Of a stretch of 64,000 nucleotides of DNA, positions 1 to 64,000 are shown piece by piece (within the stretch, counting starts at the first letter, position 1; the number at the start of each line of letters is the position of its first letter). This DNA is from Elusimicrobiota bacterium (GTDB lineage Bacteria; Elusimicrobiota; Elusimicrobia; UBA1565; UBA9628): positions 62,001 to 126,000 of the forward strand of contig JACPFR010000021.1 in NCBI GenBank assembly GCA_016182905.1, written 5' to 3'. Made by a program: the position numbers and the translations under genes. A model generated the notes under the pieces. The model did no database searches. It was not told where the DNA came from and worked only from the letters and a program-made list of their open reading frames with translations.

Positions 1-172
1 CGACCAGCGGCGCCAGCCCGGCCGCGAGCTCGACGCCCTGGGGGCGGACTCGGCTGACCGCCTCCTGAAGGACGATCCCCTGGATGCCCCGCCGCGCGGC
101 CAAGCTGACGACCAGGACGAAGACGGTCGCCAATGGCAGGAAAGCCACGGCGGCTTTCGCCCTCAGTCGCAC
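1..172 (-). CDS. N-terminus of a membrane-anchored protein (partial)
   Basis: Only the first 57 codons are in the window; the gene runs off the left edge. A GTG start at 172 is preceded by GGAG with a 6-nt spacer; the upstream ATG codons run into a stop, so GTG is the only workable start. The product opens with a few basic residues followed by a hydrophobic stretch (about residues 6-25, AVAFLPLATVFVLVVSLAA) and then a helical, charged segment. This is the usual look of a sensor, chemoreceptor or other signal-anchored protein, but there is too little sequence to name a family. It diverges from ssb. Confidence 0.6.
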   Translation of the reverse strand, partial: MRLRAKAAVAFLPLATVFVLVVSLAARRGIQGIVLQEAVSRVRPQGVELAAGLAPLV

Positions 173-233
173 ATTTTTCTCCGCATCCGCCTATGATAAC
201 ATTAGTGACACATCCCCTAAAAATCAGCCGCGG

Positions 234-263
234 TTAAAAAGAGGGCGCTCGCTCTGCTATCCT
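234..263 (+). promoter_or_regulatory. Possible promoter of ssb
   Basis: TTAAAA (234-239) and TATCCT (258-263) are 18 nt apart. A transcript would begin near 270 and carry a short leader with a GGAG ribosome-binding site ahead of the ssb ATG. The match is modest, and the AT-rich stretch around 190-240 offers other hexamers. Confidence 0.35.
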
Positions 264-301
264 ATCCCCGGCGGTTTAATCTCGGATCCACGGAGTCCTC
301 G

Positions 302-748
302 ATGGCGAACCTGAACAAAGTCATGCTGATCGGCCGTCTCACCCGCGACCCGGAGGTCAAGACCTTCAGCAACGGCGGCAAGGTCGCCAAGATCGGCTTC
401 GCGGTCAACAACAGGAAGAAGAACGCGTCGACCGGCGCGTGGGAAGACGTCCCCGTCTGGATCGACCTGAAGGTGTTCAACCGCGAGACCGGCCGCAAGA
501 TGGCCGACCTCGTCGAGTCGAACCTCAAGAAGGGCCAGCAGATCTTCGTCGAAGGCCACCTCGTCCTCGAGGAGTGGACCGGCAAGGAAGACGGCAAGAA
601 GGCCTCGAAGATGGTCGTCGTCGTCGACAACTTCGAGTTCCTCGACAAGAAGGAAGGCGGCTCCGGCGGCGGCATGGGCCGGCCCGCGGGCGGCGCCTCG
701 AAGTCCTCCGACGTCGGCGACGACTCGATCGAGGAAGTCCCGTTCTAG
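302..748 (+). CDS. ssb: Single-stranded DNA-binding protein
   Basis: 148 aa. The N-terminus (MANLNKVMLIGRLTRDPEVK) is the classical OB-fold opening of bacterial SSB, which coats single-stranded DNA in replication, repair and recombination. The OB domain covers about residues 1-108, followed by a Gly-rich flexible linker. The protein ends in DDSIEEVPF, the acidic tip that recruits partner proteins, in a VPF rather than IPF variant. The start has a GGAG ribosome-binding site 7 nt upstream. Length is slightly below the usual 160-180 aa because the linker is short. The gene stands alone between a divergent membrane protein and the large alpha-2-macroglobulin gene. Confidence 0.96.
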   Translation: MANLNKVMLIGRLTRDPEVKTFSNGGKVAKIGFAVNNRKKNASTGAWEDVPVWIDLKVFNRETGRKMADLVESNLKKGQQIFVEGHLVLEEWTGKEDGKKASKMVVVVDNFEFLDKKEGGSGGGMGRPAGGASKSSDVGDDSIEEVPF

Positions 749-764
749 CCGCAGCGTAAGTTCC

Positions 765-799
765 GGCGTCCCCCGGGAGTAATCCCGACGGGGGACGCC
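765..799 (+). promoter_or_regulatory. Strong hairpin ending 2 nt before the next ATG
   Basis: Perfect 11-bp arms GGCGTCCCCCG (765-775) and CGGGGGACGCC (789-799) enclose a 13-nt loop that can pair further (GGGA with TCCC). It lies between the ssb stop and the alpha-2-macroglobulin ATG at 802. The purine-rich GGGGGA (790-795), the only plausible ribosome-binding site for 802, lies inside the right arm. It could be an ssb terminator, although no T-tract follows, or a structure limiting translation of the downstream gene. Confidence 0.6.
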
Positions 800-801
800 A
801 A

Positions 802-3800
802 ATGGACACGACCGGAGCGCTGCGCCGCTGGTTTCAAGGACCGGGCGGCCAGCTCCGGTCGGCATCCGGGCTCCTCGCGCTGCTGCTGGTCCTCGTCGCG
901 GTCCACGAGTGGGCGTCCTCGCGCCCGAAGCCGCGCCTCCTGTCGTGGAGCGCGTCCGGCCCGGGGCCGACGCCGTTGACGGACGGGGCGCGCCCCGATC
1001 CGGTCCGAATCTCGTTCTCCGATTCCGCCGCGAAGCTCGAGGACATCGGCAAGTCCGTGACTCGCGGGATATCCATCGCGCCGCGCGCGCGCGGGACCTG
1101 GTCGTGGGCGAGCGACCGCGAGATGATCTTCACCCCGGACGAGGACTGGCCCGCGGGCCAGGGCTACGCGGTCCGCTTCGAGCAGGGGTTCTTCCCGGGG
1201 CACGTCCGCCTGGAAAGCCTGGAGGGACGCTTCGTCACGGCGCCGTTCGCCGCGACGCTCGCCTCCTCCGAGTTCCACGTGGACCCGCGGGATCCGGCGC
1301 TGAAGCGCGTCGCCGCGACCTTCCGCTTCAGCCATCCCGTCGACACGGACGCGTTCGAGAAGCGCCTGTCCATGGTCATGAGCGGCCAGAAGCAGGGCCT
1401 GTTCGACCGGGACCGAGTTCCTCATAAGTTCACCGTCGCCTACGACAAATTCCACGGCGAAGCCTACGTCGCCTCCGAGCCGCTGCCCATACCGATCGAG
1501 GCGGCGATGATGGAAGTCGCCGCCGCCGCCGGCGTAGGCCCGGTGCGCGGAGGCCCGAAGACCCCCGCCCCGCTCTCCGCCGCGGTCCGAGTGCCGAGCA
1601 TGTACGACTATTTCCGGATCGAGAGCGCCCGGGCCGAGCTCGTGCGCAACGACCGGCTCGAGCCCGAGCAGGTGCTCGTCGTCGAGGCCTCGGGCGGCGT
1701 GAGCGAGAAGGAATTCGCGGCCCGGATCAAGGCGTGGCTCCTTCCCGCCGACCGGCCCGCGGCGCCCGGACGCCCCGTCGAACGGAACCATCATTGGAGC
1801 GATCCGTCCGAGATCGGCCCGGAGACGCTCGCCCGCTCCACCGCCGCGGCTTTGACGCCGGTCGCCGCCGAGAGGGAATACCCGTCCGTCCACAGCTTCA
1901 AGCTCAGGGTTCCGCCGGGCGCCGCGGTGTACGTCAAGGCGCCGCGCGGCCTCGTCGCCTACGGGGGCTACGTGCAGGCGAAGGACTTCGACGCAGTCGT
2001 CCGCCTGCCGGGATTCCCGCGGGAGATCAAGATCCTCCACGAGGGCGCCCTGCTGCGGCTGTCGGGAGAGAAGAAGCTCTCCCTCTACTCCCTCGGCGAG
2101 CGCGCGGTACGCCTCGAGGCGGGCCGCGTGCGCTCGAGCCGGCTCAACGATCTCGCGAGCCAGACCGAAGGGGACTTCGCCAACCCCGCCTTTCGCGGCT
2201 GGTCGTTCGGGCAGGACAACATCACCGAGCGTTTCGAGGAGGTGCGGGAGTTCGGCCGCGTCGAGCCCGACCGGCTCCACTTCTTCGCGTTCGACTTCAC
2301 GCCCCATCTGCAATCTCCGGCCTCCGGCGCCCGCAACGGGCTCTTCTTCCTCCGCGCCGAGGGCTGGGACCCGAGGCTCAATCGCGCGACGGGCCCCGCC
2401 GACACGCGCTTCATCCTCGTCACCGACCTCGGCGTGCTCGTCAAGGAGAACGCCGACGCGACCCGGGACGTGTTCGTGCAGTCGCTGGCGACCGGCGAGC
2501 CGGCCCCCGGGGCGCGCGTCGAGGTCGTCGGGGTCAACGGCCTCCCGATCGCGAGCGCGGGGACCGACGGGGCGGGGCGCGCGCGCCTTCCCGACCTGTC
2601 CGGCTTCAACCGGGAGCGCAAGCCGGCGGCCTTCGTCGTGCGCGCCGGCGAGGACCTCTCCTTCCTCCCGTTCGACCGTCAGGATCGGCGGCTCGACGTC
2701 TCGCGCTTCGACGTCGGGGGCGACTCGACGAAGGGCCGGGAGCGGGAGCTGTCCGCCTACCTGTTCAGCGACCGCGGGCTGTACCGTCCGGGTGAGGCGT
2801 TCCACGCGGGGGTCATCGTGCGGCCGACCGTGTGGGGCCAGGATCTCGCCGGGATGCCGATCGAGATCTCCGTCCTGGACCCGCGGGGGCTCGAGGTGAA
2901 GAAGGTCAAGCTGTCCCTGTCCGCCGCGGGCTTCGAGACGGTCGATTATCAGACGCAGGAGAACGGGCTGACCGGGAGCTTCATGGTCTGCGTCTACATC
3001 GTCAAGGACGGACGCCGCGGCGCGCTGCTCGGCTCGACGACGGTGCGCGTCGAGGAGTTCCTGCCGGACCGGCTTCGGATCACGGCGCGTTTCTCCCAAG
3101 AGAGGACCGAAGGCTGGGTCTCGCCCAAGGACCTGCGGGCGGAGATCGGCCTGCACAACCTGTTCGGCACGCCCGCGGAGGGGCGGCGCGTCGCCGCCCG
3201 CATCCGCCTCTCCCCCGCGGCCCCGTCCTTCAAGGCGTTCGCGGACTACGCGTTCTTCGACCCCTCGGAGGCGAGGAAGAGCTTCACGGAGGGCCTCGAC
3301 GACGCGAAGACGGACGCCGAGGGCGCCGCGTCCTTCGACATGCCGCTCGAGCGCTTCGCCGAGGGCACCTACCGCCTCGAGCTGACGGCGGAGGGCTTCG
3401 AGGCCGAAGGCGGCCGCGGCGTCGCCGCGCAGGCGGCGGTGCTCGTGTCGCCCCGGCCCTACCTGATCGGTCTCAAGGCCGACGGCGACCTGCGCTATGT
3501 GCCGCGCGGGAGCACGCGCACGGTGACGGCGGCGGCCGTCGGCCCGGAAGGGCGGGCGGTCGCCGCGTCCTCCATCACGCTCCAGCTCATCGAGGAGCGC
3601 TGGGTATCCGCCCTCGTCAAGGGCGGCGACGGCCTCTACCGTTATCAATCGGTCAAGAAGGAGCTGTTCGTCTCGTCCCGGACCCTGCAGCTTCCGGCGG
3701 GCCCGCGCTCCCTGCGTCTCGACGCCTCGTCCCCGGGAGACTACGCCCTCGTGCTGCGCGACGCGGGCGGCTCCGAGCTCAATCGCCTGCGCTATTCGGT

Positions 3801-6438
3801 CGCCGGCCACGGCAACCTGTCGCGCAGCCTCGAGAAGAACGCCGAGCTGCAGCTGCGCCTGGAGAAGGCCGATTACGCGCCGGGCGAGCTCGTCGAGATG
3901 CAGATCAAGGCGCCTTACGCCGGAGCCGGCCTGATCTCCATCGAGCGCGACAAGGTGCACGCGCACAAGTGGTTCAGGGCCTCGGCCAGCGCCTCGACCC
4001 AGAGCATCCGGCTTCCCGACGGCGTCGAGGGCAACGCCTACATCGCGGTCACCTTCCTGCGCGCGCCGCATGAACGGGAGATCTTCATGAGCCCGCTCTC
4101 CCACGGCGTCGCCGCGTTCAGCGTGAGCCGCTCGCGCCGGGAGCTGCCGGTGACGCTCGCCGCTCCGGAGCATCTCAAGCCCGGGCGGAGGTGCTCGCTG
4201 CGCGTCAGCACGCCGCGCCGGTCGCGCGTCGCGGTGTTCGCCTCCGACGAGGGCATCCTGCAGGCCGCGGGCTGGAGGACGCCGGATCCGCTCGCGCATT
4301 TCCTGCGCAAGCGCGCCTTGGAGGTCCGGACCTATCAGCTGCTCGACCTTCTCCTCCCCGAATACCGCCTGTCCATGTCCGTGATGGCGCCGGGAGGAGA
4401 CAAGGACGGCTGGGACGCGGCCGGAAAGAACCTCAACCCGTTCAAGCGCCGCCGCGACAAGCCCGCGGTGTTCTGGTCGGGAATCGTCGAGACGGGCCCG
4501 GAAGGCACGGAGGTCTCCTTCCTCGTGCCCGACTCGTTCAACGGGACGCTGCGCGTCACCGCCGTCGCGGCCGAGCCGTCGTCGATCGGCGTCGCGCAGA
4601 AGAAGGTCCTCGTGCGCCAGGCGATCGTGCTCTCCCCCAACGCTCCCCTCTTCGTCGCCCCCGGCGACGAGTTCGAGGCGAGCGTGGCCGTCGCCAACGG
4701 CGTGAAGGGCTCGGGGCCGGGCGCCGTCGGCCGCGTCGCGCTGAAGACCTCCGGGCACCTCGAGGTCGTCGGAGAGAGCGTCAAGCTCGTGCCCGTCGCG
4801 GAGGACCGCGAGGCCGTCGCGGTGTTCCGCCTCCGCTCCCGTCCCGCGCTGGGCGCGGCGCGGCTGACCTTCGAGGCGGCCTTCTCGTCGGAGACGGCCC
4901 GGCGGGAGCTGTCGCTGAGCGTCCGCCCGTCGATGCCTTATCAGGTGACGGTGGTGACCGGGCACTTGAAGACGGGCCGCCGGGAGTCCCCCGTCCCGCG
5001 CAAGCTGTACCCTTCGTACCGCGCCCTCGAGACCTCGGTCTCCCCCGTTCCCCTCGTCCTCGCAAAGGGCCTGCTCCAGTATCTGCAGAACTACCCGTAC
5101 GGCTGCACCGAGCAGGTGCTCAGCCAGACGTTCCCCGCCTTGATCCTGCGCCGCCGCCCGGAGTTCGGCTACGCCCCGGAGACCGTCGAGACGAACCTCG
5201 CCCGGGCGGTCGACATCCTGCGTTCGCGCCAGAACGAGGACGGCGCGTTCGGCATGTGGGCGGCCAACTCGCATGTCTCGCCTTTCCAGGCGGTGTACGC
5301 GGCGCACTTCCTGACCGAGGTGAAGGAGAAGGGCTACGCCGCGCCGCCGGAGCTCCTGGAGCGCTCGCTCGTCTACCTGAACGCGGTCGCCGCGGGCGAC
5401 CCGGGGACCGACGCGCCGCAGCGGGTGCGCGCCTACGCGGCCTACGTGCTGACCCGCAACGGCCGCGTCACCACCCCGCTGATCGACGCCCTGCGCGCCC
5501 GGTTCGACAAGGACGGCGACCGGGCCTGGAGGAAGGACCTGACCGCGGCCTATCTCTCCTCGTCCTATGCGATGCTGCATCTCGACGGACCGGCCGAGAC
5601 CCTCATGAGCGGCGTGGCGACCGGCGAGCCGCGGACGCCGGATTGGGAGTGGTTCTACGACGACTCGATCCACGAGGCGCAGTACCTGTACCTTCTCGCC
5701 CGGCATTTCCCGGCGAGGCTGGCGAAGCTCGACGCGGACGCGGTGCTGCGCGTCGTCGCCCCTCTGCAGCGCGGAAGCTACAACTCGCTCTCGGCCGCGT
5801 ACTCGATCCTGGCCCTCGACGCGTACGCGGCGGCGGCCGGGGAACTCAAGCCCGGCGAGGCCCGCGTCGAGGAGGTCCTCGAGGCCGGCGGCCGGCGCGC
5901 GCTCGCGCTGCCTCCGGGGCTGTTCGCGAAAGCGGAGTTCACGCCGGCGGCGAAGGCGATCTCGGTGGAGAACCTCTCGCCGCGCCGCCTGTTCCATCAG
6001 ACGACGCAGTCGGGCTACGACCTCGCCGTCCCGGCGGAGCCCGTGCGCCGGAAGCTCGAGATCCTCCGCGAGATTCTTAATGACACGAATCACGTTGTGA
6101 CGACGGCCGAGCTCGGCCGCGACTACACGGTGCGCCTGCGCGTGCGCTCGCTCGACGGCGCCCGCGTCCCGAACCTCGCGGTGGTCGATCTCGTGCCCGG
6201 AGGCTTCGAGCCGTCGTGGAAGGAGCGGGCGGACGAGCCCCCGGGCGTCGAGTATCAGGACATCCGCGAGGACCGCGTGCTGTTCTTCGGCTCGGCGGGC
6301 TCGAGCGTCCTCGAGTTGTCCTACCGCGTCAAGGCCGCCGGCCGCGGGACCTTCGTCGTGCCTCCCCCGTTCGCCGAATCCATGTACGACCGCTCGGTGT
6401 CCGCCCTCGGCTCCGCCGGCTCCATCGAGGTCCGATGA
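802..6438 (+). CDS. Bacterial alpha-2-macroglobulin (protease trap)
   Basis: 1,878 aa. Bacterial alpha-2-macroglobulins are periplasmic protease traps: a bait region is cut, the molecule closes, and a reactive thioester can couple to the attacker. The thioester motif GCTEQ is intact, with Cys at about residue 1435 and Gln three residues later, followed by alpha/alpha-toroid sequence typical of the thioester domain. The N-terminus has a hydrophobic segment (about residues 20-38, LASGLLALLLVLVAV-like) without a lipobox Cys, so it is probably a signal anchor, unlike the lipoprotein form in E. coli. Macroglobulin-like beta domains fill the middle. The stop overlaps the ATG of pbpC (ATGA), the well-known pairing of this family with PBP1C, which fits a role in protecting the periplasm and cell wall. 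Confidence 0.93.
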   Translation: MDTTGALRRWFQGPGGQLRSASGLLALLLVLVAVHEWASSRPKPRLLSWSASGPGPTPLTDGARPDPVRISFSDSAAKLEDIGKSVTRGISIAPRARGTWSWASDREMIFTPDEDWPAGQGYAVRFEQGFFPGHVRLESLEGRFVTAPFAATLASSEFHVDPRDPALKRVAATFRFSHPVDTDAFEKRLSMVMSGQKQGLFDRDRVPHKFTVAYDKFHGEAYVASEPLPIPIEAAMMEVAAAAGVGPVRGGPKTPAPLSAAVRVPSMYDYFRIESARAELVRNDRLEPEQVLVVEASGGVSEKEFAARIKAWLLPADRPAAPGRPVERNHHWSDPSEIGPETLARSTAAALTPVAAEREYPSVHSFKLRVPPGAAVYVKAPRGLVAYGGYVQAKDFDAVVRLPGFPREIKILHEGALLRLSGEKKLSLYSLGERAVRLEAGRVRSSRLNDLASQTEGDFANPAFRGWSFGQDNITERFEEVREFGRVEPDRLHFFAFDFTPHLQSPASGARNGLFFLRAEGWDPRLNRATGPADTRFILVTDLGVLVKENADATRDVFVQSLATGEPAPGARVEVVGVNGLPIASAGTDGAGRARLPDLSGFNRERKPAAFVVRAGEDLSFLPFDRQDRRLDVSRFDVGGDSTKGRERELSAYLFSDRGLYRPGEAFHAGVIVRPTVWGQDLAGMPIEISVLDPRGLEVKKVKLSLSAAGFETVDYQTQENGLTGSFMVCVYIVKDGRRGALLGSTTVRVEEFLPDRLRITARFSQERTEGWVSPKDLRAEIGLHNLFGTPAEGRRVAARIRLSPAAPSFKAFADYAFFDPSEARKSFTEGLDDAKTDAEGAASFDMPLERFAEGTYRLELTAEGFEAEGGRGVAAQAAVLVSPRPYLIGLKADGDLRYVPRGSTRTVTAAAVGPEGRAVAASSITLQLIEERWVSALVKGGDGLYRYQSVKKELFVSSRTLQLPAGPRSLRLDASSPGDYALVLRDAGGSELNRLRYSVAGHGNLSRSLEKNAELQLRLEKADYAPGELVEMQIKAPYAGAGLISIERDKVHAHKWFRASASASTQSIRLPDGVEGNAYIAVTFLRAPHEREIFMSPLSHGVAAFSVSRSRRELPVTLAAPEHLKPGRRCSLRVSTPRRSRVAVFASDEGILQAAGWRTPDPLAHFLRKRALEVRTYQLLDLLLPEYRLSMSVMAPGGDKDGWDAAGKNLNPFKRRRDKPAVFWSGIVETGPEGTEVSFLVPDSFNGTLRVTAVAAEPSSIGVAQKKVLVRQAIVLSPNAPLFVAPGDEFEASVAVANGVKGSGPGAVGRVALKTSGHLEVVGESVKLVPVAEDREAVAVFRLRSRPALGAARLTFEAAFSSETARRELSLSVRPSMPYQVTVVTGHLKTGRRESPVPRKLYPSYRALETSVSPVPLVLAKGLLQYLQNYPYGCTEQVLSQTFPALILRRRPEFGYAPETVETNLARAVDILRSRQNEDGAFGMWAANSHVSPFQAVYAAHFLTEVKEKGYAAPPELLERSLVYLNAVAAGDPGTDAPQRVRAYAAYVLTRNGRVTTPLIDALRARFDKDGDRAWRKDLTAAYLSSSYAMLHLDGPAETLMSGVATGEPRTPDWEWFYDDSIHEAQYLYLLARHFPARLAKLDADAVLRVVAPLQRGSYNSLSAAYSILALDAYAAAAGELKPGEARVEEVLEAGGRRALALPPGLFAKAEFTPAAKAISVENLSPRRLFHQTTQSGYDLAVPAEPVRRKLEILREILNDTNHVVTTAELGRDYTVRLRVRSLDGARVPNLAVVDLVPGGFEPSWKERADEPPGVEYQDIREDRVLFFGSAGSSVLELSYRVKAAGRGTFVVPPPFAESMYDRSVSALGSAGSIEVR

Positions 6439-8750
6439 AACGGCGCCTGGCCGCGGGCCTCGTCCTCGCGCTGTCCGCGGCCGCGCTGAAGGCCGCGCTG
6501 CCGCGTCCCGCGCCGCTGCGCGAGGGCTTCGTCTTCTCGCGCGCGGTGTACGCGCGCGACGGCCGCCTGCTCCAGCTCACCTTGGCCGCGGACGGGCGCT
6601 ACCGTCTCTGGGTGCCGCTGCGCGAGATGTCCCCCGTCCTCGTCGAGGCGACCTTGCTCCACGAGGACCGGCGCTTCCGGTACCACCCGGGGGTGGACCC
6701 CGCGTCCCTTCTCCGCTCGGCGTGGACGACCTATGGGGCGAAGACGCGCCGCCGCGGAGCCTCGACGATCACCATGCAGCTGGCCCGCCTCAAGTACGGC
6801 ATCGACTCGAGCCGGCCCGCGGGGAAGGCGCTCCAGATCGCGCGCGCGCTGCAGCTCGAGCTGCTTCATCCGAAGGACCGCATACTCGAGGCCTACCTCA
6901 ACCTGGTCCCCTACGGAGGGAACATCGAGGGGGCGGGCGCGGCGAGCTTCGCCTATTTCGGCAAGGACGTGTCCCGCCTCGACCTGAGCGAGGCGATCAC
7001 GCTCGCCGTGATCCCCCAGAACCCGGTCCGCCGCACCATGACCCGGACGCAAAGAGCGGACCGGCGGACCCTGGAGGAGGCCCGCCGCCGCCTGTTCGCG
7101 CGCTGGCTCGCCCTGCATCCCGGAGACGCGCGCCGCGGCGCCGCGCTCGAGACGCCGTGGGAGGTGCGCGGGCCGCGGGACCTGCCGTTCGACGCGCCCC
7201 ATTTCGCGCGCCGCGTACTCTCCCGGACCCGCGAGGAGAGAATCGTGACGACGTTGGACCTCGACGCGCAGAAGCTCCTCGAGAGGCTCATCTCCGGCTA
7301 CGTCGAACGGCGCCGCGAGCACGGCATCCGCAACGCGGCGGCGCTGCTCGTCGACTTCACCTCGATGGAGGTCGTCGCCGCCGTCGGCTCGGCCGATCAC
7401 CGGGACGCCTCCATCTCGGGACAGGTCAGCGCGCTGACCGCGCGGCGCTCCCCGGGATCGGCGCTCAAGCCCTTCGCCTACGCGCTGGCCTTCGACCAAG
7501 GGCTCATCCACCCGCAAAGCCTGCTCAAGGACGCGCCCGCCGCCTTCGGCGCCTACGACCCCGAGAATTTCGACGGAGATTTCGCGGGCCCCCTGCCCGC
7601 GCGGGAAGCGCTGGTGAAGAGCCGGAACATCCCCGCGGTCGCCTTGGCGTCGAGGCTCGCCCCGCCCGGCCTGCACGGGTTCTTGAGAGCCGCGGGCGTC
7701 GATCTGCCCCGGCCGGCGGAGCATTACGGCCTGGGCCTCGTCCTCGGCACGGGCGAGACGAGCATGGAGGACCTCGCGCGTCTCTACGCGATGCTCGGCA
7801 ACGGCGGCGAGCTCAAGCCGCTGCGCCGCGCCGCCGCCGACCCGAAGCCGCCGGGCGCCCGGCTGCTGTCGCAGGACGCGGTATTCCTCACGATGGACGC
7901 CCTCCGGTCCAGCCCGCGGCCGCGCCAGGCGTTCCGCGAGGAGTGGCGCGCGGGCGTCCTGCCGGTCTACTGGAAAACCGGCACCTCCTGGGCCTTCCGG
8001 GACGCCTGGGCCGCCGGCGTCTTCGGCCGGTACGCGCTCGTCGTCTGGATCGGGGACTTCCGGGGCGAGAGCAACCCCGCCTTCGTCGGCGCGGAGGCCG
8101 CGGCGCCGCTGTTCTTCGACGTCTCCGACGCGCTGCAGGCGCGGGGCCCGATGCGCGACGAGTACGCCCTGAGCCGGAACGGCCTGACGGCCGTCTCCCT
8201 CGACGTCTGCGCCGTGTCCGGAGCGGCTCCCGGGCCGCATTGCCCGCGCCGGGCGAAGACCTGGTTCATCCCCGGCGTCTCCCCGATCGCGGCGTGCGAC
8301 GTCCACCGCGAGATCCTCGTCGACGAGCGCTCCGGGCGGCGGGCCTGCGGTCATGCCGGCGCCCGCGCGGAGGTGTTCGAATTCTGGCCGTCCGACCTGC
8401 TGCGCATCTTCCGGCAGGCGGGGGTCCCGCGCCGAACGCCCCCCGCCTACGACCCGGCCTGCGGCCTGACCGACCGTTCCGGGCGCGGCACGCCGCCGCG
8501 CATCACCTCGCCCTTGTCGGGCGTGACCTACCACGCGGCCGCCGCCGAGCCCGGACCGATCCCGCTGTCCGCCGTGGCCGACGCGGACGCGCGCGAGCTG
8601 TACTGGTTCGCCGACGGGGCGCTGGTGGGCCGCGCGATCGCCGGCAAGCCCTTGTTCTGGACGCCCCGTCCGGGACGCAGCACCGTGCGCGTCGTCGACG
8701 ATCAGGGGCGCGCGGACGCGCGGGAGGTGTCGGTCGCGTTCAGCGAGTAG
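6435..8750 (+). CDS. pbpC: Penicillin-binding protein 1C (glycosyltransferase/transpeptidase)
   Basis: 771 aa; polymerises lipid II and carries a transpeptidase domain at the outer face of the inner membrane. The ATG at 6435 overlaps the previous stop by 4 nt; an earlier in-frame start would lie inside the neighbour. Signal anchor at residues 4-20. The GT51 domain shows LLHEDRRF with catalytic Glu77, RRGASTITMQLAR, and YLNLVPYGGNIEG. The transpeptidase has SALK (Ser342, Lys345), SRN (396-398) and KTG (514-516), all intact. The C-terminal 90 residues (from ITSPLSGVTY) match the BiPBP_C domain specific to PBP1C. It is coupled to the alpha-2-macroglobulin gene. Confidence 0.95.
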   Translation: MKRRLAAGLVLALSAAALKAALPRPAPLREGFVFSRAVYARDGRLLQLTLAADGRYRLWVPLREMSPVLVEATLLHEDRRFRYHPGVDPASLLRSAWTTYGAKTRRRGASTITMQLARLKYGIDSSRPAGKALQIARALQLELLHPKDRILEAYLNLVPYGGNIEGAGAASFAYFGKDVSRLDLSEAITLAVIPQNPVRRTMTRTQRADRRTLEEARRRLFARWLALHPGDARRGAALETPWEVRGPRDLPFDAPHFARRVLSRTREERIVTTLDLDAQKLLERLISGYVERRREHGIRNAAALLVDFTSMEVVAAVGSADHRDASISGQVSALTARRSPGSALKPFAYALAFDQGLIHPQSLLKDAPAAFGAYDPENFDGDFAGPLPAREALVKSRNIPAVALASRLAPPGLHGFLRAAGVDLPRPAEHYGLGLVLGTGETSMEDLARLYAMLGNGGELKPLRRAAADPKPPGARLLSQDAVFLTMDALRSSPRPRQAFREEWRAGVLPVYWKTGTSWAFRDAWAAGVFGRYALVVWIGDFRGESNPAFVGAEAAAPLFFDVSDALQARGPMRDEYALSRNGLTAVSLDVCAVSGAAPGPHCPRRAKTWFIPGVSPIAACDVHREILVDERSGRRACGHAGARAEVFEFWPSDLLRIFRQAGVPRRTPPAYDPACGLTDRSGRGTPPRITSPLSGVTYHAAAAEPGPIPLSAVADADARELYWFADGALVGRAIAGKPLFWTPRPGRSTVRVVDDQGRADAREVSVAFSE

Positions 8751-8751
8751 G

Positions 8752-9183
8752 CTACGCGGGGACGGAGACGGGCGCCGTCCGGCGCGAGACGATGAGCATG
8801 TTGACGCGCACGGCGAAGCCCTCGTCCTGCTGGAGGACGCGGCGGAAGGCTTCTTGGGGTATCATCAGGATGACCGCGCCCTCGTCGGAGGCCTTGATCG
8901 TCGCGCCGGCCGTCCCCATCTCGACGACGGACATCTCGCCGAACACCTCGCCGGGGCCGAGCGCGGCGACGCGGACGAGGGCCTTCGTCGAGGCCTTCAC
9001 GCAGACGTCGGCCTGGCCGGAGACGACGACATGGAGCCCGTCGACGGTCGCGCCCTTGAAGAGGATGGTCTGCCCGGCCTTGAACGACAGCAGCTCCGAG
9101 GACTGGGCGAGCGCGGTCAGGTTCTCCTCGTTCACGCCGGCGAACAGCGGCACGTGGCCGCGAAGATACGTCAGGGCATCCAT
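8752..9183 (-). CDS. Cyclic-nucleotide-binding-fold protein, Arg-less
   Basis: 143 aa, one stand-alone cNMP-binding (CRP/PKA-type) domain with no DNA-binding or kinase domain attached. The fold is clear from LFAGVNEENLTALA, GQTILFKGATVDGLHVVVSG and GEVFGEMSVVE. The phosphate-binding cassette reads FGEMSVVEMGTAGAT: the Arg that holds the cyclic phosphate in CAP is replaced by Ala, so cAMP/cGMP binding is doubtful. A close paralogue lies at 10246-10665, on the other side of the kinase-like gene. The start is supported by a -10 hexamer TATGAT 6 nt upstream. The 3' end is 1 nt from the convergent pbpC stop. Function unknown; probably a ligand or protein-interaction module. Confidence 0.85.
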   Translation of the reverse strand: MDALTYLRGHVPLFAGVNEENLTALAQSSELLSFKAGQTILFKGATVDGLHVVVSGQADVCVKASTKALVRVAALGPGEVFGEMSVVEMGTAGATIKASDEGAVILMIPQEAFRRVLQQDEGFAVRVNMLIVSRRTAPVSVPA

Positions 9184-9189
9184 GGTCCT

Positions 9190-9218
9190 ATCATAGCCCG
9201 GGCCGCGCCGGCCGTACA
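9190..9218 (-). promoter_or_regulatory. Promoter of the first cNMP-fold gene (leaderless)
   Basis: On the minus strand TATGAT (9195-9190) lies exactly 6 nt before the ATG at 9183, which puts the transcription start on the start codon. A weak -35 (TGTACG, 9218-9213) sits 17 nt further upstream. No ribosome-binding site is present. Confidence 0.5.
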
Positions 9219-9268
9219 GGGTCCTATGACCCGCCTCGGCTAGGCCCCGCTCTTGGGGCTTTCAGCCC

Positions 9269-9297
9269 TTGCGCCGCGCCGCCGCTCCGGCTAATCT
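9269..9297 (+). promoter_or_regulatory. Promoter of the exported kinase-like gene
   Basis: TTGCGC (9269-9274) and TAATCT (9292-9297) are separated by 17 nt, and the ATG at 9305 follows after 7 nt. The predicted transcription start coincides with the start codon. Confidence 0.5.
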
Positions 9298-9304
9298 GGG
9301 AGCG

Positions 9305-10249
9305 ATGATCCGTTTCGCCTTCCGCATTTGTATTTTTCTGACCGCCTCGCCCTTTGCGCGCGCGGCCGTGCCGCGTCTCTCCGTCGAGGCCATGCCCGTC
9401 TCGGTCGTCGCCGCGCCGGCGGCGGTCGCGGCCTTCCCGGCCGCCCCGCTGCCGCTCACCGCCGCCGCGTCGGCGCCGAGCATCCTCGCCGCGCCGTCCC
9501 TGGAGGCGGCGCCCGCTCCCGTCACGGCCGCGCCCGCGCCGGCCGGGGCCGGACGTTCCGTCGCTCCGCGCGATCGGGACTTCTCGAGCTGGACCTTGCC
9601 GAAAGAGGACTCCGGAAACCTGACCTTCCGCGACTCCTGGTTCCGATCCGCGCGTCTATGGGACGGCGCGGATCCGGCGCGGCTGCTCGGAGAGGGAGCG
9701 ATGGGCTCGGTCTTCGTTCATCCGTCGCGCCCCGACGCGATCGTGAAGGTCGCGCGCACGGGCTACGCCGAGGCGGCGGGGCAATACATGGCGCCGGACG
9801 ACGAGGTGATCTTGGCCTACGAAGACTACGATCTGGATCGGCTCGCCGCGCTCGGCGCCGCGCCGCGGCCGCTGTCGCGTCTGACGATCTCCGGCCGCCC
9901 GGCAAGCGTCCGAGAGAGGATCTACGGGAGGACGGTGTCCGGACTCGCCCGACGCGGCCTCTTCGGGCCGCGGGAGCTCTCGCTGGTCCACGAACTCATC
10001 CGGCGCATCGCCGCCGGAGGCTTGACGGCCCGGGACATGAACCTGGGCAACATCATGATCGGCCGGCGCGGGGGCGACGCGGAGGAACGCGCGTGGCTCG
10101 TCGACACGCTGGGAGTGCACGCGCGAGAGGGAACCGACGCCCAGCGCCGCGAGGAGATGCTGGCCGAGCCGGTGCCGTGGCTGGCGATCAACGGTTTCGG
10201 CCTCGCGCGCCCGCTCGGACGGATGCTCGACGCGAACGCGGGACGTTAG
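9305..10249 (+). CDS. Exported protein with a kinase-like fold
   Basis: 314 aa. Residues 1-20 form a signal peptide, followed by an Ala/Pro-rich linker to about residue 88. The rest resembles a small protein-kinase or aminoglycoside-kinase fold: a glycine loop GEGAMGSV (129-136), a lysine in AIVKVAR (Lys148), a catalytic-loop-like TARDMNLGN (Asp244, Asn249) and a metal-binding-like LVDTLG (Asp267). All four positions expected for phosphotransfer are present, so it may be active. Its apparent export is odd because ATP is absent from the periplasm; the linker could instead follow a membrane anchor. It lies between two cNMP-fold paralogues. Substrate unknown. Confidence 0.6.
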   Translation: MIRFAFRICIFLTASPFARAAVPRLSVEAMPVSVVAAPAAVAAFPAAPLPLTAAASAPSILAAPSLEAAPAPVTAAPAPAGAGRSVAPRDRDFSSWTLPKEDSGNLTFRDSWFRSARLWDGADPARLLGEGAMGSVFVHPSRPDAIVKVARTGYAEAAGQYMAPDDEVILAYEDYDLDRLAALGAAPRPLSRLTISGRPASVRERIYGRTVSGLARRGLFGPRELSLVHELIRRIAAGGLTARDMNLGNIMIGRRGGDAEERAWLVDTLGVHAREGTDAQRREEMLAEPVPWLAINGFGLARPLGRMLDANAGR

Positions 10250-10665
10250 CCCCCCGCGGCCTTGCGCGAGGCGATCAAGGCCTTCACGCGAGCCACGAAC
10301 TCGGGGCTTTCGGCCAGCAGGACGCGGAAGGCGTCCTGCGGGATGTTCAGGACGTAGGTGCCGTCCTCGATGCACTTGATCGTGGCACCCGCGGTGCCGT
10401 TCTCGATGATCGAGGTCTCGCCGAACACGTCGCCCGACGAGAGCTCGGCGACCTGGACGACCGGCTGCGTCGGAGGCTTGATGAACACCCCGGCCTTGCC
10501 CACGGCCATGACGTGCAGCCCGTCGACGGTCGCGCCCTTGAACATGATGGTCTGGCCGTTCTTGTACGCGCTCAGCGTCGAGCCCACCGCCACCGCCGTC
10601 AGGTGCTCGTCGGAGACGCCCGCGAACAGCGCGACCCGCTCGCGCAGGAAAGTGAAAGCGTCCAT
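10246..10665 (-). CDS. Cyclic-nucleotide-binding-fold protein, Arg-less paralogue
   Basis: 139 aa, a single cNMP-binding domain closely similar throughout to the product at 8752-9183 (shared FKGATVDGLHV, DVFGE, GTAGATIK). As there, the cassette FGETSIIENGTAGAT lacks the phosphate-binding Arg. ATG 10665 is preferred over ATG 10671 because a TAACCT -10 hexamer lies 6 nt before it and because the paralogue begins MDA in the same place. Its stop overlaps the kinase-like gene's stop by 4 nt on the opposite strand, and it diverges from nagZ across a palindromic site. Probably a binding module of a small signalling group with the adjacent kinase-like protein; this is inference from position only. 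Confidence 0.82.
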   Translation of the reverse strand: MDAFTFLRERVALFAGVSDEHLTAVAVGSTLSAYKNGQTIMFKGATVDGLHVMAVGKAGVFIKPPTQPVVQVAELSSGDVFGETSIIENGTAGATIKCIEDGTYVLNIPQDAFRVLLAESPEFVARVKALIASRKAAGG

Positions 10666-10671
10666 TCTCAT

Positions 10672-10706
10672 AGGTTAACAAAAGCGACGCGCCGCTTTGT
10701 TAAACT
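10672..10706. promoter_or_regulatory. Divergent promoter with palindromic operator
   Basis: An inverted repeat, TTAACAAA (10675-10682) and TTTGTTAA (10696-10703), whose arms extend by GCG/CGC with a one-base offset, fills the gap between two divergent genes. The minus-strand -10 hexamer TAACCT (10677-10672) overlaps one arm and the plus-strand -10 hexamer TAAACT (10701-10706) overlaps the other; each is 6 nt from its start codon. A regulator bound here would cover both promoters. Confidence 0.5.
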
Positions 10707-10712
10707 TCTAAG

Positions 10713-12179
10713 GTGAGCGATCCGGGACGTTTATTCATGTTCGGAGCGTACGGCCTCAAGCCGACGCGCCAGACGGTGTCCCTGTTCAAGTCCACGGGGG
10801 CCACCGGCCTCCTCCTGCTCGCGCGCAACATCGAGACCCCCGCCCAGACGAAGGCCTTCGTCGCCGAGCTCGAGCAGCGCCTCGGCCGGCCTCTGCTCGT
10901 GGCCATCGACCACGAGGGCGGCTGGGTCCTCAGGTTCAAGAGCGGGGTCACGCCCTTCCCGGGCAACGCGGCGCTGGGGCGCGCCCGAGACCCCAAGCTC
11001 GCCTACGCCGTCGGCCGCCAGATGGCGCGCGAGCTGGCCCCACTCGGGATCCGCATGAACCTGGCGCCCGTCCTCGACGTGGCGACCGAGGCCTACAACC
11101 CCGGCATCGGGATCAGGTCCTTCGGATCCGACGCTTCCTTGACCTCGCGGCTCGGCGCCGCGTTCATCAAGGGCATGCAGGACAGCGGCGTCTCCGCCTG
11201 TGCGAAGCATTTCCCCGGCAAGGGCGCCGCCACCGTGGACGCCCACGTCGACCTGCCGACGATCGGGCTGCCCCGCGCCGCGTTCTCGCGCACGCATCTG
11301 GCGCCCTTCCGCGCGGCCTGCGCGGCGGGCGTGGACGCGGTGATGACCTCCCACGTCCGATTCCCCGCCTTCGACAAGGAGGTCGCGACGTTCTCGACGA
11401 GGATCGTCCGGGACGTGCTCCGCGGCGAGCTCGCCTACGACGGCCTCGTCGTCAGCGACGACCTGTGCATGGGCGCGATCACCAAGCGCTGGCCGGTCGC
11501 GGAGGCCACGCTCAAGTGCCTCGACGCGGGCCACGACGTGCTGATGATCGCCCACGACCTGCAGGGCATGACCGACGCCGTCGAGCTGCTGCGCGAGGCC
11601 GGGGCCCCGGCCGGGCAGCTCGAGGCCGCCGACGCGCGCATCACCCGCCTGCTCCACCGCCGGAAGGCGCCCGCCGCCCGCCTCTCCGACGGCGCGAAGC
11701 TGTCCGCCCGGATCGCGGAGCGCGCCGTCATGGTCGTTCGCCGCGGGAAGACCGCCCTGCCCGTGCCCCTGTCCCGGGACACGCTCGTCGTGGTCCCCGA
11801 TTTCAGGGAGGTGCGGGAGCGCTTCACCTTCGAGGGCGGCCCCGGCGGCCCCGAGGCCCTCGTGCGGCGCTTGGCTCCGGGCTGCGCGTTCGCCCGCGCG
11901 CCCGTCGTCGGCAAGGACCTCGGCCGGCTTCCCGAGCTCGCGAATCGGGCGAAGCGCGTGTTGTTCCTGTGTTTCGAGGCCGGCCGCTTTCCGGGCCAGG
12001 CCGCCGCCTTGCGGCTGCTCGCCGGGACGGCCGCGGCCAAAACCGCCGCCGTTCTGATCCGTTCCTCCTGGGACCTCGACCTTTGCCCCAAGACGATGAC
12101 CGTCGTGGACGCCGCCGGCTACCGCCTCGTCAGTCTCGAGGCGGCGCTGTCGCGGACCCTGTCGCGGAGAAACTCATGA
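10713..12179 (+). CDS. nagZ: Glycoside hydrolase family 3, NagZ-type beta-N-acetylhexosaminidase
   Basis: 488 aa. The N-terminal TIM barrel carries the family-3 motifs of beta-N-acetylglucosaminidases: AIDHEGGWV, KHFPGKG (165-171), the NagZ-type general acid/base His in DAHVD (His178) and the nucleophile motif VVSDDLCMG (Asp249/250). NagZ removes GlcNAc from muropeptides during peptidoglycan recycling. After about residue 330 the protein continues with an additional C-terminal domain, making it longer than the single-domain E. coli enzyme. No signal peptide, so cytoplasmic. The GTG start at 10713 is chosen because TAAACT ends 6 nt before it; ATG 10737 would cut into the barrel's first strand. 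The stop overlaps the next ATG (ATGA). Confidence 0.88.
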   Translation: MSDPGRLFMFGAYGLKPTRQTVSLFKSTGATGLLLLARNIETPAQTKAFVAELEQRLGRPLLVAIDHEGGWVLRFKSGVTPFPGNAALGRARDPKLAYAVGRQMARELAPLGIRMNLAPVLDVATEAYNPGIGIRSFGSDASLTSRLGAAFIKGMQDSGVSACAKHFPGKGAATVDAHVDLPTIGLPRAAFSRTHLAPFRAACAAGVDAVMTSHVRFPAFDKEVATFSTRIVRDVLRGELAYDGLVVSDDLCMGAITKRWPVAEATLKCLDAGHDVLMIAHDLQGMTDAVELLREAGAPAGQLEAADARITRLLHRRKAPAARLSDGAKLSARIAERAVMVVRRGKTALPVPLSRDTLVVVPDFREVRERFTFEGGPGGPEALVRRLAPGCAFARAPVVGKDLGRLPELANRAKRVLFLCFEAGRFPGQAAALRLLAGTAAAKTAAVLIRSSWDLDLCPKTMTVVDAAGYRLVSLEAALSRTLSRRNS

Positions 12180-13195
12180 TGACCTTCCTGCTCGCCGTTT
12201 GGATGCCGCTGTCTTCGCCGGCCCTCGCGGCCGAGCCCGCCCCCGCCCCGGCGTCGAGCGTGACCGTGCTGAAGGACCGCTTCATCGAGGCCGGAAGCTC
12301 CGAGGAGCGCACCAGGCTCCTCGACCAGATCGCCAAGACCGCGCCCGTGACGGGGCAGGACGTGGCCCATCTGTTCGACCTGTTCTCGCGCTTCACCGAC
12401 GCCTACACGCGCGATTCGGTGATGGCCTCGCTGGCGCGCATCGCCCCGGGCAGCCCGCAACTCGAACCCCTGTTCATGACCTACCTGCGCCAGCCCGAGC
12501 CCGAGGCCCAGCTGTTCGGCGTCAACGGAGCCTTCCGCCTGCGCGCGCGCGCCGCCTTGCCCATCATCCGCTCCATCGCCGGGCGCAAGTTCGCCGCGAG
12601 CAGCGTCACCGAGAACAACATGATGACCGAGCGCAACGCCTGGTGGACGCAGTACGAGGCGCTCTCCGCCCTCGCCCAGTGGGAGCCGGAGAAATCGTAT
12701 TCCCTGCTCGAGAGCAAGGGCCTGGAAAGCGCGAAGGTCGGGACCCTTCTCGGACGCTATTACTGGAAGAAGACCTTGCCCAAGCTGCGCTCCTGGAGCG
12801 AATCCGGCGATCTGATCGCCAGCGAACGGGCCGCCCTGGCGGTCTCCGCCCCGATCGACCTCGCCGACGCCCGCGCGACCCGGGACCAGATGTTCAAGCT
12901 GCTCCGCGACCCCAAGGTCGACCCCGAGATCCGCCGCCACATGGCCCTCAAGATCGGGGTCTCCTCGACCGACGACGAGGCCGCCGCGCTCGTGGCCGAG
13001 CACGACACCGTCAAGGACCCCGGAGAGCGCCTCTATTGGGTCACCGCGGCCTTCAGCACCCGCAGCCCCAAGGTCATCCCCCTGCTCGTCCGCTACGCCC
13101 AGACCGGCGACGAGGTGATGCGCAAGGGAGCGACCGCCCAGCTCGTCGACATGGTCGGAGAAGCCGAAGCCAGAAAGCTCATCGACGCCAAATAA
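12176..13195 (+). CDS. Exported HEAT-like repeat protein
   Basis: 339 aa. Residues 1-18 form a signal peptide (MMTFLLAVWMPLSSPALA), followed by a short Pro/Ala linker. The body is all-helical and looks like degenerate HEAT-type repeats of 30-40 residues (for example EAQLFGVNGAFRLRARAALP and GATAQLVDMVGEAEARKLI). No catalytic motif is visible, so a protein-binding scaffold is likely. It starts 4 nt inside the nagZ stop, so the two are translationally coupled. It is followed by the large inverted repeat at 13199-13276, which may end the transcript. Confidence 0.7.
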   Translation: MMTFLLAVWMPLSSPALAAEPAPAPASSVTVLKDRFIEAGSSEERTRLLDQIAKTAPVTGQDVAHLFDLFSRFTDAYTRDSVMASLARIAPGSPQLEPLFMTYLRQPEPEAQLFGVNGAFRLRARAALPIIRSIAGRKFAASSVTENNMMTERNAWWTQYEALSALAQWEPEKSYSLLESKGLESAKVGTLLGRYYWKKTLPKLRSWSESGDLIASERAALAVSAPIDLADARATRDQMFKLLRDPKVDPEIRRHMALKIGVSSTDDEAAALVAEHDTVKDPGERLYWVTAAFSTRSPKVIPLLVRYAQTGDEVMRKGATAQLVDMVGEAEARKLIDAK

Positions 13196-13198
13196 GCG

Positions 13199-13276
13199 GG
13201 TGCCAGGCCTCCCATTATCCCATTACTCTGGAAGAGTCTCCCGATCGAGTAATGGGATAATGGGAGGCCTGGCACC
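13199..13276. repeat. Perfect 30-bp inverted repeat (REP/MITE-like)
   Basis: The left arm 13199-13228 begins GGTGCCAGGCCTCCCATTAT; the right arm 13247-13276 is its exact reverse complement, with an 18-nt loop. There is no T-tract, and 30 perfect base pairs exceed what a terminator needs. The arms are less GC-rich than the flanking genes. I see no second copy in this window. It looks like a REP-like palindrome or a miniature element that could also act as a transcription barrier between two operons. Confidence 0.75.
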
Positions 13277-13303
13277 AGTTTCCTAGACGCCGAAAAAAAG
13301 AAG

Positions 13304-13309
13304 TAAAAT
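13304..13309 (+). promoter_or_regulatory. -10 element of the 10-kb rsmI-accC operon
   Basis: TAAAAT lies 6 nt before the ATG at 13316, in a purine-rich stretch just after the inverted repeat. No convincing -35 is seen. The spacing implies a leaderless transcript for the first gene. Confidence 0.4.
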
Positions 13310-13315
13310 AAGCTT

Positions 13316-14548
13316 ATGGTAGGCTTATTCTGGTGGGCCGCGGGCCTGTGCGTCGTCCTGCTCGCCGCCCTCGCGCTCACCCTTCGCCGGCTCTATTCCT
13401 TAGAAGCGTCCCAGCCCGCCCGCCTCCCCGCCCCCCCGCGCGCGCCCGAAGGCTGGAGCAAGCTCGACGAGCTGCTCAACATGCTGCTCGCCCTCCAGGA
13501 GAACGGGGTCTCCCACTCGGGCGCCATCTCCCGGGAGGAGTTCGGCCGGGCCGTCCTCGACTGCGCCTGCCAGCTCATGAAGTGCGACCGGGGCTCGGTC
13601 ATGAACTGGGACGAGAGGGAGGGCTGCCTGAAGATCGTCGCCGCCCGCAGCCTGACGACGGAGAGCTCTCAGAAGCTCTTCCTGCGCCCCGGCGAGGGCG
13701 TCGCCGGCAAGGCCTTCGCCTCCGGCCAGCCCATCTTCGTGGCCGACCCGGCCAACGACCCGCGCTACCTCGCCCCCGCGTCCGGCGACGTCGAGCCCTT
13801 CGTCTCGATCCCGCTCCTGGTCAAGGGCAAGCCCATCGGCGTGCTCAACCTCCACGCCAAGGTCGGCGCCGAGCCCTTCAGCGACTACAACGTCAAGTTC
13901 CTCAGCATACTCGCGGGCGAGGCCGCCGTCATGCTCCACAACATGGACATGTTCGACAACCTCCAGATCTTCTATCTGGAGATGGTCCAGACCTTGGCCC
14001 GCGCCGTGGACTCCAAGGACGCCTACACCGCCGAGCACAGCGACCGCGCGCGCGTGAAGGCCCGCCGCGTCGCCCAGGAGATGGGCCTGCCCGACCCGAT
14101 GGTGCGCCACGTCGAGTACGCCGCGCTCCTCCACGACATCGGCAAGATCGGCATCGACGAGGCCATCCTCCTCAAGCCCGGCAAGCTCACGCCCGAGGAG
14201 TACGAGGAGATGAAGAAGCACCCGATCATCGGCCACCAGATCCTCGCCCCCGTCAAATACCTCGGCCCCGTCGCCCAGATGGTCCTCTACCACCAGGAGT
14301 GGTTCGACGGGAGAGGCTATCCCGAAGGGCTGAAGGGCGAGCAGATCCCGCTCGGCGCACGGATCGTCGCCTGTCTCGACGCCTGGGACGCCATGATGAG
14401 CGACCGCCCCTACCGCAAGGCCCTCGGCCGCGACATCGCGCTGGCCGAGCTCAAGAAGGGCGCCGGCACCCAGTTCGATCCCAAGGTCGTGGAGACCTTC
14501 ATGCGTCTGGAGCTCACCGAATGGTCGCGCGAGCCGGCGGCGCATTGA
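13316..14548 (+). CDS. Membrane-anchored GAF/HD-GYP phosphodiesterase
   Basis: 410 aa. One transmembrane helix (residues 3-25) is followed by a short linker, a GAF sensor domain (about 75-215, ending LNLHAKVGAEPFSDYNVKF) and an HD-GYP domain (about 222-400). The HD-GYP motifs are HDIGKIGI (His273, Asp274), KHPIIGH and YHQEWFDGRGYP (GYP 334-336). The usual HHE triplet reads HQE here, losing one expected His. The family hydrolyses cyclic di-GMP to pGpG or GMP at the cytoplasmic face of the membrane. It heads a long operon; its stop shares one base with the rsmI ATG. Confidence 0.88.
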   Translation: MVGLFWWAAGLCVVLLAALALTLRRLYSLEASQPARLPAPPRAPEGWSKLDELLNMLLALQENGVSHSGAISREEFGRAVLDCACQLMKCDRGSVMNWDEREGCLKIVAARSLTTESSQKLFLRPGEGVAGKAFASGQPIFVADPANDPRYLAPASGDVEPFVSIPLLVKGKPIGVLNLHAKVGAEPFSDYNVKFLSILAGEAAVMLHNMDMFDNLQIFYLEMVQTLARAVDSKDAYTAEHSDRARVKARRVAQEMGLPDPMVRHVEYAALLHDIGKIGIDEAILLKPGKLTPEEYEEMKKHPIIGHQILAPVKYLGPVAQMVLYHQEWFDGRGYPEGLKGEQIPLGARIVACLDAWDAMMSDRPYRKALGRDIALAELKKGAGTQFDPKVVETFMRLELTEWSREPAAH

Positions 14549-15231
14549 TGCTTTATGTGGTGCCGACGCCGCTGGGTAATTTAGAGGACATGACGGCGCG
14601 AGCGTTGCGTACGCTCAAGGAATCGAAGGTGGTGTTCTGCGAGGACACTCGCCGCACCCGCAATCTGATGAGCCATTTTGGTTTGGGCGTGCCCCTCGAG
14701 CGTTATGACGAGAACGACCCCCGTTCTGTCGACAAACTTCTCGAACGAGTCCGCCGAGGCGACGCGGTCAGTCTGGTTTCGGACGGCGGATTGCCCGGCG
14801 TGTCGGATCCCGGAAGAAAAGCCGTTGCGGCAGCGCGAAGGGAAGGTTTGCCCGTCATCGCGCTGCCCGGTCCCTGCGCCGTCGCGACAGCGGTCGCCGG
14901 CTCGGGTTTGCCCGGCGATTCTTTTATCTTTTTAGGTTTCCTACCACGCACTCCGTCCAAGCGCCGCAAGGCGCTTGAAGCTTCAAAGCCGTTAAACCGC
15001 ACGATCGTTCTCTATGAGTCCCCGTTTCGAGTCGTTGAACTGCTCGAGGACGTCATAATGTCCGTCGGAGCGAGCGCCCAAGTCGTTGCCGTTCGCGAAT
15101 TGTCCAAGATCCACGAGGAATGGATCCGTGGAACCGCGACGTCCGTCCGCGACGCCCTCGCCGCGAAGCCCGAGATCCTCGGCGAGTTCGTCATCGTTTT
15201 ACATCCGGACCCGGAGCCCTCCAATGCCTGA
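14548..15231 (+). CDS. rsmI: 16S rRNA (cytidine-1402-2'-O)-methyltransferase
   Basis: 227 aa. The start MLYVVPTPLGNLEDMTARAL and the motifs VFCEDTRRTRNLM, VSDGGLPGVSDPG, ALPGPCAV and GFLPRTPSKRR are diagnostic of RsmI, an SAM-dependent tetrapyrrole-methylase-fold enzyme that 2'-O-methylates C1402 in the ribosomal decoding centre. It lacks the roughly 50-residue C-terminal extension of E. coli RsmI, as do many homologues. The ATG at 14548 shares its first base with the preceding stop. Codon choice is visibly less GC-rich (ttt, aat, tta, gtt) than in the neighbours. Confidence 0.93.
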   Translation: MLYVVPTPLGNLEDMTARALRTLKESKVVFCEDTRRTRNLMSHFGLGVPLERYDENDPRSVDKLLERVRRGDAVSLVSDGGLPGVSDPGRKAVAAARREGLPVIALPGPCAVATAVAGSGLPGDSFIFLGFLPRTPSKRRKALEASKPLNRTIVLYESPFRVVELLEDVIMSVGASAQVVAVRELSKIHEEWIRGTATSVRDALAAKPEILGEFVIVLHPDPEPSNA

Positions 15232-15856
15232 TTCGATTTCCCTGACCCCGGACGGGACGCTCTCGCCGGAAAACGCGGCCCGCGCCGGAACCGCCGGCAA
15301 GAGCACCAAGCTCGTCGTCTTCCCCACGGAGTCCTCCTACGCCGTCGGCTCCACCGGCTTGATCAAGGCCGCCACGCGCCGGGTGCTCCAGGTCAAAGAA
15401 CGCTCGACGTTGAAGCCCCTCGCCGTCCTCGTGCACTCGACGGACGCCGCCAAGACCTGGGTGGAGTGGACCCCGCTCGCCGAGTCCCTCGCCGCCAAGT
15501 TCTGGCCCGGTCCGTTATTGCTCCTCCTCAAACCCACCGCCCAGGGCCGCCTTCTGACGTTCCCCGAGTACCCGACCGTCGCCATCCGCGTCCCCGCGCA
15601 CCCGGCCGCCCGCGCGATGATCGCCGCCTCCGGCGTGCCCTGGGTCTACACCAGCGCCAACAAGTCCGGCCGGCCGCCGAGGCTCGACGCCGCCTCCGTC
15701 CTCGCCGAGCTGGGCGCGGACATCGACCTCCTCGTCGACGGCGGCTCCGTCCCGGCGGGCGACCCGACCATCGTCGACGCCACCGGAGACAAGCCCCGCG
15801 TGACCAAGGTCGGCCTGATCCCCGCCGAGGCGATCATGGGGGCCCCTGCCGCATGA
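15224..15856 (+). CDS. tsaC: Threonylcarbamoyl-AMP synthase (YrdC/Sua5)
   Basis: 210 aa. YrdC-fold enzyme that makes L-threonylcarbamoyladenylate for the t6A37 modification of ANN-decoding tRNAs. Visible motifs are VVFPTESSYAVGSTG, the substrate-binding KERSTLKPLAVLV and WVYTSANKSG. There is no Sua5 C-terminal domain, so it is the short TsaC type. The ATG lies 8 nt inside rsmI; the alternative upstream in-frame start would overlap rsmI much more. The tsaC, phosphatase, glyA order recalls the Sua5-YwlE-GlyA neighbourhood of Firmicutes. Confidence 0.92.
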   Translation: MPDSISLTPDGTLSPENAARAGTAGKSTKLVVFPTESSYAVGSTGLIKAATRRVLQVKERSTLKPLAVLVHSTDAAKTWVEWTPLAESLAAKFWPGPLLLLLKPTAQGRLLTFPEYPTVAIRVPAHPAARAMIAASGVPWVYTSANKSGRPPRLDAASVLAELGADIDLLVDGGSVPAGDPTIVDATGDKPRVTKVGLIPAEAIMGAPAA

Positions 15857-16326
15857 TGAATCGCGTTCTGTTCGTTTGCACCGGCAACACGTGCCGTTCG
15901 CCGCTGGCCGAACGGCTGTTCCTCGAGCTGTCCCGTGAAGCCGGCCTCTCCATGACCGCCGCCTCCGCCGGCACGCAGGCGGCCTACGGCATGCCGCTGT
16001 CGCGCGGCGCCGCCGGCGTCTTAGCCGAGCACGGAATCGGCCCCGTCACGCACCTCGCCCGCCGCGTCGACAAGGCGCTCCTCGACGCCGCCGACGCCGT
16101 TTACTGCCTGGAGCGCGATCACCGCGACGAGCTCCTCGTGAAGTTCCCGGACGCCAAGGCCAAGCTCCTCGTCCTGCGCGAGGCCGCCGGCCTCTCGCCC
16201 GCGGACGTCGAAGACCCCGTCGGCGCCGACGCCGGGGAATACCGGGCCTGCGCCGCCTCGATCGAGGAGGCCCTCAAAATCATCGTTCGTAGGGAGAGTG
16301 AATCTTATGCCCAAAACCCTCGCTGA
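15853..16326 (+). CDS. Low-molecular-weight phosphatase, YwlE-like (arginine phosphatase candidate)
   Basis: 157 aa. The P-loop CTGNTCRS (Cys9-Arg15) is that of the low-molecular-weight protein phosphatases, and the general acid is in VEDPVG. The Thr at P-loop position 5 (Thr13, CTGNTCR rather than CLGNICR) is the residue that gives Bacillus YwlE specificity for phospho-arginine over phospho-tyrosine. Its position between a Sua5/YrdC gene and glyA also matches ywlE. No McsB-type arginine kinase is in the window. The ATG overlaps the tsaC stop (ATGA); the 3' end overlaps the glyA start by 20 nt. Confidence 0.85.
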
Positions 16327-17575
16327 CCTGGACCCCGAGCTGTACGCCGCGATCGCGCGCGAAGCGCGCCGCCAGTCCGACAACCTCGAGCTCATCGCCT
16401 CGGAGAACTACACCTCCGAGGCCGTGCTCGAGGCCCAGGGCTCCCTGCTCACGAACAAGTACGCCGAGGGCTACCCGGGCAAGCGCTACTACGGCGGCTG
16501 CGAGTTCGTCGACCAGGCCGAGACGCTCGCCATCGAGCGCGCCAAGAAGCTGTTCGGCGCCGAGCACGTCAACGTCCAGCCCCACTCGGGCTCCCAGGCC
16601 AACATGGCCATGTATCTCTCCGTCCTCAAGCCCGGCGACGGCGTGATGGGCCTCAACCTCGCCCACGGCGGGCACCTGTCGCACGGCCACCCGATGAACT
16701 TCTCCGGCAAGTACTACAAGATCATCCCCATAAACGTCCGCAAAGAAGATGAATTGATCGATTACGATCAGGCCGAGAAGGACGCGCGCGAACAGAAGCC
16801 GCGCATCCTCTTCGTGGGCGCCTCGAACTACTCGCGCGTCATCGACTGGGCCCGCCTCAAGAAGATCGCCGACGATGTCGGCGCCCTCTTCTCCGCCGAC
16901 ATCGCCCACTACGCGGGCATGGTCGCCGCCGGCGTCTACCCGTCCCCCGTCGGCCTGGCCGATTTCACGACCACGACCACGCACAAGACTTTGCGCGGCC
17001 CCCGCGGCGGCATGGTGATGTGCAAGGCGGTCCACGCCAAGGCCCTCGATTCGAGCGTGTTCCCCGGCGAGCAGGGCGGCCCTTTGATGCACGTGATCGC
17101 CGCGAAGGCCGTCTGCTTCGGCGAGGCCCTCAAGCCCGAGTTCAAGGCCTATCAGCTGCAGACCCTCGCCAACGCGCGGCGCCTTTCGAAGGGCCTTCAG
17201 GACCGGGGCTTCCGCATCGTGGCCGGCGGCACCGACTGCCACCTGTTCTCCGTGGACCTGCGCCCGAAGAACGCGACGGGCAAGGAGGCCGAGGAGGCGC
17301 TCGACAAGGCCGGCATCACGGTCAACAAGAACGCGATCCCCTACGACCCGCAGAAGCCGTTCATCGCCTCCGGAGTGCGTATCGGCACGCCCGCGATCAC
17401 GACGCGCGGGATGGGCGAGAAGGAGATGGACGAGGTCGCCGAGCTCATCGACTCGGCCCTCAAGGTCCGGACCGACGACGCGGCGCTGGCGCGCGTCAAG
17501 CAGGGCGTCACCGCGCTTTGCCGGCGCTTCCCCATCTACCCGTCGATGATGGAAAAGCTCCTCGCCGCCAAATGA
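16307..17575 (+). CDS. glyA: Serine hydroxymethyltransferase
   Basis: 422 aa, PLP enzyme interconverting serine and glycine with transfer of the one-carbon unit to tetrahydrofolate. [35 protein letters not shown] and the PLP-lysine motif [13 protein letters not shown] (Lys227) are intact. ATG 16307 is chosen over GTG 16298 because it follows AGGGAGAG (16291-16298) by 8 nt. It lies in the large plus-strand operon, and its stop overlaps the receiver-domain gene by 4 nt. Confidence 0.97.
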
Positions 17576-17955
17576 TCGCGCAGATCCTCGTCGCCGACGA
17601 CAATCCGGACATCACCGGGCTCCTGGACGACTATCTCTCGAGCAAGGGCAACCGCGTGATCGTCGTCAACGACGGCTATCAGCTCGCGCAGAAAGCCGGC
17701 GAGCACCGGCCGCACCTGATCCTCACCGACATCCAGATGCCCGGCGCCTACGGCTCGTCGGCGTACCAGGTCCTGCAGAAGGACGAGGCCACGAAGCACA
17801 TCCCCGTGATCTTTATGTCGGCGCATCCGCTCGCGAAGCTCGCCAAGCTCCTGCCCAACGACCCGAAGACCCGCTTCGTCCAGAAGCCGGTGAACCTCGA
17901 GACGCTTTACGAGCTCATCAAGGAGCTGCTGCCCCTGGGAGGGTATTGCCCGTGA
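17572..17955 (+). CDS. Single-domain response regulator (receiver)
   Basis: 127 aa. A stand-alone receiver domain with the acidic pocket (VADDNPD, residues 8-10), phospho-acceptor Asp in [10 protein letters not shown] and the conserved Lys in FVQKPVN, so it should be phosphorylatable. There is no output domain; it may act like CheY/Spo0F-type stand-alone regulators or deliver phosphate to a partner. The ATG overlaps the glyA stop (ATGA) and its own stop overlaps mtnP (GTGA), an unusual place for a signalling gene between two metabolic enzymes. Confidence 0.9.
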
Positions 17956-18824
17956 AGAAGACGAAGAACTCCGCGAAAGTCGGCGTCATCGGGGGCAGCG
18001 GCCTCTACTCCTCCGACGCCATCAAGAGCCCGCGGGAGCTGCGCCTCAAGACCCCTTTCGGCGCCCACTCCGGACCCATCACCCTGGGCGACCTCGACGG
18101 CATACCCTGCGCCTTCCTCCCCCGCCACGGCAAGGGCCACGTCGTCACCCCGACCGAGATCAACCAGCGCGCCAACATGTGGGCGCTGAAATCCCTCGGC
18201 GTCGAGCGCGTGCTCGCGTTCAGCGCGGTCGGCTCGCTCAAGGAAGAGCTTCCGCCCCGCACCTTCGTGTTCCCCGACCAGCTGGTGGACCGGACCAAGG
18301 ACCGGGTCCAGACGTTCTTCGGCAACGGATTGGTCGCCCACATCGCGCTGAACCCGCCCTTCGCGCCCGAGCAGAACCGCATCGTCTTCGACTGCGCCAA
18401 GGAGCTCGGCATCAAGTCCGTGCTCGGCGGCACCTACTGCTGCATGGAGGGCCCGGCGTTCTCCACGAAGGCCGAGAGCGAGATGCACCGCTCCTTCGGC
18501 TGGTCCCTCATCGGGATGACCGCCGCCACCGAGGCCAAGCTCGCGCGCGAGGCCGAGCTCGTCTACTCTCAGGTCGCGATGGTCACCGATTACGACTGCT
18601 GGAAGGAGGGCGAGGAGGTCCACACCGAGATGGTCGTGGCCAACCTCCACGCGAACTCGGCCAACGCCCAGAAGCTGATGCGCCTGGCCGTGCCCCGCAT
18701 CGCCGCGGCTCCGCTCGAGCCCGCTTTCTCGCAGGCGCTGAAGGGGGCGCTGTTCACCGCCCCCGAGGCGCGGAACAAGGCCACCCTCAAGAAGCTCGAC
18801 CTCCTGGTCAGGAAGTACCTCTGA
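17952..18824 (+). CDS. mtnP: S-methyl-5'-thioadenosine phosphorylase
   Basis: 290 aa. Purine-nucleoside-phosphorylase family 2 enzyme that splits methylthioadenosine to adenine and methylthioribose-1-phosphate in methionine salvage and polyamine metabolism. VGVIGGSGLYSS, FLPRHGKGHVVTPTEINQRA, CMEGPAFSTKAE and VTDYDCW are present. The final motif, with Asp-Tyr-Asp, favours adenine-type substrates over guanosine. GTG 17952 is chosen because GGGAGG lies 8 nt upstream and the codon overlaps the previous stop. It is followed directly by cdd. Confidence 0.9.
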   Translation: MKKTKNSAKVGVIGGSGLYSSDAIKSPRELRLKTPFGAHSGPITLGDLDGIPCAFLPRHGKGHVVTPTEINQRANMWALKSLGVERVLAFSAVGSLKEELPPRTFVFPDQLVDRTKDRVQTFFGNGLVAHIALNPPFAPEQNRIVFDCAKELGIKSVLGGTYCCMEGPAFSTKAESEMHRSFGWSLIGMTAATEAKLAREAELVYSQVAMVTDYDCWKEGEEVHTEMVVANLHANSANAQKLMRLAVPRIAAAPLEPAFSQALKGALFTAPEARNKATLKKLDLLVRKYL

Positions 18825-19306
18825 TGGCGAAGAACCCGAAGCGCTCCGTCGAACGCCTCATCGAGACGGCCGTGCAGGCGCAGAAGCGCGCCTACTGCCC
18901 CTACTCGCGCTATCCCGTCGGCGCCGCCGTCATGACCGCCGGCGGCCGGGTGTTCCCCGGCTGCAACGTCGAGAACGCGAGCTACGGCCTGGCCATGTGC
19001 GCCGAGCGCGCCGCGATCTACCACGCGGTGGCGAGTGGCTTCGACTCCATCGTCGCCGTGGCCGTCGTCGGCGCCGCCGCCAAGCCCTGCGGCGCCTGCC
19101 GCCAGGTCATGCACGAGTTCAGCGACAAGGACACCGCGATCCACCTCGTCGACCTGAACCCCACCACCGGCCGCCGCAAGATCGTCAAGACGACCGTCTA
19201 CAAGCTGCTGCCGCTCGCCTTCGACCCGCTCGCCTCGGGGCTGCTGCCCAAGAATCCGCGCAACCTGCTGCGGCGCAAGACGGCGAAGACCAAGAAAAGG
19301 AAATAA
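18824..19306 (+). CDS. cdd: Cytidine deaminase
   Basis: 160 aa, small zinc cytidine deaminase. The first zinc ligand and catalytic Glu are in CAERAAIYHA and the two other Cys ligands in PCGACRQ; YCPYSRYPVGAAV is the substrate-binding start. It converts (deoxy)cytidine to (deoxy)uridine in pyrimidine salvage. The C-terminus carries an extra, strongly basic tail (RRKTAKTKKRK) that is not part of the family fold. The start shares one base with the mtnP stop. Confidence 0.94.
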   Translation: MAKNPKRSVERLIETAVQAQKRAYCPYSRYPVGAAVMTAGGRVFPGCNVENASYGLAMCAERAAIYHAVASGFDSIVAVAVVGAAAKPCGACRQVMHEFSDKDTAIHLVDLNPTTGRRKIVKTTVYKLLPLAFDPLASGLLPKNPRNLLRRKTAKTKKRK

Positions 19307-19308
19307 CC

Positions 19309-19704
19309 ATGGACGCCTCTCCTATAAAAGTAATTGCTGACTGGATGAAGACCGCCGACCTCGCCGAGGTCGTCTACCGCAAGAACGGGACGGGCTTCTC
19401 CCTGACCGCCCTCGGCGCGGGCGATCATCCGGCCATCGCCGCCCCCGCGATGCCCGCCGGCCGCTTCGTCTCCGTCGCGAGCGACGGCGTCGGCGTCTTC
19501 CAGTGGAACGAGCCGGGCAAGGCGCGCAAGACCGAGGAAGGGTCCGAGGTCGCCGCCGGCGACGCCGTCGGCGTGATCGTGACCGGCTCCGGCGCGTTCA
19601 AGCCCGTCGTCTCCACGCACGCCGGCCGCGTGGCCAAGATCTTCATCGACGCGGGCCAGGCCGTGGAGTACGGCCAGCCGCTGCTCCTCCTCGAGATCCG
19701 CTAG
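19309..19704 (+). CDS. Biotin carboxyl carrier-like protein lacking the biotinyl lysine
   Basis: 131 aa, laid out like bacterial AccB: an N-terminal segment, a variable linker and a C-terminal biotinyl/lipoyl-type domain. In the C-terminal part, GSEVAAGDAVGVIV aligns with the strand before the biotinylation hairpin and HAGRVAKIFIDAGQAVEYGQ with the strand after it. Where AccB has EAMKM, this protein has TGSGA, so there is no lysine to biotinylate. It has an AAGGA ribosome-binding site 7 nt upstream and lies two genes before accC. It may be a regulatory subunit like the plant BADC proteins, or a carrier fold used otherwise. Confidence 0.75.
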   Translation: MDASPIKVIADWMKTADLAEVVYRKNGTGFSLTALGAGDHPAIAAPAMPAGRFVSVASDGVGVFQWNEPGKARKTEEGSEVAAGDAVGVIVTGSGAFKPVVSTHAGRVAKIFIDAGQAVEYGQPLLLLEIR

Positions 19705-21102
19705 ATGCCGCAAGCCGCGATCTTGTGCGCTCAGTGCGGGGCCGCCTCGGCGGCCCCGCACTCGCAGTGTGCCAAGTGCGGCGGCAAGAACGTGCGCGTC
19801 TGCGGAGGCTGCGGCCTCCAGAACTCGCTCACCAAGAACTACTGCGACAAGTGCGGCAACCCGATCTCGGAGCTCGGTCCGGCCGTGGCACCCCCGCCCC
19901 CGACGGCCGTTCCGGGCGCGCCGAAGAGCGACATCCCGGCGACGGTCGTCAAGCACATCGTCCCGAAGGACGCGCCCCCCAAGGAGGCCCCCAAGGGGCC
20001 CGCCAAGAAGGAGCCTCCGCCCGCGGCGCTCCCCCCCGCCAAGACGAAGGCGGTCGAGCCCGGCGCCCCGAACGCCGCCCCGGCGAACGCGCCGCTGCCC
20101 GTCGCCGGCCGCAAGGTCGCCGACCCCTTCGCCGCGAACGAGGTCTCCAACGATCCCTGGGCCCCCGTCGCCCCGCCGCAGCCGGAGTTCATCCCCGGCC
20201 CGCCGCGCTGGATCGGGACGCTGCGCCGCGTCGTCACCACGACCTTCGCCACCTTCGCCGTCGTCGCCGCGCTCGTCGCCGTCTGGTACTGGACCGAGAA
20301 CAACAAGCCCGAGAACGCCTCGCGCCGGGCCGCCATCCAATACCTCGACGTCCTGAAGGCGAAGGACTACCCCGCGGCGTATTCCATGTTCTCGGACTCC
20401 GCCCGCAAATACTGCACGCTCGAGGAGTTCATCGCCTCCCGCGACACCTCGACCTGGACCTGGTCCAACCTGCGCATCGACCACATCGAGCCGGGCGCCG
20501 TGCTCTACGCCTACGAGCTCGAGGTCGCGGGCGCGCCCCCGCGCACCGACCGCGTCCTGTTCTTCGAGGAGAACAAGAGGTGGGTGCGCCCCTACAGCTG
20601 GGTGCTGATGCAGAAGGTCGAGGAGGCCTTCGAGAAGAACAACGCGGACCTGAGCCTCGTGCTCGCCCAGGCCGCGGCGACGGTCAATCCCCGCGACCCG
20701 ATGGCCCGCGGCTACCTCTGCGAGGCCGCCTACTACCGCAAGGCGCCGGCGGACACCGAGCGTCAGTGCCTGACGGCCATCGAGCTCTCCCACGTGTATC
20801 CCTCGAACCTCTCGCTGAAGAGCCTCTACCACCTGCACGCGATCCTCGCCGACACCTACAAGAACGCGCTCCATAAGCCGGACCTCGCCCTCGACCAGTT
20901 CGCGCAGATGCTGGCGTTCCCCAGCATCTCGCCCGCCGACCAGTGCGAGATCCTGCTCGCGCGCTCCGAGGCATACATCACTCTCAGCCGGCCCGGCGAG
21001 GCCCTGGCCGACGCCAACCGCGCCGCCCAGCTCTGCGTGCGTCCCCAGGACCTCGCCTACATCGAGGACATCCGCCGCAAGCTCAACGCGCCCAGTCAAT
21101 GA
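19705..21102 (+). CDS. Zinc-ribbon, membrane-anchored, helical-repeat protein
   Basis: 465 aa of unknown function. Residues 1-52 hold paired zinc-ribbon motifs (CAQCG, CAKCGG, CGGCG, CDKCG). A Pro/Ala/Lys-rich linker (about 58-165) leads to a transmembrane helix (about 177-194, FATFAVVAALVAVWYW). The part beyond contains an NTF2-like domain (AIQYLDVLKAKDYPAAYSMF onward) and C-terminal TPR-like helices. Presumably the zinc ribbons are cytoplasmic and the repeats external. The gene starts immediately after the previous stop (no gap) and precedes accC by 10 nt. Nothing shows a direct role in fatty-acid synthesis. Confidence 0.7.
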   Translation: MPQAAILCAQCGAASAAPHSQCAKCGGKNVRVCGGCGLQNSLTKNYCDKCGNPISELGPAVAPPPPTAVPGAPKSDIPATVVKHIVPKDAPPKEAPKGPAKKEPPPAALPPAKTKAVEPGAPNAAPANAPLPVAGRKVADPFAANEVSNDPWAPVAPPQPEFIPGPPRWIGTLRRVVTTTFATFAVVAALVAVWYWTENNKPENASRRAAIQYLDVLKAKDYPAAYSMFSDSARKYCTLEEFIASRDTSTWTWSNLRIDHIEPGAVLYAYELEVAGAPPRTDRVLFFEENKRWVRPYSWVLMQKVEEAFEKNNADLSLVLAQAAATVNPRDPMARGYLCEAAYYRKAPADTERQCLTAIELSHVYPSNLSLKSLYHLHAILADTYKNALHKPDLALDQFAQMLAFPSISPADQCEILLARSEAYITLSRPGEALADANRAAQLCVRPQDLAYIEDIRRKLNAPSQ

Positions 21103-21112
21103 GGAAGACGAC

Positions 21113-22474
21113 ATGTTCAAGAAGATCCTGATCGCCAACCGCTCCGAGATCGCCGTGCGCGTGATCCGCGCCGCGCGAGAGCTCGGGGTCAAGACCGTCG
21201 CCGTCTATTCCGAGGCCGACCGCGAGTCGCGCCACATCGCGATGGCCGACGAGGCCGTCTGCATCGGGCCCGGCCCCTCGAAGCTCTCCTACCTCGACCA
21301 GGAGGCCGTGCTGTCGGCGGCCAAGAACACCGGCGCCGACGCCATTCATCCGGGGTACGGATTCCTTTCTGAAAACGCCGACTTCTCCGAGCTGTGCGCC
21401 AAGCGCGGCATCACCTTCATCGGTCCGCCGCCCTCCGCGAGCCGCAAGCTCGGCTTCAAGAGCGCGGGCAAGGCCGTCGCGGCCCTGGCCAACGTCCCGG
21501 TCGTGCCCGGCACCGAGGGCGACATCACCACCGACGTCTCCAAGGAAGTAGAGGCGATCGGCTACCCCGTCCTCATCAAGGCGTCCGCCGGCGGCGGCGG
21601 CAAGGGGATGCGCATCGTCCGCTCCGCCGCCGAGCTCAAGCCCCAGCTCGAGGCGGCCGCGACCGAGGCCAAGGCGGCCTTCGGCGACGGCTCGGTGTTC
21701 ATCGAGAAGCTGCTGGAGCGCCCTCGACACGTCGAGATACAGATCATCGCGGACAACCACGGCAACGTGGTGGCCTTCCCCGAGCGCGACTGCACCGTCC
21801 AGCGCCGCCACCAGAAGCTCGTCGAGGAATCCCCCTCCCCCGCGCTGACGCCGGCCGTCCGCAAGGACATGCAGGCGGCGGCCATCCGCCTCGCCAAGGC
21901 CGCGGGCTACCAGAACGTCGGCACCGTCGAGTTCCTCTTCCAGGACGGCAAGTTCTACTTCATCGAGGTCAACGCGCGCCTGCAGGTCGAGCACCCGGTG
22001 ACCGAGGCCGTCGCGGGCGTCGACCTGATGGAGCTGATGATCCGCGTCGCCGCCGGCGAGAAGCTCCCCTTCGGCCAGGAGCGCGCCAGCGAGATCCGCT
22101 GCCACGCCATCGAGCACCGCATCAACGCCGAGGATCCCGACAACAACTTCATGCCCTGCCCGGGGAAGATCGAGAGCATCGAATTTCCAGGCGGCGCCGG
22201 GGTACGGGTCGACACTTACGTCTACGCCGGCTACACGATCCCGAGCTACTACGACAGCATGATCGCCAAACTCATCATCTCGGCGGGCGACCGGCCCGCC
22301 GCGCTGAGGCGCTCCCTGCGGGCGCTCGGCGAGCTCAAGATCACCGGCGTCAAGACGACCGCCGGCATGCACGCGAAGGTCGTCGCCCATCCCGTGTTCA
22401 TGAGCGGCGACTTCGACACGCACTTCATCGACAAGACCGGCCTGCTCGACACAAAGGAGCCCGCCCATGTCTGA
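21113..22474 (+). CDS. accC: Biotin carboxylase subunit of acetyl-CoA carboxylase
   Basis: 453 aa. ATP-grasp enzyme that carboxylates the biotin of the carrier protein. FKKILIANRSEIAVRVIRAA, HPGYGFLSENADF, KASAGGGGKGMRIV and the active-site FIEVNARLQVEHPVTE are all present, as is the C-terminal biotin-carboxylase domain. There is no fused BCCP, so it needs a separate carrier, and the nearby BCCP-like protein lacks the biotin lysine. The family could also serve another acyl-CoA carboxylase. Its 3' end overlaps gmhA by 8 nt. Confidence 0.95.
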   Translation: MFKKILIANRSEIAVRVIRAARELGVKTVAVYSEADRESRHIAMADEAVCIGPGPSKLSYLDQEAVLSAAKNTGADAIHPGYGFLSENADFSELCAKRGITFIGPPPSASRKLGFKSAGKAVAALANVPVVPGTEGDITTDVSKEVEAIGYPVLIKASAGGGGKGMRIVRSAAELKPQLEAAATEAKAAFGDGSVFIEKLLERPRHVEIQIIADNHGNVVAFPERDCTVQRRHQKLVEESPSPALTPAVRKDMQAAAIRLAKAAGYQNVGTVEFLFQDGKFYFIEVNARLQVEHPVTEAVAGVDLMELMIRVAAGEKLPFGQERASEIRCHAIEHRINAEDPDNNFMPCPGKIESIEFPGGAGVRVDTYVYAGYTIPSYYDSMIAKLIISAGDRPAALRRSLRALGELKITGVKTTAGMHAKVVAHPVFMSGDFDTHFIDKTGLLDTKEPAHV

Positions 22475-23063
22475 GTTCAAGAAGACCATCGAGTCTCAGC
22501 TCAAGGACTCCGCCAAGGTCCTGACAGCGACGAGCAAGCTTTCACCCATCATCAATGCAGCCGCCGAAGATCTTCTCCGCGCCTACCGGAACGGCGGCAA
22601 GCTGCTCTCCTTCGGCAACGGCGGCTCCTCGTGCGACGCCATCAATTTCGCCGACGAGCTCACCGGGCGCTACCGGCGCAACCGCCCGGGCCTGCCCGCG
22701 GTCGCCCTCTCGGCCAACACGAGCGACCTGACCTCGATCGCCAACGACTTCGGCTTCGAATACGTCTTCGAGCGGCCTCTGCGCGCGCTCGGCCGCCCCG
22801 GAGACGTCGCCGTCGCGATCTCGACGTCGGGCAACTCCAAGAACGTGCTGAAGGCCGCCGCCGCCGCGCGCGAGCTCGGAATGACGGTCATCGGCCTCAC
22901 CGGCCGCTCCGGCGGCAAGCTCAAGGACCTGTGCGACCACTGCGTGCGCGTGCCGTCCGACTCGACGGCTCGCATCCAGGAGGCGCACATCACGGTCATC
23001 CAGATCTGGTGCGGGATCCTCGAGGACGAGCTGTTCCCGAACGCTCCCCTCGCCCACGGCTGA
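22467..23063 (+). CDS. gmhA: Phosphoheptose isomerase
   Basis: 198 aa SIS-fold enzyme converting sedoheptulose-7-phosphate to D-glycero-D-manno-heptose-7-phosphate, the first step of LPS inner-core heptose synthesis. LLSFGNGGSSCDAINFADEL, the Ser-rich loop AISTSGNSKNVL and the C-terminal QEAHITVIQIWCGILE are typical of GmhA. It overlaps accC by 8 nt and shares a base with the next gene, the heptose-1-phosphate adenylyltransferase. This pair is the best evidence in the window for an LPS-bearing outer membrane. Confidence 0.93.
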   Translation: MSEFKKTIESQLKDSAKVLTATSKLSPIINAAAEDLLRAYRNGGKLLSFGNGGSSCDAINFADELTGRYRRNRPGLPAVALSANTSDLTSIANDFGFEYVFERPLRALGRPGDVAVAISTSGNSKNVLKAAAAARELGMTVIGLTGRSGGKLKDLCDHCVRVPSDSTARIQEAHITVIQIWCGILEDELFPNAPLAHG

Positions 23064-23536
23064 TGGCCTCCTCCTCGAAGATCATCCCGCTCAAGAAGCT
23101 CGCGACCTTGCGCGAGCTTTGGCGCTGGGAAGGCCGCGCCGTCGTCTTCACCAACGGGGTCTTCGACATCCTGCACGCCGGCCACGTGAAGGTCCTCGAG
23201 AAGGCGAAGGCGCAGGGCGACCTGCTCGTCGTCGGCGTCAACTCCGACTCCTCCGTACGGCGGCTGGAAAAAGCCCCGGGGCGTCCCTTCAATAAATGGC
23301 GCGACCGCGCCGAGGTCATCGCCGCCCTCGGCTGCGTCGACGCCGTCGTCAAGTTCGACGAGCCGACCCCCGAGAAGCTCATGGCCCGCCTCAAGCCCGA
23401 CGTCCAGGTGAAGGGCGGCGACTACAAGCCCTCCGACCTGCCCGAGGCCAGACACGCCGGCAAGGTCGTGATCGTGGCCCTGAAGAGGGGCTACTCGACC
23501 ACGGGCCTCATCAAGCGGCTTCAAGGCAGGCGCTAG
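23063..23536 (+). CDS. rfaE2: Heptose-1-phosphate adenylyltransferase (RfaE domain II)
   Basis: 157 aa. Matches the C-terminal nucleotidyltransferase half of HldE: VFTNGVFDILHAGH contains the HxGH motif, and VKGGDYKPSDLPEA and KRGYSTTGLIKR are specific to this branch. It activates heptose-1-phosphate to ADP- or GDP-heptose. The kinase half (domain I) is absent, so it is encoded elsewhere as a separate protein. It ends the long plus operon; its last 26 nt overlap the end of the convergent TPR gene. Confidence 0.92.
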   Translation: MASSSKIIPLKKLATLRELWRWEGRAVVFTNGVFDILHAGHVKVLEKAKAQGDLLVVGVNSDSSVRRLEKAPGRPFNKWRDRAEVIAALGCVDAVVKFDEPTPEKLMARLKPDVQVKGGDYKPSDLPEARHAGKVVIVALKRGYSTTGLIKRLQGRR

Positions 23537-24281
23537 CTCCCCCTCCGAGAATATCCCAGCCGCGCTGGAGCAGGGCGTCGTCCGGATGCAGCCCGCGCGC
23601 CTTGCGAACGACCTCGGCGGCGGTCCGCCGCATGCCTTTGAGGTCCAGGGTCATGGCCAGGTTGTAGTACGCGAGCGGGTTGCGCGGATTGAGGCGCAGC
23701 GCGGCCATGAAGCGGGCGACGGCCTCGTCCAGGCGTCCCGCCCCGCACAGCGCGGTACCGAGGTCGTTCTCGAGCGCGAAGGAGCGTCCGAGCTCCATGG
23801 CCCGCCGCAGCGAGTCGTCGGCCAAGTCGTAGCCGGCGGCGCGCCAGGCCTGATGCCACGCCTCGCCGTCCTTCGGATCGATGGCGACGGCGAGGAACGC
23901 CTCCCGCTTCGCCCGTTCGCGGTCGGGCTCGGCGCCGCGCCCGATCGCGAGCGACATCGCGCGATGTCCGTCGGCGCGCTCCGGCCCGTAGCGCAGCGCC
24001 GAGGCCGCGGACGCGCGGGCCAGATCGTAATAGCTCCGGCATTCCAGCCCGGCGGCCTCGCGGCGGAAGCCCCAATAGGCGTAGGTCTCCGACAGACCGG
24101 CGAGAGCGGGGGCCGAGCGCGGCTCGGCCTTCAGGATGACCCGGTAGCGCGCGGCGGCGCCCGCGTAGCCTTCGACGTCGAAACGCCGCATGAGCCGGCC
24201 GGCATGGCGGAGAGATTCGTCGAGGCGGAGCGGCGGGGCGCCCGGGGCCGCTCTCGGCGGGAGGACGGTCGGCATGGTCAT
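23511..24281 (-). CDS. TPR protein coupled to the receiver-PilB gene
   Basis: 256 aa. Helical repeats of TPR type cover most of the protein, clearest in ALENDLGTALCGAGRLDEAV and NPRNPLAYYNLAMTLDLKGM. No signal peptide or membrane segment, so probably cytoplasmic. The ATG at 24281 overlaps the TGA of the upstream ATPase gene (ATGA), which fixes the start and suggests equal production of both. Its job may be to organise the pilus or secretion ATPase. The 3' end overlaps the convergent rfaE2. Confidence 0.75.
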   Translation of the reverse strand: MTMPTVLPPRAAPGAPPLRLDESLRHAGRLMRRFDVEGYAGAAARYRVILKAEPRSAPALAGLSETYAYWGFRREAAGLECRSYYDLARASAASALRYGPERADGHRAMSLAIGRGAEPDRERAKREAFLAVAIDPKDGEAWHQAWRAAGYDLADDSLRRAMELGRSFALENDLGTALCGAGRLDEAVARFMAALRLNPRNPLAYYNLAMTLDLKGMRRTAAEVVRKARGLHPDDALLQRGWDILGGGASACLEAA

Positions 24282-26092
24282 TCCGATAGGACGATCTTGA
24301 GGGCTTCGCTCAGGGAGGTCTCCCCGGAGGCGGCCATCTTCAGCGCGGATCGGCGCAGGCTCGACATCCCTTCCTGCGCGGCGAGCTCGGCCATCGCCTC
24401 GCCGTCGTTCGACGACAGGATCAGGTGGCGCATGGCGGAGGTGCCGATGGGCATGACCTCGAAGATGGGCCGGCGTCCCGCGTAGCCGGTCTGCCCGCAG
24501 TCGGCGCAGCCGACGCCGCGGTAGATCTCCGTCATGGACGCGAGCTCCGCCTCGGCGAGGATCCGTTTCTCCGCGTCGGAGAGAGGCACCTGGAGCTTGC
24601 ATCTCGGGCACAGCAGCTTGAGCAGCCGAAGGGCGATCACCATCCGGAGGCTCGCCGCCGCCAGATACGGCTTGATCCCCATCTGCGTCAGGCGCATGAT
24701 GGCCGAGGGGGCGCTGTTGGTGTGCAGGGTGGAGAGGACGAGGTGCCCCGTGATCGAGGCCTTCACGGCGATCTCCGCGGTCTCCAGGTCCCGGATCTCC
24801 CCGATGAGCATGATGTCGGGATCCTGGCGGAGGAGGGAGCGCAGCACCGCCTCGAAGGTCAGCCCGATCGCCGGCTTGACGTGGACCTGGGTGATCCCCG
24901 GAACCAGATACTCGACCGGGTCCTCGGCGGTCATGATGTTGACGTCCGGCTTGTTCAGCATGGCGATCATGGAGTAGAGCGTGGTCGTCTTACCGCTGCC
25001 CGTCGGTCCGGTGACCAGGATCAGGCCGTTCTGGGACTGGACGGCCTTCTCGACGCACTCCAAGTCCCGTGGATTGAAGCCGATCTCCGACAGGGCGGTC
25101 TTCTGGCCGGTGCCCAGGACGCGCATCACGATCTTCTCGCCGTGCATGCTGGGCAGGATGCTGACCCGGAACTCGATCTTCCGTCCCTGCGCCGTCATCC
25201 GGAACTGGCCGTCCTGCGGCCGGCGCCGCTCCGTGATGACCAGATTCGAGATGATCTTGATGCGCGCGGTCAGCCGCGCGCCGAGCGAAGAGGGAAAAGA
25301 GCAGAGGGGGTTGAGCGAGCCGTTGAGGCGCACGCGCACGGCGATCTCGTTCTCCTGCGGCTCGATGTGGATGTCGCTGGCGCCGAGATCGACGGCCCGC
25401 AGCAGGAGCCGGTTCACGTGATCGATCAACGACGAGTCCTGGGCCTGGATCTCCGGGCTGGACTCAGGATCCGCGTCGTCCGCATTCGCATCCTCGACGA
25501 GGACGCCTCCCGCCGCCTCCGGCTCTTCCTGGGCATCCCCGGCCGGACGGACCGCGGCCCCCGGTCTCGGGCCCAGGACGATCTCGTGCCGGCCGGCCTC
25601 CCCGGCGGGGGAGCGGCCCAGCAATCCCTGGACGGCCTCGAGCAGGCGATGGCTGGACACCGGCTTCTCCAGGAAGGCGGAGACGTACAGCGGAAGCTCC
25701 TTCATGAGGCCCCGTCTGCCCTTTCCAGCGAGCATGACGACCGGCACCTTCCTCAGATCGAAATCGCCGCGCAGCTGCAGAAGGAGCTCGTAGCCGTTCA
25801 ACAAGGGCAGGTCGAAGTCGAGCACCACGAGGTCGGGCTGCTCCGCGAGCGCCAGCCGCAGGCCCTCGGCGCCGTCGAGGGCTTCGATGACCTCGTGGCC
25901 GTTCTTCTCGAGCAGACGGCACACGACGCCCCGGTAATCCTTGTTGTCGTCGACCACCAGCACCTTCGGGAGTCTCGTCGCGGCGCCCTCGATGACGGGC
26001 GGAGCGTCCTCGGCGATCATGGAGTCGAGCTCCGCGAGCAGGAATTCCGCGCGGACCGGGCGGGCGCTGGGCATCGGGGGTTGAGGGGGCAT
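24278..26092 (-). CDS. Receiver domain fused to a PilB/GspE assembly ATPase
   Basis: 604 aa. Residues 42-160 are a full receiver domain: acidic pair Asp48/Asp49, phospho-acceptor Asp92 (VVLDFDLP) and Lys143. A Pro/Glu-rich linker (about 165-215) leads to a GspE/PilB-type ATPase with Walker A GPTGSGKT (362-369), Walker B IMLIGEIRD, His box and the C-terminal zinc-binding Cys pairs (495/498 and 529/532). The usual N-terminal GspE domain is replaced by the receiver. The enzyme should power type IV pilus extension or type II secretion under phosphorylation control. It heads a two-gene unit with a TPR protein. Confidence 0.9.
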   Translation of the reverse strand: MPPQPPMPSARPVRAEFLLAELDSMIAEDAPPVIEGAATRLPKVLVVDDNKDYRGVVCRLLEKNGHEVIEALDGAEGLRLALAEQPDLVVLDFDLPLLNGYELLLQLRGDFDLRKVPVVMLAGKGRRGLMKELPLYVSAFLEKPVSSHRLLEAVQGLLGRSPAGEAGRHEIVLGPRPGAAVRPAGDAQEEPEAAGGVLVEDANADDADPESSPEIQAQDSSLIDHVNRLLLRAVDLGASDIHIEPQENEIAVRVRLNGSLNPLCSFPSSLGARLTARIKIISNLVITERRRPQDGQFRMTAQGRKIEFRVSILPSMHGEKIVMRVLGTGQKTALSEIGFNPRDLECVEKAVQSQNGLILVTGPTGSGKTTTLYSMIAMLNKPDVNIMTAEDPVEYLVPGITQVHVKPAIGLTFEAVLRSLLRQDPDIMLIGEIRDLETAEIAVKASITGHLVLSTLHTNSAPSAIMRLTQMGIKPYLAAASLRMVIALRLLKLLCPRCKLQVPLSDAEKRILAEAELASMTEIYRGVGCADCGQTGYAGRRPIFEVMPIGTSAMRHLILSSNDGEAMAELAAQEGMSSLRRSALKMAASGETSLSEALKIVLSE

Positions 26093-26125
26093 ATGTTCGT
26101 GGCGGCGCGACGGATCCGCGACGAC

Positions 26126-26153
26126 AGTATAACCTCGGGCCTGCCGGCGTCAA
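26126..26153 (-). promoter_or_regulatory. Promoter of the receiver-PilB operon
   Basis: On the minus strand TTGACG (26153-26148) and TATACT (26131-26126) are 16 nt apart, a good sigma-70-type pair. Transcription would start near 26119, giving a leader of about 27 nt without an evident ribosome-binding site. Confidence 0.6.
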
Positions 26154-26197
26154 ATAGAGGGGCCGCAACTGATTTATGGCGGTACCGTGACGGAAAG

Positions 26198-26230
26198 GAA
26201 AAAGGGCCCCCGCCTCTCGGCGGGGGCCCT
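26198..26230 (-). terminator. Intrinsic terminator
   Basis: A perfect 12-bp stem (26203-26214 with 26219-26230, AGGGCCCCCGCC) closes a 4-nt loop and is followed on the minus strand by TTTTTCC. It lies just after the stop of the small exported protein and ends the gatB/NHL transcript. Confidence 0.9.
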
Positions 26231-26249
26231 CCGTCGGACGGCGGAGCGT

Positions 26250-26723
26250 CTACTGCTGCGCGGCCGGCGCCGCGGCCTGCTCGGCGATCATGGCCTTCGC
26301 GCCCTCGATGGCCTTGTCCACGTCCGCGGCCCGGTGCTTCGGATGCGAGGCCTTGAACTTCTCGAGCGCCTTGAGGCCGTCCTCGGCCTTGCCGCCGGCG
26401 ACCTGGTCGACGGCGGCCTCGAGCTCAAGGTCGTAGGCCATCTCCTTCTTGACCTTGGCGCTCTTCGCGTCGCCCATCAGGCCGGGCTCGTTCGGGTCGG
26501 CGATGTTCTTCTTGCCCTGGCCCGCGCCGCGGACGGCGGCCACGCCCCGGGCGCCCCGACCCCTCTTGCGCTCCCCGCCGACGGCCGACTCGGCGAGGGT
26601 GCTCTTGAGGTTCTTGAAGAAGTCCGCCCAGCCCGACTTGGCGGGCGCCGGCGCGGCCTTCTCGTCGGCGCGCGCGGGGATCACGAGCATCGCGGCGATG
26701 ACGGCGGTGATGATCGTCTTCAT
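26250..26723 (-). CDS. Small exported protein of unknown function
   Basis: 157 aa. Signal peptide at residues 1-19 (MKTIITAVIAAMLVIPARA), then an Arg/Gly-rich basic stretch (about 50-70) and a helical C-terminal part (DLELEAAVDQVAGGKAEDGL) resembling one TPR-like hairpin, with an Ala/Gln tail. A strong GGAGG ribosome-binding site lies 5 nt before the ATG. It is the last gene of the gatB unit, 15 nt after the NHL gene, and is followed by a terminator. No known family is recognised. Confidence 0.72.
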   Translation of the reverse strand: MKTIITAVIAAMLVIPARADEKAAPAPAKSGWADFFKNLKSTLAESAVGGERKRGRGARGVAAVRGAGQGKKNIADPNEPGLMGDAKSAKVKKEMAYDLELEAAVDQVAGGKAEDGLKALEKFKASHPKHRAADVDKAIEGAKAMIAEQAAAPAAQQ

Positions 26724-26738
26724 GTCGTCCTCCTTAGA

Positions 26739-29700
26739 TCAGCTTCCCTTGATGAGACTGTCCACGGCCGGCTTGTAGGCCGGGGCGAGAGCCACGGCCT
26801 TCTCGCCCATCGCCTTCGCCTTGTCCGCCTTGTTCAGGCGCAGCGAGGTCTTGACGAGGTTGAGCCAGATCGTCGGATCGTTCGGCTCGGCGTCCGCCGC
26901 CTGCGTGAAGCGCCGCTCCGCCTCGACGTTGTCGCCCTCGAGGAAGGCCACGCTGCCGAGGTTGTTGAGCGCCGCCGCGTTCGCCGGATCGAGCGCGAGC
27001 ACCTTGTTGAACTCCGTCAGCGCCGCCTCGCGGTTGCCGAACTGGTACTCGATGATCCCGAGCTGGAGCTGGGCGTCGACGTCCTTGCCGTTGCGGCGGA
27101 TGTCCTCCTCGTACAGCTTCTTGAGGAACGCGTAGCGGTCCTTGGCGAGAACGTTGACCTGGTCGTCGTAGCGGCGCTCGAGCCCGGAGGACTCCGGGAA
27201 CTTCGGGGAGAAGTCGGTCGGCGGCATCGTCACCGGCTCGTACGTGCCCCAGGCCGCGTGCAGGGAGTAGACCTTCACCCGGCCCTTCTCCGCCTCGGTC
27301 TTGTACGCGTACGCGGCCTTGGAGACCGCGTCGATGAACGGCTTGCCGATATAGGTGACCTCGACCGGGACCCACATCGTGCCCTCGTGCTCGACGAGCA
27401 GGTCGGCGGGCATGCCCGCCTCCGCGGCGTCCTCGGCCTCGGCGTCGAACATCATCGTCATGTGGCCGGGGTAGTCGAGGACGGCCACGCGGACCTCGCT
27501 GTCCTCGAGCATGGCCCCGTACAGGGACGTCAGGTCGGAGCACTGCCCGGCCTTGCTGCGCAGGGTCTCGCGCGGGAACTGCGTGTAGTCCACCGGGAAG
27601 TTCGGGTCGTCGTGGGCGGTCTCGAACGGGTTCGCCGCGTTCGCGACGAACTTGATCCCGAACTCCGACAGGGCGTTCCACAGGCGCATCGCCTTGACGA
27701 CGGGCTCGTTGAGCGCGGCCGCCTTGCGGTTCTTGAACTCGAGGGTGGAGACGCCGCGCACGAAGTCGCGCACCGGCGGGTCCTTGCGCGTCACGAAGTT
27801 CGCGATGCGCTGCGGGTCCTGCCAGGTGATCGCGTTGCGCGAGTACAGGCGCAGGGGCTTCGTGATCGACACCGTCTGCTGCTTGCCGCTCTCGAAGTAC
27901 GTCATCGTGAACTCCGCCTGGATCGGCGTGTCCTCGCTGACGTCGAGCACCTTGTTGTTGAGCGTCGCGATCAGGGGAATCTCGACGGTCTGCTTCGGCT
28001 CGAGCTTCTTGATCTCGGTGTCGAAGCCGAAGTCCATGTAGTCCTTGAGCTTGAAGGTCAGCTTGACGTTCTGGAAGGCCACGTTCACGTTGTTCGTGAG
28101 CACGGCCGAGCCCATCGGGTTGCGCAGGTACCACTTGTAGTTCGCCGCGAAGATGTCGCCGAGGGTGATCGTCGAGATCTCGACGGGCGACCGGTTGAAG
28201 GAACCCGCGACGAACACCTCGACGGGACGGCCGGCCGGGCCCACGTCCGAGGTCTTGGACTTGGTCGCGACGCGGTACCAGTACTTCTCGTACGGGGTGA
28301 CCTCCGAGTCCTCGAATTTCTCGGCCTTGGTCTCCCCCGCCCGCGCCCACGGGCCGAACGCCCCGGTCGAACGCGTGACGACGTAGCCGCCCGTCCACGG
28401 GTCGGCGACGGGCTCCCAGGAGATCGAGACGATTCCGTCCCTGGTCGACGTGGAGAGCGCCGCGGGCGCGGTGAGCATCGGGTGCAGGTCGTAGCTGACG
28501 AGGCGGCTCTTGCCCTTGTCGGCGATGACGAGCTTGTCGCCCTGGACGGAGACGGCGATCGGCTCGAGCAGCTCGCGCTCCTGCTTGCCGCCCGCGAAGA
28601 AGTCGGCGAGCCACTTGCCGTCCTTGGTGTGGACGCTGACGCGGCGCAGCGCCGAGTCGAGAGTGTAGAGGTAGTTCTGGCCGTCGAAGGCGATCGAGAC
28701 GGGCGACTTGAACTCGCCGGGCCCGTCGCCGTCCTCGCCCCAGGAGTTGATGTAGGCGCCGGACGGCTCGCACTTGAAGACGCGCTTGAGGCCCTTGTCC
28801 ACGAAGTAGATGAAGCCGGCCTTGTCCCAGGCGACCGCGACCGGCTCGAGCAGCATGTAGGATCCGACCTTCGGTCCGAAGCCGAACAGGAAGACGCCCT
28901 CGGGGCTGAAGGCGTCGATGCGCTGGTTGCCGGTGTCGGCCACGTACACGACGCCCTCGCCGTTGATCGCCACGCCGTTGGGGTTCTTCATGCGGCCCTC
29001 GCGGCGCTTGCTGTCGAAGAAGCCCTGGGCCTCGCCGACGTTGGACTTCCATTTCCCGTCGAGAGCGAACTGCTGGAGGCGGTGGTTGGGGTTGTCCGTG
29101 ACGTAGAGGCCCTCGACCTTCGCCGACTTCACGGCGGCCATGCCGCCGACGCCGCGGGTGACCTCGCCGCCCTTGCCCTTCGAGACGCCGAAGCGCTGCT
29201 TCTCCTTGCCCTTCTCGTCGATGAGGACGAACTGCATCTCCTTCGGCAGCCAGGCGTACAGGTCGTCGCCGTACGGCGCGAGGATCGAGGCCGAGTAGGG
29301 CCAGGTCCGGGAAGGTCCGGACACCGACATCTTGGTCTGCAGATTGACCGGCAGCGGCTTGACCTTCAGCTTGTTGGTCAGCTCCACGCGGTGGATGCGG
29401 TTGTTGCCGGTGTCGAGCACGATCAGGATCCCGTCGGGCGTGATCGCGATGCCCTCGGCCTTGCGCATCTGGCCGACGCCGGAGCCGAGGGAGCCGAACT
29501 TGCCCATGATGAAGCCCTCGCCGGACTGCTCGATGACCTTGCCGTTCTTGCCGTCGACGACGTACAGGAAGCCGTACTGGTCCGCCGTGAAGTCGTTGCC
29601 GAGGAGCGCGTACTCCTTGACGAACTTCGCGGAGGAGTCGAACTTCTGCACGCGCTCGTTGTTGCGGTCGAGGACGAAGACATTGTCGGAGGGGTCCACC

Positions 29701-30242
29701 GCGATGCGCGTCGGGTTGTTGAGCAGACCCGGCTCCTTCCCATAGCGCCCAAAAAGGAAAAGCAGGATGCCCTCCTCGGTGAAGACCTGCACGCGGTTGT
29801 TGCCCGTGTCGGAGACGTAGATGCGCCCGTCGGCGCCGACGGCCACGGACTCCGGGTTCTTGAGCTTGCCCGGCTCGGACCCTTTCTCCCCGAACGCGTA
29901 GACGAAGTTGCCGTCCCGGTCGAATATCTCGACGCGGCTGTTGCCGGTGTCGGCGACGTAGACGCTGCCCTTCGGCCCGACCGCGACGCCGCGCGGCCCG
30001 CTGAAGGCGCCCTGCTGGCTGCCGGAGCGGCCGACGGTCTTGATCAGCTTGCCCGCCAGGTCGTAGAGGAAAAGGGAGTTCTTCTTCTCGTCGACGACGT
30101 AGAGGCGGTCGGCCGAGGCCGCCGCCGCGACGGGCTTGGCCATCTCGTCGCCCTTGATGGGCTCGAGGAAGCGGATCGTGTCGTAGGCGCGCGCGGGGGC
30201 GGACAGCAGCAGCGCGAGAGCGAGAAGCGGGATGCTGTTCAT
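26739..30242 (-). CDS. Exported NHL-repeat/FN3/transglutaminase-like/TPR protein
   Basis: 1,167 aa. A signal peptide (1-19) is followed by NHL beta-propeller repeats over about 550 residues (repeated VADTGNSRVEIFDRDG and GIYVSDTGNNRVQVF-like units), a fibronectin-III-like stretch (SISWEPVADPWTGGYVVTRS), a transglutaminase-like domain and C-terminal TPRs. The papain-like core has Cys901 (GQCSDLTSL), His927 and Glu961, Glu standing where Asp is usual, so cysteine-protease or transferase activity is possible. The ATG at 30242 overlaps the gatB stop (ATGA); longer in-frame versions would lie inside gatB. Probably a periplasmic or surface protein; substrate unknown. Confidence 0.85.
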   Translation of the reverse strand: MNSIPLLALALLLSAPARAYDTIRFLEPIKGDEMAKPVAAAASADRLYVVDEKKNSLFLYDLAGKLIKTVGRSGSQQGAFSGPRGVAVGPKGSVYVADTGNSRVEIFDRDGNFVYAFGEKGSEPGKLKNPESVAVGADGRIYVSDTGNNRVQVFTEEGILLFLFGRYGKEPGLLNNPTRIAVDPSDNVFVLDRNNERVQKFDSSAKFVKEYALLGNDFTADQYGFLYVVDGKNGKVIEQSGEGFIMGKFGSLGSGVGQMRKAEGIAITPDGILIVLDTGNNRIHRVELTNKLKVKPLPVNLQTKMSVSGPSRTWPYSASILAPYGDDLYAWLPKEMQFVLIDEKGKEKQRFGVSKGKGGEVTRGVGGMAAVKSAKVEGLYVTDNPNHRLQQFALDGKWKSNVGEAQGFFDSKRREGRMKNPNGVAINGEGVVYVADTGNQRIDAFSPEGVFLFGFGPKVGSYMLLEPVAVAWDKAGFIYFVDKGLKRVFKCEPSGAYINSWGEDGDGPGEFKSPVSIAFDGQNYLYTLDSALRRVSVHTKDGKWLADFFAGGKQERELLEPIAVSVQGDKLVIADKGKSRLVSYDLHPMLTAPAALSTSTRDGIVSISWEPVADPWTGGYVVTRSTGAFGPWARAGETKAEKFEDSEVTPYEKYWYRVATKSKTSDVGPAGRPVEVFVAGSFNRSPVEISTITLGDIFAANYKWYLRNPMGSAVLTNNVNVAFQNVKLTFKLKDYMDFGFDTEIKKLEPKQTVEIPLIATLNNKVLDVSEDTPIQAEFTMTYFESGKQQTVSITKPLRLYSRNAITWQDPQRIANFVTRKDPPVRDFVRGVSTLEFKNRKAAALNEPVVKAMRLWNALSEFGIKFVANAANPFETAHDDPNFPVDYTQFPRETLRSKAGQCSDLTSLYGAMLEDSEVRVAVLDYPGHMTMMFDAEAEDAAEAGMPADLLVEHEGTMWVPVEVTYIGKPFIDAVSKAAYAYKTEAEKGRVKVYSLHAAWGTYEPVTMPPTDFSPKFPESSGLERRYDDQVNVLAKDRYAFLKKLYEEDIRRNGKDVDAQLQLGIIEYQFGNREAALTEFNKVLALDPANAAALNNLGSVAFLEGDNVEAERRFTQAADAEPNDPTIWLNLVKTSLRLNKADKAKAMGEKAVALAPAYKPAVDSLIKGS

Positions 30243-31690
30243 GCTTTGACGGCCTCCTTGATGAGCTTGTTGACGAGGGCTGGGTTCGCCTTCCCCTTGG
30301 AGAGCTTCATGACGCCGCCGACGATCGAGCCGATGGCGGCGTCCTTGCCCCCCTTCAGGTCGGCGGCGGCCTTGGGATTGGCCGCGAGCGCCTGAAGCAC
30401 CCACTCCATGACCTGCTTGTCGTCGGACACTTGAGAAAGACCGAGCTCGTCCACGAGCGCCTTCGGCCCCTTGCCGGTCTCCCACATCTTCGCGAACACG
30501 TCCTTGGCCCCCTTGGAGGACAAGGTCCCGCCGGCGACGAGGCCGGCCAGCTCGCCCAGGTGCGCGGCCGCGACCGGCGACTGCGGCGCGGCCTTGCCTT
30601 CGGCGTTGAGGCGGCCGAGCATCTCGGTGGTCAATAGGTTGGACACGGTTTTAGCGGACCCGGAGGGAGCGGCCGCGACGGCCTTCTCGAAGTACTCGGA
30701 GAGGACCCTGTCGCCCGTCAGAACCTCGGCGTCGTACGAGGATAGCCCCAATTGCCCGGTAAAGCGAGCCCTTTTTTTCGCGGGAAGCTCGGGTAATTCC
30801 GACCGCAGTTTTTCGACCCATTTCGGGTCCGCGACGAGGGGCACGAGGTCGGGGTCGGGGAAATAGCGGTAGTCGTGAGCGTCTTCCTTCGTGCGCATCG
30901 AGCGCCCGGCCTGCAGGGCGGCGTCCCAGAGGCGGGTCTCCTGGACGATCTTCCCCCCGCTCTCGATGACCGACACCTGGCGCCGGAACTCGGCGTCGAT
31001 CGCGTCCTTCACGTTCTTGAACGAGTTGAGGTTCTTCGTCTCCGTGCGGGTGCCGAACTCCTTCTGCCCGACGGGGCGCACGGACACGTTCGCGTCGCAG
31101 CGCATCTCGCCTTTCTCCATGTCGCAGCGCGAGGAGCCCGTGAACTGGATGACCTCCTTGAGGGCGGTCAGGTAGGCGTAGGCCTCCTCCGAGGTGCGCA
31201 TGTCGGGCTCGCTGACGATCTCGATGAGGGGCACGCCCGAGCGGTTGAGGTCCACGAGCGAGCCGTCGAGCTTGGAGCCGGCCAGGTCGTGGACGAGCTT
31301 GCCCGCGTCCTCCTCGAGGTGGATGCGGGTGATGCCGATCGTCTTGACCGCGCCGCCGACCGTGATCGCGAGCTTCCCGTGCTGGGAGAAGGGCTGGTCG
31401 TACTGGGAGATCTGGTAGGCCTTCGGCAGGTCGGGGTAGAAGTAGTTCTTGCGGGCGAAGATGGACTGCGGCGCCAGCTCGCACTCGAGCGCCATGGCCG
31501 CCTGAAAGGCAAGCTCGACCGCGCGCCGGTTGAGGACGGGCAGGACGCCCGGCTGGGCGGTGCACAGGGGGCAGACGCGGCTGTTCGGCGCCTGGCCGAA
31601 GCCGTCGGTGCCGCAGCCGCAGAACAGCTTGGTCTTCGTGGCCAGCTGGCAGTGGACTTCGAGTCCGATGATCAGTTCGTATTCTTTCAC
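30239..31690 (-). CDS. gatB: Asp/Glu-tRNA(Asn/Gln) amidotransferase subunit B
   Basis: 483 aa. ELIIGLEVHCQLATKTKLFC, the zinc-site cysteines (CGCG, CPLC) and KNYFYPDLPKAYQISQYDQP are hallmarks of GatB, which binds the misacylated tRNA and phosphorylates its side chain before amidation. The C-terminal YqeY-like tail domain is present (GGVMKLSKGKANPALVNKLI). It is separated from gatC and gatA, which lie 4 kb upstream in another minus-strand operon. It leads a unit with the NHL protein and the small exported protein. Confidence 0.96.
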   Translation of the reverse strand: MKEYELIIGLEVHCQLATKTKLFCGCGTDGFGQAPNSRVCPLCTAQPGVLPVLNRRAVELAFQAAMALECELAPQSIFARKNYFYPDLPKAYQISQYDQPFSQHGKLAITVGGAVKTIGITRIHLEEDAGKLVHDLAGSKLDGSLVDLNRSGVPLIEIVSEPDMRTSEEAYAYLTALKEVIQFTGSSRCDMEKGEMRCDANVSVRPVGQKEFGTRTETKNLNSFKNVKDAIDAEFRRQVSVIESGGKIVQETRLWDAALQAGRSMRTKEDAHDYRYFPDPDLVPLVADPKWVEKLRSELPELPAKKRARFTGQLGLSSYDAEVLTGDRVLSEYFEKAVAAAPSGSAKTVSNLLTTEMLGRLNAEGKAAPQSPVAAAHLGELAGLVAGGTLSSKGAKDVFAKMWETGKGPKALVDELGLSQVSDDKQVMEWVLQALAANPKAAADLKGGKDAAIGSIVGGVMKLSKGKANPALVNKLIKEAVKA

Positions 31691-31749
31691 GCGGTTCCCA
31701 TTGTGAGTGGATTATCCCAAAATTGCCAGGCCGGAGCGGTCCCGGACCA

Positions 31750-31765
31750 TGGGACTACGGTCACG
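31750..31765. repeat. Direct repeat, left copy
   Basis: TGGGACTACGGTCACG matches 15 of 16 bases with 32111-32126. The two copies flank the small 85-aa gene and lie in the AT-richer patch between gatB and the pseudo-protease operon. Confidence 0.55.
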
Positions 31766-31827
31766 AAGCTATTAGACGAAATTCATCCATTCGAGCGAAT
31801 ATTGGTCTTTGCGCCGCCGTTCATCGC

Positions 31828-32085
31828 CTATTTCTCGGGGTTCTCATATCGGATCGTGCTCAAATCGGGGATGCCAAGCCAGATCTGGTCAAAAGTCAGC
31901 GTCCCGCGCACCTCGAAATCGCCAGGTGTGTACAGGATAACTTCCATACCCTCTTTCAGCTTGGAGCGATGTCTTTCGATATCTTTACGAGACCCCACAG
32001 TGCTGAGCCGCACGCGGCCCTGTTCATCTTGGCTGTTGAAGTCGGCGTATATTCGGATCATCTTATATCGAAATCTGTCGATCAT
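31828..32085 (-). CDS. Small hypothetical protein (85 aa)
   Basis: 85 aa from the first ATG, or 77 aa from ATG 32061 (MIRIYADFNSQDEQGRVRL), which looks like the more natural start. No signal peptide, Cys or metal motif; the composition is a compact, soluble alpha/beta protein (YADFN, GSRKDIERHR, GMEVILYTPGDFEV, WLGIPDLSTIRY). I believe similar small proteins occur as uncharacterised single genes in other bacteria, but this is from memory. Base composition is clearly less GC-rich than the surroundings. It is the last gene of the pseudo-protease operon and is bracketed by short direct repeats. Confidence 0.6.
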   Translation of the reverse strand: MIDRFRYKMIRIYADFNSQDEQGRVRLSTVGSRKDIERHRSKLKEGMEVILYTPGDFEVRGTLTFDQIWLGIPDLSTIRYENPEK

Positions 32086-32110
32086 TCTAAGCTGGAATTG
32101 ACACCAGCCT

Positions 32111-32126
32111 TGGGACTACAGTCACG
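32111..32126. repeat. Direct repeat, right copy
   Basis: TGGGACTACAGTCACG, one mismatch from the copy at 31750-31765. It lies just upstream of the 85-aa minus-strand gene. Confidence 0.55.
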
Positions 32127-32145
32127 CTCGATCCTCAACGGATGC

Positions 32146-32418
32146 CTAAGATTTCCGTTTCTGGGCGCGCGCTCTTTTGGGAGACCGCGGAGGTGTTACG
32201 TACTTCGATTCGACACGGATGTCATTAAATTTACTTCCCAGCACAGTGTCGACATCCGAGCTGACATCCAAAACAAGCAACCCATTTGGGTCAATTTCGA
32301 CGATTGAATACGCTTTATATAGGCACACTTTGAAAGCGAGCCGGCTTTCAGCCGGGAGAGTCTGAACCCACTCCGGAATTTTCGCCAACACAACTCTGTC
32401 GCCAATTTTGTATTTCAT
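32146..32418 (-). CDS. Small hypothetical protein coupled to the pseudo-protease
   Basis: 90 aa starting MKYKIGDRVVLAKIPEWVQ; the ATG at 32418 overlaps the TGA of the preceding gene (ATGA), and GGGAAA lies upstream, which decides against the longer in-frame start at 32457. The sequence suggests a small SH3-like beta-barrel (IGDRVVLA, YSIVEIDPNGLLVLDVS) and a basic C-terminus. The tight coupling to a protein ending in a cysteine-rich domain is what an immunity or chaperone gene would show. AT-richer than most genes here. Function unknown. Confidence 0.65.
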   Translation of the reverse strand: MKYKIGDRVVLAKIPEWVQTLPAESRLAFKVCLYKAYSIVEIDPNGLLVLDVSSDVDTVLGSKFNDIRVESKYVTPPRSPKRARAQKRKS

Positions 32419-35087
32419 GATTTCCCGCAATCGCAACGACAGTGTCTGGGGTAGCATCCTCGCGGCGTCGATTGAGTCGCGTTTCTCTTCGCTTCACGGC
32501 ATGCGGATTCTTCGGAACTACTCCCCCCACGGCCATACACCCTTTCGGGACACTTTGTTTTTCCTATCACCTGCACATTGCAGATTGCTTTGCATTGCCA
32601 TTTGCCAGAGGTAATTACTGGTGAATCGGGTTCGGGAATCCCTTCACCATGTGACTCCGGCTCTAAAATGCTCGCCTTGGAATCCTGGTCGTACTGTTTC
32701 AATCCTCTTTGTATCTCGGAGATTTTCCCTTCGGCGACGGTGCCGATGGCCCACCCAATCTCGAACGTCTGCTTGACCGTGATCACCACTATGGCCGCGC
32801 CGACGACGGTGGCCGCGGTACCCGAAAGGGTGAAGGTCGCAATCACGCGCAAGACCTTGCCGTTCCCGCCGAGCTTAAAAATTCCTCCAGCCCGTACCGC
32901 GTTCGCGATCCGCGCCGTCCTCGCGGCCGCCATCGACGCGGCGATAGCCTCTTCGGCCTCGGCAGCCGCGGTCGCCGCCGTCGTGGTCTTCGCGATCGTC
33001 ACGGTGTCCGAGGCCGTGATCAGGCCGTTATCTTGGCTCGTCACGGACGGGGCCGGAGCGGATTCGTCCTCCTTCGGCTCCGCGGGCTCCTCCGGATCCC
33101 TCTGTTCGGGATCGTAATGGTCCAATTCGTCGTGGCTCCGCTGGGACACATTGCGGACCTTCTCGACCTTGGTCTCGTCATTCGATACCTGCATGACGAG
33201 GGGCGCGAGACCGCTCTCGTCGGTGATTACCGTCACCGTTTGCGTGGACAGATTCCCGTCCCATTCGAACGTAAACTTCACCGAGTGTCCGGACAACGGG
33301 ACCTTGCCGCCCTTACAAGAAACCGCGACCGCCACCTCGAACGGCTCCACGCCCGCCTTCTTAGGGGCGCCGATCTTCATTAGCTCGCAGGTCGGCTTCG
33401 GCGGCGGCGGCGGGGGCGGGGGAGACGTGGATTCTGTTTTGGGGGCCGGAGCGGCCTTGGCGATCGCCGGAGCCTTGGGGGTCGATACCCCGTTCTTCTT
33501 GAACAGCTTCCCGATCCCCCGGAAAAGCGCGGGAATGCCTTTGAGGATAAGGACCGCGCCCAACTCTCCAAGGGCCTTGCCCAACTCCGCGCTGCCGTTG
33601 TCCGCGTAACTCCCTGAATAGGACGACCCCGAAGAACTCCCCCCGCCGCAATTTTGCACGCACACGCCCCTGGGCACCGACGGTGGAGGCGGAAGGTTCG
33701 GGATATTCCACGCGCCAAGTCCGGCCTCGGTCAGAGGGCTGGAGAGCGCGCGGGTCAGGATGGCGGCGGTACCGGCGTCCTCGATGACTTCGGGAGTCGT
33801 GGCCGATGATAACGAGGACGCGGGATCATCGAGCCAGCGGACGAGGATGGGCGCCGGGATGGCGACGGGCCAGCGGCCTTCTTCCGTATCGGCGGGTCGC
33901 TGCACGAGAAGGCCCGCGACCTCCCCCGCCTCGTTGAGAACGGGGCCGCCGCTCAACTCGGGCGAAATGGCGGCGTCGGTCTGGAAACTCGCTTCCCCGA
34001 TCTTGGTCACGAGACCGGAGGTCTTCGTCCACAGACCCGAGACCGAGGTGTGCCCGACGGCGGCGACAAGATCGTCTTTCGCGGGAGTCTCGCCCGATAG
34101 GGCGAGCGCGGGCCGGGCAAGGTCCTCGGCATAGGAGAGCACGGCCACGCCGAGCTCGGGATGGCGGCGAACGACCGTTGCCGTAAGGGATAGCGGCTTC
34201 GCGTTCCCCGCATAGGCGAAAAGATAGGGATGGTCGGTGTCGGCGACGACGGCGGCGTCAGTGACGAGCACTGCGCCGCTCTTCGTCCTTAATAGGGTGG
34301 CGGCGGCGCGCTGATCCTTCCACACGACGACGAACACGGATTCCTCCGGATTATGGGAGACGGCACGGCCCGCCGAGATGAGCGTCGCGTCCTTCGCGCG
34401 GTGAGCGGCGGCGAGGCCCTCAAAGGCCGCGGCACGGGAGCAGTAGAGCTTGGAGCGGGCGGCGCCGACGGCTTTGTCGGAGGCGAGCGCCATGGTCAGC
34501 TTCCGGACCCTGGCGCGAAGCTTCTCGTAATCAGCGCCGGTCAACTTCGCCTGGGACGAGGCCTGATCGAGGGCCTGTTCCGCGGATTTCCCCTCCGCTT
34601 GGGGACCGAGCAGCGCCACGAGCCACGGCGACGCTTCGCCTTTCTCGTTTTGGAATAGGCCGTCGCGGGCGGCCAGGAGTTTGCGGCGGGCGGCGAGAGG
34701 ATCGCAGGGCGGTTCGGGAAAGCGTTGGGCCCAGGTGTAGTCGGTAACGGCGAGCGTGCGATAGATCACGTCGAGGCTCGAGCCGCGGTTCTCGAAGAAC
34801 GGCCTGAGTTCGGGAGACATTCGCGGCTTGAGCCGCTCAAGCGCTTCCTTGACCTGCGCCTCGTTGCGGAATCCCTCGAAGCCGTCGGTCAAAACCGAAA
34901 GGTCGGCCTGGAGGGCGGCCAATCCCTTTTCGTCGGCGGGGCCGTCGTTCGGGGCCTCGACGGCCCGAGCGTCCGGGGCCAACACATAAGTCGAGAGCAG
35001 GTACCAAAGAGGGTCGGTCGTGGTCTCGGCACGAACGGGGATGGCGACAGCAAGAAGAAGCGCGAGCGCCGCCCTGGCTCTTTTCAC
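32415..35087 (-). CDS. Exported degenerate trypsin-like protein with a cysteine-rich C-terminus
   Basis: 890 aa, GTG start overlapping the Nudix stop (GTGA). Signal peptide 1-20. Residues about 240-420 follow the trypsin/HtrA pattern, but the His position is Ala279 (VTDAAVV), the Asp position is Gly313 (LGVAVL) and only Ser379 (ELSGGP) remains, so it should be catalytically dead. Next come a Gly/Ser-rich stretch (480-500), a poly-Pro run (555-562), a beta-sandwich-like domain (567-650), an acidic linker, Ala-rich helices and a hydrophobic segment (745-775). The last 60 residues hold eight cysteines (832, 836, 846, 863, 878, 883, 885, 887). The layout recalls large surface proteins that deliver a C-terminal effector domain. 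GC content falls towards the 3' end. Confidence 0.75.
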   Translation of the reverse strand: MKRARAALALLLAVAIPVRAETTTDPLWYLLSTYVLAPDARAVEAPNDGPADEKGLAALQADLSVLTDGFEGFRNEAQVKEALERLKPRMSPELRPFFENRGSSLDVIYRTLAVTDYTWAQRFPEPPCDPLAARRKLLAARDGLFQNEKGEASPWLVALLGPQAEGKSAEQALDQASSQAKLTGADYEKLRARVRKLTMALASDKAVGAARSKLYCSRAAAFEGLAAAHRAKDATLISAGRAVSHNPEESVFVVVWKDQRAAATLLRTKSGAVLVTDAAVVADTDHPYLFAYAGNAKPLSLTATVVRRHPELGVAVLSYAEDLARPALALSGETPAKDDLVAAVGHTSVSGLWTKTSGLVTKIGEASFQTDAAISPELSGGPVLNEAGEVAGLLVQRPADTEEGRWPVAIPAPILVRWLDDPASSLSSATTPEVIEDAGTAAILTRALSSPLTEAGLGAWNIPNLPPPPSVPRGVCVQNCGGGSSSGSSYSGSYADNGSAELGKALGELGAVLILKGIPALFRGIGKLFKKNGVSTPKAPAIAKAAPAPKTESTSPPPPPPPPKPTCELMKIGAPKKAGVEPFEVAVAVSCKGGKVPLSGHSVKFTFEWDGNLSTQTVTVITDESGLAPLVMQVSNDETKVEKVRNVSQRSHDELDHYDPEQRDPEEPAEPKEDESAPAPSVTSQDNGLITASDTVTIAKTTTAATAAAEAEEAIAASMAAARTARIANAVRAGGIFKLGGNGKVLRVIATFTLSGTAATVVGAAIVVITVKQTFEIGWAIGTVAEGKISEIQRGLKQYDQDSKASILEPESHGEGIPEPDSPVITSGKWQCKAICNVQVIGKTKCPERVYGRGGSSSEESACREAKRNATQSTPRGCYPRHCRCDCGKS

Positions 35088-35494
35088 GGCCGGCTGGAGC
35101 GCTTCTTCAGGATCTTCAAATCACTCGGGTACGAGAGGATTTTGGCCGCTTTGGCGGGCGAAACCCACTTCGTCTTCATGATCTCGACTTCGTCCGGACG
35201 CCCGGTCTTCTCGACCGGCTCCATCCGGTACCAGCGCACCTTCTTCGCCACGGGACGCCCGTTGCGGTTGAAGCGATAGCGGACGAGGGCCAGCGGCCCG
35301 ACGCTGCGGCACTTCCAGCCCGTCTCTTCCTCGACCTCGCGCAAGGCGGCCTTGAGCGGAGTCTCCTTCTTCTCGAGATGGCCTTTCGGGAAGGTCCACA
35401 CGACCTTCCCCTCGAGATTGGCCACCTTCACGAGCAGGACCTTCCCGTTCCTCTCGACGATCCCGCCGGCCGCGTACTCCTTGGCTTCCTTCAT
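35084..35494 (-). CDS. Nudix hydrolase
   Basis: 136 aa. A complete Nudix box GHLEKKETPLKAALREVEEE (Gly-x5-Glu-x7-Arg-Glu-x2-Glu-Glu-x-Gly) is preceded by TFPK, so it should be an active Mg-dependent pyrophosphohydrolase of an NTP, dinucleoside polyphosphate or similar. The N-terminal AAGGIVERNGKVLLVKV is common in the Ap4A-hydrolase-like subgroup. The ATG overlaps the gatA stop and its stop overlaps the next GTG, so it lies within the gatC-gatA operon. Substrate not predictable. Confidence 0.88.
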   Translation of the reverse strand: MKEAKEYAAGGIVERNGKVLLVKVANLEGKVVWTFPKGHLEKKETPLKAALREVEEETGWKCRSVGPLALVRYRFNRNGRPVAKKVRWYRMEPVEKTGRPDEVEIMKTKWVSPAKAAKILSYPSDLKILKKRSSRP

Positions 35495-36942
35495 CCCTTC
35501 AAAACCGCGAACGGCTTGACGGCCTCGAGGGCCTTCGCCGCGGAGAGAAGCTTCTTTTCCTGGAAAACGTCGCCGATGAGCTGGAGCCCGATCGGCAGGC
35601 CTTTCGACGAGAGCCCGCACGGGACCGAGACGCTGGCGTTGCCGGCCATGTTCGACGGGATGGTGAAGATGTCCGACAGGTACATCGCGATCGGGTCGTT
35701 CGTCTTCTCGCCGAAGCGGAAGGGCGGCGTCGGCGTCGTGGGACCGGCGATGAGGTCCACCTGCTTGAACGCCTCCTTGAAATCGTTGGCCATCAAGGTG
35801 CGCACCTTCTGGGCCTTCGCGTAGTAGGCGTCGTAGTAGCCGGAGGAGAGCGCGTAGGTGCCGAGCATGATGCGGCGCTTGACCTCGGAGCCGAAGCCGG
35901 CGCCGCGGGTCATCTCGTAGACCTCCTGCAAGCTGGTCGCGCCCTTGTCGATGAAGCCGTAGCGGATGCCGTCGAAGCGCGCGAGGTTCGAGGACGCCTC
36001 GGACGGGGCGATGATGTAGTAGGCCGCGACCGCGTACTTCGTGTGCGGAAGGCTGACCTCCTTGATCTCGGCGCCGAGGGACTCCAGCGCAGCGACGGCG
36101 GCGCGCACCGACTTCTCGATCTCGGGGTCGAGGCCCTCGATGAGGTACTCCTTGGGCAGGCCGACGCGAAGGCCCTTCAGGTCCTTGGGCGCGGGCGACG
36201 GCGCGGCGGGCGCGTTGGGCGCGGAGGTCGTGTCCTTCGGGTCGTGGCCGCCGATCACGGACAGCGCGAGCTCCGCGTCGCCGACGGTGCGGGCGAAGGG
36301 GCCGATCTGATCGAGGGAGGAGGCGAAGGCGACGAGGCCGAAGCGCGAGACGAGGCCGTAGGTGGGCTTGAGCCCCACGACGCCGCAGAACGCCGCGGGC
36401 TGACGGATCGAGCCGCCGGTGTCGGAGCCCAGCGAGAAGGCGCACATCCGCGCCGCCGCGGCCGCCGCGGACCCGCCCGAGGAGCCGCCGGGGACGCAGG
36501 CGTGATCCCACGGGTTCGCGGTCTTCTGGAAGGCCGAGTTCTCGGTGGACGAGCCCATGGCGAACTCGTCGAGATTCGTCTTACCGACGATCACCGCGTC
36601 CGCGTGCAGCAGCCGTTCGGTGACCGTCGCGTCGTAAGCGGCGATGTGACCCTTCAATATCTTCGATGCGCACGTGGTCTCGACGCCCTTGAGCTGGATG
36701 TTGTCCTTCAACGCCACGGGGACTCCCGCCAGGACGCCGAGCTTCTCCCCCTTCTTGCGCTTCAGGTCGACGGCGCGCGCCTGCTCGAGCGCCCGGTCCT
36801 TCGTCACCGCGAGGAACGCCTTGATCGAGCCGTCGAGCTTGGAGATGCGCTCGAAGTGCGCGGCGGCGACGGCCTCGGCCGAGACCTCCCCGCCGCGGAC
36901 GGCGTCGGAGATCTGGGCGGCTGTTTTTTCAGTGATATCCAT
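35491..36942 (-). CDS. gatA: Asp/Glu-tRNA(Asn/Gln) amidotransferase subunit A
   Basis: 483 aa amidase-signature enzyme that releases ammonia from glutamine for GatCAB. The Ser-cisSer-Lys triad is visible: Lys in VALKDNIQLKG, the Gly/Ser-rich GGSSGGSAAAAAA, and the nucleophile in GSDTGGSIRQPA. It lies 8 nt after the TPR gene and overlaps the Nudix gene by 4 nt. Together with gatC and gatB it indicates transamidation for Gln-tRNA and/or Asn-tRNA formation. Confidence 0.96.
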   Translation of the reverse strand: MDITEKTAAQISDAVRGGEVSAEAVAAAHFERISKLDGSIKAFLAVTKDRALEQARAVDLKRKKGEKLGVLAGVPVALKDNIQLKGVETTCASKILKGHIAAYDATVTERLLHADAVIVGKTNLDEFAMGSSTENSAFQKTANPWDHACVPGGSSGGSAAAAAARMCAFSLGSDTGGSIRQPAAFCGVVGLKPTYGLVSRFGLVAFASSLDQIGPFARTVGDAELALSVIGGHDPKDTTSAPNAPAAPSPAPKDLKGLRVGLPKEYLIEGLDPEIEKSVRAAVAALESLGAEIKEVSLPHTKYAVAAYYIIAPSEASSNLARFDGIRYGFIDKGATSLQEVYEMTRGAGFGSEVKRRIMLGTYALSSGYYDAYYAKAQKVRTLMANDFKEAFKQVDLIAGPTTPTPPFRFGEKTNDPIAMYLSDIFTIPSNMAGNASVSVPCGLSSKGLPIGLQLIGDVFQEKKLLSAAKALEAVKPFAVLKG

Positions 36943-36950
36943 TTTTTCGA

Positions 36951-38186
36951 TTACTTATCGATGAACAACGACTCTTCTTCGCCGTTGTGACGCTCTTCGG
37001 CCGTCCCTTTGCGCGGGCGGCGGGCGGGCGGCGGGTCGGCCTTTTCCGGCTTGGCGGCAGGAAGATCGTCGAGGTCGGACTCCGGCGCCTTGATCCTTTT
37101 GGGCGCGACATCCTTGCCCGACTTCTCGATGCTCACGGCGGGGCCGTCGTCGCCGAAGGACGGGGCGTCGCGGTCCTCGGCCCGGGGACGGCGAGGCGCG
37201 GCCTTCTCCGGAGCGGGGGCCGCGGGCTCAGGCTCGGGCTCGGGTTCGGGCGCGGCGTCGGATTCGATGGCGGCGATGGCGGCGGTGATCTTGTCGCGGC
37301 GCTGCGGGTCGAGCTCGAGGGCCTTGCGCAGGTCGGCGACGGCGCCGGGCTTGTCGCCGAGCAAGGCGCGGGTCTGGCCGCGGTTGGAGTAGGCGAGGCC
37401 TTTGCGCGGGTTGAGGGCGATCACCTTGGTCAGGTCGGCGACGGCGCCGCGGTAGTCGCCGAGGAGAAAGCGCACGTTCGAGCGCAGGTAGAAGGAATCC
37501 TCGTGCTCCTCGTTCGTCTCGAGGAACGCGGAGAATTCGGCGTCGGCGCCGCGGTAATCCTTGAGCTCGCGCAGGGCCTTGCCCCGGTAGTAGCGGGCCC
37601 AGGCGAACCTCGGGTTGATCTCGAGGATGGCGCCGTAGTCGTCGGCGGCGCCGCGGTAATCGCGCAGGCGGTCCTTGACGGAGCCGCGCATCAGCAGGGC
37701 GGCCGCGGAGCCGGGGTCGCGCTTGAGCGCGGCGTTGAGGGCGGCCAGGGCCTCGCGGGACTTGCCGAGTGCCGACAAAGTGCTGCCCTCGCCGAGCGGG
37801 CCCTCGACCGAGCGGCCGTCGGCGGCGGAAGAGGCGCGGAAGTCGGACAGCGCGCCGGCGTAGTCCTTGAGCACGAGCCGGGCCTTGCCGCGCGCGGCGT
37901 GGGACTGCGCGTCGTTGGGCTTGAGCTTCGCCGCGAGCTTGGCGTCCTCGGCCGCCCCGGAGAGGTCGCCGAGCGTCCAGCGGCACGAGGCGCGGAAGCC
38001 CGCCGCCGTCTTCCAGCCCGGCACGGACTCGAGCGTCTCGTCGAAGCGCGCGGAGGCCTCGGCGAGGTCGAGCTTGTGGTAAAGGCGGTTGGCCGCCGAC
38101 AGGGCGCGCTTGGCCTTCGCGTCGGGCGAGGCGGCCGAAACGAGACCGGGGACGACGAGGATGACGGCCGCCAGCAGGGCCTTCAT
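36951..38186 (-). CDS. Exported TPR protein between gatC and gatA
   Basis: 411 aa. Signal peptide (MKALLAAVILVVPGLVSA) followed by about eight TPR units (for example AQSHAARGKARLVLKDYAGA, WARYYRGKALRELKDYRGAD). The C-terminal 110 residues are low-complexity: a Pro-Glu run, then basic/acidic Lys/Arg/Asp-rich sequence ending ESLFIDK. The ATG at 38186 overlaps the gatC stop (ATGA). A periplasmic scaffold is likely. Its insertion between gatC and gatA is unusual and has no evident link to tRNA amidation. Confidence 0.82.
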   Translation of the reverse strand: MKALLAAVILVVPGLVSAASPDAKAKRALSAANRLYHKLDLAEASARFDETLESVPGWKTAAGFRASCRWTLGDLSGAAEDAKLAAKLKPNDAQSHAARGKARLVLKDYAGALSDFRASSAADGRSVEGPLGEGSTLSALGKSREALAALNAALKRDPGSAAALLMRGSVKDRLRDYRGAADDYGAILEINPRFAWARYYRGKALRELKDYRGADAEFSAFLETNEEHEDSFYLRSNVRFLLGDYRGAVADLTKVIALNPRKGLAYSNRGQTRALLGDKPGAVADLRKALELDPQRRDKITAAIAAIESDAAPEPEPEPEPAAPAPEKAAPRRPRAEDRDAPSFGDDGPAVSIEKSGKDVAPKRIKAPESDLDDLPAAKPEKADPPPARRPRKGTAEERHNGEEESLFIDK

Positions 38187-38470
38187 TCGATCACCTTCCG
38201 CACCTTGAAGTAGGGGCCGTCGCGCTCCGGCGCGTTGGCGAGAAGCGTCTCCGTGTCCTCGAACGGCGACGGCGCGTCGTCGCGCATCACGTTGACGGCG
38301 CCGAGGACCGAGGTCGTGGGCGCCACGCCGCCGGTGTCGGCCTTGGAGAGCTCCGCCATCGAGTCGAGGATCTTCGACAGCTGGCCGCCGTACAGCGCGA
38401 CTTCGGCGTCGGTCAGGCGCAGGCGCGCGAGCTTGGCGATCTTCCTCACTTCGTCGTCGGACACGCTCAT
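38183..38470 (-). CDS. gatC: Asp/Glu-tRNA(Asn/Gln) amidotransferase subunit C
   Basis: 95 aa. The helical start DDEVRKIAKLARLRLTDAE and the C-terminal DAPSPFEDTETLLANAPERD with GPYFKVRKVIE are typical of GatC, the small belt subunit that holds GatA to GatB. It follows uvrD with no gap and overlaps the TPR gene. Confidence 0.95.
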   Translation of the reverse strand: MSVSDDEVRKIAKLARLRLTDAEVALYGGQLSKILDSMAELSKADTGGVAPTTSVLGAVNVMRDDAPSPFEDTETLLANAPERDGPYFKVRKVIE

Positions 38471-40645
<2,175 letters not shown>

Positions 40646-40653
40646 GGGTACGC

Positions 40654-42798
40654 TCAATGAGAGCCGACGGCCTCCCGCTTCGGGGCGTACAGCATGTTGC
40701 AGTAATCCTTGACCATGCGGTCGGCCCCGTACTCGGAGGCGACCGAGCGGATGGACTCCTTCATGACCTTGACCCAGCCGCGGGGGATGCCGTGCTCGTC
40801 GCGGTCATAGTACAGGGGCACGATCTTCTCCTCGAGCGTGCGGTAGATGTCCTCGGCGTCGGCCTTGTCGGCCTCGGGCCCGGCGCCGCGGCCGCCGGCC
40901 TGGCCGATGGGCCAGCCGTTGCCGTTGTTGAAGCCCTCTTCCCACCAGCCGTCGAGCACCGAGAAGTTGGGCACGCCGTTGGCCCCGGCCTTCTCTCCGG
41001 AGGTGCCGCAGGCCTCGAGGGGCGCCAGCGGGTTGTTGAGCCACATGTCGACGCCCTGGACCAGGTAGCGGGCGACGTGCATGTCGTAGTCCTCGATGAA
41101 GGCGATGCGGCCGCCGAACTCGGGGTTCTTGGCCAGTTGATAGACCTGCTGGATCAGCGCCTTGCCGCCGTCGTCGGCCGGGTGAGCCTTGCCGGCGAAC
41201 ACGAGCTGGACGGGACGCCACGGGTCGAACAGCATCTTCTTGAGGCGCGGCAGGTCGCTCAGGATCAAGGTCGCGCGCTTATAGCTCGCGAAGCGCCGGG
41301 CGAAGCCGATGACGAGCGCGGGATGGTCGAGCAGCGCGCCGCTGGCCAGCACCTGGGCCGGGTCGTGCTTCTCCTTCATCCAGCGGGCTCGCGCCCTCGC
41401 GCGGGCCAACTGCAGCAGAGCGCTCTTGTTGCGGTTGTGCTGGAGCCAGAGCACCTCGTCGGGGATCGACGCGACCTTGGACCAGACCGCCTGGTCGTCC
41501 TGGCGCACGCGCCAGTCGGCTCCGAGGTAGCGGTCGTAGAGCTCGCCGAGCTCCTGGTTGACCCAGGTCGGCAGGTGCACGCCGTTGGTGACGTGCGCGA
41601 TCGGGACCTCGTTCTCCGGCAGGGAGGGCCACAGGATCTTCCACATCTCGCGGGAGACCTGTCCGTGGCGGCGGCTGACGGCGTTGCGCCGTCCCGCGAT
41701 CTTCAGCGACAGCGCGGTCATGTTCCAGCCGGTGTGGCCGGGGACGCGCGCGAAGTCCATGAAGCGCTCGCGGTCCACGCCGAGCTGGGGCCAATACGAC
41801 GAGAAGTACTCCGCGATCATCTCCTCGGCGAACACGTCGTGGCCGGCCTCGACGGGGGTGTGCGTCGTGAACACGGCGTTCTCGCCGACCTGGCGCAGGG
41901 CCTCGTCGAGGGAGGTCCCGCCGGCGACCTTCTCCCGGGCGAGCTCGAGGAACAAGAAAGAGGAATGGCCCTCGTTGGCGTGGAACACCGCCGGGTGCAC
42001 GCCGAGCGCGCGCAGCACGCGCACGCCGCCGATGCCCAGGATGATCTCCTGGCGCAGGCGCATCGTCCGGTCGCCGCCGTACAGGCGGCCGGAGATCTCG
42101 CGGTCGAGCGGCGAGTTGCCGTCGACGTTGGTGTCCATCAGGAACAGGGGCACGCGGCCGACCTGCACCTTCCACACGGCGACCTTGATGGTCCCGCGGC
42201 CAAGGGGAATATCGAGCAGCATGCGCCCGCCCGAGGGGCCGAACACGGGGCGGACCGGGGAGACGTCCCAGTTGACCGACTCATACACGTTCTGCTGCCA
42301 GCCGTCGGAGGACATCTTCTGGACGACGTAGCCTTCGGGGTACATGAAGCCGACGCCGACGAGGGGCACGCCCAGGTCCGAGGCGGACTTGCAGTGGTCG
42401 CCGGCGAGGATGCCGAGGCCGCCGGAGTAGATCTTCAGCGAGTTGTGGACGCCGAACTCGGCCGAGAAATAGCCGATGTTCTTGCCCTTCATCTCGGGGT
42501 GGTTCTTGGCGAACCAGGTCTGGTCCGTGGTCATGTAGCGGTCGAAGGCGGCGATGACCGCGTCGAGGCGGGACAGGAACCCGGGATCAGCCGCCAGCTG
42601 CTCCAAGCGGGTCGGGGGGACGCTGCGCATCAGGGAGACGGGGTTATGGTGCGTCTCCGCCCAAAGAGTGAGGTCGATCTCTTTGAACAGGGCGCGGGCT
42701 TCGGGGTGCCAGCTCCACCAGAGGTTGTACGCCAGGTCCTTGAGGCGGGAGAGCCGGGGAGGGAGCTGCCAGTCGTTGTAGGAGTCGGTGATAACCAT
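40654..42798 (-). CDS. glgP: Alpha-glucan (glycogen) phosphorylase
   Basis: 714 aa. The N-terminal DUF3417 region (LSRLKDLAYNLWWSWHPEA) and the core (GYFSAEFGVHNSLKIYSGGL, LHANEGHSS-like VFHANEGHSSFL) belong to the compact alpha-glucan phosphorylase family that releases glucose-1-phosphate from glycogen or maltodextrin. The PLP-lysine lies in PLEACGTSGEKAGANG. ATG 42798 lies at the predicted transcription start; upstream in-frame codons have no family similarity and would cross the promoter. It is the first gene of an 11-kb minus-strand operon. Confidence 0.93.
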   Translation of the reverse strand: MVITDSYNDWQLPPRLSRLKDLAYNLWWSWHPEARALFKEIDLTLWAETHHNPVSLMRSVPPTRLEQLAADPGFLSRLDAVIAAFDRYMTTDQTWFAKNHPEMKGKNIGYFSAEFGVHNSLKIYSGGLGILAGDHCKSASDLGVPLVGVGFMYPEGYVVQKMSSDGWQQNVYESVNWDVSPVRPVFGPSGGRMLLDIPLGRGTIKVAVWKVQVGRVPLFLMDTNVDGNSPLDREISGRLYGGDRTMRLRQEIILGIGGVRVLRALGVHPAVFHANEGHSSFLFLELAREKVAGGTSLDEALRQVGENAVFTTHTPVEAGHDVFAEEMIAEYFSSYWPQLGVDRERFMDFARVPGHTGWNMTALSLKIAGRRNAVSRRHGQVSREMWKILWPSLPENEVPIAHVTNGVHLPTWVNQELGELYDRYLGADWRVRQDDQAVWSKVASIPDEVLWLQHNRNKSALLQLARARARARWMKEKHDPAQVLASGALLDHPALVIGFARRFASYKRATLILSDLPRLKKMLFDPWRPVQLVFAGKAHPADDGGKALIQQVYQLAKNPEFGGRIAFIEDYDMHVARYLVQGVDMWLNNPLAPLEACGTSGEKAGANGVPNFSVLDGWWEEGFNNGNGWPIGQAGGRGAGPEADKADAEDIYRTLEEKIVPLYYDRDEHGIPRGWVKVMKESIRSVASEYGADRMVKDYCNMLYAPKREAVGSH

Positions 42799-42805
42799 AA
42801 CAAGG

Positions 42806-42834
42806 ATTCTACACTTTATCGACGGGGCGTCCAA
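42806..42834 (-). promoter_or_regulatory. Promoter of the glgP-gat operon (leaderless)
   Basis: On the minus strand TTGGAC (42834-42829) and TAGAAT (42811-42806) are 17 nt apart and the glgP ATG follows after 7 nt. No ribosome-binding site is possible in so short a space, so translation should be leaderless. Confidence 0.75.
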
Positions 42835-42838
42835 GGCC

Positions 42839-42867
42839 TTGACGCCGCCCGCGGGGACGACTATCCT
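42839..42867 (+). promoter_or_regulatory. Divergent promoter of the 42874 gene (leaderless)
   Basis: TTGACG (42839-42844) and TATCCT (42862-42867), 17 nt apart, with the GTG start 6 nt later. The -35 boxes of this and the glgP promoter are only 4 nt apart on opposite strands, so polymerases would compete. Confidence 0.75.
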
Positions 42868-42873
42868 GTCGTC

Positions 42874-43578
42874 GTGCTCCCCTTCGCTTTGGCCCTGCTG
42901 CTCGCCTCCCCCGCCCCTGCCCAGGACGCGGAGGCCGGCCTGCGCGCCCAGCAGGCCCGGGAGCTGGTGGACGCCCTGCCGGCCGAGGCGCGCGTGGAGC
43001 TCAAGAAGATGTACCGCCGCTACCGGGACGTCGTCGCCCGCAAGCTCGAGGCGGGCTGGCGCACGGGGGTGCTGAGCGAGGCCGTCATCGAGGACGTCGA
43101 CGAGCCCTTCCAGCCCGCCCGCCTCGTGGAAGGCATGATCGCGCTGCGCAAGAAGGAGATCGCCGGCCTCCAGGAGTCGCTGGCCGCCCTCGCCGGGGAC
43201 GACCCCTACAAGGACAAGCGCCTGCGCTCCGCCCTCGAGGCCAAGCGGGACGAGCTCTCCCGCCTCGTCTCCAAGAACAAGCGGGAGAAAGGCCTGTGCC
43301 GGGACTGGTCGGACCTGATCTGGTCGGAGTTGACGGCCATGGACCTCGAGCATTGGGGCGCCCGGGACGAGCGCCGCGCGACCCGGCCGTACCACACCGC
43401 CGCCGTCGTCTGCTCCCCGTCGGACTCGCCCGCGGTCTGCCTCGCCTTCGACCCCTGGGAGGACGGGCGCCCGAACGTGTACGCCTACGGGGCCTGGGAC
43501 GAGTCGGCGCCCGGAGGCCGCTTCCCGGCCGAGTACTTCCTCCACGGCCTGCCGGACCGGGTCGAGAGGAAGCCGTGA
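42874..43578 (+). CDS. Exported protein of unknown function
   Basis: 234 aa from the GTG at 42874, chosen because it sits 6 nt after the -10 hexamer and gives a clean signal peptide (VLPFALALLLASPAPAQ). The mature part is mostly helical and charged (AEARVELKKMYRRYRDVVAR, IALRKKEIAGLQESLAAL), probably partly coiled coil, then a C-terminal globular part with two Cys (VVCSPSDSPAVCLAFDPWED) that could form a disulfide. No known family recognised. Its stop overlaps the next GTG. Confidence 0.72.
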   Translation: MLPFALALLLASPAPAQDAEAGLRAQQARELVDALPAEARVELKKMYRRYRDVVARKLEAGWRTGVLSEAVIEDVDEPFQPARLVEGMIALRKKEIAGLQESLAALAGDDPYKDKRLRSALEAKRDELSRLVSKNKREKGLCRDWSDLIWSELTAMDLEHWGARDERRATRPYHTAAVVCSPSDSPAVCLAFDPWEDGRPNVYAYGAWDESAPGGRFPAEYFLHGLPDRVERKP

Positions 43579-44225
43579 CCGCCACCGCGCTGCCCCTCCT
43601 CGCCCGCCTGGGAGAGGCCGCCAGCTTCCCCCAAGCCGTGCGCCATTACGAGACCGACCCCTGGAGCTACCTGCGCCGCAAGCTGCAGGAGTGCGCGGGG
43701 CCGCTGCGCGAGTACAAGCGGACCCTCTACGAGGAAGCCTGCGCCCGCCTCTACGCGGATATGCGCGACTCCTTCCTCAAGCCGGGCGCGCTGCTGGACC
43801 ACAAGGAGACCTTCGAGAAGCTCCTGGCGCCCGGCGATTACGCCGACCTCTCGTTCAACCTCGAGCCCGGCGCCGAGCCGGCGGCCCGCCGCGAGGCGGT
43901 CAAGCAGGTCCTGTCCCAGGCGGCGATCAGGACGCTCTTCGAGACCGAGGCCCTTCCCCCCGAGCGCCGGGGCAAGCCGTGGCAGGCCCTGGTCGCCGAG
44001 GCCGGCAGCCGGCTGGAGCTCGACTCGCTCAAGGAGCTGCTCGACCGCGCCCCCCGGACCGAGCGGCGCCGCGCGTACATCGTCCGCCGCGCGCGGCGCA
44101 ACCTCGCCGAGTTCCTCACGGTCACGCGGGGCGAGGCCGGGATGCGCGACGAGATCACCTTGTTCGTCCTGACCCGGGTCGAGGCCGCGATCGCGGCCAT
44201 GCTGCGCTTCCTGAACGCCCCTTAG
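43575..44225 (+). CDS. Hypothetical protein (216 aa)
   Basis: 216 aa, GTG start overlapping the preceding TGA (GTGA), so the two genes are coupled. No signal peptide or membrane helix. The sequence is all-helical and rich in Arg/Glu/Ala (PLREYKRTLYEEACARLYAD, RTERRRAYIVRRARRNLAEF), with no motif I recognise. It ends 3 nt before the convergent dehydrogenase gene. Confidence 0.65.
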   Translation: MTATALPLLARLGEAASFPQAVRHYETDPWSYLRRKLQECAGPLREYKRTLYEEACARLYADMRDSFLKPGALLDHKETFEKLLAPGDYADLSFNLEPGAEPAARREAVKQVLSQAAIRTLFETEALPPERRGKPWQALVAEAGSRLELDSLKELLDRAPRTERRRAYIVRRARRNLAEFLTVTRGEAGMRDEITLFVLTRVEAAIAAMLRFLNAP

Positions 44226-44228
44226 AGC

Positions 44229-45194
44229 CTAATCGACGGCGTACGGCGAGCGGGCCTTGCAGACAAGGGCGTCGACGAGGCCCGACGCGGCCATCACGCC
44301 CATCTTCTTGCGGGTCTCGAGCGTCGCCGAGGCCAGGTGCGGCGCCAGCACCGCGTTCCGGCAGGACGCGAGGCCGGGCGCCGTCTTCGGCTCCCGTTCG
44401 TACACGTCGAGCCCCGCGCCGCGGATCCGGCCCGACTTCAGCGCGCGCACCAGCGCATCCTCGTCGACGATCGGGCCGCGGGCCGCGTTGATGAGGTACG
44501 CGGACCTCTTCATCAGGCGGAACGCCTTATCGTCGAGGAGATGCCGCGTGCTCTCGTCGAGGACGGTGTGGACCGAGACGAAATCGGACTCGCGCAGCAG
44601 CTCCTTGATCGGGACGAACTTCGCGCCGAGCGCCTTCTCCGCCTCCGGCGCGGCGCGGCGCGTGTCGTAGTAGAGCACGCGCATGGAGAAGCCCCCCGCC
44701 CGCTTGGCCACGGCCTGCCCGATGCGCCCGAAGCCGATCACGCCCAAGGTCTTGCCGAACACGTCGGTACCGAGGAGCATCAGCGGGTCCCAGCCCTTGA
44801 ACCGGCCGCCGCGCACGCAGGCGTCGCCCTCGACGACGCGGCGCGCCGCGGCCATCAGGAGCGCCCAGGTGAAGTCCGCCGTGGACTCGGTCAGCACGCC
44901 GGGAGTGTTGGTCACGGCGACGCCGCGGGCCTTGCAGGCGGGCACGTCGATGTGGTCGTAGCCGACGGAGAACGTCGACACCGCCCTCAGCTTCGGCCCG
45001 GCCGCGAGCAGCTCCGCGTCGATCCGGTCGGTGAGCAGGCACAGCAGGCCGTCCTTGTCCCTCACGCTCTTGAGCAGGCGCCCGCGCGGGATCGCCGTCC
45101 CATGGTCGTAGTGCTCGACGTCGAAATGCTTCCTCAGGAGGTCGAGGCACTCGCGGGGGACGCGGCGCGTGACGAGGACTTTGGGTTTGGCCAT
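44229..45194 (-). CDS. D-2-hydroxyacid dehydrogenase (glyoxylate/hydroxypyruvate reductase-like)
   Basis: 321 aa. D-isomer-specific 2-hydroxyacid dehydrogenase: NAD-binding GVIGFGRIGQAVAKR, catalytic Arg in LINAARGPIVDEDAL, Glu in GLDVYEREP and His in VLAPHLASAT. The N-terminal STFSVGYDHIDVPACKARGV fits the glyoxylate/hydroxypyruvate reductase (GyaR/GhrB) branch better than PGDH, as there is no ACT domain. It could reduce glyoxylate or hydroxypyruvate, or act on another 2-ketoacid. TATAAT lies 7 nt before the ATG. Confidence 0.9.
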   Translation of the reverse strand: MAKPKVLVTRRVPRECLDLLRKHFDVEHYDHGTAIPRGRLLKSVRDKDGLLCLLTDRIDAELLAAGPKLRAVSTFSVGYDHIDVPACKARGVAVTNTPGVLTESTADFTWALLMAAARRVVEGDACVRGGRFKGWDPLMLLGTDVFGKTLGVIGFGRIGQAVAKRAGGFSMRVLYYDTRRAAPEAEKALGAKFVPIKELLRESDFVSVHTVLDESTRHLLDDKAFRLMKRSAYLINAARGPIVDEDALVRALKSGRIRGAGLDVYEREPKTAPGLASCRNAVLAPHLASATLETRKKMGVMAASGLVDALVCKARSPYAVD

Positions 45195-45201
45195 TCCGTT
45201 G

Positions 45202-45207
45202 ATTATA
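45202..45207 (-). promoter_or_regulatory. -10 element of the dehydrogenase gene
   Basis: A perfect TATAAT on the minus strand, 7 nt before the ATG at 45194. No good -35 is visible. The spacing implies a leaderless transcript. Confidence 0.5.
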
Positions 45208-45302
45208 GCTTAGACCGGGCTTTTCACGGTTTTTCCCCGGGTAACGGAATGAATAACTCCGCATGGACGACGGATGAACCGTTTCCCTCGACGGGGAAGT
45301 GC

Positions 45303-45308
45303 TAAAAT
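45303..45308 (+). promoter_or_regulatory. -10 element of dus
   Basis: TAAAAT 6 nt before the ATG at 45315, the same arrangement as upstream of the HD-GYP gene. No clear -35. Confidence 0.45.
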
Positions 45309-45314
45309 CTCCTC

Positions 45315-46334
45315 ATGTCCTTGCGGATAGGCGGCCTCGAGCTCGCCTCGAATATCATCCAATCCCCCCTCGCCGCCTGCTCCGACCTCCCGTTCCGGCT
45401 GATCGCGCGCGAGAAGGGGCTGGGCTTCTGCTACCTGGAGATGGTCTCGGCCCAGTCGCTGACGCGCGAGAACGCCAAGACGCGGCGCATGCTCGACACC
45501 ACGCCCGAGGACAAGCCGCTCGGCGCGCAGCTTCTCGGCTGCGATCCGGGGATGATGGCCGAAGCCGCGTCGATACTCGAGGAGATGGGCTTCGACCTCA
45601 TCGACATGAACCTCGGCTGCCCGGTCAAGAAGGTCGTCGGCAACGGCGAGGGCTCCGCGCTGCTGACGAACCCGGCCGGCGCCGAAAAGGTGTTCCGCGC
45701 CGTGCGCGGCGCGGTCAAGATCCCGGTCACGATGAAGACCCGCAAGGGCTTCAAGGACCCCTCCGGCGACGAGGCCGTCGAGCTCGCCAAGCGCGCCGAG
45801 GGCGCCGGCCTCTGCGCCGTCACCGTCCACGGCCGCACCCAGGCCCAGGGCTACGCCGGCAAGTCGGACTGGGAGGCCATCGGCAAGGTCAAGCGCGCCG
45901 TGAAGATCCCCGTCATCGGCAACGGCGACGTGCTGACGCCCGAGGACGCCCGGCGCCTGCTGGAGGTCTCCGGCTGCGACGGCATCATGATCGGCCGCGG
46001 CGGCATCGGCAACCCCTGGATCTACCGCAACCTCGACGACGTGATGAACGGCCGCCGGGAGTCGGCCTACGTGCCGGGCGTGCCGGAAAGGAAGGAGACC
46101 TTGCTCAAGCATTTCGCGCTCCAGCGTCGGCTCCTCGGCGACCGGCAGGCCGCGCTGAACATGCGCCGCATCACGGTCTGGTATTCGCAGGGCCTGCCGC
46201 ACAACAAGGTCATGCGCGTCGGCGTCTGCTCGACGATGGACTGCGACGAGATCGCCCGCCTGATCTCGGAGTTCTTCGACCGGCTCCCGGCGGACGCTCC
46301 GCCCCCGACGGTGCCGCTGCTTCTCGCCGAGTAG
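45315..46334 (+). CDS. dus: tRNA-dihydrouridine synthase
   Basis: 339 aa TIM-barrel flavoenzyme that reduces specific uridines of tRNA to dihydrouridine. NIIQSPLAACSDLPFRLIAR, the active-site Cys in DMNLGCPVKKVVGNGEGSAL, VTVHGRTQAQGY and IGNGDVLTPEDA are characteristic, and GIMIGRGGIGNPWIY is the FMN phosphate site. The C-terminal helical domain is complete. It most resembles the DusB-type group, but subfamily cannot be fixed by eye. It ends 3 nt from the convergent glycosyltransferase. Confidence 0.93.
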   Translation: MSLRIGGLELASNIIQSPLAACSDLPFRLIAREKGLGFCYLEMVSAQSLTRENAKTRRMLDTTPEDKPLGAQLLGCDPGMMAEAASILEEMGFDLIDMNLGCPVKKVVGNGEGSALLTNPAGAEKVFRAVRGAVKIPVTMKTRKGFKDPSGDEAVELAKRAEGAGLCAVTVHGRTQAQGYAGKSDWEAIGKVKRAVKIPVIGNGDVLTPEDARRLLEVSGCDGIMIGRGGIGNPWIYRNLDDVMNGRRESAYVPGVPERKETLLKHFALQRRLLGDRQAALNMRRITVWYSQGLPHNKVMRVGVCSTMDCDEIARLISEFFDRLPADAPPPTVPLLLAE

Positions 46335-46337
46335 CGT

Positions 46338-47027
46338 CTAGAGGTTCGGCGCGGCGGCGAAGAGCTCCTCGGGGGTGTCGCCCATCTTGTAGCGCGTCTC
46401 GAGCCAGACCCGGCGGGCGATGTAGGCGAGCGGCCCGATCGAGTGGACGTGGCGGGCGGCGGGGCGCAGGCGCTCGGGCAGCAGCGCGATGCGGCCGCGC
46501 GCGGCCAGGCGCCGGGAGAACTCCAGGTCCTCGAGGACCGGGAACGCGGGGAAGCCGCCGACGGCCTTATAGATCTCCGGCGTCGTGCACAGGCCGTGGT
46601 CGGAGGAGGCCAGGCCCGAGCGCACGCGCGCGTTGGACCACATCGACAGGAGGGAGAGGCCCATCCCCGCCCCGTAGGAGACGGAGAACGCCGTGGCGGC
46701 CAGGCCGCCCGTCGGAGTGGCCAGCCAGAAATGCTCGAGCGCCTGCTGCCAACTCCCCGGCGGCTGGGCGTCGGCGCGCAGGAAGAAGAGCAGGTCGCCC
46801 GTCGCCTTCTCCGCGCCCGCGTGCCACTGCGCGCCGCGGTTCGGCTTGTCGAGCTCGAGGACCTCGTCGGCCCACTCGCGCGCGGCGGCCACCGTGCCGT
46901 CGTCGGAGCCGCCGTCGACGACGATGACCTCCATCGGGCTGGTGTGGGAGATCTGGCGCAGGCGCTTGAGCGAGGAGCCGATCTGCGGGCCCTCGTTGTA
47001 GGCCGCGACGATGACGGAGAACTTCAT
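46338..47027 (-). CDS. Family 2 glycosyltransferase
   Basis: 229 aa. GT-A fold starting MKFSVIVAAYNEG, with VIVVDGGSDDGTVAAA and the metal-binding region LLFFLRADAQPP, where the usual DxD-like HADT reads RADA. The later VGGFPAFPVLEDLEFSRRL is typical of the TIGR04283 subgroup of small glycosyltransferases. One weakly hydrophobic segment (ATAFSVSYGAGMGLSLLSMW) may touch the membrane. The ATG overlaps the stop of the DUF1015 gene (ATGA). Sugar and acceptor unknown. Confidence 0.85.
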   Translation of the reverse strand: MKFSVIVAAYNEGPQIGSSLKRLRQISHTSPMEVIVVDGGSDDGTVAAAREWADEVLELDKPNRGAQWHAGAEKATGDLLFFLRADAQPPGSWQQALEHFWLATPTGGLAATAFSVSYGAGMGLSLLSMWSNARVRSGLASSDHGLCTTPEIYKAVGGFPAFPVLEDLEFSRRLAARGRIALLPERLRPAARHVHSIGPLAYIARRVWLETRYKMGDTPEELFAAAPNL

Positions 47028-48187
47028 TCGGCGTCCAGCGGACGGAAGGCGAGGCCGGTCGCGATCTTCGGGAAGAAGTAGGTGGATTTCTGGGGCAGGA
47101 GGCCGACGGCCTTGGCGGCGCGCCGCACCTGCGCCACGGAGAACGGCTTGACGAGCACCGCGGCGCCGCCGATCGCCTTCGCCTTCTTGGCGGCGAGCGC
47201 GGCGTCGGGGGTGTAGCTCATCTCGTCGGGCTTGACGCCCGCGAGGAGCCGGGAGCCGAGCCACTCGACCGCGAGTCCGCTGCGGCAGCCGTACGGCTTC
47301 GGCTCGCCGAAATGGAAGCCGTCCTCGACGAGGCCGAACGCGTACGGGTTCCGGGACGCGGCGACGAGCTTCTCGAGCTCCTTCAAGTTCCGGGCTCTTT
47401 TAAGGGAAGAGAGGGCGGCGGCGCGCTCGAGCAGGCTCTTCTTGGCGATCCGGTGGGTGGGCAGGACGACCAGCCCCGCGTCCTCGTCGGGCACCAGGTA
47501 GGTCAGCACCGCGTCGGTGCCCGGGCCCCTCGTCCTCGCGTGGTGGTCGCGGCTCACGGAGTAGCGATGATGGCCGTCGGCGATGAGGATGGGGCGCGGC
47601 GCCAGCGCCTTGCGGATCGCGGAAACGATCTTCGGCTCGTCGACGACCCACAGCTTGTAGTCGACGCCCGCGTGCGAGCGGCCCGCCGCGTCGGGGCGGC
47701 CCTTCATGCCGGCGCGGATCGACCGGCGCGCGGCGCCGGAGGGATCGGCGAAGACGCCGAAGATCGGGGAGATGTTGACGCCGACGGCGTCGAGCATCTT
47801 AAGACGATCGACCTTCGGTTTGGCCAAGGTGCGCTCGTGCGGGATGATCGCCTTCGCGGCTTTCGGGGTCGCGCCAAGGGCGGCAAGGATCCCTCGCCGC
47901 GTATATTTCCGGCCGTTGAGCGCGTAGCGCTCTTCGATGGCGTAGAACGCGGCCTTCGGGTCCCTGGAGAGGGTCCCATCCACGGTCCACCGGCGCCAAA
48001 GAGCCGCCGCCCGGCCGTACTTCGCGGGCGGCTCACCCTGCGGCAATTCCAGATGTACGGCATTCGCCGTACGCCGCCGCAAAGCGGCGGCAAGCTCCGG
48101 TCCTATCACATCGTACGGAGGACACAGCGCGGAGTCCAGCGAAGGGGCGGAATAACGAACTCCTCGAAAAGGTCGGACATCAGCCAT
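47024..48187 (-). CDS. DUF1015 family protein
   Basis: 387 aa. The DUF1015 signature is clear: VRPFRGVRY at the start, CPPYDVI, ILIADGHHRYSVSR and the ending LLPQKSTYFFPKIATGLAFR. The family is widespread in bacteria; a role has been linked to serine/threonine-type kinases or to D-2-hydroxyacid dehydrogenase neighbours, but I know of no proven reaction. The conserved GHHRY suggests catalysis. It is coupled to a glycosyltransferase and divergent from nadD; the 5' ends are 67 nt apart. Confidence 0.9.
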   Translation of the reverse strand: MADVRPFRGVRYSAPSLDSALCPPYDVIGPELAAALRRRTANAVHLELPQGEPPAKYGRAAALWRRWTVDGTLSRDPKAAFYAIEERYALNGRKYTRRGILAALGATPKAAKAIIPHERTLAKPKVDRLKMLDAVGVNISPIFGVFADPSGAARRSIRAGMKGRPDAAGRSHAGVDYKLWVVDEPKIVSAIRKALAPRPILIADGHHRYSVSRDHHARTRGPGTDAVLTYLVPDEDAGLVVLPTHRIAKKSLLERAAALSSLKRARNLKELEKLVAASRNPYAFGLVEDGFHFGEPKPYGCRSGLAVEWLGSRLLAGVKPDEMSYTPDAALAAKKAKAIGGAAVLVKPFSVAQVRRAAKAVGLLPQKSTYFFPKIATGLAFRPLDAE

Positions 48188-48215
48188 GAATCATCATCCC
48201 GTTTACACGCGCTCA

Positions 48216-48244
48216 TTGTCAAGCCGCTCCGAGGACGGTAGAAT
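48216..48244 (+). promoter_or_regulatory. Promoter of nadD-yqeK
   Basis: TTGTCA (48216-48221) and TAGAAT (48239-48244) with a 17-nt spacer. Transcription would start near 48251, only about 3 nt before the ATG at 48255. Confidence 0.7.
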
Positions 48245-48254
48245 GACGGTTCCC

Positions 48255-49379
48255 ATGAGAGTCCTCGTCTACGGCGGCAGCTTCGATCCTCCGCATCTCG
48301 GCCATGCCGCGCTCCTTCTCGCCGCCGCGAAAAAAATAAATCCGGATCGGATCGTCGTCGTTCCCGCCTTCAAGGCTCCTTTGAAGGACGCGCCGCAGGC
48401 AAGCTCCAAAGACCGTCTCGTCATGGCCCGTCTGGGCATCCTCGATCCGCTGCCGTTGAAATATCGCCGCGTCTGCCGTATCGACGCGCGCGAAGCGCGC
48501 GCGCGCCGTCAGGTCTTCACCGTCGAGACGCTCGGCGCGCTCAAAGACGCCGAGCTCCATTTCCTCTGCGGCCAGGACTCCGCCGCTTCTTTCCCTAGGT
48601 GGAAAAACCCCTCCCGCCTGAAGTCGTTGGCGACGTGGTGGTACGGCGCCCGACCCGGCGCCGAGGACCGTCCTCCCGCGCACTTCCGTCAGGTCCCTGG
48701 AAGGTTCCCCTCCATTTCTTCGTCGGAGATCCGCTCCCGTCTGGCCCTCGACCAGGACTGCTCGCAGGATCTCCTCCCCGCCGTCCGATCGTACATCGAG
48801 AAACGGAATTTGTACGGCAAAAGGATGGCGACTCGACTCAGAACGACCCTGTCCCCCAGCCGTTACGCCCACACCCTCAACGTCGCCTCCTTGGCCGAAG
48901 CCCTGGCCCGGCGCTGGGGAGCCGACCCCGTCAAAGCTCGATCGGCCGGACTCCTCCACGACGCCGGACGGAGATATCCCCCGCACGAATTGGCGCGCTA
49001 CGCGCGCCAACGGCGTCTGGCGGTCCCTGAACGGGCCATCATCCTTGACCTGGCACCGATGCTATTGCACGCTTACGTTTCGGCCGACTTGGCGCGGCGC
49101 GAATTCGGCGTGACCGACCCCGAGACCCTGAACGCCATTCGCCGCCACACCCTCGGCGACCGCCGCCTGGGCCTTCTCGACAAGATCCTCTACGTCGCCG
49201 ACGCCTGTGCGATCGACCGCACCCACGCGACCTCGGCCGCGACCCGGTCCCTCGCCTTCGACGACCTCGACGCGGCCCTCAAGCGCTGCATCGCGGAGAA
49301 GATCGCCCACGCCGTCTCGCGCGAAGCCTGGCTCCACCCGCTCACCGTCGACCTATGGAACTCCCTCGCGCTGCCCTGA
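48255..49379 (+). CDS. nadD: NadD-YqeK fusion: nicotinate-nucleotide adenylyltransferase with HD phosphohydrolase
   Basis: 374 aa. Residues 1-190 are NadD, which adenylates nicotinate mononucleotide in NAD synthesis: VYGGSFDPPHLGHAAL with the HxGH motif, and the C-terminal SISSSEIRSRLA. Residues 195-374 are a YqeK-type HD domain (HTLNVA, LLHDAGRR with the His-Asp pair, LLHAYVSADLARREFGV, KILYVADACAIDRTH), a family that hydrolyses Ap4A symmetrically. The two are often neighbouring genes; here they are one protein. ATG 48255 begins the family's usual MRVLVYGG; ATG 48243 lies within the -10 hexamer and 48186 upstream of the promoter. Confidence 0.92.
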   Translation: MRVLVYGGSFDPPHLGHAALLLAAAKKINPDRIVVVPAFKAPLKDAPQASSKDRLVMARLGILDPLPLKYRRVCRIDAREARARRQVFTVETLGALKDAELHFLCGQDSAASFPRWKNPSRLKSLATWWYGARPGAEDRPPAHFRQVPGRFPSISSSEIRSRLALDQDCSQDLLPAVRSYIEKRNLYGKRMATRLRTTLSPSRYAHTLNVASLAEALARRWGADPVKARSAGLLHDAGRRYPPHELARYARQRRLAVPERAIILDLAPMLLHAYVSADLARREFGVTDPETLNAIRRHTLGDRRLGLLDKILYVADACAIDRTHATSAATRSLAFDDLDAALKRCIAEKIAHAVSREAWLHPLTVDLWNSLALP

Positions 49380-50326
49380 ACGCCCAGAGAGCCCTCGCCC
49401 TCGTCCTGCTCGCCGCCGTCCTCGGCGTCGCGGCGGTCGAGAGCCGCTCGCCCTTCGCCGCGCGGCTCCGGGCCGACGCCCCCTGGCCGTTCTGGCTCGC
49501 CGTCCGCGAGCCGGGGCGGACCTCCCCGCCGGCCCTGCATCTCGGGGTCTTCCACCCCGTCCGCGGCGTGCTCGTGCTGATCCACGTGCCGGAAGCGACC
49601 CGGCTGCAGGGCAAGCTCACCGCCGCCCGCGCCTACCTGGACGCGCTGCGCGCCACCGGCGACGCGGCGGCGGCGGCGCGCGCCGTCGAGGACCTGGCGC
49701 AGATCCGGTTCTCCGAGCTGTCGCTCGAGCCCGTCCGGTGGGACGGGGCCGGCCGCCTGAGCCTGGAGCTCGCGCCCGGCGACGAGGAGGAGGAGCCCGC
49801 CGTCGCCGCCGCCCGCGCCCTCAAGGCCCGCGGGCGCTCGCCGCGCGCCCTGTGGCCGCTGGCGCGCCGGGCCCTGGACGGCCTCCTGAAGGGGGACAAG
49901 GCCGCGGCCGACGCCCTTCTCCTGACCCTCGAGCTTCGCCGCGTCCCGCTCGAGAGGCTGCAGCCCGCCTCGCTCCCGGACGACGCCGCCGCCCCCGGCT
50001 TCCTGGCCCGCGCCTTCGCCTCCCGGCTCGAGCCGCGCGACGAGGAGAAGACGGTCGTCGTCGAGGTGCTCAACGGCACCGACGTGCCGGGCCTGGCGGC
50101 TCAGGCGGCTAAAGTTCTAAGATTAAGCGAGATGGACGCGATGGTCATGGGACAGACCCCGCGTCCGCGTTCTCGGACGGTCGTCTATGACCGGATCGGC
50201 GATTTTGAGCGCGCCGCGCGGGTTCGCGCGGCGCTCGGCTGTCCGACGGCGATCGCGGCGACCCGCATCGACCCGCTGCGCGGGGTCGATGCCAGCGTCG
50301 AGCTCGGCGGAGACTGCAGTTACTAG
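49355..50326 (+). CDS. Anchored protein with LytR C-terminal domain
   Basis: 323 aa. A single hydrophobic helix (about 11-28, ALALVLLAAVLGVAA) anchors the protein, followed by a helical region of unclear nature. The last 90 residues (VVVEVLNGTDVPGLAAQAAK to the end) match the LytR_C domain found at the end of cell-wall LytR/CpsA/Psr proteins, but the LCP catalytic domain itself is absent. The start lies 25 nt inside nadD-yqeK. Probably an envelope protein of unknown function; such genes often sit between nadD and rsfS. Confidence 0.8.
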   Translation: MELPRAALNAQRALALVLLAAVLGVAAVESRSPFAARLRADAPWPFWLAVREPGRTSPPALHLGVFHPVRGVLVLIHVPEATRLQGKLTAARAYLDALRATGDAAAAARAVEDLAQIRFSELSLEPVRWDGAGRLSLELAPGDEEEEPAVAAARALKARGRSPRALWPLARRALDGLLKGDKAAADALLLTLELRRVPLERLQPASLPDDAAAPGFLARAFASRLEPRDEEKTVVVEVLNGTDVPGLAAQAAKVLRLSEMDAMVMGQTPRPRSRTVVYDRIGDFERAARVRAALGCPTAIAATRIDPLRGVDASVELGGDCSY

Positions 50327-50334
50327 GAGAGACC

Positions 50335-51420
<1,086 letters not shown>

Positions 51421-51422
51421 GG

Positions 51423-52325
51423 ATGGCGGAAACCGACCGCGTCGCCCTGCTCCGTTCCCTGGAGCTCTTCGATCAGTATCCCGAGGAGCGCCTGCGCGCG
51501 CTGTCCGCCTACCTGGAGCCGCTCTCGTTCCCCGACGGCGGGGAGGTCTTCGCCGAGGGCACGATCGGCGACGGCCTCTATTTCGTCCTCTCCGGCCGGG
51601 TGCGCGTGACCAAGCGGCTGTCCGGCGGCGGCCAGAAGGACCTGGCCTCGCTCGGGACGGGCGACTGCTTCGGCGAGATGGCCCTGCTCGACGCGGTCGC
51701 GCGGTCGGCCGGCGCATACTCAGTCGGAGAGGCGAAGCTGCTGCGCCTCAAGCGCGACGACCTGAAGGCCTGGCTGTCCGCCAACCCGCAGGACGCGATG
51801 GGCTTCTTCGCCGAGCTCGTGCAGGTGCAGTCGCGCCGCCTGCGCCGCACCTCCGCGGAGCTCGCGCTGATGTACGACCTGTCGATCCTGCTCATCGAGC
51901 CCGCCGCGAGCGCCGTCGAACTGCTCGAGCGCGCCCTGGGCCGCGTCCTGCCCCACCTCGACGGCGACTGGTCGGCCTGCGCCCACGCCTACAACCCCTA
52001 CAACGAGGAGATGGACCCGGCGGGCGCCGCCGGCGCCGAGGCCTTCGGCCCCGAGGCGGCGGCTTTGCCCTCCAAGACCGCGCCGGACCAGGCCTGGACC
52101 GACGAGCGCACCCTCGTCCTCGTGCTCCGCTCGCCGGAGAAGCTCCTGGCGACCCTGCGCCTGCGCGCCGCCGCCGCCCCGGACGAGGGGCGCCGCGCCG
52201 AGACCGCCCGAACCATGACCGCCGTCGCGCGCCTGCTCGCCTCGGCGCTCGAGAACATCGATTTCCGCGCCGACGAGGCGCTACGCCGCCGTCTTCAATC
52301 GAGGTCCAATGCCCAAAGCTTTTAA
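51423..52325 (+). CDS. Cyclic-nucleotide-binding plus GAF-like protein between two pilT genes
   Basis: 300 aa. Residues 1-125 are a CRP-type cNMP domain (YFVLSGRVRVTKRL, CFGEMALLDAVARSAGAYSV); unlike the two copies at 8.7-10.7 kb it keeps the phosphate-binding Arg (ARSAG), so binding of a cyclic nucleotide is plausible. A helix links to a C-terminal alpha/beta part (about 155-285, DLSILLIEPAASAVELLERA) that looks like a GAF domain. There is no DNA-binding domain. Its position, 2 nt after pilT and overlapping rsfS, suggests that it couples a signal to pilus retraction. Confidence 0.8.
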   Translation: MAETDRVALLRSLELFDQYPEERLRALSAYLEPLSFPDGGEVFAEGTIGDGLYFVLSGRVRVTKRLSGGGQKDLASLGTGDCFGEMALLDAVARSAGAYSVGEAKLLRLKRDDLKAWLSANPQDAMGFFAELVQVQSRRLRRTSAELALMYDLSILLIEPAASAVELLERALGRVLPHLDGDWSACAHAYNPYNEEMDPAGAAGAEAFGPEAAALPSKTAPDQAWTDERTLVLVLRSPEKLLATLRLRAAAAPDEGRRAETARTMTAVARLLASALENIDFRADEALRRRLQSRSNAQSF

Positions 52326-52659
52326 GACGGTCACCATCTCGGCCGCGCGCGCGATGAACGAGAACAAGGCCGCGAACATCGTCGTCCTCGACGTCCGCAA
52401 GACGAGCCCGCTGTCCGACTACATGATCATCGCGACCGCGCTGTCCCGGCCGCACCTCGAGTCCCTGGAGGACAAGCTCGCCGAGGAGCTCGAGAAGGCC
52501 GGCCTGCGCGTCCACCACCGCAACCGCCCGCAGAGCGACCTGTGGCGCGTGCTCGATTTCGGCGGGCTCATCGTTCACCTGATGGTCGAGGAGGCGCGGG
52601 AGCTGTACGCGCTCGAGCGGCTGCACGACGGCGCCAAGGAGCTGGCATGGCGGAACTGA
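52309..52659 (+). CDS. rsfS: Ribosomal silencing factor
   Basis: 116 aa. RsfS/Iojap protein that binds uL14 on the large ribosomal subunit and blocks subunit joining in starved cells. NENKAANIVVLDVRKTSPLS, DYMIIATALSRPHLESL and the ending DLWRVLDFGGLIVHLMVEEA are typical. It overlaps the preceding gene by 17 nt and the second pilT by 13 nt. nadD-(yqeK)-LytR_C-rsfS is a common bacterial cluster into which two pilT genes and a cNMP-fold gene are interleaved here. Confidence 0.93.
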   Translation: MPKAFKTVTISAARAMNENKAANIVVLDVRKTSPLSDYMIIATALSRPHLESLEDKLAEELEKAGLRVHHRNRPQSDLWRVLDFGGLIVHLMVEEARELYALERLHDGAKELAWRN

Positions 52660-53729
52660 CGGAAGTCCTCGCGCAGACCGCGCGCCTCGGCGCCAGCGAC
52701 CTGCACCTCGTCGTCGGCAAGCCCCCGATGGTGCGCCGCCAGGGGGCCATCGAGCCCATCGCCGGTCTTCCCGAGCTCAAGGCCGAGGAATGCGAGCGCA
52801 TGATCTACTCGGTGCTCGCCGAGGCCCAGCGCGCGAAGTTCGAGGAGAACTGGGAGCTCGACGGCTCGGTCTCCCTTCCGGGAGTCGCCCGCTTCCGGCT
52901 CAACGTCTTCCGCCAGAAGAACGGCATCGCCGCGGTCTTCCGCGTCATCTCCGCCAAGATCCCGACGCCGGCCGAGATCGGCCTCATGCCCGCGATCGCG
53001 AACCTCATCGACCTGCCGCGCGGCCTCGTCCTGGTCACCGGCCCCACGGGCTCGGGCAAGTCCACGACGCTCGCCTGCATGATCGAGCAGATCAACCTGA
53101 AGCACCCCAAGAAGGTGCTCACGATCGAGGACCCGATCGAGTTCGTCTACGAGGACAAGCAGTCCGTCATCCTCCAGCGCGAGGTCGGCTCGACGACCAA
53201 GTCCTTCGCCGAGGCCCTGCGCCACTCGATGCGCCAGGACCCGGACGTGATCCTCATCGGCGAGCTGCGCGACCTGGAGACGATCCAGCTCGCGATCAGC
53301 GCGGCCGAGACCGGCCACCTGTGCTTCGCCACGCTCCACACGCACGACGCGGCGACGACCGTGGACCGCATCATCGACGTGTTCCCCGCCCACCAGCAGC
53401 AGCAGGTGCGCGTCCAGCTGTCGACCGTCCTTCAAGGCGTCGTCTGCCAGCAGCTCCTGCCGCGCAAGGGCGGGGGCGGCCAGGTCTGCGCCCGCGAGTT
53501 CATGAAGGTGACGACCGGCATCGCCAACCTCATCCGCGAGGCGAAGACCCACCAGATCTACGGCGCGGTCGAGGCCGGCGCCAAGTTCGGGATGATCTCC
53601 ATGGACCAATACCTCGCCTTCCTCTACAAGCAGGGCCTGCTCGAGTTCGCCGAGGCGACCGCCGCGGCGCACGACGCGGACAACCTCCGCCGCCTGACCG
53701 CGTCCGGCGTCGTACCCGGAGCCGCGTGA
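52647..53729 (+). CDS. pilT: Type IV pilus retraction ATPase PilT (copy 2)
   Basis: 360 aa, clearly paralogous to the product at 50335-51420 along its whole length. DLHLVVGKPPMVRRQG, Walker A GPTGSGKS (132-139), LTIEDPIEFVYED, DVILIGELRD, TGHLCFATLHTHDA and IANLIREAK are intact, so it should be active. The two copies may be PilT and PilU analogues. ATG 52647 lies inside the rsfS end; its stop shares a base with the argS ATG. Confidence 0.94.
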   Translation: MAELTEVLAQTARLGASDLHLVVGKPPMVRRQGAIEPIAGLPELKAEECERMIYSVLAEAQRAKFEENWELDGSVSLPGVARFRLNVFRQKNGIAAVFRVISAKIPTPAEIGLMPAIANLIDLPRGLVLVTGPTGSGKSTTLACMIEQINLKHPKKVLTIEDPIEFVYEDKQSVILQREVGSTTKSFAEALRHSMRQDPDVILIGELRDLETIQLAISAAETGHLCFATLHTHDAATTVDRIIDVFPAHQQQQVRVQLSTVLQGVVCQQLLPRKGGGGQVCAREFMKVTTGIANLIREAKTHQIYGAVEAGAKFGMISMDQYLAFLYKQGLLEFAEATAAAHDADNLRRLTASGVVPGAA

Positions 53730-55381
53730 TGATCATCGCCGCGCTGCGCAAGAAGCTCGCCCACGAGGCCCGCAAATGGGCGGACGCGTCGGGCGTGCCG
53801 CTGCCCGGGAGCCTCCCCGTCAACGCCCCGCCGGCGCACGTGAAGGCCGACCTCTCCTTGCCGTGGCCGCTCGCCGCCGCCAAAGCCGCCAAGAAGAACC
53901 CGATCGAGTTGGCCAAGTCCCTGGCCGAAGCCTTGTCGAAGGTCCCCGAGGTGGAGAGCGCCGCGCCCGCGCCCCCCGGCTTCGTCAACGTCGTCCTCAA
54001 GCAGACGGCGTTGTGCGCGAACCTGAAGGCGATCACGCTGTCGCCGAAAACGTACGGGGAAGACGACGGCGGGCCCAAGACGAAGGTGCTGGTCGAGTTC
54101 GTGTCCGCGAACCCGACCGGCCCCCTGCACATGGCGTCGGGAAGAGGAGCGACGCTCGGGGACAGTCTCGTCCGCATCATGAAGCGGCTCGGCCGCGACG
54201 CCCGCGCCGAGTATTACGTCAACGACGGCGGCGACCGCGTCATCCTGCTCGGCGAGTCGATCATGGCCCGCTACCGGCAGTCGAAGGGCGAGGACGCCCA
54301 GGTCCCCGAGAAGGGCTATCAGGGCGACTATCTGGTCGATCTGGCCGCCGCCGCTCCGGCGGACAAATCGTCCTGGGACGCCCAGGCCTGGGGCCGCTAC
54401 GCGATGGACACCTTGCTCGCCTCTCATAAGGACGACATGAAGGTGTTCGACGCCCATTTCGACCGCTGGTACCTGGAGAGCGAGCTGTTCGCCTCCGGCG
54501 CCGTGCCCAAGACCCTCGAGTTCCTCAAGGGCCGCGGGATGGTGTTCGAGAAGGACGGCGCGGTCTGGCTCGGCACGCAGAGCGCGGAAGGCTCCACCGA
54601 CGACAAGGACCGCGTGCTGATCAAGAGCACCGGCAAGCCGACCTATTTCCTGCCCGACATCGCCTACCACAAGGACAAGTACGACCGCGGCTTCGAGAGG
54701 GTCATCGACATCTTCGGCGCCGACCACCACGGCTACGTCCCGCGCATGCGGGCCGCGATCGCCGCGCTCGGCAAGGCGCCCGAGAGCTACCACGCGATCG
54801 TCCATCAGCTGATCCATCTCTTCCGCGGCCAGGCGGCGGTGAAGATGAGCAAGCGCGCCGGCACCTTCATCTCGCTTCGCGAGATAATCGAAGAGGTCGG
54901 CAAGGACGCCTGCCGCTTCTTCTTCGCGCTGCGCACGCCCGACAGCCACCTGAACTTCGACCTCGAGCTCGCCAAGAAGCAGTCGAGCGAGAATCCGGTG
55001 TTCTACGTGCAGTACGTCCACGCCCGCATCTGCTCGATCTTCCGCAAGGCGGCGGAGACGGGCCTGTACCCGGCCGGGGCCCAGCTGGGCATGCCCAACG
55101 CGCGCTTCCTGCTCGCCCCGGAGGAGCGCGCGCTGCTCAACAAGCTCGCCTGGTTCCCCGAGGTGCTGCTCGACAGCGAGCGGCTGCTCTCGCCGCATCC
55201 GCTGGCGAACTACCTGATGGAGCTGGCGGGCCTATTCCACCCGTTCTACGAGAAGTGCCCGGTCGTCGGCGCCGAGGACCCCGAGCAGGGGAAGGCGCGC
55301 CTGCTGCTGATCGCGGGCGTCCGGGACGCGATCCGCGAAGGCCTGGACCTGCTCGGCGTCAGCGCCCCCGAGCAGATGTAG
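53729..55381 (+). CDS. argS: Arginyl-tRNA synthetase
   Basis: 550 aa class I synthetase. ArgRS features: an N-terminal additional domain (FVNVVLKQTA), FVSANPTGPLHMASGRGA as the HIGH-type signature, EYYVNDGGDRV, IDIFGADHHGYVPRM, and AAVKMSKRAGTFISL (KMSKS type). In the first signature the usual HxGH reads HMAS, so the second His is missing; related variants occur in some bacterial ArgRS. The C-terminal DALR-type anticodon-binding helices are complete. It ends the pilT operon and its 3' end overlaps the convergent receiver gene by 23 nt. Confidence 0.95.
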   Translation: MIIAALRKKLAHEARKWADASGVPLPGSLPVNAPPAHVKADLSLPWPLAAAKAAKKNPIELAKSLAEALSKVPEVESAAPAPPGFVNVVLKQTALCANLKAITLSPKTYGEDDGGPKTKVLVEFVSANPTGPLHMASGRGATLGDSLVRIMKRLGRDARAEYYVNDGGDRVILLGESIMARYRQSKGEDAQVPEKGYQGDYLVDLAAAAPADKSSWDAQAWGRYAMDTLLASHKDDMKVFDAHFDRWYLESELFASGAVPKTLEFLKGRGMVFEKDGAVWLGTQSAEGSTDDKDRVLIKSTGKPTYFLPDIAYHKDKYDRGFERVIDIFGADHHGYVPRMRAAIAALGKAPESYHAIVHQLIHLFRGQAAVKMSKRAGTFISLREIIEEVGKDACRFFFALRTPDSHLNFDLELAKKQSSENPVFYVQYVHARICSIFRKAAETGLYPAGAQLGMPNARFLLAPEERALLNKLAWFPEVLLDSERLLSPHPLANYLMELAGLFHPFYEKCPVVGAEDPEQGKARLLLIAGVRDAIREGLDLLGVSAPEQM

Positions 55382-55760
55382 CGCGCAGCGCCGAGACCAT
55401 CTTCAGGAGCCGTTCGGCGGGGCAGGGCTGGCGCACGCAGAACTCCGCGCCCTCCGACCGCGCGCGCGCGGCCAGCGGCGCGAAATCGTCCCGCGCGCTG
55501 GTGATGATCACCTTCGTCCTCGCGCCCGCCGCGCGCAGCTCCCTCAGGAGGGCGAGGCCGGTCAGGCCCGGCAGGTCCTGGTTGAGGATCGCAACCTCGG
55601 GCTTGAGGACCTTCGCCAGCGCCGCCGCGGTGAGGCCGTCGTAGGCCCGGGAGACGCGGTAGCCGGCCGCGGTGAAGAGGAACCCGTAGACGTCGGCGAG
55701 GTCGTGCGTCTCGTCGGCGACCAGTATCCGCGGCTTGACGGAAAAATCGTGTTTTCGCAT
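55359..55760 (-). CDS. Pseudo-receiver domain protein
   Basis: 133 aa with the receiver fold (PRILVADETHDLADVYGFLF, GYRVSRAYDGLTAAALAKVL, KVIITSARDDFA), but the phospho-acceptor position is Asn (AILNQDLPG instead of LLDxxMPG) and the conserved Lys before Pro is Gln (CVRQPCP). The acidic pair is DE. It should not be phosphorylated in the normal way and probably acts by protein contact. ATG 55760 is chosen for a TAAGCT hexamer 5 nt upstream and because the 11 earlier residues lie upstream of that promoter. Confidence 0.78.
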   Translation of the reverse strand: MRKHDFSVKPRILVADETHDLADVYGFLFTAAGYRVSRAYDGLTAAALAKVLKPEVAILNQDLPGLTGLALLRELRAAGARTKVIITSARDDFAPLAARARSEGAEFCVRQPCPAERLLKMVSALRATSARGR

Positions 55761-55765
55761 ACCTA

Positions 55766-55793
55766 AGCTTAGCAGACGTCGCGGGATACACAA
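55766..55793 (-). promoter_or_regulatory. Promoter of the pseudo-receiver gene
   Basis: On the minus strand TTGTGT (55793-55788) and TAAGCT (55771-55766) with a 16-nt spacer; the ATG follows after 5 nt. Confidence 0.45.
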
Positions 55794-55812
55794 GACCCAG
55801 TCAAGAAACTGT

Positions 55813-55818
55813 TACACT
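55813..55818 (+). promoter_or_regulatory. -10 element of the BI-1 gene
   Basis: TACACT lies 7 nt before the ATG at 55826. No convincing -35 is visible in the 65-nt gap shared with the divergent pseudo-receiver gene. Confidence 0.4.
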
Positions 55819-55825
55819 CGTTCCC

Positions 55826-56527
55826 ATGAGCTATTCCCCCCCGGGCCTGATGTCCGCCGCCGAGATCGAGTCGCGCTCCTTCATCCAGAAGGTCTACGCC
55901 TGGATGAGCGTGGGGCTCGCGGTCACCGGGGCGTGCGCGCTGTACATGGCCTCCGACCCGCGCATGATCATGGCCTTGGTCCAGAACAAGGTCCTCTTCT
56001 ACGGGCTGATGATCGCCGAGCTCGGCCTGGTCGTCTTCCTGTCCGGCTGGGTCAAGACGATGGAGGTCGGCACGGCGCGGCTGGCCTTCCTGTTCTACGC
56101 GGCGCTCAGCGGCGTGACCTTGTCGGTCATCTTCCTGATCTACACCCGCGGCTCCATCGCCAACGCCTTCTTCCTGACCGGCGGGATGTTCGCCGTCATG
56201 AGCGCCTACGGCTACATGACGAAGACCGACCTCACCTCGATGGGCAACTTCATGATGATGGGCCTCGTCGGGATCATCCTCGCCTCCGTCGTGAACTGGT
56301 GGACGAAGAGCCCCGCCGTCGAGTGGGCCGTCTCGATCCTCAGCGTGATCGTCTTCACCGGGCTGACCGCCTACGACACCCAGAAGATCAAGGCGATGAA
56401 CGTCGTCGGCAACGCGGGCACGGACGAGGACACGAAGGAGGCGATCTCCGGCGCGCTCACCTTGTACCTCGACTTCATCAACCTGTTCCTGAGCCTGCTG
56501 CGCCTCACGGGCCGCCGCCGCGACTAG
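55826..56527 (+). CDS. Bax inhibitor-1 family membrane protein
   Basis: 233 aa, about seven transmembrane helices. The family pattern is clear: FIQKVYAWMSVGLAVTGACA at the start, GVTLSVIFLIYT, GGMFAVMSAYGYMTKTDLTS, and the C-terminal FTGLTAYDTQKIKAM and ALTLYLDFINLFLSLLRL. The buried Asp residues of this family (in TAYDTQ and LYLDFIN), which form a pH sensor in the calcium-leak homologue BsYetJ, are present. A role in calcium leak or membrane proteostasis is possible. Confidence 0.93.
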   Translation: MSYSPPGLMSAAEIESRSFIQKVYAWMSVGLAVTGACALYMASDPRMIMALVQNKVLFYGLMIAELGLVVFLSGWVKTMEVGTARLAFLFYAALSGVTLSVIFLIYTRGSIANAFFLTGGMFAVMSAYGYMTKTDLTSMGNFMMMGLVGIILASVVNWWTKSPAVEWAVSILSVIVFTGLTAYDTQKIKAMNVVGNAGTDEDTKEAISGALTLYLDFINLFLSLLRLTGRRRD

Positions 56528-56577
56528 GCTTTACCGAACATTTAACCGCGTGAAATGATTTCCCGGCCGCGCTCGTT

Positions 56578-56583
56578 TATAAT
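56578..56583 (+). promoter_or_regulatory. -10 element of the 56590 gene
   Basis: A perfect TATAAT, 6 nt before the ATG at 56590. No strong -35. Confidence 0.5.
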
Positions 56584-56589
56584 GAGCGC

Positions 56590-57744
56590 ATGGGAAACAA
56601 CGACCGCGGCCCCCTGACCGGCGCGTACACCGCTCCGCCTCGCCCCCGCAAGACGGGCGGCTCCTCCGGCCTCGCCGTCGCCGGCGCGGGGATCGCCGCG
56701 GCGGTGGGGCTGACCTGGCTGCTCGCCCCCGGCTTCTCCGCCCCGAAAGCCCCGGCCCCCGTCCCCGTCGCGCCGCCCGCGCCCGCGGCGGCCGCGCTCC
56801 CGATGCCGGCCGCCGCCGCCGCGCCCCGCGCGAAGGCCGCCCCCTCCTCGATCCCGCCCCCGCTCGCCGGCTCGGAGGGCGGCGCCGCGGCCCCCGCGGC
56901 CCTGTCCGCCGCCGCGCTGGCCTTCGCCGCGCCCGCGGTCGCGTGGCGGTGGCCGACTCAGCTCAAGGGCTCCTTCGCCCGGACGCTGTCCGGCGGCTCC
57001 GGCGCGCCGGCGGCCGGCGCGCCCCTGAGCATCCTGCGCCAGACCATCCTGTCCTGGAACCCCGGCGGCGTCCCCGGCCGGCGCGCGCTGTACCATCAGG
57101 TCCTCTCCGACGGCACGGAGCGCGACCGCGTCGAGTCGGAGCTCGACCTCCCGACCTTGCCCGTCATGCAGGACCCGCTCGTCTTCGACCTGGCGAACAC
57201 GGGCATCAAGACGAGCTCCCGCAAGGCCATCTACGGGATCACCGGGACGAAGGACGACGACAAGCTCAAATGGCTCAACGAGGTCGAGGAGGGGATGGGC
57301 ATCCTCGTCTTCGACGCCGACAAGGACGGCGCCTCGGGGCGGACCGGCCTCGAGCTGTTCGGCGACCAGAGCGACCTCAACGGCGACGGCCAGGCCGACG
57401 GCCATCCCGACGGCTTCTCGACCCTGCGCGCGTTCGTGGACCGGGCCTCGCGCGACGGCGTGCTGCCGCCGGACGCCCGGGCGCGCGGCCTGCTCGACGC
57501 CCCCGCGCTCGCGGCGCTGGAGAAGGCCTACGGCCTGAAGATGAAGGTCGGCGGGTTCAACCGCGCGCCGGTCTCCCTGAAGACGGCGGGCGTGCGCGAG
57601 ATCTCGTTCACCGAGGCCCCGGCCGAGCCCGCCCGGGAGTTCGACGGCCGCGGCAACGGGCTGTCGCTCCATCCCGGCGCCGCGTTCTCGCGCCCCGACG
57701 GCTCGCGCGGGATCTACGCCAACGTCTGGCTGACCTCGAAGTAG
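56590..57744 (+). CDS. Anchored protein with an EF-hand-like segment
   Basis: 384 aa of unknown function. A short cytoplasmic N-terminus, a transmembrane helix (26-46) and a long Ala/Pro-rich linker (50-115) precede a globular domain. That domain contains DADKDGASGRTGLELFGDQ and SDLNGDGQADGHPDGF, acidic loops of the DxDxDG/DxNGDG kind that bind calcium in EF-hand and dockerin-like proteins. Its architecture matches the anchored products of the convergent cluster at 57746-61998, with which it may work. It ends 1 nt before that cluster. Confidence 0.68.
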   Translation: MGNNDRGPLTGAYTAPPRPRKTGGSSGLAVAGAGIAAAVGLTWLLAPGFSAPKAPAPVPVAPPAPAAAALPMPAAAAAPRAKAAPSSIPPPLAGSEGGAAAPAALSAAALAFAAPAVAWRWPTQLKGSFARTLSGGSGAPAAGAPLSILRQTILSWNPGGVPGRRALYHQVLSDGTERDRVESELDLPTLPVMQDPLVFDLANTGIKTSSRKAIYGITGTKDDDKLKWLNEVEEGMGILVFDADKDGASGRTGLELFGDQSDLNGDGQADGHPDGFSTLRAFVDRASRDGVLPPDARARGLLDAPALAALEKAYGLKMKVGGFNRAPVSLKTAGVREISFTEAPAEPAREFDGRGNGLSLHPGAAFSRPDGSRGIYANVWLTSK

Positions 57745-57745
57745 C

Positions 57746-58747
57746 TCAGGGCGCCGGGTCGCGCTTGCAGACGATGGTCCCGTCGTCGGCGACCTCGAAG
57801 GACACCGACTTGGCGTTCGCCGCGCGGGCCTCGACGAAGTAGGCCGCGTACTGGTCGAACAGGATCCGCTCGAGCTCGCGGATGCCGAACTTGCTGACGC
57901 GCATGTTGGCCTCGAGCGCCTGGACGATCAGCTCGGGCGCGACGAAATGCGTCTCGATGCCGTACTCCTGGCCGAGCTTGGAGATCTTGAGCAAGGAGAT
58001 CTCGGCGACCTGCATGCCGGCCAACGGCTTGAACAGGTAGACCTTGTCCACGCGGCCGAGGATCTCGGGGCGGAAGGTCCCGCTCTCGGCGAGCAAGGTC
58101 TTGATCGCGTTCATGATGCGGGGATAGTCGGTGAGGCCCTGCACCGCCTTGCCCATCGAGTCGGCGAGTGAGTTGCTCGTCATGATGATCACCGATTGGG
58201 TGAAGTCCGCGGTCTTGCCGCTGCCCTGCTCGGTCAGGCGCCCTTCTCCCATGACCTGCAGGAGGAGGTCGAAGACGGTCGGGTGCGCCTTCTCGATCTC
58301 GTCGAAGAGCACGACGCGCTTGGGGTTGGCGAACATGGGGCGCGTCAGCTGCCCGCCCTGCTCGGCGCCCACGTAGCCGGAGGACGCGCCCGTCAGGCGG
58401 GACTTTCCCATCTCGGCGCTGGCCAGCTCGGAGCAGTCGAAGCGCAGCAAGGCCTGCTCGTCGCCGAACAGGTACTCGCAGATGGCCTTCGCCAGCTCGG
58501 TCTTCCCCGTGCCGGTCGGCCCGAGGAACAGGAGGTTGCACACCGGCCGCGTGCGCTTGTCCTTCATCCAGCTCAGGCGGATGAGGCGCGCCACGTCCTC
58601 GACGATCTCGTCCTGGCCCTTCACGCGCGAGCGCAGGTGCTCGACGAGCTTGGCCTCGTCGACCGTGAAGCGCTTGCTCTCCGAGTCCGAGGCCTTGAGC
58701 ATCCCCTGGAGCTTGGTCCAGTCCGTCATCTTGGAAAGATCGCTCAC
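57746..58747 (-). CDS. ClpB/ClpA D2-like AAA+ ATPase, soluble
   Basis: 333 aa, a single AAA+ module of the Clp/Hsp100 D2 type (AAA_2 plus C-terminal ClpB_D2-small). Walker A GPTGTGKT (76-83), Walker B VVLFDEIE (145-152), sensor 1 TSN, Arg finger in FRPEILGRVDKVYLF and sensor 2 GIRELER are present, and a GYVGAEQGG pore loop suggests substrate threading. There is no N-domain, D1 domain or ClpP-binding tripeptide. The GTG start follows GAGGAG by 6 nt. It is the last gene of a four-gene cluster with a second, membrane-bound AAA ATPase. Confidence 0.88.
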   Translation of the reverse strand: MSDLSKMTDWTKLQGMLKASDSESKRFTVDEAKLVEHLRSRVKGQDEIVEDVARLIRLSWMKDKRTRPVCNLLFLGPTGTGKTELAKAICEYLFGDEQALLRFDCSELASAEMGKSRLTGASSGYVGAEQGGQLTRPMFANPKRVVLFDEIEKAHPTVFDLLLQVMGEGRLTEQGSGKTADFTQSVIIMTSNSLADSMGKAVQGLTDYPRIMNAIKTLLAESGTFRPEILGRVDKVYLFKPLAGMQVAEISLLKISKLGQEYGIETHFVAPELIVQALEANMRVSKFGIRELERILFDQYAAYFVEARAANAKSVSFEVADDGTIVCKRDPAP

Positions 58748-58757
58748 CGTTTTCTCC

Positions 58758-60050
58758 TCATGGCAAAGTCCCGGCCCGGCGCCCGCGCCGGAAGATGTCC
58801 CGCGCGAAGCCGCCGCGCGCGATGCCCGGCCGCTTCACGCCGAAGCTGTCCTCGTACCCCGTGGCCTCGGCGCCCCGCGTGGTGACGATGCGCGGCTTCT
58901 GCTTGCCGGTCACCGTCACCCGCGCGCCCTCGTAGGCGAGGATCACGATGTCGGCCGTGGTGTCCAGGAAGCGGCAGTCGACGAGCTCGACGGCCGAGTC
59001 GATCCAGGCCGCGAGCGGCCGCGTGTACGCGTCGAACGTGGTCCGGGTGAACTTCGCCTTGACCGCCCCGCGGATCAGGACGTTGGCCGACGAGCCGGTG
59101 AGGCGGACGTCCTCGACCGTGAGCTTCGCGGAGCCGCCGCCCTGCTCGACGATCAGCGGCGGGGCCGACGAGTCGTTGCTGTTGACCTGGACGTCGCGCA
59201 GGGTCAGCGCCGAGGCGTAGCCGTACACGGCCCCTCCCGGCTCGGTCTTCGGATACTCAAAATGCGAGCCGCGCTCGACGAGCACCTTCTCGAGCCGGAG
59301 GCCGCCGTTGCGCACGCTGATCGTCGCGCCGGGGCCGGTCCAGCTCACCGTGACGGCGCCGGGATAAGAGCCGGTGCCACGGATGCGCACGGACTTGTTC
59401 GCGACGTCGACGGGGCCCTCGTAGCTCCCGGGCTTGACCAGGATGAGGTCGCCGTCCGAGGCGCTGAACACCGCGTCGCGCAGGCTCGAGGTGTCCACGC
59501 CCGCCGTGCCCGCCGGCCCCACCGTGAAGATGCCGACGCGCGACGGCGCGACGCGCAAGGGCGCCGGCAGCGCGGCCCGCGCCGCTTGGGCCGTCGGCGC
59601 CTGCGCGGCCTGAGGCGCGCCCATCAGGCTGTTGAGCAGGCTGTTGATCCCCCCCAGGCCCCCGGCCGGAGCGCCGACGATGCCCTGCGTGTTCCCCACG
59701 CCCGAGCCCGTCAAGGTGAACTTCGGCGGCGTGGACGGCACGGACGCGGCAGGGCCCATGACCATCGCCGACGGATCCCGCGCGGCGGCGGTCACGCCGC
59801 TGTAGGTGGCGAGGTCGGACGAGGCGGGCGCCGGGGGGGTGACGGCGCCGTACGACCCGGGATCATCGAAGGCCCGGTCGGCCGGCGCGGCCGCGGCGGG
59901 CGCGGGCGCGGACACCGCGGCCGGCGCCGCCGGGGGCGGCAGGCTCTCGTGACGCGCCGTCGCCGAGCCCAGCGCCGAGACCACGTAGGCGACGCCCCCG
60001 ACGGCGGCGAACATCTGGAACCAGGTGTCCTTGAGCAGGCGCTTCTTCAC
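58758..60050 (-). CDS. Anchored right-handed beta-helix protein
   Basis: 430 aa. A transmembrane helix (about 11-29) is followed by an Ala/Pro-rich linker to about residue 195 and then a pectate-lyase-like parallel beta-helix (LRDAVFSASDGDLILVKPGS, NKSVRIRGTGSYPGAVTVSW, ALTLRDVQVNSN, AKFTRTTFDAYTRPLAAWID), ending in a basic tail. No enzyme motif is recognised, so it may bind polysaccharide or serve as a structural element. The GTG at 60050 overlaps the stop of the membrane AAA gene, which fixes the start. Confidence 0.78.
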   Translation of the reverse strand: MKKRLLKDTWFQMFAAVGGVAYVVSALGSATARHESLPPPAAPAAVSAPAPAAAAPADRAFDDPGSYGAVTPPAPASSDLATYSGVTAAARDPSAMVMGPAASVPSTPPKFTLTGSGVGNTQGIVGAPAGGLGGINSLLNSLMGAPQAAQAPTAQAARAALPAPLRVAPSRVGIFTVGPAGTAGVDTSSLRDAVFSASDGDLILVKPGSYEGPVDVANKSVRIRGTGSYPGAVTVSWTGPGATISVRNGGLRLEKVLVERGSHFEYPKTEPGGAVYGYASALTLRDVQVNSNDSSAPPLIVEQGGGSAKLTVEDVRLTGSSANVLIRGAVKAKFTRTTFDAYTRPLAAWIDSAVELVDCRFLDTTADIVILAYEGARVTVTGKQKPRIVTTRGAEATGYEDSFGVKRPGIARGGFARDIFRRGRRAGTLP

Positions 60051-61159
60051 GGCCGCTCCCTCGCGAGGCCCAGGACCGCCCCGCCGGTGTGCGGGTCGAG
60101 GCCCAGCGAGACGGCGCTCGAGCCCTTCTGGCGGGCCTCCTCGAGCAGGGGATCCATCATGCGGCGCAGGCAGCGCGTGAGCTGGCGCACGCCGTACTCG
60201 CCGAACTCGGCGTTGAGCGCCACCGCGCGCGCGAGCAGCTCGGGCGAGAGGTAGCTGACCACGATGCCCTGCTCGCGCCACTGCTTGGCGATCTGCAGGC
60301 AGGCGATCTCGGCGATGTGGATCGGCGCCAGCGCGTCCATCAGCACGATCTCGCTGAAGCGGGCGAGGAAGGCCTTCTCGAAGCCGGCGTCCTTGATCAA
60401 GGCGTCGCGCGCGCGCGCCGCGAACGAGGAGGCGTCGTCGGTCTTGAGCGCGCGCAGGCGCTCCGCGCCCGCGTTGCAGGTCGCGAAGAACACGCAGCCG
60501 CTGAAATCGACCATCTTCGACGAGGAGCGGTCGCGCACCTGCCCGCCGTCGAGCGCCTCGAACAGGCCGTGCAGGACGTCGGGGTGGCACTTGTCGATCT
60601 CGTCGAGCAGCACGACGCGGTAGGGATCCTCGAGCAGCGCCCCGGTCAGCGAGCCCGTCTCCGCCCCGCCCGCGGCGCCCAGCAGGCCCTGCAGGTCGTG
60701 CGGGTCCTTGAACTGGTTCATGCGCAGGATCACCGGCTCCTTCTCCGGCCACAGGGCCATCGCCGTCATCTGCGCGAGGAAGGTCTTGCCCGTCCCCGTC
60801 GGCCCGACGAGGAGGAAGGAGCCCAGGCTGCGGCCGGGCCGCGCCAGCTCCAGGCCGCGCTGGACGCTGTGCACGATCAGGTCCACGGCCGCGTCCTGGC
60901 CGCGCACGTTCTCCTTGATCCAGCTGCCGTAGTCGCGCAGGCGCATCTTGCGCAGGACCTCGTGGTCGACGAGGCCCTCGCCGCGCGCGGCCGCGTCCTC
61001 GCGCGAGATCGCCCAGAAGCGGTAGATCATCCCGACCCCGGCGAGCGCGAATATCCAGGGCAGCACCTCGGGGGCGCGCTGCTTCACCCCGATCAAGGCG
61101 CCGCCGATGGCCATCACGGCCATCAGGACGAAGAGGGGATGCGTGGGGCTCGATCTCAC
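60047..61159 (-). CDS. Membrane-anchored ClpB-like AAA+ ATPase
   Basis: 370 aa. Two N-terminal transmembrane helices (about 9-25 and 33-50) precede a cytoplasmic AAA_2 module: Walker A GPTGTGKT (119-126), Walker B VVLLDEID (182-189), sensor 1 ATCN (227-230), Arg finger near Arg267 and a sensor 2 GVRQLTR. The pore loop differs from that of the second ATPase, as GYVG is not seen. Membrane anchoring of a Clp-type module recalls FtsH-like or secretion-type unfoldases, but no protease domain is attached. The GTG at 61159 overlaps the preceding stop. Confidence 0.85.
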   Translation of the reverse strand: MRSSPTHPLFVLMAVMAIGGALIGVKQRAPEVLPWIFALAGVGMIYRFWAISREDAAARGEGLVDHEVLRKMRLRDYGSWIKENVRGQDAAVDLIVHSVQRGLELARPGRSLGSFLLVGPTGTGKTFLAQMTAMALWPEKEPVILRMNQFKDPHDLQGLLGAAGGAETGSLTGALLEDPYRVVLLDEIDKCHPDVLHGLFEALDGGQVRDRSSSKMVDFSGCVFFATCNAGAERLRALKTDDASSFAARARDALIKDAGFEKAFLARFSEIVLMDALAPIHIAEIACLQIAKQWREQGIVVSYLSPELLARAVALNAEFGEYGVRQLTRCLRRMMDPLLEEARQKGSSAVSLGLDPHTGGAVLGLARERP

Positions 61160-61998
61160 TTGTAGTCGATGGTCCAGCTGTCGGTCTCGCCGACCAGCAT
61201 CCGCCGCGAGACGACCGTCCCGGCCGAGGTCTGCAGGCCGAGCGTGACGCCTCCGACGCCGTCGCGCACCGCCTTGACCGTCACCCGGTGCGACTCGCCC
61301 TTCTTGAGCGGGATCTCGAGCGTCGCCCCGCCGTGGGTCAGGGCCAGGTACGACACCGGCACGCCGTCCACGAGGATCTGCACGACGTCGCCGTCCTGGT
61401 CCACGTCGTCGATGAGCCGCATCGAGAAGATAGACCAGCCGTCGGAGCGCACCGCCTCGTGCCCTTGCGCGGTCAGCACCGACTGAGGCGCGGATGCCGC
61501 GGGCGCCGCCAGCTCGGGCGGCACGACGGGCAGCGGCGAGGAAGCCCGGTTCTCCGCGGGCACGGCGGGGGCGGAGGGGGCGGGATCCGCGGGCGCGACG
61601 GCGGCCGGAGCCTGCGGGGACGCCGGCGCGCCGGTGCCCATCGTCGTCGGAGCGGCGCCTCCGGCGCCGGCGGGCGCCGGGGACTGGCGCACGCGCTCGG
61701 TGGCCGCGGCGTTCAGGTCGGCGTCGGTCACCGTGATGACCTTGTCCTCCTGCCCGGCGGCGATCGCGATCGGCGCGGGGCCCGACGGCTGACGATAATG
61801 GATGGCGGTCCCGGCCAGCGCCCCGGCCGCGATCAGCGCGGCGAGGACCAGGATCCCCCTCCCTTTGGCCGCCGGCTGTCCCGGAAGCGGGACATAGGCC
61901 GAGCCCCGGGACGGGTCGAGGCCTTGAGGAGAGGACGCCGCCTTGGGCGCGGCGTCGGCCTTCGATTTATTCGGCTCGGGAGAGGGTTGTTCGCTCAT
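61156..61998 (-). CDS. Anchored protein with a beta-rich C-terminal domain
   Basis: 280 aa. Residues 1-47 are hydrophilic and Pro-rich, 48-67 form a transmembrane helix (GILVLAALIAAGALAGTAIHY), and a long Ala/Pro linker reaches to about residue 185. The C-terminal 95 residues are beta-rich (VVQILVDGVPVSYLALTHGG, GATLEIPLKKGESHRVTVKA), reminiscent of PEGA-type or small Ig-like domains. ATG 61998 is chosen because GGAGCT lies just upstream and the promoter is beyond it. First gene of the AAA/beta-helix cluster. Confidence 0.72.
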   Translation of the reverse strand: MSEQPSPEPNKSKADAAPKAASSPQGLDPSRGSAYVPLPGQPAAKGRGILVLAALIAAGALAGTAIHYRQPSGPAPIAIAAGQEDKVITVTDADLNAAATERVRQSPAPAGAGGAAPTTMGTGAPASPQAPAAVAPADPAPSAPAVPAENRASSPLPVVPPELAAPAASAPQSVLTAQGHEAVRSDGWSIFSMRLIDDVDQDGDVVQILVDGVPVSYLALTHGGATLEIPLKKGESHRVTVKAVRDGVGGVTLGLQTSAGTVVSRRMLVGETDSWTIDYK

Positions 61999-62017
61999 GG
62001 GAGCTCCGGGACTCCAT

Positions 62018-62046
62018 AGTATTGAGGAAGGGCGCAACCTTGTCAA
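62018..62046 (-). promoter_or_regulatory. Promoter of the AAA/beta-helix cluster
   Basis: On the minus strand a perfect TTGACA (62046-62041) lies 17 nt from AATACT (62023-62018). Transcription would start near 62011, giving a 13-nt leader with GGAGCT. It drives the four genes 61156-57746. Confidence 0.75.
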
Positions 62047-62082
62047 CGCCTGATTAGACCCCTCTTTAGGAAAGACGCCGGG

Positions 62083-62126
62083 CGACTGACGGCACCGTCA
62101 GTCGACTGTTTCCGGAAACAGTCGAC
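62083..62126. promoter_or_regulatory. Two abutting palindromes
   Basis: CGACTGACGG (62083-62092) is inverted at 62095-62104, and a perfect 26-bp palindrome with no spacer, GTCGACTGTTTCC and its complement, covers 62101-62126; the two share GTCG. They lie 40-80 nt upstream of the promoter of the AAA cluster and after hemL. Possible operator for the cluster or part of a terminator region. Confidence 0.55.
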
Positions 62127-62140
62127 CGAAAAGGAGGGCT

Positions 62141-62178
62141 CTCGCGGAGAACTCTCACCGGGGCGGATTCCCCGCGAC
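62141..62178 (-). terminator. Possible terminator after hemL
   Basis: On the minus strand, inverted CTCTCG/CGAGAG arms extended by CGG/CCG (about 62140-62148 and 62168-62178, with one bulge) and an inner GGGG/CCCC pair form a stem-loop just after the hemL stop; CCCTCCTTTTC follows. The T-run is short and offset, so termination is uncertain. Confidence 0.4.
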
Positions 62179-62183
62179 GAGAG

Positions 62184-64000
<1,817 letters not shown>

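Follow-up and report, generated by a model that had tools for sequence, protein, structure and literature searches.

The closest described systems are the plant BADC proteins (Arabidopsis BADC1-3), which are BCCP paralogs lacking the motif with the biotinylated lysine; they occur alongside intact BCCP and are tied to heteromeric acetyl-CoA carboxylase (ACC) and its BC subunit (PMC11926652). BADC has been described as unique to plant ACC and helps to assemble BC-BCCP; its role is disputed between inhibition, in which BADC replaces BCCP, and an assembly glue that caps BC-BCCP (PMC11926652). No bacterial precedent for BADC was found in the literature searched. Regarding the contacts between BC and BCCP in bacteria, investigations on BC1 of Chloroflexus aurantiacus revealed a barrel of four BCCP N-terminal hairpins that ties BC dimers into a tetramer, which is needed for full BC activity; deletion of the hairpin lowers this activity, and deletion of the core leaves the tetramer intact (PMC11077971). 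The AccE/epsilon "glue" subunits are small accessory subunits proposed to assemble carboxylases with a fused carboxyltransferase (PMC11926652, PMC3199775). AccE is described as having a helix structure (PMC3199775).

The window analyzed here is a stretch of 64,000 nucleotides from a contig of an Elusimicrobiota bacterium. It carries a BCCP paralog without the biotinylation lysine (19309..19704, + strand; 131 aa), designated b, which was characterized by its ORF, Pfam, PDB and fold matches, and homologs. The ORF begins with ATG, and a Shine-Dalgarno-like AAAGGAAA lies upstream. The protein matches Pfam Biotin_lipoyl with an E-value of 1.1e-6, which passes the curated cut-off, and NCBIfam BCCP with an E-value of 4e-7, which is yet far under the equivalog cut-off. 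The best PDB match of the family profile is E. coli BCCP (4hr7, E 1.6e-13). The AlphaFold2 model has a mean pLDDT of 80 (about 90-96 in the C-terminal domain), and its best PDB matches in Foldseek are 1bdo and 4hr7, with a target TM of 0.87-0.91 and an rmsd of 1.1-1.3. The Pfam, PDB profile and fold matches together rule out chance similarity.

The homology to BCCP covers the whole length of the protein, namely the N-terminal helix and hairpin, the thumb and the biotinyl fold. The N-terminal module (19318..19413, +) consists of a helix (residues 4-13) and a beta-hairpin (residues 18-35), modeled by AlphaFold2 with modest confidence of only about 61-68, and its segment MDASPIKVIADWMKTADLAEVVYRKNGTGFSLTA aligns with the N-terminus of E. 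coli AccB. The PDB match to 4hr7 independently gives the same register as these alignments with the E. coli sequence. The alignment also places FQWNEPGKARKTE (residues 64-76; 19498..19536, +) as the counterpart of the E. coli BCCP thumb, with FQWNEPGKARK as the thumb-like stretch. The C-terminal biotinyl-type beta-barrel domain (residues 53-131; 19465..19701, +), delimited by pLDDT and the Foldseek matches to 1bdo and 4hr7, has the fold and thumb characteristic of AccB/BCCP.

At the hairpin tip, TGSGA (residues 92-96; 19582..19596, +) stands where the biotinylation motif AMKM would be. The tip E-A-M-K-M of BCCP is aligned with V-T-G-S-(G)-A, and lysine is absent. Compared with AccB, the hairpin has one extra residue, and the exact tip column is ambiguous by one, either way without lysine. 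The nearest lysine, K98, is located four residues further and is not conserved. Thus VTGSGA holds neither the biotinylated lysine of the (A/V)MKM tip of AccB/BCCP nor the lipoylated lysine (DKA-type) of lipoyl domains and GcvH; the best fold and sequence matches are BCCP, and the GcvH gene is located elsewhere. The original prediction of a biotinyl-type domain with a lysine-less TGSGA tip is therefore confirmed by the alignment, the PDB profile match and the AlphaFold2/Foldseek results. As it would have been undone by a sequencing error hiding AMKM, independent assemblies of the same genus were inspected; these also lack the lysine, and with many independent assemblies showing the same loss, sequencing error is ruled out as its cause.

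Comparison of b with bacterial AccB/BCCP (E. coli 1bdo and 4hr7) shows the same fold, thumb, N-terminal segment and accB-accC gene order. In contrast to AccB, b has neither the biotinylation lysine nor the flanking Met, and it has a short linker (131 aa versus about 155-175). The conserved upstream operon neighbor is a cytidine deaminase gene (18824..19306, +), which ends 2 bp before b. An intervening gene (19705..21102, +) follows without spacing and encodes an N-terminal double zinc ribbon (sub-threshold), a likely membrane segment and a TPR-like C-terminus (ZnTPR gene); both genes were assigned from profile matches and neighborhood comparison. After 10 bp comes accC (21113..22474, +; profile matches), the sole biotin carboxylase found in the genome. 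The last 8 bp of accC are shared with the next gene of the conserved cluster (22467..23063, +), which was labeled by inspection as a SIS sugar-phosphate isomerase. Exactly one ORF thus separates b from accC, in agreement with the predicted position two genes upstream.

The order glyA, MTA phosphorylase-like, cytidine deaminase, BCCP paralog, (ZnTPR), accC, SIS recurs in relatives. The ZnTPR gene, with its zinc ribbon, probable membrane anchor and TPR-like part, is found between b and accC in many relatives, not all. Wherever the contig extends far enough, accC lies on the same strand, directly downstream of b or past one ZnTPR gene. It was within the fetched stretch for 140 of the 149 distinct b sequences, and where it was unseen, the contig or the fetched stretch had usually ended. 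In G054 (81% complete), no AccC was found anywhere in the genome. The linkage to accC could be partly inherited operon order. An apparent AccC fusion in G051 (L317, 1230-2921 of contig C39) was ruled out as an artefact: an assembly-gap N run spans the biotinyl domain, so that the reading frame stays open from the BCCP N-terminus into accC. In the complete-chromosome MAG G011 (CP096137; L067, L114), accC and accB each look split across frames, probably owing to indel errors.

The true AccB was predicted to be encoded elsewhere, and a canonical 172-aa AccB with IEAMKVFNEI is indeed present in a single copy on contig C57 of the source genome, which is 97% complete. A second biotin carboxylase, as a possible partner of this AccB, was sought in the genome, and none was found besides the window accC; nearly all of the 53 b-positive genomes likewise have one AccC each. 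The biotin/lipoate ligase family is represented by one protein in the source genome. Contigs C36, C40 and C15 encode three carboxyltransferases of the fused type, each about 500 aa long, and a search for AccA/AccD in this genome found them absent, the ACCA model matching the fused proteins only. A 2011 survey including a single Elusimicrobia genome listed ACC(BC) and did not list ACC CT-alpha and CT-beta (PMC3199775). In G034 (92% complete), AccB, b and any carboxyltransferase are all missing together, as expected if b serves ACC.

b is present in 53 of 58 relatives. Its profile finds matches in 290 of 295 Elusimicrobiota genomes, and many of these matches outside the window clade are motif-intact BCCPs. 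Phylogenetic analysis indicated two BCCP paralogs in the phylum, AccB and the accC-linked b, each forming a single clade (SH-aLRT 82 and 92, respectively). The stand-alone AccB has EAMK in all 68 copies read (48/48 and 20/20). In b, the MK motif is lost in 124 of the 149 distinct sequences: the tip column is without K in 101, has K without a preceding Met in 16, and reads MR, MQ or MN in seven. The 25 sequences keeping MK include one Burkholderiales AccB picked up by the scan (L292). Eroded b proteins form one large clade that contains the window (SH-aLRT 100). Separate K-to-R changes occurred in families f15, f16, f17 and f18 and a K-to-Q change in f9, with at least six state changes overall, so b gave up a carrier function more than once. 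As to whether the loss is conserved across the phylum, it holds for a large Elusimicrobiota clade and is not phylum-wide, the outgroups having AMK or only K-to-R or K-to-Q. An apparent stop inside the AccB of G216 is located upstream of the ORF.

Loss of the motif coincides with a change of the carboxyltransferase. Only fused carboxyltransferases were found in all 24 genomes with eroded b, and AccA and/or AccD halves in all 30 genomes with a b tip of the AMK, AMR or AMQ type, in two of them beside a fused type. Across all 54 genomes compared, erosion of the motif and the switch from AccA/AccD to a fused acyl-CoA-type carboxyltransferase go together. This suggests that the carrier motif of b was freed when AccA/AccD disappeared. 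As the AccC tree also groups the eroded lineages together, including the long-branched f5, erosion and AccA/AccD loss probably go back to a single evolutionary event, and their association does not count as independent support. Most outgroup families sampled keep AccA/AccD, and the window clade has the fused enzymes instead. Halves and a fused carboxyltransferase occur together in two genomes (G090 and G211). AMR-bearing accC-linked BCCPs (L163, L165, L173, L177 and L182, in G164, G088, G059, G060 and G065, respectively) are found where AccA/AccD are still there, possibly an early stage of the same loss.

The pairwise dN/dS of b within the genus is 0.09-0.33, indicative of purifying selection. 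In the eroded clade, sampled by 43 representatives, the information content at the positions matching E. coli A120-M124 drops to 0.5-1.4 bits, versus 3.2-5.4 in AccB, and the tip column is unconstrained, with G, K, A, S, R, P and others all occurring. In the same representatives, W12, D17, E20, G89, G133 and Y148 are still highly conserved; conservation in the clade is near its highest at W12, T16, D17, L18 and E20, and the barrel glycines and the YGQPLFF strand are also strongly conserved. An uninformative tip together with a conserved N-terminal module and scaffold is a signature of selection on the fold and N-terminal contacts, for which, rather than for the tip, b would be kept.

Based on these results, b is very probably a former BCCP that turned into a non-carrier subunit associated with AccC. 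The constant linkage to accC, the conserved N-terminal module, the unconserved tip and the retention in genomes of 1.2-1.5 Mb lean to a structural subunit, and an assembly scaffold is somewhat the likelier role compared with an inhibitor. The N-terminal helix-hairpin of b, like the BCCP-type hairpin at BC in Chloroflexus BC1 (PMC11077971), would still bind AccC, and its hairpin may pair with those of AccB. b would thereby join AccC dimers into a larger assembly, with carrying left to AccB. As AccA/AccD are absent, the carboxyl group would then pass to the fused acyl-CoA-type carboxyltransferase. In contrast to b, the Chloroflexus hairpin is fused to BC and is followed by a functional biotinylated core. 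A small accessory subunit with such a role would resemble AccE, from which b differs as far as the published description of AccE goes.

An inhibitor or tuner, first proposed for plant BADC (the inhibitory model is cited in PMC11926652), would be a dummy carrier that stands in for AccB, on AccC or within the holoenzyme, and reduces malonyl-CoA output. The same fold, the retained thumb, the absent lysine and the operon shared with accC are consistent with such a role; however, conservation is lowest in the hairpin that would have to reach into the active sites, and the gene is fixed beside accC, without any hint that it is regulated on its own, and persists in reduced genomes, which makes inhibition less likely. 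The conservation pattern somewhat favors the glue model over the inhibitory one. It is improbable that b remains a carrier with the modification on a different residue, such as a nearby lysine, or with another group attached: the proteins with K in the tip column without Met, such as EVGKD and ETAKG, could be read in this way, but tip lysines are missing from the window protein and its genus, K98 lies four residues away and is unconserved, and the tip column is free to vary. Because those 16 or so proteins, which come from other genera, have a lysine in the tip column, one can be sure that modification is absent only in lysine-free members such as that of the window. Decay of a redundant accB, held only by its operon position, would fit the functional AccB elsewhere and erosion where AccA/AccD were lost; at the low dN/dS, with no frame breaks in the aligned members and with N-terminal and scaffold residues conserved over a deep clade, b can hardly be such a relic. 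A role of AccC-bound b outside ACC, such as that of a sensor or a scaffold for its zinc-ribbon/TPR neighbor, would account for the interposed ZnTPR gene but is very improbable given the many relatives in which b directly abuts accC. As a whole, a non-carrier subunit of the AccC complex, a scaffold sooner than an inhibitor, is on balance the best explanation of the sequence data.

The proposal of a bacterial BADC counterpart holds for a lysine-less, accC-linked BCCP with AccB elsewhere, clade-wide; counterpart here refers to the architecture, the loss and the expected partner. As in plants, the genome encodes both a canonical BCCP and a BCCP homolog without the biotinylation motif, and AccC is the expected partner. 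Unlike plant BADC, b is bacterial, lies beside accC, has a partner carboxyltransferase of the fused acyl-CoA type instead of AccA/AccD and is known from sequence. The proposed phylogeny against AccB placed b as one clade in an Elusimicrobiota tree without plant sequences, and as far as this tree shows, b would have arisen within the accC-linked paralog of Elusimicrobiota. The likeness to plant BADC is probably convergence, and the BADC analogy is apt in the sense of "works like". b is apparently an independently evolved variant of the non-biotinylated BCCP relatives. Quite possibly, though short of probably, the clade independently evolved a BADC-like non-carrier BCCP as an obligatory ACC subunit that was fixed when the fused carboxyltransferase replaced AccA/AccD.

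A bacterial case separate from plants makes the question of inhibitor versus glue testable in simple recombinant systems, and several stages of the loss (AMK kept, AMR/AMQ, motif eroded) are still visible in Elusimicrobiota. Adjacency to accC does not guarantee that an accB-like gene encodes the carrier, and selection can maintain the BCCP fold for a purpose other than carrying CO2. If true, the clade would have an ACC of new composition, consisting of AccC, AccB, a dummy BCCP and an acyl-CoA-type carboxyltransferase, and across the clade, one subunit in the first step of fatty acid synthesis is probably maintained for structure or control alone.
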